The notes: generated from the letters alone by a model not told the origin. A stretch of DNA of 32,422 nt from a virus (IMGVR_UViG_3300021559_000317:1-32422), one strand, 5' to 3'. Shown: positions 1 to 32,422, numbered from the stretch's first letter. Numbers and translations: made by a program.

Positions 1-261
1 ATGATTAATATCACTGCAGACCCTCAGAATCCCAACAAGTTAGTACTTACCCAGACTGTTACTTTATACCTTGATAAGCTACTTACAGATATCCTATCTG
101 AAGAGGTAGCTATTGCTATACAGACTCAAGCTAAAAAGGACTTACTTCATAACAAACAGATAAAGAAAGCTATTTCAGCCGCCGCTTTCCAGTTGCTGAA
201 GGAACGTCTTGGCGTGGTGGACATACCAACCCCACCTCCAATGCCACAGGAGAATCTATGA
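1..261 (+). CDS. Small hypothetical protein, possibly 5'-truncated
   Basis: This 86-residue protein begins with ATG at the first base of the window, so its true start may lie upstream. It is mostly charged and helix-prone in the middle (residues about 20-70) and ends in a proline-rich tail (PTPPPMP). I see no membrane segment, cysteine motif or recognisable domain. Its stop overlaps the ATG of the next gene (ATGA), so it is part of the same translational run. I do not recognise it. A minor structural or regulatory phage protein is possible, but nothing in the sequence shows a function. Confidence 0.6.
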   Translation: MINITADPQNPNKLVLTQTVTLYLDKLLTDILSEEVAIAIQTQAKKDLLHNKQIKKAISAAAFQLLKERLGVVDIPTPPPMPQENL

Positions 262-428
262 GAACTATAACCGCTGAACAACTAGAAATACTACTTGCAT
301 GGCTTCCGTTACAGCCGGACACCAATGGCAATGGTATGTGTTTCAATAAAGAGACTCTGGACATTGCTGCTGGTCGTATAAACGATTTCCTGCAAAAAGA
401 CCCAGTGGAGGTCCCAAGCCATGACTAG
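258..428 (+). CDS. Small hypothetical protein (56 aa)
   Basis: The ATG at 258 overlaps the stop of the preceding gene and has a good ribosome site (AGGAGA, about 4-6 bases upstream). The product starts MRTITAEQLEILLAWLPLQ and ends at TAG 426-428. It is soluble-looking, with one amphipathic helix at residues 5-17 and no conserved motif that I recognise. It overlaps the next gene by 8 bases. The tight overlap on both sides and the ribosome site make it a believable gene despite its size; function unknown. Confidence 0.55.
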   Translation: MRTITAEQLEILLAWLPLQPDTNGNGMCFNKETLDIAAGRINDFLQKDPVEVPSHD

Positions 429-564
429 TCCCTGGATGTCAGTACTTATAGCTTTCTTAACCGCTTTACCTCCAACCATCACTGCATTGATTGCCGTGCT
501 CAAGAGTAAAGAGAACGGTAGACAGATTATGGCTATGCACCAGACACTGAAGTCTAAGCAATAA
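421..564 (+). CDS. Small one-helix membrane protein (holin candidate, weak)
   Basis: This 47-residue protein has a hydrophobic stretch at about residues 6-27 (SVLIAFLTALPPTITALIAV, with a Pro-Pro pair in the middle), followed by a basic, polar tail. The start at ATG 421 is supported by GGAGGT about 8 bases upstream. The stop TAA shares its last base with the ATG of the glycosyltransferase gene. A single membrane helix with a charged C-terminus fits a very small holin or another membrane accessory protein. No endolysin lies nearby to support a lysis role, and the Pro-Pro pair could make a helical hairpin instead. The function is inference only. Confidence 0.5.
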   Translation: MTSPWMSVLIAFLTALPPTITALIAVLKSKENGRQIMAMHQTLKSKQ

Positions 565-2060
565 TGGGCTCTAACATTACTCTCGTAGTCACTGCCTGCA
601 ATAGAAATGACCTTCTCAAGCGGACATTGGATAGCTTCATCCGTACCAACTGTGGTGGGGCTAAACCAGACGCTGCCATTATCATTGAAGGTGGAGGGGC
701 TGATAAGCCCGACTGGCTCAAGAATGATATCCACTATTATTCTTCCAATATTGGCACAGTTACTTATATCCGTAATGAAGGTCGTAAAGGTCAGATATAT
801 AGCATTGATAGAGCCTACTCAATGGTGAAGACTGACTATATCTTCCATTGTGAGGAAGATTGGGAGTTTGTTCAGGGCGGTGGTTGGATGACTGAATCCA
901 AGCTGCTCCTGGAACAATACCCTCAGATTATTCAGGTATCCCTTCGTGGTGATACTGGATGGCACACACTCATAGATAAGCCGCCATACACTTGCAAGAT
1001 AGCTCAACCTTATTGGCGTGAGGGTTGGGGTGGAATATCTTTCAATCCTGGTCTCCGCCGCTTATCGGATTATAAGAAGATTGGCTCCTATGGTAGATAT
1101 ACCACCTATGGGACGACTGGTTTAGGACATGAACTGATGCTAAGTAAAATGCTGTTAGATACTGGATATGTAATAGCAGACCTTAACCGAGTTATAGTCA
1201 CTCATACTGGTGGTAGTTGTTCTCGCGCTAATGACCCACTGGACCCATCCCCTAAGATACTAATCGCTATCCCAGTCTGTCACTCCTACAACTACGGTGC
1301 TTTCGAAAGTAGCCAATCTCCCCATTACAACCCTGCCATCGCTCACAATGGCGTTGCTTACGGCACTGACATTCATATCAGTGGTAAGAATGACAGGATA
1401 TCAGCCTTAAGAGAGACCTGGCTGAAAGATGTAGCCAAGTTTCCTAACGTCGATTACAAACTCTTCTACGGTAAATACCCAGATGACAAGACTTGTCCTG
1501 GTACAGTAGGCGGACTAATTCCTTGTGACTGTTCACCAAAAGAAGATGAAGTATTCTTATCCTGTCCAGATGACTATGCCCACCTCCCCCAGAAGACAAT
1601 AAGCATCTGTAAGTTCGCCCTCCAACAAGATTATGACATGCTTTACAAGTGTGATGACGACACAGGAGTCTATATAGACCGAATCCTCCACGAAGCCTTA
1701 TCAGGCATGTGGGATTACGCTGGATATCTAAATGGCCGAGTTGCCACTGGTGGTACTGGTTATTGGTTAAGCAAGCGAGCATTCAAGATTATCGCTGAAC
1801 AGTCTACCTCTAACTATCATTGGGCTGAAGATGTGACTGTTAGCAACACTTTATTCCATAACAATATCCAACCTGTACATTTAGCAGGACACAGAACAGG
1901 TAGACAAGCTCACTGGTATTTCGTCGATGGCTTCGACAAGACACCAGACCCAGACAATCTAGATACAGATAATATCTCCGCCTTTCATGCTGTTCGCCCT
2001 GAGGATATGAGAGCTTGGTATAAGTGGAAGGAAGATAAAGCCACCAGGAAAGTACAATGA
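564..2060 (+). CDS. Two-domain glycosyltransferase (GT-A/GT2-like plus GT31-like)
   Basis: The 498-residue protein looks like two glycosyltransferases joined. Residues 1 to about 225 start like a GT-A fold enzyme (NITLVVTACNRNDLLKRTLDSF) and carry a DXD-like metal site EED at 97-99. From about residue 230 the sequence restarts (PKILIAIPVCHS) and follows the beta-1,3-galactosyltransferase family (GT31, Galactosyl_T): R-x-AL-R-x-TW, a DDD metal site at 364-366 (CDDDTGV), a TGGTGYWLS segment and EDV at 422-424. Each part should transfer a sugar from a nucleotide-sugar donor. It overlaps the small membrane gene by one base and the methyltransferase by four. The next three genes are also sugar-modifying enzymes, so they probably build one glycan together. 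The acceptor is unknown: virion protein or host surface polysaccharide. Confidence 0.8.
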   Translation: MGSNITLVVTACNRNDLLKRTLDSFIRTNCGGAKPDAAIIIEGGGADKPDWLKNDIHYYSSNIGTVTYIRNEGRKGQIYSIDRAYSMVKTDYIFHCEEDWEFVQGGGWMTESKLLLEQYPQIIQVSLRGDTGWHTLIDKPPYTCKIAQPYWREGWGGISFNPGLRRLSDYKKIGSYGRYTTYGTTGLGHELMLSKMLLDTGYVIADLNRVIVTHTGGSCSRANDPLDPSPKILIAIPVCHSYNYGAFESSQSPHYNPAIAHNGVAYGTDIHISGKNDRISALRETWLKDVAKFPNVDYKLFYGKYPDDKTCPGTVGGLIPCDCSPKEDEVFLSCPDDYAHLPQKTISICKFALQQDYDMLYKCDDDTGVYIDRILHEALSGMWDYAGYLNGRVATGGTGYWLSKRAFKIIAEQSTSNYHWAEDVTVSNTLFHNNIQPVHLAGHRTGRQAHWYFVDGFDKTPDPDNLDTDNISAFHAVRPEDMRAWYKWKEDKATRKVQ

Positions 2061-2734
2061 TTGGTGAAGTAGGTATCCACGGTAGGACGTTTCAAGTTGT
2101 AGAAGCAGAGGCTGACTTTTACAAATGGGTCAAGCAAGGACGTTACGCTCCCGACTTCGATGCTATATTACACAACCTTCGCCCATCCCACACATTCCTG
2201 GACTTAGGTGCTTGGGTGGGTAGTCATTCTTTACTCGCTTCAACTGTCGCTGCTAGAACTATAGCAGTAGAGCCTGACCCAGTGGCGTTTGAGCTTCTGG
2301 TACAGAATGTCGCCCTGAATGGAAACAAGGTTGAACCAATTTGCTTTGCAGTAACCAATCGAAATGGAATGATAACTCTGGGTTCAGGCTGGTTAGGAGC
2401 ATCCACAACTAGAGTTAATCGTGACGCTGGTGGTGGTATTGGTCCTTGGGTCGAAGGACACATCTTTGATGTCGCTTGTAGGACTTTACGTGAGCTCGTC
2501 AGGTCGTTAGATATCCAGGACCCTATCTTCATAAAGATGGATGTCGAGGGTAGCGAAGAACAAATATTAGAAGACTTCGAATTCTTCGAAGAACATGTTC
2601 CAACACTTTTTCTTGAGTCTCATCCCTTCTGGTGGAGGGACGAAACAGCGACCTATGAGCTCATACATCGGCTCTGCAGTCTCTATAAGGTCCCAGCGAG
2701 CAACAATAGAAGACACATATTCAGAGGAAGGTAA
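2057..2734 (+). CDS. FkbM-family SAM-dependent methyltransferase
   Basis: This 225-residue protein has the class I methyltransferase fold. Motif I is at 47-57 (TFLDLGAWVGS), the acidic ribose-binding residue is in AVEPDP (about 70-75), and the FkbM hallmark FIKMDVEGSE is at 158-167. FkbM-type enzymes usually O-methylate sugars or small hydroxylated compounds. The start at ATG 2057 has AGGAAA just upstream and overlaps the glycosyltransferase stop (ATGA). The end overlaps the next methyltransferase (TAATG). Its place directly after a glycosyltransferase suggests it caps or modifies the sugar added by that enzyme. Length and motifs look intact. Confidence 0.87.
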   Translation: MIGEVGIHGRTFQVVEAEADFYKWVKQGRYAPDFDAILHNLRPSHTFLDLGAWVGSHSLLASTVAARTIAVEPDPVAFELLVQNVALNGNKVEPICFAVTNRNGMITLGSGWLGASTTRVNRDAGGGIGPWVEGHIFDVACRTLRELVRSLDIQDPIFIKMDVEGSEEQILEDFEFFEEHVPTLFLESHPFWWRDETATYELIHRLCSLYKVPASNNRRHIFRGR

Positions 2735-3201
2735 TGCGGTTGAATCTTGGATGTGGTAATCACCAACTCGATGGCTATGTAAATCTCGATAAGAACTTGA
2801 ATCCCCATTGGTATTGGGAAACTGGACTAGGGATATTTCCCACGGCTAGCATTGAGTGTATCAGCTCCAGTCATACCTTAATGTATGTAGAGCCTTCCCA
2901 TTGGGGTAAGATTTGTCATGAGGCTTACCGGATATTGAAGATAGGCAGTATATGGAGGATTACTGAAGATGAGTGTGACAATCCTCTAAGCAATAAGTTT
3001 GGTGGGCATACATCCAAGGGTGGCTTTACAGTTTATCAAACGTCCCCAGATAGATTCAGACCTTACCTCCTCGCTGCAGGATTTAAGGTCTATGAGGTGC
3101 AATCAGAGGAGACCCGCTTCAGAGATAACACTATCTGTCAAAATTACTACCCTCCAGAAGTGGCTAATAGCTTCTTTCTTGAGGCCATCAAATGCCTATA
3201 G
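2734..3201 (+). CDS. Short class I SAM-dependent methyltransferase
   Basis: The 155-residue protein opens directly with motif I (RLNLGCGNHQLDGYVNLD, residues 2-19), followed by SSHTLMYVEPSHW and EAYRILKIGSIWRI. This is the usual pattern of small Methyltransf_11-like enzymes in which the loop after the fourth strand contacts the substrate. It lacks the N-terminal helices of larger relatives, which is common for small methyltransferases in glycan clusters. A strong ribosome site (AGGAAGG) precedes the ATG. It overlaps the LicD-like gene by 10 bases. It probably methylates a sugar or its precursor in the same pathway; the exact substrate cannot be read from the sequence. Confidence 0.8.
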   Translation: MRLNLGCGNHQLDGYVNLDKNLNPHWYWETGLGIFPTASIECISSSHTLMYVEPSHWGKICHEAYRILKIGSIWRITEDECDNPLSNKFGGHTSKGGFTVYQTSPDRFRPYLLAAGFKVYEVQSEETRFRDNTICQNYYPPEVANSFFLEAIKCL

Positions 3202-3785
3202 ATATCACGTTTGCCGACCCTCGCAATTATGAACTGGCAAAGAACGGTCTTCTTGTTCTCCGTCCAGTATTAGATAACCTCGGTTATGAATGGTATCTAG
3301 GACATGGAACACTCTTAGGAGCCGTCCGTGAACACGATTTAATCTTCCACGATAACGACATAGATTGTCCGATTAATGAGAATGCAGATTTACAGAAAGT
3401 GGCTGACGCCTTAACCGCAGCAGACTTCTATATTCTGAAACTTGAGTATTTCGGCATTAGTGCCGTTGTACCTGGAGCAAAGAAGAGCAAGGAAGACCCT
3501 TGGGATTTACATGTAGACATCTGGAAGCAATATCGATACCCCAATAACCAAGTCTTTGAGGTTTATGAGAAAGGTCCTTGGGTTGACACTTCTGATGGTG
3601 GGCATCCAATGTACAACAAGTTTATTATTCCTGCCCCTACTAAGATTATCAGAACTACATTCCTCGGTGAAGAATTCCCCATCCCTGAGAATTACGATGA
3701 CATCCTCACCGTTGAATACGGAGATTGGCATAAAGTTGTCAAAGACTACAAAACCACAGATAGCACAAACTTTGGTCTATGGTAG
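3192..3785 (+). CDS. LicD-family nucleotidyltransferase-fold transferase
   Basis: The 197-residue protein carries the LicD/fukutin signature: YEWYLGHGTLLGAVR (residues 32-46) followed by FHDNDIDC (52-59), where the Asp residues bind metal. LicD proteins move phosphocholine or similar phospho-alcohol groups from a CDP-linked donor to sugars, as on teichoic acid or lipopolysaccharide. Here the usual W-D-D-D-I-D is H-D-N-D-I-D, which keeps the spaced aspartates. It is the last gene of the sugar cassette, overlapping the methyltransferase by 10 bases, with a GAGG ribosome site. No CDP-choline synthesis genes are seen, so the donor would come from the host or from elsewhere in the phage genome. 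The acceptor is unknown. Confidence 0.83.
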   Translation: MPIDITFADPRNYELAKNGLLVLRPVLDNLGYEWYLGHGTLLGAVREHDLIFHDNDIDCPINENADLQKVADALTAADFYILKLEYFGISAVVPGAKKSKEDPWDLHVDIWKQYRYPNNQVFEVYEKGPWVDTSDGGHPMYNKFIIPAPTKIIRTTFLGEEFPIPENYDDILTVEYGDWHKVVKDYKTTDSTNFGLW

Positions 3786-3816
3786 TCATAACATAGGATA
3801 CTAGATAAGGATGAGT

Positions 3817-4272
3817 ATGACAGAAGAAGTCAAGCCAGATTACAAGACTCTAGAAGGGTTAAAGAAGCACCCGATGTATCAGCAATTGACTGATAATCAG
3901 AGGTTGTTTCTAATCGCTTACATAGAATCTGATGGCAATAGAAATCTAGCTACAGCAAAGGTCTCTAAGACTGCCAGACCAGACCTCTATGCTATAAGGA
4001 ACTTGCGGCTCCCAAATATCAAGGCTCTATTAGTTGCTTATTACGGTAAGACCGAAGATGTCACACCATTAAACAAGACTGAATTGAAGCAAATGCTTGT
4101 GGCTCGACTGCGTAATCCTGAATGTTCAGATAGGACATTCATTCTATTACTTGACCAATACAGAAGTCTAGTTGGTACTAAAGCTCCAAGAACTGGCCCT
4201 GAGCTTGTTCGTCCACAAGTAGATACGATAGATACATTAGTACAGCAGATAGAAGCACAAAGGAAACAGTAA
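3817..4272 (+). CDS. terS: Terminase small subunit (probable)
   Basis: This 151-residue protein has the DNA-recognition pattern of phage small terminases: LTDNQRLFLIAYIESDGNRNLA (LT-x-x-Q-R-x-F-x-x-x-Y), then a helix-turn-helix-like region and RLPNIKALLVAYYG, matching the usual N-P-x-V-x-x-x-L segment. The C-terminal half is helical and likely oligomerises. It lies just upstream of the large terminase, which supports the call. An ATG at 3811 is in frame, but the AAGGA ribosome site at 3807-3811 would overlap it; the ATG at 3817 has proper spacing, so I chose it. It would recognise phage DNA and present it to the large subunit for packaging. Confidence 0.7.
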   Translation: MTEEVKPDYKTLEGLKKHPMYQQLTDNQRLFLIAYIESDGNRNLATAKVSKTARPDLYAIRNLRLPNIKALLVAYYGKTEDVTPLNKTELKQMLVARLRNPECSDRTFILLLDQYRSLVGTKAPRTGPELVRPQVDTIDTLVQQIEAQRKQ

Positions 4273-4475
4273 TGGACAATTCAATCTTGACAGGGACAAG
4301 GAAACCTAGGGCTGGCAACGGCACTAGAACTACAGTCCATTTCATCACTCGTGACGGTGCTGTGAAGAGAGCGAGAAAGTCTGGTCAAGCACAAAACGAT
4401 AGAGTATTTGCAGGACGCAAACAAGCACATGACCATCCACCTACGCCTACTGAGCAAGCACCAAAGAGGAAATAA
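4272..4475 (+). CDS. Small basic hypothetical protein (67 aa)
   Basis: The protein is strongly basic (many Lys and Arg, for example KRARKSG and a PKRK end) and probably unstructured. It has no known domain. The ribosome site AAAGGA lies before ATG 4272, which overlaps the terminase small subunit stop. The stop overlaps the ATG of the tiny zinc-ribbon-like gene (TAATG). The charge suggests nucleic-acid binding, for instance help in packaging or DNA condensation, but that is inference from composition only. Confidence 0.55.
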   Translation: MDNSILTGTRKPRAGNGTRTTVHFITRDGAVKRARKSGQAQNDRVFAGRKQAHDHPPTPTEQAPKRK

Positions 4476-4576
4476 TGAAGCTCTGCAACCATACACTCGT
4501 GCCTAGTAAGAAGTACAAAACTAAAGGCAGTTCGCTGTGTATCAAATGTAAGAAAGAGTTCCGCAGAGTATATTAA
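4475..4576 (+). CDS. Tiny zinc-ribbon-like protein (33 aa)
   Basis: The product is only 33 residues. It has Cys4 and His6 (KLCNHTL) near the start and a Cys-x2-Cys pair at residues 22-25 (LCIKCKK), a possible Cys/His metal knot of the kind seen in minimal zinc ribbons. The rest is basic. An AGAGGA ribosome site precedes the ATG, which overlaps the stop of the previous gene in TAATG. The spacing of metal ligands and the coupling make a real gene likely, though short size limits certainty. It could bind nucleic acid next to the terminase; not proven. Confidence 0.5.
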   Translation: MKLCNHTLVPSKKYKTKGSSLCIKCKKEFRRVY

Positions 4577-4644
4577 GACAACTACACTCAGGCTGTACTC
4601 CTCCGAGATTCAATTCCCTCCTGAAGTAAATCCCCAAGGTATTA

Positions 4645-6237
4645 ATGTCTGAAGAATCGCTACAACTAGCTCAACAAAGGGTATCCGACCGTGCCAGAGC
4701 TCGCAATGACAAGATGTTCTTAGCCAATGATGTTCTTGGCTACGACTTCCAACAGTGTCATTACGAACTCTTCTGGCAGTATCCCAAGTTCGATGAGTCT
4801 AAACCTTGGGTAGAGCAGAACCCCATTAAGAACATAATGGTCCTCTGGGCTCGTGGTCATTATAAGACCACAGCCATCATCGTTGTAATTATCCAGGCAA
4901 TAATCAACAACCCAGATATCACTATCCTGTTGATGCAAGGAAGCGTGAGTATTACCCAGACGCTTCTCAAGCAAATTAAGTCCCACTTCTTAGGCGAAGC
5001 TGAAGGCAGTCGATTCCAGGAACTCTTTCCAGAATTCTGTGGCACCAAAGAAGCTCTAGGTCCACACCCTGCAATGCAATTTACTGTTCCCTGTCGTAAG
5101 AGAAAGCAAATTGCCCAAGCAACGGTGACTGTCTCTTCTCCAAGAGCAATCAAGACAAGTCAGCACTATGACCTTGGTGTCTTTGATGACTTACTACATG
5201 AAGCCAACTATAGAAACCCACGCTTACTAGCTAAATTAAAAGACGACTTCACAGCCGCACAATCTCTTATCAATCCTGGTTGTCCTCGCTGGGTGTCTGG
5301 TACTAGATGGGCATTTGGGGACTTGTACGAAGACATTCTCCGCTGGCAGACACAAGGTGGTAAATGGACTATCAGTATCAAGCCTTGCTGGACCGATGAC
5401 GGCAAAGATGTTCGCTTTCCAAGACATACTAAGAAGAATGGACAGCTTGGTGGATTCCTAAGAGAAGAACTGGAGCAGATGCAGAGTGATGACCCTGCCA
5501 TGTTCGCCTGCCAGTATCTTCTACAGCCTATCCATAGTAGTCAGGCACTCATAACTAAGGAACAGTTAGACGCTGCTTGTATCCCTGCTGCAGACGTTCC
5601 ACACCTCAGCTTTCCAATCATGATGGTGGACTTAGCAGCTACTAACAATATCAAGTCCGATGACAGCGTTATTCAAGTAGGTCAAATGGACAGTCTAGGT
5701 ACTGGTTATCTGACTGACCAACGAGGTGGACAGTGGGTGCCAATGGAGCTTGCCCTCAACGTAATGGATATGGCTCTTAGACACAGACCAGTGAGAATTC
5801 TATTTGAAAAGACTAGTTCCGGTATCTACTTCGCAGACTTTCTGAAGCTGATGGCTAAACAGAGGAACATAATTCTACCGATTGATTTCACCAAGGTAGA
5901 TAACCAGCCTGATGCCAAGAACATTCGAGTATCAGCATGGGCAGGGATGGTCAAGAAAGGTCGCTTCAAGTTCCTCTTAGGGATACCTAAGTTTGACAGG
6001 TTAGTAGAACAAGCTATCGAGTTCCCCAAGGGTAGATATGGACATGACGACTACCCAGATACAGCGGCTCTCCTCTACCAGGAAATAACTAAGCAGTTCA
6101 TGGTTGTACCGATGTCTCCACGCCCTACTAATCCCATTATCGCAATGATTCAGGACCAGGAGAACGCCTTAATAAAGACCTTAACAGAACAAGAACTACA
6201 GCTACGAGATACGCCTGATGTTACGGGCTTGGAGTAA
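4645..6237 (+). CDS. terL: Terminase large subunit (packaging ATPase and nuclease)
   Basis: The 530-residue protein is the DNA-packaging motor. The ATPase half shows a Walker A-like loop at 68-76 (WARGHYKTT, Lys74), a Walker B at about 175-182 (YDLGVFDD) and a coupling-type segment SGTRWAFGDLYEDI near 218. The Walker B ends in Asp-Asp where Asp-Glu is more common. The nuclease half has the first RNase H-like acidic residue in MMVDLAATNN (Asp329), RILFEKTSSG near 400 and a late acidic motif HDDYPDTAALLYQ. It pumps DNA into the prohead through the portal and cuts concatemers. AAGG precedes ATG 4645 with good spacing. It is followed four bases later by the portal gene. The overall look resembles podovirus large terminases. 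Confidence 0.92.
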   Translation: MSEESLQLAQQRVSDRARARNDKMFLANDVLGYDFQQCHYELFWQYPKFDESKPWVEQNPIKNIMVLWARGHYKTTAIIVVIIQAIINNPDITILLMQGSVSITQTLLKQIKSHFLGEAEGSRFQELFPEFCGTKEALGPHPAMQFTVPCRKRKQIAQATVTVSSPRAIKTSQHYDLGVFDDLLHEANYRNPRLLAKLKDDFTAAQSLINPGCPRWVSGTRWAFGDLYEDILRWQTQGGKWTISIKPCWTDDGKDVRFPRHTKKNGQLGGFLREELEQMQSDDPAMFACQYLLQPIHSSQALITKEQLDAACIPAADVPHLSFPIMMVDLAATNNIKSDDSVIQVGQMDSLGTGYLTDQRGGQWVPMELALNVMDMALRHRPVRILFEKTSSGIYFADFLKLMAKQRNIILPIDFTKVDNQPDAKNIRVSAWAGMVKKGRFKFLLGIPKFDRLVEQAIEFPKGRYGHDDYPDTAALLYQEITKQFMVVPMSPRPTNPIIAMIQDQENALIKTLTEQELQLRDTPDVTGLE

Positions 6238-6240
6238 TAA

Positions 6241-8265
6241 ATGTCAATCATACCAGAACCAAATGCAGGAGGTGGTGGATTCGGAAGCTTGCCTGAAGCA
6301 ATAGACCAGGGCAATGCCCAAAGACCCATCCTACCAGAAGAGACTAGACCCGCTGGCGAACAGTGGGATGACGATGTAGCTTTAGGTATCGTTCTCAGTG
6401 ATGCTTGGGACACTATCACTTACCTTCAATCGAAGGGACATGTTCCCATCGGCATTGAGAATGCCGATGACCTAGTTCGTGCCTATGTAAAGCCTCGTCA
6501 ATGGGCTGATGGTAAAGCCCGTGCCAATCTCTCGATGCATTTAACTCTTCAAGCTGTCGAGAAGATAATGCACGCCCTACACATGGCTCTATTCGGACAA
6601 GGAAAGAGACGCCCATTCATTATCCAACCACTTGGTAAGACTAAACCTGAAGCAGCTCGTGCCAATGCAGCTTTATTAGATTGGGCAATGAAGGAAGCCG
6701 GCGTTAAAGAAGAGATGAGGATTTCTCTTAAGACTGCATTGACTTATGGGTTTGTGGTTGGTTGTACAGGTTGGGAGTCAAGAAAGATTCGTAAGAAGGT
6801 TTATAAGAAGAATGAACAAGGTGAGATGAAGGGCACCATGAAGTCGATTGATATCGAACTTCCTAACTATGAGTGCCTGGACCTAAAGATGGTGCTTGTA
6901 GACCCAGGTCTGAAGCGTCAAGACCTTCAGCATGGAGCTAAGTTCGTTATCAAGCAGTTCATGACCGATGCTTACGGTCTAGCTGATTTGCGTAGTAATC
7001 CGAAATACAAAGACATACCTTCCGATGATGAGTTAGCCAACTTCCTAGCTAACAAGCTGGAGCCTACTGAAGATACTTTGGCTGCTGACAAGAGAGCTGT
7101 ATGGCGTGAGTTCCAAGCCAAGCTGGAATCAGAGCAGACTTCCAAGGACCCAATGACCCAGCCTCTAGAAATCCTAGAGTACTGGAGTGAAGACCGTGTC
7201 GTTACTGTTCTACAGCGTAAATTGGTTATCCGTAATGAGGAGAACGAATTCGGTAAGCTACCGTTCCATTCCTGCGCCTTCATTGACGTAATCGGCTCAG
7301 CATGGGGATTCGGTGTAGCCAAGTTACTTGCTGGAGAACAACGCCTTCAACAGGGAGTAATGAATAACACCATTGATAGCATGGCTCTGGTCCTCAACCC
7401 AGTGTTCCAGCTACTCAAAGGAATCGGACCTGGAACTCAGGCTATTCCAGTAAGTCCTGGAAGAGTTATCACCGAATCAGGAGAACTCAAGCCATTAGTT
7501 GTACCTGATGTTAGCAAGGCTGGTATGGAGATGATTGAGTCTTCAGACCTAAGAGCTATGGCTAAAGTCGGTGCTAATGGGGGCGATAACATGCCCAACC
7601 AAGCCATGAGAACTGCTGAAGGTGTCAACGCCTTCGCTGGAGACGTGGTCCAGGGGCTTCAGTACTTCCTGGAAATCTTCATTGACCTTGTATATATCCC
7701 CGTGCTCAAAGAATTCATTTCTCTTATGCACGACCACTTCAGCATTGAGCAAGTGAATCATATTCTAACAGTACAAGAAGGCAAGGCTTACGAAGGAGAT
7801 ATCCAAGATGTCTACAACGCTGATTGCGATGTAGATGTAATTGCTGGCTCCAACATGATGGCTAAGTTCGCTGCTGCTCAACTGGCACCCATGATTATCC
7901 AGTTGGTATCGTCTGGTCCAGTAGTAAGTCAATTCGAGACCTCTGCAATCAAGTTCAACTTCGTCGAGTTCACATCCCAGACATTGGACATGATGGGTTG
8001 GGATGTCGATGACCTAATCGTACCTCAGACAACGCTTGATATGCAGCGTGTTCAACAGAGGAACCAAGCTATGAGTACTGGAGCTGCTCAGATGGCTCTA
8101 CAGCATCAGAAGCATTCTGACGACTTGGAGAACATAGATGCCAAGGGCTCAGCACAAGCAGGTGTTGCTACCGTCCGCTCTCTACTCAAGAACCATGAAA
8201 TGACTTCAGAGCAAGAACTAGAGAACCTACAGAATCCACAATCACAACAGAATGAGGCACAGTAA
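6241..8265 (+). CDS. Portal protein (head-tail connector)
   Basis: The 674-residue protein sits right after the terminase and before the scaffold and capsid, the usual portal position. Its sequence fits large podovirus portals: an N-terminal region with RPFIIQPLG and WAMKEAG helices, a central EQRLQQGVMNNTIDSMALVL stretch, a region around PGRVITESGELKPL, a Gly/Asn-rich loop and a long C-terminal helical tail (MQRVQQRNQAMSTGAAQMAL) ending in Gln/Asn-rich sequence. Portals form a twelve-fold ring through which DNA enters and leaves the head. A GGAG site precedes the ATG. The stop overlaps the next ATG (TAATG). The call relies on position, size and segment style rather than one diagnostic motif. 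Confidence 0.85.
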   Translation: MSIIPEPNAGGGGFGSLPEAIDQGNAQRPILPEETRPAGEQWDDDVALGIVLSDAWDTITYLQSKGHVPIGIENADDLVRAYVKPRQWADGKARANLSMHLTLQAVEKIMHALHMALFGQGKRRPFIIQPLGKTKPEAARANAALLDWAMKEAGVKEEMRISLKTALTYGFVVGCTGWESRKIRKKVYKKNEQGEMKGTMKSIDIELPNYECLDLKMVLVDPGLKRQDLQHGAKFVIKQFMTDAYGLADLRSNPKYKDIPSDDELANFLANKLEPTEDTLAADKRAVWREFQAKLESEQTSKDPMTQPLEILEYWSEDRVVTVLQRKLVIRNEENEFGKLPFHSCAFIDVIGSAWGFGVAKLLAGEQRLQQGVMNNTIDSMALVLNPVFQLLKGIGPGTQAIPVSPGRVITESGELKPLVVPDVSKAGMEMIESSDLRAMAKVGANGGDNMPNQAMRTAEGVNAFAGDVVQGLQYFLEIFIDLVYIPVLKEFISLMHDHFSIEQVNHILTVQEGKAYEGDIQDVYNADCDVDVIAGSNMMAKFAAAQLAPMIIQLVSSGPVVSQFETSAIKFNFVEFTSQTLDMMGWDVDDLIVPQTTLDMQRVQQRNQAMSTGAAQMALQHQKHSDDLENIDAKGSAQAGVATVRSLLKNHEMTSEQELENLQNPQSQQNEAQ

Positions 8266-8576
8266 TGAACCAACAAGAGATTGCCCGTATCACCGCAGTC
8301 AAATCTGCATTGATACACACCACAGGTACACAGGGTTGGCTCTACATCAAAAAGATGGCCAACAACGTAGTCCAGAAGACTGTCCAGGAAGCGCTGGATG
8401 AAGAAGACCGAGACAAGGGAGAAGCTAAGCGTCTTAAAGCAGCTTCACTACAGAAGGGATTCGCTGAACTATTCTCCGCTGTAGAAGTAACCAAAGGTTT
8501 TGACATAGAACAAATCACCGATGACGACAACATGCTAGGAGCTCTAGAAGATGCTAATGCTCCAGACCAAGGATAA
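8265..8576 (+). CDS. Hypothetical protein between portal and scaffold (103 aa)
   Basis: This small, helix-rich and acidic protein begins MNQQEIARITAVKSALIHTT and contains a charged region EEDRDKGEAKRLKAA likely to form a coiled coil. GAGG precedes the ATG, which overlaps the portal stop. It ends five bases before the scaffold start. Small helical proteins in this position occur in many podoviruses, but I do not recognise a family. A role in head assembly is suggested only by its position. Confidence 0.6.
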   Translation: MNQQEIARITAVKSALIHTTGTQGWLYIKKMANNVVQKTVQEALDEEDRDKGEAKRLKAASLQKGFAELFSAVEVTKGFDIEQITDDDNMLGALEDANAPDQG

Positions 8577-8581
8577 CTAAT

Positions 8582-9547
8582 ATGCAGACCGTACTAACCG
8601 CCGAGCAACTTGAGAAAGCCGAAACAATGTCTCTAGATGAACTTCGCCAGCTTGCTATCAAAGAAGCTTCTGGAGAAGTTACTGAAGCTCCTAAAGTAGA
8701 TGAACAGAAGACTCGTGATGCAAAGGGACGCTTCACCAATGCAGAAGATGTAATCGATAACTCTTCAGAATCGGATAAACCTACCGCAGAAGTCGATACT
8801 ATAAAGGAACATCACGCAGTAGTAGAAGATGGTCAACCTACCCGCACCGTCTACATCAGAAAGATTGATAACGAAGACGGCTCGGGCGTAGATGTATATG
8901 AGGCTGAGACCCTTGAGGAATTAGTTGACAAGATTGCTGAAGGTAAGGCAAATGCCAACAAGAAGATAAGGGAGCTCAACAGTCGCGTGAAGGTACAGAC
9001 CGCTGCTGAGAAGAAATCAGAAGAAGACTTAGAGTATATCGTCGCTGAGAAGCTAAAGACGAATCCTAAGCAAGCTATTAAAGAAGTCTTGCTGGAAGTT
9101 CAGCAAGAGGAACAAGCAAAGACTCAACGAGCTTTGCACGCACAAGATGTATTTGTAGCTACACATCCAGATTATAAGAAGAGTGTCGATAACGGAAACA
9201 AGCTAATGAATTGGGTTAAGTCCCATGGTTATGCTGAGTTCACAGTCGATAATCTTGAGAAGGCTTACCAAGACTTAAAGAAGAGTGGACTACTCGTTCT
9301 TGAAGCGGCGGTAGCAAACGATGCCACGGATGTCAAAGTCGAGGATACTCATCGGACTGATGAGCCTAAGGCGGAGGCAACGCAGCAACGCAGTCAGAGT
9401 AGAGGTAGCACTATTAGTTCTCGTGGTCGTAGCACTACGGCTGCAAGAGTTAATGCTCTCCCTACCGAAGACGAAGCTTATGCCATGCCGCTTGAGAAGT
9501 TGAAGGACCTTGCCAACAAGCAACTCGCAACTAATCAAACAGCATAG
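8582..9547 (+). CDS. Capsid scaffolding protein (probable)
   Basis: The 321-residue protein is rich in Glu, Lys and Ala, with a low-complexity acidic N-terminal half, a coiled-coil-prone middle and a Ser/Arg-rich region near 265-290. Residues about 180-240 contain ALHAQDVFVATHPDYKKS and FTVDNLEKAYQDLKKSGLL, a pattern (F-x3-HPDY ... T-x-x-N-L-E-x-A-Y) common in scaffold-type proteins of phages with N4 gp56-like capsids. Scaffolds guide capsid protein into proheads and then leave. It lies immediately upstream of the capsid gene with an AAGGA ribosome site. No protease signature is visible, so the scaffold is probably expelled or cut by another protein. Confidence 0.75.
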   Translation: MQTVLTAEQLEKAETMSLDELRQLAIKEASGEVTEAPKVDEQKTRDAKGRFTNAEDVIDNSSESDKPTAEVDTIKEHHAVVEDGQPTRTVYIRKIDNEDGSGVDVYEAETLEELVDKIAEGKANANKKIRELNSRVKVQTAAEKKSEEDLEYIVAEKLKTNPKQAIKEVLLEVQQEEQAKTQRALHAQDVFVATHPDYKKSVDNGNKLMNWVKSHGYAEFTVDNLEKAYQDLKKSGLLVLEAAVANDATDVKVEDTHRTDEPKAEATQQRSQSRGSTISSRGRSTTAARVNALPTEDEAYAMPLEKLKDLANKQLATNQTA

Positions 9548-9560
9548 GTGAAGCCAACTC

Positions 9561-9577
9561 TATTCACAAGGTGAATA
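9561..9577 (+). promoter_or_regulatory. Hairpin holding the capsid ribosome-binding site
   Basis: A perfect 7-base stem (TATTCAC / GTGAATA) with a three-base loop AAG ends three bases before the capsid ATG. The likely ribosome site AAGGTGA lies in the loop and right arm. Such a hairpin could tune capsid translation or mark an RNA-processing site. The pairing is seen directly; the regulatory role is inference. Confidence 0.5.
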
Positions 9578-9580
9578 CTA

Positions 9581-10579
9581 ATGGCAATGCCAACTGCTGC
9601 ATCAGTCATATCCTCAGGATTAGCGGGATATCCGACTGTTTACTACGACCGTGTCGCTCTAGATACGCTCGTTTCTAATCTATGGTTTTACCCAGCGTGT
9701 GACCTAAAGGTCATGCCTGATATGTCCGGTGTAGCGATGCAAATCTTCGACTACTCCGCCATGACTGCTAACGTTACAGCAGCCACTGAAGGTACGCCTT
9801 CTACTGGTCAGGCTCTAACCCAGAACACTGGCACAATCAACCTAGCCAACTATGTTGACTATGTATCTTTCTCTAACAAGGTTGTTCTAACTGCAATCTC
9901 TAATACAGTTGCAGAAGGTGCAGCTCTCCTAGCTTATCGTGGTGCCTTATCCGTTGACACTGTTATTTCAACAGCAGTTGACGTGCAGGCTAACGGAGCC
10001 GCTTCAGTGGACGACATTGAAGTAGCTGACGGTTCTTATTTAACTGCTGCAGTATGCCGTAAGGGTGTATGGGGTCTACGTGGCAAGAACGTTAAGCCAA
10101 AGGCTAACGGTCTAATGTTCGGTATCACCCACAGCTTGTGTGCCTATGACTTAGTCAATGACACCACTGCTTCTGGCTTTACCGACTTGCAGAAGTACAG
10201 TGAATCTCTAGCGAGCAACAACCCAGCTCTTGCTGGTATTAAGGGCTCGCACATTGGCAACGTTGGTGGATGTGATTTCTACGAATCCAACGCTGTACCA
10301 ACAGAGACCAACTGGCAGTCTTCTTCACACAATGCTTATCACACCTATGTATTCGGTCACCAGGCATTCATTGCTTCCTCACTAGGAAAGACCAACCTTA
10401 ACCAGAAGAACTTCTCTGTTAAGGTCCAGAACTTCCCAGCAGGTAGCAACTCCCTGGACCCAGGTGGATTGATTGCAGCCGCAGCGGCCTACAACTTCTT
10501 CTTCGGCGTAACTGCTGCTCCAACTCCAACCAACTTTGACCGCTTCAGACGTATCCGCTCTGAATCGTCAATAGGCTAA
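9581..10579 (+). CDS. Major capsid protein, N4 gp56 family
   Basis: The 332-residue protein follows the N4 gp56-type capsid pattern: a short N-terminal segment with YYDRVALDTLVSNLWFYPAC, a strand region, TEGTPSTGQALTQNTGTINLANYVDYVSFSNKV (residues about 69-101, the typical T-E-G-x-x-P/T ... Y-x-D-x-V-x-F-S/T-x-x), a helix rich in Ala (GAALLAYRGAL), and later YHTYVFGHQAF, typical of the peripheral-to-axial domain transition in HK97-fold capsids. It builds the head shell. It is preceded by a scaffold and followed by the only strong terminator-like hairpin of the window. A ribosome site (AAGGTGA) is embedded in a hairpin just upstream. Family assignment was made by eye. Confidence 0.85.
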   Translation: MAMPTAASVISSGLAGYPTVYYDRVALDTLVSNLWFYPACDLKVMPDMSGVAMQIFDYSAMTANVTAATEGTPSTGQALTQNTGTINLANYVDYVSFSNKVVLTAISNTVAEGAALLAYRGALSVDTVISTAVDVQANGAASVDDIEVADGSYLTAAVCRKGVWGLRGKNVKPKANGLMFGITHSLCAYDLVNDTTASGFTDLQKYSESLASNNPALAGIKGSHIGNVGGCDFYESNAVPTETNWQSSSHNAYHTYVFGHQAFIASSLGKTNLNQKNFSVKVQNFPAGSNSLDPGGLIAAAAAYNFFFGVTAAPTPTNFDRFRRIRSESSIG

Positions 10580-10590
10580 GTTACACCTCC

Positions 10591-10630
10591 ATTGGTGGGT
10601 TAGGTTAATACCTACCCACCAATTTGTTCT
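10591..10630 (+). terminator. Rho-independent-type terminator after capsid gene
   Basis: A strong inverted repeat follows the capsid stop: ATTGGTGGGT at 10591-10600 pairs perfectly with ACCCACCAAT at 10614-10623. After one unpaired T, AGGT (10602-10605) also pairs with ACCT (10610-10613) around loop TAAT. A T-containing stretch (TTGTTCTT) follows. This is the only clear terminator-like structure seen. Downstream genes would need read-through or a separate promoter, which could help make capsid RNA the most abundant. Confidence 0.8.
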
Positions 10631-10642
10631 TAGAGAGTCGTT

Positions 10643-10918
10643 ATGGATGATGTTCTTGTCCCAACCTACTACCTAATTAATCGAGCTGACTCAACTGAAG
10701 ATTTAATGAGCCTGCTTTACATAACTCCACCTTACTGCACAATCATAACTAGTGCTGCCGACCTGGAGTTCGCTCAGCAATTAGGATTTGAAGTATTACA
10801 GACTAACAACCTATCCGATGCTCGCAAGATTGCTGAGCATATCAACAAGGAAACCAATCGTTGTCCCCTGGTTGTTAGCGATAAGTACGAGGCTGTGTAT
10901 GCCGAAACGCAAATATAA
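10643..10918 (+). CDS. Hypothetical protein (91 aa)
   Basis: This 91-residue protein is the first gene after the capsid terminator. It alternates short hydrophobic segments and acidic residues (TPPYCTIITSAADLEFAQQLGF, then SDARKIAEHINKE) and looks like a small alpha/beta domain. A weak ribosome site (AGAGAG) precedes ATG 10643. Its end overlaps the next gene by 20 bases. I do not recognise it. Its position between capsid and connector suggests a head-related accessory protein, but this is only positional. Confidence 0.6.
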   Translation: MDDVLVPTYYLINRADSTEDLMSLLYITPPYCTIITSAADLEFAQQLGFEVLQTNNLSDARKIAEHINKETNRCPLVVSDKYEAVYAETQI

Positions 10919-11525
10919 GAAGTCTGGAATTGCTCCCCTTGTGGAGACTGACCCCTTAGAACTTACCGATAAGAGATTAGACCCAGCGGAAGCGGTATGT
11001 CGTGAACGTGAAGAGTTACTAAAACAATCAGCACAGTTCAAGATACCTGGTCAGAATGAGCTCGAAGACCCAGACCGTAGCTTAGGGCCACGTCTATCAT
11101 TCCAAGAATTAATCAACAGATTAACACGCATATCTCCCGACCTTAAAGCAAGAGATGGTTCGGCTGGCAATATAGCTCTCTACTATCCACGCACAACTCA
11201 AGAGCTGGACCAGGTATTGAGAGATGGGTCTGCTTACTCTTCTGATGTGTTCTTCATGTTCCATAAGTATGTAGGCGGTTTACCTAAAACAGACATTCCT
11301 GAATACAGCTACGTGGACATTGACGCCAGCCATCTACCTACTCGTGAGCATAGGGGATGGCGTTCTATTTTAATCGGTCTAATCAAATCAGGAGCTACTA
11401 CTTATGACAAAGCTGTCAAGGAATTCGGAGACCCCTCAGGTGACTCCCGCAGTAACAGATGGTGCGAACAACTCGCCAATTACAGAAAGGATAATTATGC
11501 AAGACCAACCGCTAACTATAACTAA
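10899..11525 (+). CDS. Hypothetical head-region protein (208 aa)
   Basis: The reading frame is open from 10788, but the stretch before 10899 overlaps the preceding gene and looks out-of-frame in composition. The ATG at 10899 has GAGG seven bases upstream and gives MPKRKYKKSGIAPL, a natural basic start, so I chose it. The 208-residue product contains LSFQELINRLTRISPDLKARDG and a C-terminal segment RGWRSILIGLIKSGATTYDKAV with WCEQLANYRKDNY. It shows no cysteine motif or membrane segment. It overlaps the next gene by 29 bases. I do not recognise a family. A head-completion role is possible because of its location before the connector gene. Confidence 0.65.
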   Translation: MPKRKYKKSGIAPLVETDPLELTDKRLDPAEAVCREREELLKQSAQFKIPGQNELEDPDRSLGPRLSFQELINRLTRISPDLKARDGSAGNIALYYPRTTQELDQVLRDGSAYSSDVFFMFHKYVGGLPKTDIPEYSYVDIDASHLPTREHRGWRSILIGLIKSGATTYDKAVKEFGDPSGDSRSNRWCEQLANYRKDNYARPTANYN

Positions 11526-11910
11526 GACTGACCTTCAAGACATGATGGTTGCTACCATCAAAGCAGCTCGTGAGCCTAACTCTACAGAACAACGCAAGAT
11601 TGACGCTGACGACAAAGAATTCGAGCAAGCACAAAGTATTCGTCTCCAGACTGCCGAATCTCAGAAGCAAGAGATTGCTAGTAAGAGATTCGTGGCTAAG
11701 ACATGTACTCATAGACGCAAGGACGGTAGCTACCGTGTTACTCACGTTCAAGAAAGAAATGGACCTGGCTACATGCTGTGTCTGTGGAATCAATGCAAGA
11801 TTCGTCCAGGCATTGCTCCAGAAGGATACGAGGGTATCGATGTCTACAGCACAGATAAGTTCAACGAACTATTCCAGGCTAACCCCGCCATGGGAGAGAT
11901 ATTCGTATAA
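11497..11910 (+). CDS. Hypothetical protein with possible Cys/His metal site (137 aa)
   Basis: The frame is open from 11404, but an AAAGGA ribosome site with proper spacing precedes ATG 11497, so I prefer that start (MQDQPLTITKTDLQDM). The N-terminal third is helical and Gln/Glu-rich. The C-terminal part contains TCTHRRKDGSYRVTH and YMLCLWNQCK, so Cys-x-His and Cys-x4-Cys pairs could bind zinc. It overlaps the previous gene by 29 bases and is followed closely by the connector gene. Function unknown; a nucleic-acid or structural zinc fold is conceivable. Confidence 0.65.
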   Translation: MQDQPLTITKTDLQDMMVATIKAAREPNSTEQRKIDADDKEFEQAQSIRLQTAESQKQEIASKRFVAKTCTHRRKDGSYRVTHVQERNGPGYMLCLWNQCKIRPGIAPEGYEGIDVYSTDKFNELFQANPAMGEIFV

Positions 11911-11920
11911 GGAATTATAA

Positions 11921-13006
11921 ATGGCATCTACTCTTACCCTACAGAGCTTCCTAAACTTCTGCAGTACTCATGCGGACTTACTACCCCTGGCTAATGTCGG
12001 CGGCTATATCAATGAACCAGGTCTATCTCTCTGCAATGATGCTTTGAGTGACCTAATCTCTGACCCCAACGACTGGAAGTTCAACAGGGTGGAGATGCCA
12101 TTTTTTATAACTACTCCCAATGTTCAGGATTACATATTCGCTGGAGCAACTATATTCGCTCTTAACCAAACGAATCCGACACCCACACCTAACTGGGTTT
12201 CTCAAGGTTGGGGAATCCAAGTAGGTGGCATCAGTGTTAGCAATGGGGTGGTAACAGTACAGACCTATCAGCCACATCGTATCGCTGTAAATTCCTCCGT
12301 CTTCATGAGTGGGGTAGTAATGACGACTGGCCTTTCTGCTGCCTATAACTCTGTGTTCACAGACAATGGAACTACTAGTGGCTGGGGTGCAGCAGGAGCG
12401 TGGGGATTAGGGTGGGGCTCAGGATATGGAAGCATGCCCTGGCTGGTTACAGCTACTACTAACAATTCTATTTCGTTTGCATCTACCACTGGACAAATTG
12501 ATGGTGACGCTGGAGGAGCTCCAGGAATCAATGACTTTGGTTATGGTACTTCAGCTTCAATGCAGGAAGTGAATAACACTTCTTCCCCTCCTAATCAAAT
12601 GCCCCTCACATACAGACGTGAACTCCCGATTATCAGTCGAGTAGCCATGCCAGAAAAGGTGAGCGTGCTGGCTGATAACGGAGACGGCTCAGTGAAGATT
12701 CGTATGCACATGGTGCCAGGTGCGACTACTTATGCTGTCAATATCGTCTATCAAGCGAAGGCTCCTCTTAAGACTTCCTTAACTCAGACCTTCTCTCCAT
12801 TTCCCGATAACTATGCAGCCGTGATTCGCCAGTCTCTATTACATAGAATGTATCGCTATTTGAATGACCCTAAGACTGATAGCGAATACAAGAAGCTACA
12901 AGCTGAGATTGCCAAGATACAGGCAGCAGACGATGCCGAAGCCACAGATATTGGCTTACAGCCAGAAGAACCATTGATGGACAACTCATATTGGGGATGG
13001 TGGTAA
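11921..13006 (+). CDS. Head-tail connector / tail tubular A-like protein
   Basis: The 361-residue protein begins with a helical region CNDALSDLISDPNDWKFNRVEMPF (residues about 28-51), a pattern (N-x-A-L-x-x-L-x-x-P-x-D-W-x-F-N) shared with connector or gp11-like proteins of short-tailed phages. A central Gly/Trp-rich beta insert (GWGAAGAWGLGWGSG) is unusual. The C-terminus returns to helices (YAAVIRQSLLHRMYRYLNDPKTDSEYKKLQAEI), as in adaptor proteins that dock under the portal. AAGGA precedes the ATG. It is followed after three bases by the phosphatase-like gene and soon by the tubular tail protein, fitting a tail-tubular A position. The exact family name is uncertain. Confidence 0.65.
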   Translation: MASTLTLQSFLNFCSTHADLLPLANVGGYINEPGLSLCNDALSDLISDPNDWKFNRVEMPFFITTPNVQDYIFAGATIFALNQTNPTPTPNWVSQGWGIQVGGISVSNGVVTVQTYQPHRIAVNSSVFMSGVVMTTGLSAAYNSVFTDNGTTSGWGAAGAWGLGWGSGYGSMPWLVTATTNNSISFASTTGQIDGDAGGAPGINDFGYGTSASMQEVNNTSSPPNQMPLTYRRELPIISRVAMPEKVSVLADNGDGSVKIRMHMVPGATTYAVNIVYQAKAPLKTSLTQTFSPFPDNYAAVIRQSLLHRMYRYLNDPKTDSEYKKLQAEIAKIQAADDAEATDIGLQPEEPLMDNSYWGWW

Positions 13007-13009
13007 TCG

Positions 13010-13663
13010 ATGATGAACAGCTATGACATCCTCAACGGACAAATCGATTCTACGCAAAAGATTTACTGCCTTCGTCATGCTCAGACAGCTCTAGATGCTA
13101 CTCACCGTTCAGATGGTTGGTTAGATTTACCGTTATCGGATAAAGGCAGACAGCAGTTAGTTGAGACCCTGGTTAACTATCTGAAGTATGTCCCTATCAC
13201 CTGTATCTATGCGTCTTCGTTACTGAGGACGGAAGAGACCGCCAATATCGTTCAGTCTGGTCTAGTCAGCAAGCCCGAGATAGAGATAACAGACAACTTG
13301 ATAACGTGGAATCTTGGCTCATTGGCAGGAGATGAGAAGCAAGCTCGTAGAAACATAGTAAGAGACCTAATCGCCAACCCTGAAGAATCTGCTCCTGATG
13401 GTGAATCTTATAACGACTTCACCGATAGGTTCGATGAGTTTGTTACCAAGATGGAATCGGAAGCACAAGACGAGGGACCACTGTTGCTAGTGGTGTCAGG
13501 GTCTTGCTGCAGACGTTTAGGTGAATTGTTGTTCCATGACCGTGCTGCTCTAGATATGGACGAGTGTGGACTGTTTGTCATGTACAAGAACGGCGACAAA
13601 TGGACTGCAGATGTTCTAACTGGTTTGAAAGATGAAGACCAGGAAAACTCGTATGACAGTTAA
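13010..13663 (+). CDS. Histidine-phosphatase-fold protein, key residues substituted
   Basis: The 217-residue protein is a member of the histidine phosphatase (phosphoglycerate mutase-like) superfamily. It shows YCLRHAQT at 19-26 with the nucleophile His23 and Arg22, LSDKGRQQ at 42-49, YASSLLRTEET at 67-77 (Arg73), and the usual GESYNDF at 131-137. Two expected residues are missing. The Glu of the F-G-x-x-E-G region appears as Thr99 (LITWNLGSLAG), and the second catalytic His is Gly164 (VVSGSCCRR instead of V-V-x-H-G). It may thus bind a phosphorylated ligand without full catalysis, or act as a structural or regulatory protein. It sits between connector and tail genes. Either ATG at 13010 or 13013 may start it. 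Confidence 0.82.
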   Translation: MMNSYDILNGQIDSTQKIYCLRHAQTALDATHRSDGWLDLPLSDKGRQQLVETLVNYLKYVPITCIYASSLLRTEETANIVQSGLVSKPEIEITDNLITWNLGSLAGDEKQARRNIVRDLIANPEESAPDGESYNDFTDRFDEFVTKMESEAQDEGPLLLVVSGSCCRRLGELLFHDRAALDMDECGLFVMYKNGDKWTADVLTGLKDEDQENSYDS

Positions 13664-13677
13664 AGGAGGTAATTATG
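13663..13677 (+). promoter_or_regulatory. Near-perfect Shine-Dalgarno before tiny gene
   Basis: AAGGAGGT at 13663-13670 matches the full anti-Shine-Dalgarno and lies four bases before ATG 13675. It begins at the stop codon of the phosphatase-like gene. It is the strongest ribosome site noticed in the window and implies high translation of the 54-residue protein. Confidence 0.7.
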
Positions 13678-13839
13678 GCAACTAAAGAACAAATGGCAAG
13701 TATTACACCACCAGCTATTCCAGCAGTGGGCGAAGTACTCAATAAGCTCGACAACTGGGAAACATGTGACGACCCAAGCAATAACTTTCATATCGACCAC
13801 GATGAGTTCTGCAATTGTGACCACGATAATCTCGCCTAA
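13675..13839 (+). CDS. Tiny acidic Cys/His/Asp-rich protein (54 aa)
   Basis: This 54-residue protein is too short to be noticed by length alone, but it has a near-perfect ribosome site four bases upstream and fits snugly between two genes. It begins MATKEQMASITPPAIPAVGE and ends in a dense run of acidic, His and Cys residues (ETCDD, then HIDHDEFCNCDHD). Three Cys, three or more His and many Asp in the last 25 residues suggest metal binding. The next gene starts eight bases after its stop. I do not recognise a family. It could be a small virion or chaperone-like part expressed at high level. Confidence 0.65.
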   Translation: MATKEQMASITPPAIPAVGEVLNKLDNWETCDDPSNNFHIDHDEFCNCDHDNLA

Positions 13840-13847
13840 GGAATCTG

Positions 13848-15947
13848 ATGGCTGATATCCAACGTAGGCTAGATACCACACAGGAAATCTATATCAATAA
13901 ATGGTGGACGGGACTGTACAAGAACCGTTCACCGTTGTTTACACCTGTGTCTGCAATGGGTATCCAGCTTATTGCTCGTATGGATGCACTGTGGGATGGT
14001 GCGAACATAATGATTACACCACGCTACAGCTTACAGCGTAGGTATGGATTCGTGCGTTACTGTCCTTCACAAGTTATTTTAGGAGTGCCACTAACCTTCT
14101 TCAGTTATCAAGACCTCACTGGTAATGTTTATCCACTAGTAGATACGACAACTGCAGTCCAAGTCTTTACACCACTTGGTCTGACGACTCTGTTTACTAA
14201 GTCAGGTGGCGCTAGCCAAACCAGCTTCCAAGCTGTGCTCAACACTCTGTATTTCGTCAATGGAGTGGACCTACAGAAATGGACCAACGAATCTACCTTA
14301 TCTCAGATAGGTATTAACGCTCCAACTGTGGCTCCAAGTCTTTCATATAGCAACGGAGGAGTTCTACAACCAATAGTTGGGTACTCATACGGTTATTGCT
14401 TCCAGAACTCGACCACCAAGCACTTAAGCACGATGTCTCCTATTTCAGCAGACACAGGACCATTAAATAATCAAACAGTCGCTGAACACCACACCGTACC
14501 TGGTACGGGACCCTACACAATCACCGTAAACAACTCAGCCACCTTCCTTGCAGATGAGGGAGTGGTGGTAAACGCTACAAATGTCCCATTGACTGTGGTC
14601 GCTGGCTCACCAGGCAGCGGACAGTACTCAGTAACCTCTGGAGTGTACACATTCAATATTGCTCAGGCTGGCGTTCCAATGCAAATCAGTTATGCCTACG
14701 CATTGACTGGTGGCACGGGCATGAATATCACTGTTCAAGGGAGTCGTAGCGTAGATGCACAAGTAGATAAAGTTGTAATCTTCCGTACCGATGATGGAGG
14801 AGCTGAATATTTCTTTCTCTCTACTGTGAACAATCCAGGTTCTGGAGGGTGGAGTTATACCGATAACACTCCAGACTCTGGTCTAAATGACCTGGATATC
14901 GCACCCGTAGATTTTGCCAATAATCCTCCTCCAACTGGATTATCTCTGTTGACCTGGTACGCAGGTCGTTTATGGGGAGCTTCAGGCAACACGCTCTACT
15001 TTAGCGGTGGTCCAGATACCATCAATGGCGTTGGTGAGGAATCATGGCCACCTGCCAATAACTTTCCTGTCCCAGGAAGTATAACTGCTCTGGCACCGAC
15101 TTCTAATGGATTAGTGGTTTGGACCAAAGACGATGCTTATGTGGTGACTGGCAATAGTTCATCCACATTCACAGCACCCATGCTTTGGCAGCTCAACTGG
15201 GGAGTTCAAAACCAGAACTGTGTTTCTCAAGATGGAGACAATATATTTATCATCACGAGCAGAGGACAGATATTCAACTTCTCTGCTAATGGACTGAATG
15301 AAATTGGTGCCCTCAATGAATATCAGTTGGCAGCATTCAATCCTGCTAATTCTTACATCGTTGTTCATCGCAGTGGTCCAGATGAGGGAGTGTTCGTATG
15401 CGATGGCTCCGCCAATATCTATCGTTATAGTCAGGTAGCCAATGCTTGGGACACAGTGATAATACCAGCAGGAGGTTGCAAAGCTATAGCTTCTATCGAG
15501 GTAAGTCCAGCCAATTGGAAGTTGATGATGGGTCGTGCTTCTACTAATAGTTATCTACTGGCTCGTGACTTAAACACATTCACCGATGACGAAGTGACTT
15601 ATCCAGCTTGGGTAACGGTCGGCTCGATAACTGTAGCTCCTCCACGCAAAGTAGCTAATCTAGATGCAGTATTAACTCAATTCATGCCAGTTGGTACTTA
15701 TCCAACTGTCAGTGTATTGCTCAATGAAGTAGCTGACTTGGGTATATTCCCAGCTACATTTGTGGCACTACCTCATCCAGTACCAGACCCGCCACAGCTA
15801 CCACCTACTCAAACTATCTGGACAAGGAGACACGATTTCAAGGCGGCTCAGAATCCATTGTCTGGTCATGTCTCACATTTGCAAGTCAAGATACAGTTCA
15901 AATCCGAAGCACAGCAGAACGAAATATTAGGAATAGGTTTATCGTAA
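13848..15947 (+). CDS. Tubular tail protein / nozzle-like protein (beta-propeller-like)
   Basis: The 699-residue protein starts with a short helical and basic region, then long beta-rich sequence. A hallmark segment is TGLSLLTWYAGRLWGASGNTLYFSGGP (residues about 363-390), followed by ALAPTSNGLVVWTKDDAYVVTG. This G-R-L-W-x-A-x-G-x-x-L-Y-F-S pattern is typical of tubular or nozzle proteins of short-tailed phages (tail tubular B type), which form the beta-rich tail channel. The remaining propeller-like repeats show DGDNIFIITSRGQIFNFS and similar. AAGGA precedes the ATG. The stop overlaps the adhesin start (TAATG). It should sit below the connector and pass DNA during injection. Confidence 0.72.
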   Translation: MADIQRRLDTTQEIYINKWWTGLYKNRSPLFTPVSAMGIQLIARMDALWDGANIMITPRYSLQRRYGFVRYCPSQVILGVPLTFFSYQDLTGNVYPLVDTTTAVQVFTPLGLTTLFTKSGGASQTSFQAVLNTLYFVNGVDLQKWTNESTLSQIGINAPTVAPSLSYSNGGVLQPIVGYSYGYCFQNSTTKHLSTMSPISADTGPLNNQTVAEHHTVPGTGPYTITVNNSATFLADEGVVVNATNVPLTVVAGSPGSGQYSVTSGVYTFNIAQAGVPMQISYAYALTGGTGMNITVQGSRSVDAQVDKVVIFRTDDGGAEYFFLSTVNNPGSGGWSYTDNTPDSGLNDLDIAPVDFANNPPPTGLSLLTWYAGRLWGASGNTLYFSGGPDTINGVGEESWPPANNFPVPGSITALAPTSNGLVVWTKDDAYVVTGNSSSTFTAPMLWQLNWGVQNQNCVSQDGDNIFIITSRGQIFNFSANGLNEIGALNEYQLAAFNPANSYIVVHRSGPDEGVFVCDGSANIYRYSQVANAWDTVIIPAGGCKAIASIEVSPANWKLMMGRASTNSYLLARDLNTFTDDEVTYPAWVTVGSITVAPPRKVANLDAVLTQFMPVGTYPTVSVLLNEVADLGIFPATFVALPHPVPDPPQLPPTQTIWTRRHDFKAAQNPLSGHVSHLQVKIQFKSEAQQNEILGIGLS

Positions 15948-18900
15948 TGTCTAATGTTACCACTGACGATTTACAGCGATTGGCAATCACACCTCGTGGA
16001 CCTAACGAGGCACCACTCTCATTTCGTCCAGTTAGACCATTGCAGCCATTCCCTCCCGTTCATGTATCTTCACCAATCACAGCGAAGCCAGTAATAACAC
16101 CAACGCTTAAAGGTAATCCCAGTGGCAAAGGAGGAGTGCCATTCGCACTGCTCACTATCAATGTTGTACAGTCTCCGGTCAAACAACAGAGCTACACCAA
16201 TTCAGAGGTCAGTGTCTCTTATCAACGAGTGCAGCCTGACCCTAACTTCGACCACGTCAATATCTGGTTCGTTGGATATCACGGCAATACCAAGCCTCAG
16301 TTGATGACTACTGGAACGATATCACCGATATCGTTCCTATGTGACACTACTGGTGAAACAGTTACAGTGTACGCTCAGCCGTGTTCTGCATTGGGATTGG
16401 AAGCTCCACTTAGCTTTGCTAAGACTGGTACTGTCACTCTCAATGGAGTTATCGGTAGTCCTCCAGAACCAACAATAACCGAATATCTGGTAGCTACTCC
16501 CTCAGGATATGAGTTCAGTTTCTCTCAGTTGATTCTAGCTCCGGGAGATGAGGACGTAATCAGTTCTTACAAGGTCTATCGCAACACTGGCTTTACTACC
16601 AGTGGTGCCACGGTTATTCGGACATTCGTTCACGAACCAACCAATGGCGGTGCGACTATCGTAGTACAAGACGCCAAAGGTGACGGTGTCACTTATTACT
16701 ACTGGGTATCCGCAGTCAACACGAAAGGACTAGAGTCTGCTCTAGAGCCAGCCGAAATAGGAGCCATCGTACCTAGCCCTCCACCAATCGGTCAAGGAGC
16801 GATGGTCGTTAGTCAAACGATAGAAGTAGGAAATGCTGTTACCAACGGCTCACCTCTGACCAGCTATATACAAGGCAATACAGTAAACACCCAAGGAACA
16901 ATCGAGTTTGACATTCTAGCTATACCAGTAGGAATCATTGATGTCCTAATGTACGCCAGCACTACCAGCGGCTTGCCCAATGGATACGTATTTCGCTTTG
17001 ATGCAAGGTCTGGATTCGCCCCTGGCCAAATTTTGAGGTTAGATAGTGGGATTTATACAACCATTGGAACTTTGACTGGCTTTGTAAGTGGCACTACTTT
17101 AAGTGGCTGGCACCACATTGGTTGCCGTATTAGCGGTCATCAATATGACATTTTTGTGGATGGAACTTGGATGTATACAGCCACGGATGCTACCTATACC
17201 CCAACTGGAGCGACCTACTTTGGCTGTCAACTTTTGACTGGCTTAAAGCTGGCCCCTTCGGCCTTAGTCCAAAAGACAATGGATGACTTCGTTGATGGTC
17301 AAGATTATGCCAGAGTCTGTGCAGGTCATCAATTTGCCGTTGGTGCTGGCAATATGGGGAAGGTCGCTGCAGCCGCTACGCTTGACACTTCCATCGACTA
17401 CACCTCAGCTTCTTATGGATTCGGCAATCCCGCACCCGCTGGAGTTGCCCTTACTAACTTTTACGCTCGCTGGGTTGGTTATTTAGTTCCCAGCATTACT
17501 GGTACTTACACCATAGGGGTAAACTCCGATGATGGAGCCAACCTATATGTGGATGGCGTGCCTATCGTTGTAAATCTGACAGGCAATCAGGCTGCTTTTA
17601 CTAGCCTCAATTACACTCAATCAAAGACTATTCATCTAGCTGCTGGAGTGTATCATCCAATCATTGTTGAGTGGCAGAATAACACAGGGCCATACTGTCT
17701 ACAACTTCTTTGGACACCACCAAATTTAAGTACCCAACTCATTGGAACTGCCAATCTTAGTATCTCAAGTACTTCTATAACAGGTGCTCTCGCAAGCGAT
17801 TGGTGGAACGGTACGCCTAATCTCTGGTATCCAACAGGTGGTCACTATATTGATTTCGCAGACGTACATGTAAACAAGATTCTAGATAATGTTAACGATG
17901 GCACCTATTACATAAAGGGTGCTGCCATGGTAGTTGGCGAAGGAATGGTCCAAAACGGCAACTTCGCTTTAGGTAATCTTACAGGCTGGCAATTAGGCGG
18001 TGGTGGATTTAACCCGAACATTATTACATATATAGAAAACAGTAATCCTCCGTATTCTGGAGCAGGAAATTATGTCCATATCGCTTCTGGAGTGCTATGG
18101 GGAGGCATATCTTCAACTCATAAGTCTGCTTGTGTACCAGGAGAAGCTTATAAGGTAGCTGGGTGGGCTTACGCTGGGACCGTCAGCAACGGTGCAGGTA
18201 TCGTTGCAAACTTCTGGAACTCCGCTGGGGCAGCAATAGGAAACGTATCAGCACTCACGACAGGAACGGGTTCATGGCAATATCTTACTGGCGTAGCTAC
18301 AGCTCCAGCAGGAACTGCCTACATGACTTTTGGTGTAGGGAACAATGATTCCTCATATTCCGATGCCTACTTTACGGGAGTTAATTGTTGGAAAATACGC
18401 TCGCTTGATGACGAAGTTAAAGATGGTTCTACTTACATTCGTCCAGGTTGGGTGAATGGCAATCATCTTTTGGGTAGTAGAGGAACATCACCATTGTGTG
18501 CCTCGTGGTCAACCACAGCCACTGGCAACATTCTAACTCAATCAGGTACTTCTTCTACTATCAATGTAGCAGCATTTGTTATTCAATACGGATTCGGTCA
18601 AGTTTCATATAGCAGTGGTACTTGTACAGCACCGACTAACACCTCTACAGGGGTAGTGTATTTCACTGACCCAACCTATTCAGGTGGAGCGATGGTGTTC
18701 CACTTCACAACTGCAGCTTACAACGCAAATGCCAATGATGCTGATATTCCATTGGGAGTAATTACGCTTTCATCCGGCGGCGGCGGCGGTGGCGGCGGTG
18801 GTGGTGGGGGTATCGGATGCTTTAGCCCTACTACTAAAGTAGTAACACCTAATGGGAACGTTCCATTCAAAGACCTTCGCATAGGAGACAAGGTACTAAC

Positions 18901-19189
18901 TGCTAAAGGCACTTGGCGTGAGATATTCGGTATCCAGTCTAGAGATTTTACTGGTCCAATGCTCGATATGGGAGACTCTGAAGCAGTAACTCTTGGACAT
19001 GGCATTTTGCATCAAGGCATGTGGATAGATGCGATTCATCTTAATACGTTTCCAGAGATACCTTACTCAGGAAAGGTAATGAACCTACTCATTAAGATAT
19101 CTGGCGACGATGATGGACTTTCTTCACAGACAGAACATAGCTACACATTGTCAAACGGACTGATAGCTCACAATTATTATGGTACTTAA
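15947..19189 (+). CDS. Multidomain tail adhesin (Fn3, lectin-like, PA14, CBM-like) with C-terminal Hint domain
   Basis: The 1,080-residue protein is a modular surface adhesin. Residues about 60-280 hold two beta-sandwich (fibronectin III-like) domains (ISSYKVYRNTG, YYYWVSAVNTKGLES). About 300-440 resembles a concanavalin/LamG-type domain (GWHHIGCRISGHQYDIFVDG). About 464-601 is a PA14-type domain (ARWVGYLVPSITGTYTIGV, SDDGANLYVDG). About 666-822 is a carbohydrate-binding jelly roll (NGNFALGNLTGWQLGGG, PGEAYKVAGWAYAG). A 12-glycine tract (944-955) leads into an intein-like Hint domain (958-1076), annotated separately. PA14 and CBM-like parts bind sugars, so it probably contacts the host surface. 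It follows the tubular tail gene with overlap. It may be self-cleaved at the C-terminus. Confidence 0.8.
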   Translation: MSNVTTDDLQRLAITPRGPNEAPLSFRPVRPLQPFPPVHVSSPITAKPVITPTLKGNPSGKGGVPFALLTINVVQSPVKQQSYTNSEVSVSYQRVQPDPNFDHVNIWFVGYHGNTKPQLMTTGTISPISFLCDTTGETVTVYAQPCSALGLEAPLSFAKTGTVTLNGVIGSPPEPTITEYLVATPSGYEFSFSQLILAPGDEDVISSYKVYRNTGFTTSGATVIRTFVHEPTNGGATIVVQDAKGDGVTYYYWVSAVNTKGLESALEPAEIGAIVPSPPPIGQGAMVVSQTIEVGNAVTNGSPLTSYIQGNTVNTQGTIEFDILAIPVGIIDVLMYASTTSGLPNGYVFRFDARSGFAPGQILRLDSGIYTTIGTLTGFVSGTTLSGWHHIGCRISGHQYDIFVDGTWMYTATDATYTPTGATYFGCQLLTGLKLAPSALVQKTMDDFVDGQDYARVCAGHQFAVGAGNMGKVAAAATLDTSIDYTSASYGFGNPAPAGVALTNFYARWVGYLVPSITGTYTIGVNSDDGANLYVDGVPIVVNLTGNQAAFTSLNYTQSKTIHLAAGVYHPIIVEWQNNTGPYCLQLLWTPPNLSTQLIGTANLSISSTSITGALASDWWNGTPNLWYPTGGHYIDFADVHVNKILDNVNDGTYYIKGAAMVVGEGMVQNGNFALGNLTGWQLGGGGFNPNIITYIENSNPPYSGAGNYVHIASGVLWGGISSTHKSACVPGEAYKVAGWAYAGTVSNGAGIVANFWNSAGAAIGNVSALTTGTGSWQYLTGVATAPAGTAYMTFGVGNNDSSYSDAYFTGVNCWKIRSLDDEVKDGSTYIRPGWVNGNHLLGSRGTSPLCASWSTTATGNILTQSGTSSTINVAAFVIQYGFGQVSYSSGTCTAPTNTSTGVVYFTDPTYSGGAMVFHFTTAAYNANANDADIPLGVITLSSGGGGGGGGGGGGIGCFSPTTKVVTPNGNVPFKDLRIGDKVLTAKGTWREIFGIQSRDFTGPMLDMGDSEAVTLGHGILHQGMWIDAIHLNTFPEIPYSGKVMNLLIKISGDDDGLSSQTEHSYTLSNGLIAHNYYGT
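16313..16337. repeat. Perfect 11-base inverted repeat inside adhesin gene
   Basis: GGAACGATATC (16313-16323) and GATATCGTTCC (16327-16337) are perfect reverse complements separated by ACC. In RNA this forms a tight stem-loop within the coding region, between the two Fn3-like domains. No T-run follows, so it is not a simple terminator. Origin and role are unknown. Confidence 0.75.
18776..18811 (+). repeat. 12-glycine codon tract
   Basis: Twelve consecutive Gly codons, mostly GGC and GGT, encode residues 944-955 of the adhesin, right before the Hint domain. It is a flexible linker and a likely slippage site. Its GC content is far above that of the neighbouring sequence. Confidence 0.9.
18818..19189 (+). 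other. Hint (intein-like) autoprocessing domain within the adhesin
   Basis: Residues 958-1076 of the adhesin match a compact Hint module without a homing-endonuclease insert. Block A begins at Cys958 (CFSPTTKVVTPNG, then FKDLRIGDKVLTAKG). Block B is VTLGHGILHQ, with the T-x-x-H pattern. The last strand is TEHSYTLSNGLIAHN, ending with the His1075-Asn1076 pair needed for Asn cyclisation. Only YYGT follows, with Tyr rather than Cys, Ser or Thr at +1. This argues against true splicing and for N- and/or C-terminal cleavage, as described for bacterial intein-like (BIL) domains. The motif is seen directly; the reaction is inferred. Confidence 0.85.
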
Positions 19190-19202
19190 AGGACATTAGT
19201 AG

Positions 19203-19457
19203 ATGGAACATAAACTAAAGGCAATTGAACATAGAGAACTGAATGATGACCAGGTAAGTGTACTTTACCGCTGTTGCGATGACCCGACTACAGATTCGTG
19301 GTGCACTGTTCACTTGTCCTTGTCTGCAACTGAGATAGAAGCAGTATTTGAACACCACAAAGGAAAGATAGCATTACAACACGAGAATAAGCTCCGGTTC
19401 CGTGCTGGTAGTCATCCTGTGAATCAACACACAGGAGACAGCACACTCATACTATAA
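19203..19457 (+). CDS. Hypothetical protein (84 aa)
   Basis: The 84-residue protein begins MEHKLKAIEHRELNDDQVSV, with AAAGGA upstream. It has two Cys pairs or singles (RCCDDP, WCTVH) and a helical centre (SATEIEAVFEHHKGK). No membrane segment or clear domain. It follows the adhesin after 13 bases and precedes the 155-residue gene. A chaperone or maturation factor for the adhesin is possible by position but unsupported by motif. Unknown. Confidence 0.6.
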   Translation: MEHKLKAIEHRELNDDQVSVLYRCCDDPTTDSWCTVHLSLSATEIEAVFEHHKGKIALQHENKLRFRAGSHPVNQHTGDSTLIL

Positions 19458-19472
19458 AGATAATAGGACCTC

Positions 19473-19940
19473 ATGAAACGAATAACCGCAGAAGCAATGC
19501 CATTGTATGCAGTTCCCCTCGATAAAGCCAAAGAGTTTATCAAGTGGGTATGGAATGGAAGAGAGAAAAATGGATTTGACATGAAGGTCATGTCATACCC
19601 TCGTACCATCATGTGCTCAGCCAAAGACGATACTGGAGCACTGATGTACATCCCTCTTCAGCCAGTATTGATGTACGAATCTATAGCTTCCAAGCCTGAG
19701 ATTACTGAGCGTCAAACAGCTCTATCTCTATGGCGTATTGGTGAGCTGATGGAACAAGTAATGCATGACACTGGTCATTGTGAAGCCTACTTTCTAGTTA
19801 AAGATGGTGACGTGGCTGATATCTGTGCTGCCCATGGGTGGGAAGAGATAGACCCTAAGAAATATCGGATGTTGAGACGAAAGATTGAACCGCCTGTGTA
19901 TCCGACTGTTGTAGAGGACGACACAACCAATGATAACTAA
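19473..19940 (+). CDS. Hypothetical protein, possibly GNAT-like (155 aa)
   Basis: The 155-residue protein starts MKRITAEAMPLYAVPLDKAKEFIKWVW. Its middle contains strand-like segments (ALMYIPLQPVLMYESIA), and its end reads HCEAYFLVKDGDVADICAAHGWEEIDPKKYRML, where a helix then G-W/F-E ... Y-R-M-L-R-R recalls the last strand of GNAT acetyltransferases. The acetyl-CoA-binding R/Q-x-x-G-x-A motif is not apparent, so enzymatic activity is doubtful. It overlaps the next gene by 11 bases. Such non-catalytic GNAT-like proteins are sometimes found in phage head or tail gene sets. Low confidence in the fold. Confidence 0.55.
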   Translation: MKRITAEAMPLYAVPLDKAKEFIKWVWNGREKNGFDMKVMSYPRTIMCSAKDDTGALMYIPLQPVLMYESIASKPEITERQTALSLWRIGELMEQVMHDTGHCEAYFLVKDGDVADICAAHGWEEIDPKKYRMLRRKIEPPVYPTVVEDDTTNDN

Positions 19941-20847
19941 TTCAACATATTACATCAGCGAGCTAAGGTTCTGGCTAATCGAGGGCGAGTATATCCCTTA
20001 TGCCATGACTAAAGTTCCCTATTCTGGCGTTTGGGCTTTATGCAAAGGTGACAAAGTTGCTCAGCAACAAGAGCAAGCAACAGCCACGTTTGACCAACAA
20101 TTAATGTCAATGATGCAGGCTCAGTATGCTACCCAACAATCACAGTTGAAGTATCTCCAGAGTAAGATGCAGCCGATGATTGACAACCCTACTGGGTACA
20201 CGAAATCACAGCTTACCTCAATGCGTACTGGTGCTACTGATACCAATGCCCAGCAGTTCAAGAATGCTGAAGCTGTACTTAATAACCAAGTATCTCAGCA
20301 AAGTGGTGGGTCTAAGTTAGCCAGTGTTGCAGGCACAATGACCCAGGCTAAGGCTGGTCTGGATGTAGCTGAGGCTGAGACTCAAGCTGGCTCACAAGAA
20401 CAAATTACTCAAGCCAACGCTAATCTTGAACAACAGAATTACTGGAATGCAATTAATGCCCTTAATGGAGTAGCTGCACAAGAGAATCCTCTTGGTTATG
20501 CAGGAGCCGCCAATCAAGGCGGCGATGTGGTCGCTAACCTTAGCCAAGCTGTTACTGCTTTTAATCAGAGTCAACTACTTGGAGCTCTTGGTGGTGTGGT
20601 TGGAGGTATTGGTGCTGGAGTGTCTGGTGGCTTTGCAAAGGGAGGAGCATTCGCTGGTTGCTTCGTGGCAGCATCATTCTGGGGATGGAACGATATCCGT
20701 ACTTGGATGGTTCGCCTATGGATGCAGACCCAAGCTCCGACCTGGTTCAAGAACTTCTATCTCAAACACGGAGAGGCTATTTCTCAAACACCTATGCGTT
20801 GGATGTACCGTCCAGTCTTTGAGGGCGTATTAAGGATGGCAAACTAA
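19930..20847 (+). CDS. Internal virion/ejection-type protein with C-terminal CF-box-like segment
   Basis: The 305-residue protein has a Gln/Ala-rich helical middle (residues about 40-200) typical of internal virion or ejection proteins, then a Gly-rich segment (GALGGVVGGIGAGVSGG) and a C-terminal segment starting at Cys244: CFVAASFWGW followed by basic and aromatic helices ending FEGVLRMAN. The C-F-[IV]-A-[AS]/T start resembles the C-terminal 'CFI-box' seen at the end of various phage and bacterial proteins. It overlaps the preceding gene by 11 bases and the next by one (TAATG). Together with the next two genes it occupies the place of the T7-like internal proteins. Start could also be Met26; the upstream ATG is kept because of the coupling. 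Confidence 0.62.
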   Translation: MITNSTYYISELRFWLIEGEYIPYAMTKVPYSGVWALCKGDKVAQQQEQATATFDQQLMSMMQAQYATQQSQLKYLQSKMQPMIDNPTGYTKSQLTSMRTGATDTNAQQFKNAEAVLNNQVSQQSGGSKLASVAGTMTQAKAGLDVAEAETQAGSQEQITQANANLEQQNYWNAINALNGVAAQENPLGYAGAANQGGDVVANLSQAVTAFNQSQLLGALGGVVGGIGAGVSGGFAKGGAFAGCFVAASFWGWNDIRTWMVRLWMQTQAPTWFKNFYLKHGEAISQTPMRWMYRPVFEGVLRMAN

Positions 20848-22841
20848 TGACTGAATCAAACGACAACTCGGTATTGACTGGAGCTCCAGAGACGGTAGAT
20901 GTCGCATCTGCTGCTCCTGCTAATATCCCTGCCATCAGCTCGTCTCCGACTGCTGACTCCATACCCGCTGTTGCTCCAGCTCCTCAGGTAACAGCAACTC
21001 CCGATGCATCAAATCTTCCTCCTAACAGTGCCACTCCTACAAATGTAGCTCCACCTCCAGTCACAGGATTGGAAGCAACTGCTCCTCCTAAGGCCGCTGG
21101 TGTTCAATCTGTCTGGAAGAACATTGCTATGGGAGCTATCTACGGATTGGCTGGAGCCGCTGGACAGAAGCATTTCGGTGGTGGATTAGGTGCTGGAGCT
21201 GCTGGTGTAATCGCTGGCAAGCAACAGGAAGTTGAGAATGCACAACGTGCTCAGCAACTTCAATTTGAGAGTGTTAAAGCAGCCGACTCTCACATCATTG
21301 CATTAGACGAGCATCGTCGTGCTGATGAACTCAGCGCCAATAACAAGATTGAATATAAGCAGAAGTCCGCTGAATACCAGAACTTCCTGCAAGATAACTT
21401 CGGCATTGAGCCAGATTTAAGCTTCGCTGATAACAGCACTGAAGCTCACGCTGGAATGCAAACTCTTGCCCAGCAGAATGGTGGACTAATACCACCAGTG
21501 GTAGCTATACATCAACCAGAAGACCATGGAGCTCATGGGCAGGTATCAGTCTATTCTCCGTCCGCGCAACAGTTGAAGCAGAATGCCAATGGCTACAGAG
21601 ACATTATCAATACCAGTCGTAGAGTTCAGGGAATGCCTGATATAGACAACACTTCATTTAACTTGCTAGGACTTAAAGGACAGCGTGATGCAGCTCAAAC
21701 TGCACTGGCTGCCCTAAAGCCGACTCCTGCTTACAATCTAGACAAGAACAGTCCTGCTTATCTACCAGTTGTTCTGGCTCAGAGGCAGCAACAGTTAGAC
21801 CAGTATTCTAAGCACAAGGATGAGAACGGTGCTCCAGATGCAGACCCTGCAGTGGAGAAGCAGCTACAGAACGGTGTTGATTACTTACAGAATGCTTGGG
21901 ATAGTAGCAACAAGATGGAAGCTGACCAGACATTGAAGTTAGCTCCAGCTCAAGCTGAAGCAGCTAGACAGAAAGCAGTTGCTGAACAGGGTACTCCTCA
22001 AGGTAAAGCAACATTAGCTAAGACTCAGCAAGAAACTGAGAGCTCTAGATTGGCTGCTGAGAAGACTCGTCTAGAACTTGGCGCCCTAAGGACTGGTAAC
22101 AGCAATCTCGTAGGACAAGATTATCTAAATACTCTTCCTGCAGCTCGTCAATCTCAAGTAAGAGCCATTGGTGAAGGACGAGTAGCTACTAACTCTCGTA
22201 CATTTAGCACGGCTCAAGGTCAGGCATTATTGGCAGATGTTGCTCAATCCTATCCTGGTGATGCTACCCATGCTGGATTCGACCAAACAAGAGCTGAGTC
22301 TTACGCAGCTATGCGTAAGGACTTCACTTCTGGTCCAACATCCAAAGGTATCAATGCATTGAATACTGTAGCTGAACACTTACACAGAATGTATGACAAC
22401 GCAGGTATATGGTCACAGGTTCCTGGATTGAAGACCCTAAGTGCCTTAACAGGTGGAGAAGCTGCTCGTCTTAACTCTGACAAGCAAGCTGTAGCTATGG
22501 AACTTGATAAAGCGTGGAAGGGTGGAAGTGGGGTCCTAACAGAGGGTGAAGCAAAGGAATGGGAAACCAAGCTTGATTCATGGTCTCCACCAGAATTGAG
22601 AGCTAACCTCAAAGAAATTGGAGAACTATTGAAAGGCAAGCTTGGAGCTACCCAGAATCAGTGGGAGAACGGTATGCCCCCTGGAGTGGTCGCACCTGTA
22701 ACAATAATGAGCCCAGCTTCGCAAACGTCTCTTGACCACATCGCTGGCAAAGACAACACCGTACCAGTTGGAGGCAGACCCATCATGAAGAGTGGTCAGA
22801 CTACTGGATATGTTCTTAACGGGAAGAGAGTCAACTTTTAA
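20847..22841 (+). CDS. Large internal virion / DNA-ejection protein (probable)
   Basis: The 664-residue protein opens with a disordered Ala/Pro/Thr-rich region (residues 1 to about 85), then a Gly/Ala-rich hydrophobic segment (AMGAIYGLAGAAGQKHFGGG, LGAGAAGVIAG) that could insert in a membrane, then long helical, Gln- and Ala-rich sequence up to about 450 and a final mixed domain. This disordered, Gly/Ala-rich, coiled-coil organisation matches ejection or internal core proteins of short-tailed phages. No lytic transglycosylase or peptidase motif is visible. It overlaps both neighbours by one base (TAATG each side), implying matched production. The role is inferred from position and composition. 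Confidence 0.62.
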   Translation: MTESNDNSVLTGAPETVDVASAAPANIPAISSSPTADSIPAVAPAPQVTATPDASNLPPNSATPTNVAPPPVTGLEATAPPKAAGVQSVWKNIAMGAIYGLAGAAGQKHFGGGLGAGAAGVIAGKQQEVENAQRAQQLQFESVKAADSHIIALDEHRRADELSANNKIEYKQKSAEYQNFLQDNFGIEPDLSFADNSTEAHAGMQTLAQQNGGLIPPVVAIHQPEDHGAHGQVSVYSPSAQQLKQNANGYRDIINTSRRVQGMPDIDNTSFNLLGLKGQRDAAQTALAALKPTPAYNLDKNSPAYLPVVLAQRQQQLDQYSKHKDENGAPDADPAVEKQLQNGVDYLQNAWDSSNKMEADQTLKLAPAQAEAARQKAVAEQGTPQGKATLAKTQQETESSRLAAEKTRLELGALRTGNSNLVGQDYLNTLPAARQSQVRAIGEGRVATNSRTFSTAQGQALLADVAQSYPGDATHAGFDQTRAESYAAMRKDFTSGPTSKGINALNTVAEHLHRMYDNAGIWSQVPGLKTLSALTGGEAARLNSDKQAVAMELDKAWKGGSGVLTEGEAKEWETKLDSWSPPELRANLKEIGELLKGKLGATQNQWENGMPPGVVAPVTIMSPASQTSLDHIAGKDNTVPVGGRPIMKSGQTTGYVLNGKRVNF

Positions 22842-24706
22842 TGACTGACATTTTACATCCTGGTGAAACACTAGGTCCAGTAGTAACGACTGCTCCTTCT
22901 GCAGCTTCAACAACTCCAGACCCAGATGCCTCTCTGCTTGAACCAGGGGAGACTCTCGGTTCAACAGTACCAACCCCTCCTCCTAGTTTCGGTAGCAGAG
23001 TATTTGAGACTGGTCCTTTGGGACCTCCTGCAGCATTGGCAAGTTCTATCTATAGTGACAGAACTAGCAAGTTACATGATGCCATGGAAGCATTGGTTAA
23101 TGGAGATGCTGCTGGTGCTCTCAAGAAGGCTGTTGAGATGATACCTTTTGCCGACCCAGGCAGTCCTGAAATGAGAATGATTAAAGGTATCGCTACCCAA
23201 TCCATCAATGAGATTGGAAAGGGCAACAAAGCTGCTAAGGCAGGTGATACAGCAGGAATGATAGCTCACGATGTATCAGCTATTGTCCCTCCATTAGCTC
23301 CAGCTATTCAAGCTGGCGGTGAAGATATCAAGAATAAGAACTTTGGTGCATTGGCTGGTGATGTTGTCGGAGGAGTGACACAAGGCTTAGCCGTAGCATC
23401 TGGTGCATTCCCTGAAGAGACTTCTGGAATCGTTAAAGACGCAGCTTCTACCGTTGCTAATGCTGTCGGTAAAGGTGCTGCTAAGACAGCCGCTGCTGGA
23501 GCTGGAGCTTTAGCCGACACAGCCGCTGCTGGCGTTAAATATGTTGCTGCTCCCATCGTTAAAGGAGTTGTATCAGGAGCTGCAGACTTCGTTAAGGATA
23601 ATCTTGCAGACATTGCCAGCAAAGCTCCAGATGCTGCTGATATGTCTGACCTTGCTGCTAAGACTACAGATTATCTTAGCCAGAAAGCAACGGACTTGGG
23701 ATTGCCTGTAGATGACATTCAGCAAAGAGTTCAGAGTGCTGTTGATAAGGTCCAGGATGAATACACATATTGGTTTAATCATCCACAATCTGTGAGTGGT
23801 GGCTCATTCGATGCTGCCACATCATTAGCTAAGAACCTGCAAGACCAGTTTGCTGGACCGCCAAAGTTCGCTTCTAGACTTGCTGAACTAGCTTATACAG
23901 AACCACCCGCTGCTGAAGTGCAGGCAGCTCTTACCAGAGGTTCTACCACTGGTGGGTTAGCTGAAGCTGGTGAAAAGATGGCTCGTCGCTTACCTGGTGC
24001 AGGACCTGAGTTTGAGGACCCCAATGCTCAGCTTCGTCAAGCTCTGCAGTCTTCATTCAAGAATGGAGCTTACTATGCTGACTATGGAAGCAGACTAACA
24101 GAAATATTAGGTAAGTATGCCGATAAGCCTGGACTTCCTGGAGCTGCAGAATTAGAAGACATGATTGGTGAACTGAATGAAGGATTGGCAGACAACAATA
24201 AGCTAGCTAGTCCCCATCGCTTCCAGAATTATGATGCTGGAAAACCTACTACCAACGATACTGCAACAGCTACTTTATGGCGTGACGCTCTACAAGAAGC
24301 TCATGACAAACTGGCTGGCACAAGCAAGTTCGGTGGACCTCTTTCTCTAGCAAGTTCTACAGGACTTGGTGGAGTTCTAGGTCTAGCTGCTGGTCACCCA
24401 ATCCTAGGATTGATTGGTGGCGTAGCTTTGGACCAGGGACTCAAGGCTTTGGTAAGGAAAGGTTTCATAGACCCAACATTACCTGGAGATAGCTTATGGA
24501 TGAACGCCATAAGGTCAGTGCCAGTTAATCAGGGCTCCGAAGTATTAAAGAAGTATGGCAAGCAGTCAGGGACACCATTGGAGAACTCTCCAGCGTTCCA
24601 AGACTACACTCCCGCTCAGAAGGCTCAAGCTATTGCTGCGGACAAATCCCTTAGACAGAAGTTCGAGGAGTTCAAAGCTAACTTCAAGGGACATCAAGGA
24701 CAATAA
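22841..24706 (+). CDS. Internal virion/structural protein, Ala-rich (probable)
   Basis: The 621-residue protein begins with a short duplicated motif (HPGETLGPVV at about 6-15 and EPGETLGSTV at about 32-41). It has a region of alternating Ala/Gly/Val helices (residues about 190-270, with stretches such as AAKTAAAGAGALADTAAAG) that could pass or associate with membranes, and a Gly-rich segment GLGGVLGLAAGHPILGLIGG near 510-530. It fits a DNA-ejection or core protein. It is coupled to the preceding gene (TAATG) and is followed directly by the collagen-like fibre with AAGGA. I see no enzyme motif. The exact family is not recognised. Confidence 0.6.
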   Translation: MTDILHPGETLGPVVTTAPSAASTTPDPDASLLEPGETLGSTVPTPPPSFGSRVFETGPLGPPAALASSIYSDRTSKLHDAMEALVNGDAAGALKKAVEMIPFADPGSPEMRMIKGIATQSINEIGKGNKAAKAGDTAGMIAHDVSAIVPPLAPAIQAGGEDIKNKNFGALAGDVVGGVTQGLAVASGAFPEETSGIVKDAASTVANAVGKGAAKTAAAGAGALADTAAAGVKYVAAPIVKGVVSGAADFVKDNLADIASKAPDAADMSDLAAKTTDYLSQKATDLGLPVDDIQQRVQSAVDKVQDEYTYWFNHPQSVSGGSFDAATSLAKNLQDQFAGPPKFASRLAELAYTEPPAAEVQAALTRGSTTGGLAEAGEKMARRLPGAGPEFEDPNAQLRQALQSSFKNGAYYADYGSRLTEILGKYADKPGLPGAAELEDMIGELNEGLADNNKLASPHRFQNYDAGKPTTNDTATATLWRDALQEAHDKLAGTSKFGGPLSLASSTGLGGVLGLAAGHPILGLIGGVALDQGLKALVRKGFIDPTLPGDSLWMNAIRSVPVNQGSEVLKKYGKQSGTPLENSPAFQDYTPAQKAQAIAADKSLRQKFEEFKANFKGHQGQ

Positions 24707-27271
24707 ATGGCAACAGGTGCAATTTTAGCTGGTAATATCCAGAACCTTATAGGGACCGCTGATGCGGCTACTATCAACATTACCCTAGTCAACTATGGTA
24801 GTGTCGCACCTTATACTGCCGATGGTCTGCTCGCCAACATTGTACAGACGATTACTGCAGACGTTACTGGCGTTTATTCACAGGCAATATATGCGACTGA
24901 ACAAATAGTACCTGCTGGTACTTACTACACTTTCGAGATATTGGATGCCAATGGAGATTTCATCCAGTGCTTTGGAGCTACAATTCCAACTGGTACGAGT
25001 GCCCTTGAGGAGTTGCTCCAGATTAATGCCACCAATTCACCATATTACAATCCTCTTGTAGGTCCAACAGGACCTGCTGGACCTGCTGGAGGACCAACTG
25101 GACCAACCGGATACACTGGTGCTGGAGTTGCTGGCTCTGCAGGTGCAACTGGACCAACAGGTTATACAGGACCTGCAGGTAGTGCTGGGTCATCTGGCTC
25201 CATAGGAGCCACTGGGTACACAGGTTACACTGGTCCTGCAGGTAGCAATGGAACTATCGGAGCGACTGGCTACACTGGATATACAGGCTATACAGGTAGA
25301 ACCGGACCCACAGGTTATACGGGGTACACGGGACCAGGCAATTTCACAGGGTATACGGGACCTCAAGGACCTACAGGACCTACGGGATATACTGGTGCGG
25401 GTAATTTTACTGGCTACACCGGATATACTGGTGCGGGCTCAACAGGATACACAGGGTACACAGGTCCTGGCAACTTCACAGGATACACTGGTCCCGTTGG
25501 AGCAACAGGATATACAGGTTACACAGGAACTCAAGGAACTGCTGGAGCAGCGGGAGCTACAGGTCCTACAGGATACACTGGTCCTGGTAATTTTACGGGA
25601 TACACAGGTTATACGGGTTCAATTGGACCGACTGGACCGACTGGATACACTGGCCCCATAGGAACTACGGGATATACGGGATACAGTGGGTTTACTGGTT
25701 ATACTGGTCCAGGCAATTTTACCGGATACACCGGATACACTGGCACTACAGGTTACACTGGTCCTACTGGCTACACAGGTTACACCGGACCAATAGGTTC
25801 AACAGGATATACAGGATATACGGGTCCTGGCAACTTTACTGGGTATACAGGTTATACGGGATATACAGGTGCTGGTTACTTGGCTACTTCTGCGAGTACA
25901 CTAACTCCCTCCCTTGCACCGAAGTCTTTTACTACCCAAGCTGGATTAGCTTACTTAGCTGGAGATAGAGTCAGAGCTACTAGTAGAGGCACTCCTACTG
26001 AATATATGGAAGGAGTGGCCAGTTCATACTCCTCAACTACCCTCGTTGTCACTATAGATGTCTTCAATGGAGGAAGCTCACTATCAGACTGGAATTTGGG
26101 TCTGGCTGGCAATCCAGGAGTAACTGGGTATACAGGCTATACAGGTTTTACTGGTTCTACTGGACCGACGGGCTACACTGGACCTGGCAACTTCACTGGA
26201 TATACAGGTTACACTGGATATACCGGACCAATTGGTAGCACTGGTCCAACGGGATATACCGGATATACAGGACCCGGAAACTTCACAGGTTATACTGGAT
26301 ATACAGGAACTACTGGTCCAACTGGATTTACTGGCTATACAGGTCCAGGTAACTTTACAGGGTACACTGGCTACACCGGATATACTGGACCAACTGGCTA
26401 TACAGGACCTGTCGCACCAGCGAATTATTCTCAATCATTCACTAACCAAACTACTGTTTCAGTCGCTAGTCTTTCTCATAAGTTTAATACTAGTGCGCTG
26501 ATTGTAACCTGCTACGACACGGCTAGTCCTGCAAATCAGATTCAACCAGCAACTGTTACGATAGACGGCTCTAGCTTCGCTGTTGTTGTAACGTTCTTCT
26601 CGTCCCAATCTGGTTATATCGTTATCAACGGTGCAGGCTCAGCAGGTGCTACAGGCTACACAGGATACACGGGACCTGGAGTGGGGGCCACAGGACCAAC
26701 TGGATATACAGGACCTGGTAACTTCACTGGGTACACAGGATACACAGGACCAATAGGTCCTACGGGTCCTACAGGACCAACTGGCTATACAGGGTATACG
26801 GGATACTCAGGCTTCACTGGTTACACCGGACCTAATGACGGAGTAACTCAAGTCAACAGCAAAACAATGCAGTTGGCGGGTAGCTGGGGTATCGCTTGGG
26901 CACAATATAGCTTCGCTCTTGATGGTGGAGTTGTTAGCACTATCACACCACCATCTGCTAGAAATACAACAATACCAGCCAATGCAATTCTCACAGCGGG
27001 TATGGTTAATGTCACAACTGCTGTCACCTCCAGTGGAACCACAGGCGTATCCATTGGTGTAGCAGGTACTGGCGGTGGAGTGGCAACATTACTTGCCTCG
27101 ACAGTCAAGGGCTCATTAACCTTGGATGCCTTATTGCCTACCGTTACTTCATTCACTGCTGGAAAGAAATTGACAGGTGCGGGTGGCATTACCTTTACGA
27201 TTATTACTAATGCTCTTACCGCTGGAGTGATAGAAGTGTGGGTTGAGTATTATCTATCCGCTGCCGCGTAA
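24707..27271 (+). CDS. Long collagen-like tail fibre protein
   Basis: The 854-residue protein is a probable trimeric fibre. Residues 1 to about 118 form an N-terminal head domain ([26 protein letters not shown]) of a type seen in tail fibres, probably the attachment end. Collagen-like G-x-T repeats fill about 119-388, 468-568 and 647-708, dominated by GYT, GPT and PGN-FT units. Two globular inserts lie between (389-467, 569-646), and a C-terminal beta domain (709-854) likely trimerises or binds the receptor. The repeat uses mainly Tyr and Thr rather than Pro and hydroxyproline. About ten NFT triplets replace Gly at regular places without shifting register. The ATG is preceded by AAGGA and follows the previous stop directly. 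Confidence 0.88.
25061..25875 (+). repeat. Collagen-like repeat block 1
   Basis: In-frame Gly-x-Thr repeats (GYT, GPT, GAT and PGN-FT interruptions) encode residues about 119-388 of the long fibre. Glycine and threonine codons vary freely, so the repeat is strong in protein but degenerate in DNA. Confidence 0.92.
26108..26410 (+). repeat. Collagen-like repeat block 2
   Basis: In-frame Gly-x-Thr repeats encode residues about 468-568 of the long fibre, with three GNFT interruptions. Confidence 0.9.
26645..26830 (+). repeat. Collagen-like repeat block 3
   Basis: In-frame Gly-x-Thr repeats encode residues about 647-708 of the long fibre, just before the C-terminal domain, with one GNFT interruption. 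Confidence 0.9.
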
Positions 27272-27284
27272 CATTCAAGGTTTG

Positions 27285-28040
27285 ATGGCTAATATGATTA
27301 ATTCACACACTCCTACGGTGTTCTCTTCGCAGCTAGAACAGGACTGTCTTACCCCCACTAGTTGGGCAAAGATGGATATTAAGTCTATTACTGCGGAGAA
27401 CTTCGAGGAAATAGTAAAGAGCTATTCTCTGCTGGTATATAAGTGGCTGAGTCAACGAGGCATCCATCCTAAGTATCGCAGAACAATGTGCTTGAGGTTT
27501 TGGCAGCTTGCATGGAAACGACATGCTAACTTCGATGGTAATAAAAGCAATATAGCCACTTGGTTGGAGTCTTCAATATTCTTGAGCTCCCTCCGTAACA
27601 ATGGTAGGTCTCACAAGAGAGAATGTGCACTGACGGACCCGTTACTGAGGGAAGCCGATACAGATGCATCGTACTCTCTTGAAATCTGGGAAGATATTTG
27701 CGATAGAGGTCTACAGAGCTTACCTGATATACAACAACCTCCATCGGCTCACGATGAGCTTTATCTTAATGAAGTGTTATCGGAGGTGAGAGTTGGTGAC
27801 CGTCTTCTCATTGAAGACCTTCTAGGTGGAATGTCAGAGACAGAACTTGCTAATAAGTTGGGGGTGAGTAGATGGACAGTTCACCAAAAGATAGCAGCTC
27901 TTAGAGAGCGATATCAACAGAGACGCAAGGGTAAGAAATACAACGACCACACTACTCTCTATTGGAAGACTTACTTCAGCACATCCATTCAGAACGGTCT
28001 TCCTGTTCCCGCCCATCTTAGATACCAATATTGCGTATAG
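27285..28040 (+). CDS. Sigma-factor-like protein (region 2 and region 4 pattern)
   Basis: The 251-residue protein resembles an ECF-type sigma factor. A region 2-like part reads YSLLVYKWLSQRG, then RRTMCLRFWQLAWKRHANFDGNKSNIATWLESSIFLSSLRN, close to the usual pattern Q-x-x-F-x-x-W-x-x-x-x-x-F-D ... F-x-x-W-L-x-x-I-A-x-N. Region 4-like helix-turn-helix near the end is DRLLIEDLLGGMSETELANKLGVSRWTVHQKIAALRERY. A phage-coded sigma would direct host RNA polymerase to phage promoters, perhaps late ones. An in-frame TTG at 27243 extends it into the fibre gene; the ATG at 27285, after AAGG, is the better start. It lies, oddly, between two fibre genes. No matching promoter was identified. Confidence 0.7.
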   Translation: MANMINSHTPTVFSSQLEQDCLTPTSWAKMDIKSITAENFEEIVKSYSLLVYKWLSQRGIHPKYRRTMCLRFWQLAWKRHANFDGNKSNIATWLESSIFLSSLRNNGRSHKRECALTDPLLREADTDASYSLEIWEDICDRGLQSLPDIQQPPSAHDELYLNEVLSEVRVGDRLLIEDLLGGMSETELANKLGVSRWTVHQKIAALRERYQQRRKGKKYNDHTTLYWKTYFSTSIQNGLPVPAHLRYQYCV

Positions 28041-28049
28041 ATAGGCAGA

Positions 28050-28415
28050 ATGAGGAAGAGTTATAAACATAAGATACTACTTACCGATGTAGCGTTGAAA
28101 CGATTTGCTCTGAAGGTTCAAGTACTAACATATTACGGTAAGCAAGGGCACCTGCAGTGTTGCTGGTCAGGATGCAAGGTTATGGACCCAGACTGTTTAT
28201 CATTGGACCACATCTTAGATAACGGCACAGCGAATAAGTTACCAGGAGGACGTAGAAGGGGTGGGGACGGCTTATACCGACACGTTATATCTAAGAAGTT
28301 CCCACCAGGTTTACAGACTCTTTGCTTGAACCACCAATGCAAGAAAGAACTGCTCAGACGGCGATTATTAGTAGGTACGAAGACTAAGTCGAGTATTAGC
28401 ACAAAAGGCAAATAA
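28050..28415 (+). CDS. HNH endonuclease, phage type
   Basis: The 121-residue protein has the small phage HNH pattern: Cys37/38, Cys42 and Cys49 form a metal site, followed by [11 protein letters not shown] (His54) and a late [25 protein letters not shown] with Cys92, Asn94, His95 and Cys97. The layout I-D-H-x-x-x-x-G-T ... Y-R-x-x-x-x-x-x-F-P-x-G-x-Q-x-L-C-x-N is common in free-standing phage HNH enzymes. These cut DNA, often as mobile homing genes, or assist packaging. It sits between the sigma-like gene and the second collagen-like fibre, nine bases after the first and one before the second. All ligands look present, so it may be active. Confidence 0.8.
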
Positions 28416-28416
28416 A

Positions 28417-29571
28417 ATGGGTACTTATACACCACGATTACAATTATACAAACCATCTGCTGGTGAATATGGTTGGCAAGACCTAGTTAACCACAATTGG
28501 GATGTCCTCGACACCTCTAGCACTGGAGGTGGCAGTGGTGGCTCGGGTTCCACAGGACCAACTGGATACACAGGTTACACAGGTCCGATGGGATTTACCG
28601 GATATACGGGTTACACAGGCTACACAGGTCCAGGTAATTTCACTGGGTACACTGGATATACTGGCCCGACAGGATTCACTGGCGACACAGGTTACACGGG
28701 ACCAGGTAACTTCACAGGTTATACAGGCTACACTGGATTCACTGGACCAGGAAATTTCACTGGTTACACCGGACCCACAGGATACACCGGACCTACTGGT
28801 TTCACTGGGTACACAGGCTACACTGGTCCTGGTAGCTTTACTGGTTACACAGGGTATACAGGACCAGGCAACTTTACAGGATACACAGGTTATACCGGAC
28901 CCACAGGTCCGTCTGGTTACACTGGATACACGGGTCCAGGTAACTTCACAGGATATACCGGACCTACTGGATTTACGGGTCCTGCTGGTACTGCCTCTGC
29001 CACTGGAGCTACTGGTTATACAGGCTACACAGGATACACAGGTCTGGGAGCCACAGGATATACAGGACCAGGAAACTTCACTGGATATACGGGATACACA
29101 GGATACACGGGTGGTCTTGGAACCACAGGAGCTACTGGCTTCACAGGACCTGGTAACTTTACTGGGTACACTGGACCCACTGGATTCACTGGGTACACTG
29201 GAGCTCAAGGAGCGACAGGAGCAACTGGACCCACTGGACCAGGGAACTTCACTGGATACACAGGCTTCACTGGATACTCAGGATTTCAAGGAACCACTGG
29301 TCCAACTGGATTCACCGGATATACAGGCTCCAGTGCTGCTGGATTCAACTTCCTGGATAATGGAACTCCTACAGGAGCTGTCAACGGAGTCAATGCTGTA
29401 TTCACTTTGTCCTATGCACCTAATCCTGCTGCTAGCTTGATGCTGTTCGTGAATGGGGTATTACAAGACCCCAATGGAAACGATTACACTCTTTCCTCTA
29501 CGACCGTAACATTTACTGCAGGGTCTATCCCTCAATCTGGAGCTAATCTCCAGACGTATTTCAGACACTAA
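28417..29571 (+). CDS. Short collagen-like tail fibre protein
   Basis: The 384-residue protein begins with a short N-terminal region ([32 protein letters not shown]), a conserved anchor type in phage fibres, then a Gly/Ser linker. Collagen-like repeats fill about 44-304 and are dominated by GYT, GFT and GPT with about eight GNFT interruptions. The C-terminal domain (about 308-384) reads [26 protein letters not shown] ... LFVNGVLQ, a phage fibre tip type. It is a second, shorter relative of the long fibre, and the two share the [10 protein letters not shown] unit, suggesting duplication or gene exchange. AAAGG precedes the ATG. It may cap, pair with or compete with the long fibre. Confidence 0.87.
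28546..29331 (+). repeat. Collagen-like repeat block of the short fibre
   Basis: In-frame Gly-x-Thr repeats encode residues about 44-304. The repeat unit [10 protein letters not shown] recurs about eight times. Codon choice varies between copies, as in the long fibre. Confidence 0.92.
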
Positions 29572-29584
29572 GAATCCCACCTGA

Positions 29585-29604
29585 AGCCTCAAGAAGGCTC
29601 TTTG
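29585..29604 (+). terminator. Weak hairpin upstream of spike gene
   Basis: AGCCT (29585-29589) pairs with AGGCT (29595-29599) around loop CAAGA, followed by CTTTG. The stem is short and the T-run poor, so it could be a weak terminator or just chance. It is in the 48-base gap after the short fibre gene. Confidence 0.25.
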
Positions 29605-29619
29605 AAAGATGAGAGCCTA

Positions 29620-31266
29620 ATGAAACTACTACTAACAATCTTATTGCTGTCAACAATGATGTTCGCTCAGAACGTCATTGACATACCTCAGGGAGGTACA
29701 GGAGCTAGGACTGCTCCCTCAGCTCTGGCTAACTTGAATGCAGCTTCGCAATGGCTAACTGGCACTGATTGCAGTGAGTCTGCTGGTGCCGATGCAGGGG
29801 CTCAAATCAATGCCTGTATTACGTCTAGTGGTGCTGATGGTATCTATAATGCTGGTGGTATCACTGGTGCTCAAGCCATTAATGGTACTTCTCCAATTCC
29901 TACAGGGACCCCTACAGGTGAATGGTTAGCTGGTGACACTACATACTGGCTGACTAGTTCGGCTTCTAGTATTGTGATACCCACCAGATTTCATGTAAAG
30001 GGTATAGGCACGACGATTCAAGCTGGAAATTATAATACCATCTTCCGTGCTTGTAATGGCGAGACTACTGGAACACCATGTGCAGGCGGTAGCTTTCCTT
30101 CAAACACACCAATCTTCTGTTTCGGTAATAGTGGCGCATGTAATCTGCCAACTTCTCAGCAGCAATACGATTCCTACATAATGGGTGTAACCATAGATTG
30201 TAATGGAGTATCTGGATGTATTGGAGTACAAAATAAGACTGCTCAAGAAAAGTCAGGAGTGTTTGATTCTGACATTGTAAATTGGGGTAACGGAGGTATT
30301 GGTCTAGATATTGAAGATGGCTCACCTAGTTCACCAAGTCATTCTATGTACGCCCGATTGGTAGTTGGGAACGATAAGCAGTTCAATTGCACTCTTAATG
30401 CAGTAGGGGTAAAGATAGACGATAACTTGATGTTCGGACTGCCGTGGTCTTTAGACAAGATTACTGTACATAACCCAGGATGTTGCTATAACAGCCATTG
30501 CACTGGCAACGTCATGCCAACGGATAACATTAGAATCAGTGGTCTGGGTCCGATGGCAATTCGTGATTACCATGGAGAAATTGCCAATGATGGTATCCAT
30601 GTAGGAGCCGACGCTACAACTTCAGGCATTACTCTCGACAGCATCAGCGGCTTATCAAACGCCCAGATATACATTGATAACGCATTTACAACAGAGAACA
30701 TAATCATCCACGATGTTAGAGGATGCTGTCAGTTAATCAATGACCAGGTCAACGGTAACACAATCGGTCAGTCATCAGAAAATGGTGGACTAACAAATGG
30801 AGGAGGTGTCGCTCTCTATGCTATGGGTCCAACAGGAAGTGGTACAGGAAGCGGTACAAAGGTTATCACTACGGCTGTGAGTGTTGTTCAATCTCGCACA
30901 GCCTCATTTACCGATATCGCACCTGCAGTTAGTGACAGCGGATTAATTCTAGTAATCAATCCTGCAACTCCTATTCATCTTCTTCGTGCTTACTGTGCTG
31001 TTCAAGGTACGACCAACGTAGTTATTAACCTTGACAAACGAACAGAGGCAGCCATCGCTACTGACACAGGTAATCATCTTCTTGCAAGTAACCTGACTGC
31101 TGTAGCAGGAGGGGCACATACATTTGCTTTTGCTAACGGCGCTAGTCAATGTGGAGCTACAACTAGCTGTGCCATCGCCGCACATAGTCCCGTTGTAGCT
31201 ACAATCAGTTCAATCTCAGGAGCACCGACAGATTTGCAATGCTCGGTGGATTACACAATAGACTAA
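29620..31266 (+). CDS. Secreted-looking, Cys-rich tail spike/fibre (right-handed beta-helix likely)
   Basis: The 548-residue protein starts MKLLLTILLLSTMMFAQ, a convincing signal peptide with a cut near FA-Q. It then has IPQGGTGARTAPSALANLNA, a segment typical of phage tail fibres. Next comes SAGADAGAQINACI, typical of pectin-lyase-like beta-helix proteins (D-A-G-x-Q-I-N-A), followed by Gly/Asn/Ile-rich repeats of helix style up to about residue 385. The C-terminal part is a separate beta domain. About twenty cysteines, including CC pairs, suggest disulfides. I prefer ATG 29620 over an in-frame TTG at 29602. An enzyme or adhesin role is inferred; no catalytic residues are assigned. The export signal on a fibre-like protein is unusual. 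Confidence 0.75.
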   Translation: MKLLLTILLLSTMMFAQNVIDIPQGGTGARTAPSALANLNAASQWLTGTDCSESAGADAGAQINACITSSGADGIYNAGGITGAQAINGTSPIPTGTPTGEWLAGDTTYWLTSSASSIVIPTRFHVKGIGTTIQAGNYNTIFRACNGETTGTPCAGGSFPSNTPIFCFGNSGACNLPTSQQQYDSYIMGVTIDCNGVSGCIGVQNKTAQEKSGVFDSDIVNWGNGGIGLDIEDGSPSSPSHSMYARLVVGNDKQFNCTLNAVGVKIDDNLMFGLPWSLDKITVHNPGCCYNSHCTGNVMPTDNIRISGLGPMAIRDYHGEIANDGIHVGADATTSGITLDSISGLSNAQIYIDNAFTTENIIIHDVRGCCQLINDQVNGNTIGQSSENGGLTNGGGVALYAMGPTGSGTGSGTKVITTAVSVVQSRTASFTDIAPAVSDSGLILVINPATPIHLLRAYCAVQGTTNVVINLDKRTEAAIATDTGNHLLASNLTAVAGGAHTFAFANGASQCGATTSCAIAAHSPVVATISSISGAPTDLQCSVDYTID

Positions 31267-31267
31267 T

Positions 31268-32422
31268 ATGACATTCTATAGAATACTACTACTTGTGCTA
31301 CTGTTGGCTATGCCAGCAGTCGCACAATTTCAGATACAAGACATTCAGACCCTTCATTTATCTGGTGGAGGAGGGGTTGGCCACGAGAACTGTACTTCAA
31401 GTCCAAACAGTGTTAGTGCTCCAGGATGGGAATGGCAATGGAACTCTAATCCTCTGTGCCTGTGGATTGACAGCGGCTTAGTAACTAGTCCGTCTCTCGA
31501 TAATCAGGCGTTGAAGTTTGAATGGTGTTGGGGGACATCCTGTGCTGGAAATACAACTGGCTATGGTGGAGCTCTCTTTCATTCCAGTCTAAATACTGTG
31601 TCCGATACAACAGACACGGAGTTCACTTGGGGAGGTTGGTTCTATTATACCGATGCCAGTACTATAGACAATATAGAACTCGACATGAACCAGGTCGTAT
31701 CTGACCCTGGTCAGGTAAACAATACGGCTACGGTTATCTACGCTGCACAATGCGACCTAACCACGACTCCTTCTCATTGGGAATTTGTGAATGGCTGGCT
31801 AATTACTTCGAATATCCTTTGCCCACGGTCGCAATGGACAAACAATACCTGGCATCACATCGTCATTCACGCAAGTAGAACTGCTACTTGCACTCATTTA
31901 AGTTGCACTCTGACTTACTATTCTGTCAGCTTCGATGGCAACACGCAGAACTGTTCTGGGACCTGTACCAGTGCTAGCAATAAAGGCGCATACGCATTGG
32001 GCTGGGGAACACTAGGAGAACTGGTAGAGAATGTGCAATTCGGTGTGACCAACTCTGCCAACGGGTCCAATATAGCCTATGCTGACCTGATGACGACTCA
32101 CGCTGGAGCTCCGACAATTGTAGCTATGCCAACGTTCACTCCAGCAGGTGGTAGCTATGGCAGCACCCAATCAGTCACAATTTCTACCGTGACAGGTGGT
32201 TCACCAGCAATCTGCTACACCACTGATAGCTCAACACCGACAGCCAATGGTGGAGGAGGTTGCACTCACGGTAGCATCTATTCAACTCCAGTTCTTGTAT
32301 CTAGCAGCGAGACACTGAAAGCTGTCAGCAGTGAAGATGGAATAGATTTTGATTCTGTTGTTGGTTCGGCGGCTTACACGATTGGTGGTGGAACCCATCA
32401 CAGGATTATCACCATGAATTAA
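31268..32422 (+). CDS. Secreted-looking Cys-rich adhesin (LamG-like plus chitobiase-C-like domain)
   Basis: The 384-residue protein begins MTFYRILLLVLLLAMPAVAQ, a clear signal peptide with a classic AVA-Q cut site. Residues about 45-270 look like a concanavalin/LamG-type domain (FTWGGWFYYTDAST, NTWHHIVIHASR, then an F-D-G turn). Residues about 287-373 match the chitobiase/beta-hexosaminidase C-terminal type (FTPAGGSYGSTQSVTIST, ICYTTDSSTPT, LKAVSSEDG), common in secreted proteins of Acidobacteria and others. About fourteen Cys are present. It lies one base after the preceding stop and ends exactly at the window edge. It may be a sugar-binding adhesin, a virion part or an exported protein acting on the host surface. 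Confidence 0.75.
   Translation: MTFYRILLLVLLLAMPAVAQFQIQDIQTLHLSGGGGVGHENCTSSPNSVSAPGWEWQWNSNPLCLWIDSGLVTSPSLDNQALKFEWCWGTSCAGNTTGYGGALFHSSLNTVSDTTDTEFTWGGWFYYTDASTIDNIELDMNQVVSDPGQVNNTATVIYAAQCDLTTTPSHWEFVNGWLITSNILCPRSQWTNNTWHHIVIHASRTATCTHLSCTLTYYSVSFDGNTQNCSGTCTSASNKGAYALGWGTLGELVENVQFGVTNSANGSNIAYADLMTTHAGAPTIVAMPTFTPAGGSYGSTQSVTISTVTGGSPAICYTTDSSTPTANGGGGCTHGSIYSTPVLVSSSETLKAVSSEDGIDFDSVVGSAAYTIGGGTHHRIITMN

Follow-up and report, generated by a model that had tools for sequence, protein, structure and literature searches.

Why the tail protein of a virus should end in a domain that resembles an intein, with four residues left between the last catalytic position and the stop codon, is the question raised by the locus described here. 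It lies in a 32.4-kb virus record (IMGVR_UViG_3300021559_000317), all 32,422 nucleotides of which were analysed and are called the window below, where one ORF encodes 1080 amino acids (15947-19189; Table 1). An initial annotation, made from the sequence alone, had read the product as a tail adhesin with a C-terminal, intein-like Hint domain behind a glycine tract, and had regarded splicing as unlikely and self-cleavage as plausible.

The carrier protein and its genomic context

Position and domains give good support to the view that the 1080-aa protein (113.4 kDa, computed) is a receptor-binding tail protein. Genes for a terminase, an SU10-type portal, a major head protein, an SU10-type adaptor and a nozzle-like protein, the last matching internal virion and head-closure families, lie 5' of it, and this gene order is also that of the viral contigs L129, L143, L149 and L154. 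Tail proteins of these four contigs resemble the window protein in their N-terminal part (39-52%) and diverge from it in the middle; the segment conserved among such orthologues of the same podovirus type is, judged by alignment, probably the part that attaches to the virion. The PA14 domain likely binds a glycan or receptor, and the neighbourhood of this domain is common to otherwise different tail proteins. The designation as a tail adhesin is thus well supported by the adaptor and nozzle-like context, the conserved N-terminus, PA14 and the variable middle. Neither a frameshift nor an assembly error is likely here, since a second contig (IMGVR_UViG_3300021180_000435) encodes the same protein among the same neighbours, with no difference. 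The annotated Tunturiibacter phage Tunturi_3 has a major head protein and a nozzle-like protein distantly related to those of the window, and its whole record gave no Hint match; going by this remote kinship alone, Acidobacteriota would be a first guess for the hosts of the module.

Further genes of the window include one for a histidine-phosphatase-family protein (PF00300; 13010-13663) between the adaptor and nozzle-like genes, and two collagen-like tail-fibre genes (24707-27271 and 28417-29571) downstream of the Hint gene. Near the record start, a 498-aa protein (564-2060) has two glycosyltransferase matches (Glycos_transf_2, Galactosyl_T); its homologue lies upstream of the L143 tail genes.

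Sequence and predicted fold of the C-terminal domain

The C-terminus reads ...ITLSS-GGGGGGGGGGGG-IG-C958FSPTTKVVTPNG...T1015LGH1018...TEHSYTLSNGLIAH1075N1076-YYGT-stop. Codons 944-955 all specify Gly, as the initial annotation had it; the run is written with mixed codons (GGC, GGT and GGG) and is therefore not a simple triplet expansion. The tract had been placed just before Cys958, which is right as to the tract and wrong as to immediate adjacency, because Ile956-Gly957 intervene. Reading of the codons also confirmed that Cys958, a T-x-x-H motif and a terminal His-Asn pair follow one another in the predicted order, T1015-H1018 (TLGH) being the sole T-x-x-H within the domain, and that nothing but YYGT, with Tyr at +1, comes after Asn1076.

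Pfam Hint_2 matched with 35.3 bits against a curated cut-off of 28.4, which, with the catalytic residues in place, agrees with the proposed Hint identity; weaker matches to Vint, Hint and Hom_end_hint covered the same stretch, Vint lying near its cut-off and spanning the full domain length. An AlphaFold2 model built on a 19-sequence alignment reached a pLDDT of 90.2 and a pTM of 0.83, with low confidence confined to the glycine tract and the final residues. The best PDB matches in Foldseek, all at probability 1.00, were Vint (8r2c; TM 0.68 by query), BIL2 (6y75), the gp41-1 intein (6qaz) and the Clostridium BIL (CthBIL, 2lwy), the last scoring slightly lower than the others. Comparison of a model with Hint structures had been set beforehand as a check, and the predicted fold was indeed obtained (pLDDT 90, with these Foldseek matches); the modelling thus supports a Hint (horseshoe, all-beta) fold for the C-terminus of the window protein. 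When the family profile was compared with PDB sequences, 2lwy came first (2e-6) and the gp41-1 intein next (2.7e-6); the similarity to CthBIL, by which the putative A-type assignment was judged at the sequence level, is about equal to that to the gp41-1 intein.

Table 1. Features of the Hint-bearing tail protein gene and the gene behind it (window coordinates)
Feature	Position	Strand	Basis or remark
Tail protein (1080 aa) ending in a Hint domain	15947..19189	+	ORF; position 3' of SU10-type adaptor and nozzle-like gene
N-terminal region, aa 26-275	16022..16771	+	43-51% identity to L127/L143 and L149; alignment
PA14 domain, aa 487-596	17405..17734	+	Pfam PA14, 74.9 bits (cut-off 24)
12-glycine tract, aa 944-955, then Ile956-Gly957	18776..18811	+	codons read
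Hint domain, aa 958-1076 (119 aa), A-type BIL-like	18818..19174	+	Pfam Hint_2, AF2, Foldseek, profile vs PDB
Cys958 (Cys1), block A nucleophile	18818..18820	+	invariant in 19/19 sequences
T1015-L-G-H1018, block B TxxH	18989..19000	+	T and H invariant in 19/19 sequences
His1075-Asn1076, block G	19169..19174	+	Asn invariant; His in 14/16 family members
Four-residue C-terminal flank YYGT (+1 Tyr)	19175..19186	+	then TAA
84-aa ORF	19203..19457	+	starts 13 nt past Hint-gene stop; homologues at same place in L139, L141

Recurrence in tail proteins of different viruses

Relatives were sought with two patterns from inside the Hint domain (V[LP]TA[KR]GTW and TE[HR]SY[TR]L) and were therefore not selected for glycine. 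This search gave 14 loci, which came to 11 complete cases after duplicates and near-identical sequences had been merged and one truncated contig left out, the window's twin being counted. The Hint domain occupied the extreme C-terminus in all 11, and 10 had a Gly-rich linker. Nine of these ten linkers were measured and held 40-75% Gly over the 20 residues preceding Hint, compared with 8-12% in the remainder of the protein; that of L148, the tenth, reads GGGGGIGGGGQGG. The single exception, L142, has two tandem Hint domains. At that place (L142:7653-8372, the same place as L124, on a 463-kb contig) the two domains are joined by KAAV at one C-terminus. A second subgroup, found by a search without glycine patterns, is C-terminal too, and runs of at least 4 glycines precede Hint in its new members.

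Comparison of all neighbouring ORFs, which covers most carriers, placed them on three virus backbones: SU10-like podoviruses (the window, L129, L143, L149 and L154), siphovirus-like viruses with Phage-tail_3/Rcc01698-like tail proteins (L134, on which Pfam was run for the assignment, L139, L140, L141, L144, L148 and L150), and L131/L142. The Hint module is therefore common to different tails; some carriers have it within the tail tip protein, and others (L144, L150) on a separate gene behind the tail tip gene.

At E 1e-5, a collection of 50,697 phage records contained no relative of the window Hint domain, nor of the domains of two relatives; the weak matches at E 0.1-10 fell for the most part in proteins such as portal and tape-measure proteins. 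Bacterial and archaeal genomes (84,980) were scanned twice and likewise yielded no relative. That phage proteins can contain Hint domains is already known, and databases annotate them as such. The open PMC literature, as far as searched, gave inteins in phage TerL and RNR and no Hint domain at the end of tail proteins, and likewise no account of a conserved C-terminal module of glycine linker and A-type-BIL-like domain in tail proteins of several phage types.

Glycine and Hint are also combined elsewhere in phage tails. L007, L008 and L013, like dozens of further viral contigs, encode a lambda J-like central tail fibre with a Gly-tract and Hint domain about 20 residues from the N-terminus, the Hint ending in HN-Ala and being followed by a second Gly-rich stretch and then the J domains; these were found with a glycine pattern, which biases their frequency, and PHROG 31 and FNIII-A_GpJ were tested for L007. 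L029 and L009 encode a tail-assembly-protein homologue (PHROG 32, tested for L029) with an internal Gly-flanked Hint after about 120 residues. With its C-terminal Gly-Hint, which ends in HN-SKD, a 2580-residue J-like tail protein (L067:262-8001) shows the architecture of the window protein in a separate case.

Conservation of the catalytic residues

Down to 23% identity, the 19-sequence alignment retained only 4 invariant columns, namely Cys1, Thr and His of the TxxH motif and the Asn that closes the domain, all within 5 residues named beforehand (p about 5e-7, with positions taken as interchangeable and shared ancestry ignored). Among the 16 family members, C958, T1015, H1018, W1026, L1068, G1071 and N1076 are invariant; in L149 and L150 the penultimate His is Ser or Thr. 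The Hint domain of the close pair L170/L171 is under purifying selection, given a dN of 0.10 and a dS of 0.79 (dN/dS about 0.13), and amino-acid identity between the two is 84% in this domain versus 58% in most of the protein. The L154 protein, an orthologue of the window protein, was found by profile (13.8 bits, with a best-domain E of 6e-5 in a small set); it keeps the Gly-rich linker, the Cys and HN and has, by eye, SPTEP at the TxxH site, so it appears to have lost the block-B His. With L149 and L150 lacking the penultimate His as well, some members may therefore be inactive or act differently, and the module can decay or change.

These losses of catalytic positions in L154, L149 and L150 fit a reading in which the Hint fold stays unprocessed and serves as a knob or receptor-binding tip at the C-terminus, or represents a decayed intein, and loss of activity is possible in inteins and BILs. 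Against such an inert cap, Cys1, TxxH and Asn are among the most conserved positions while the remainder diverges to 23-26% identity; moreover, a selfish intein would be unexpected at the very end of a variable protein, and a domain of 119 residues is too short to include an endonuclease. We consider an inert cap unlikely, if still worth serious attention.

Proposed self-removal from the tail protein

On the strength of sequence and model, we propose that the A-type BIL-like domain, once folded, detaches itself from the tail protein by cleavage and leaves a Gly-rich C-terminus, a reading to which we assign a probability of roughly 0.55. In Hint chemistry, the block A Cys forms a thioester with the preceding residue, and the terminal Asn cyclises. 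Applied to the window protein, the domain would first fold as the modelled horseshoe; Cys958, assisted by TxxH, would then attack the Gly957-Cys958 bond, giving a thioester where the glycine tract ends, as the invariant residues suggest; Asn1076, with His1075, would cyclise and release YYGT; and the thioester would mostly hydrolyse, giving a free domain of about 13 kDa and a tail protein of about 100 kDa ending in ...GGGGIG. Hydrolysis is expected to prevail over transfer because no Cys, Ser or Thr follows Asn1076, and since there is no +1 nucleophile, no branched intermediate would form. Calculated average masses are 113,377.5 Da for the precursor, 99,911.4 Da for residues 1-957, 100,395.9 Da for a spliced product of 1-957 plus YYGT, 12,999.6 Da for the free domain (12,981.6 Da as succinimide) and 502.5 Da for YYGT.

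Behind the terminal Asn, each of the 18 tabulated proteins continues for three to seven residues; one of these proteins (L134, Ser) has Cys, Ser or Thr at +1. Cyclisation of Asn cleaves nothing where no residue follows, so the retained tail argues for C-terminal cleavage, which is probably used, as the Asn and the short tail are both kept. Hedgehog undergoes N-terminal cleavage only. BILs without a +1 nucleophile mainly cleave and sometimes splice by aminolysis (PMC4031507, PMC7664689). A Magnetospirillum magnetotacticum intein-like element shares Tyr at +1 with the window domain, the residue on which the two were compared, and according to a review it spliced only once the Tyr had been changed to Cys (PMC4031507). 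It is from this behaviour that self-removal with a Gly-rich C-terminus would be expected.

The same behaviour bears on splicing, in which Asn1076 would free YYGT, the amino end of YYGT would attack the thioester, and the mature end would become ...GGGGIG-YYGT. Aminolysis is possible in A-type BILs without a +1 nucleophile (PMC4031507), and the near-N-terminal Hint domain between two Gly-rich stretches of the lambda J-like proteins is compatible with splicing; against this stand the failure of the Tyr+1 BIL to splice until its Tyr was replaced and a flank, YYGT, that is tiny and not conserved among relatives. We therefore find it reasonable that splicing had been called unlikely from the start, and allow it only a slender chance. 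A mobile splicing intein was ruled out by the +1 Tyr, the 4-residue C-flank and the want of a second extein.

A pretoxin-type HINT releasing a C-terminal toxin would be another use of this fold. PT-HINT is a related Pfam family matched by some of the other Gly-Hint phage proteins, but the window domain has no PT-HINT match at E 0.1 and is followed by only 4 residues, as relatives are by 3-7; this reading is barely credible. The candidate was ruled out, there being nothing but a tetrapeptide after the domain to release.

Self-removal would constitute a C-terminal maturation of the receptor-binding tail protein, in which the domain acts while attached and leaves after assembly; by analogy with the logic of the S74 domain, it may perhaps have a chaperone-like role. 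The Hint_2 match, the AlphaFold2 and Foldseek results, the invariant residues, the glycine-blind recurrence, the purifying selection and the three backbones count in favour of self-removal, whereas the catalytic losses in L154 and L149/L150 count against it, and the conservation of the fold could be non-catalytic.

The small gene behind the Hint gene

Nearly all relatives have a small ORF that starts within about 20 nt of the Hint-gene stop. Its products fall into one family of about 96-116 aa (L143, L144, L146, L148, L129, L140, L138 and L154; BLAST E 1e-22 to 7e-3) and a second of 76-84 aa (the window, L139 and L141; E 4e-9 or better). Neither Pfam nor PHROG offered a convincing family for the small proteins, and a confident model of the first family gave no significant match in the PDB. 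A search seeded with the small protein returned only loci already known, all with Hint. The first family occurs on podovirus and siphovirus backbones and may therefore travel with the Hint module, and the 84-aa product could be a partner of that module. In L149 and L152, the ORF directly behind the Hint gene resembles, by eye, a JAB/MPN-type metallopeptidase (GIFHTHDRYHQSDPSEAD).

A further reading is ligation, in which an amine of a second tail subunit, of the small downstream protein or of a host molecule would attack the Gly thioester and be joined covalently. In Tetrahymena BUBL1, BIL2 (6y75, 6tmm), which is among the best structural matches of the window domain and likewise stands behind an N-terminal partner, passes that partner to an amine, joining a ubiquitin-like C-terminus to lysine side chains without ATP (PMC8616854). 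BUBL1 differs in being a eukaryotic polyubiquitin-like locus that is Zn-activated and has a full domain after the BIL. The small gene directly behind nearly every Hint gene is suggestive as well; yet its product is not one family across members and is a candidate acceptor only, and an exposed Gly thioester would more simply be hydrolysed. We hold ligation to be quite unlikely. Its stronger form, in which Hint is a built-in transpeptidase carrying the Gly tract from the thioester to an amine of another virion subunit or of the target cell and so linking the tail tip covalently by its glycine end, with the small protein perhaps as acceptor or chaperone, seems improbable to us.

Relation to known systems and implications

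For self-removal, the nearest precedent is the A-type BIL, such as that of Clostridium thermocellum (2lwy, the best PDB profile match), with which the window domain shares the Hint fold, an N-terminal Cys, TxxH, a C-terminal His-Asn, the lack of a +1 nucleophile and a variable host protein. It differs in lying at the extreme end of a tail protein, behind a glycine tract and with 3-7 residues following, and in its length of 119 residues compared with 130-155 for BILs (PMC9185962); length being descriptive and not catalytic, this lowers strict BIL membership and not BIL-like working. Inteins in phage genes (TerL, RNR; gp41-1) have the same fold and catalytic blocks, but are inserted in conserved enzymes between two real exteins (phiCbK TerL and RNR, PMC3556154). 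The Peptidase S74/intramolecular chaperone resembles the proposed module in being a domain that removes itself from the C-terminus of phage tail fibres and spikes (PMC7824862, PMC11058221), whereas its chemistry is Ser-Lys and trimer-dependent and its fold unlike Hint; the window protein had no S74 match in Pfam at E 0.1.

Small natural Hint domains that act behind a glycine linker could serve as tools for cleavage or ligation. What A-type BILs do biologically is unsettled, and a virion protein with a mature end that can be read by mass spectrometry would offer a direct test case. If self-removal is true, it would represent a second, chemically different C-terminal self-maturation of phage receptor-binding proteins besides S74, and such maturation would have spread between podovirus-type and siphovirus-type tails.
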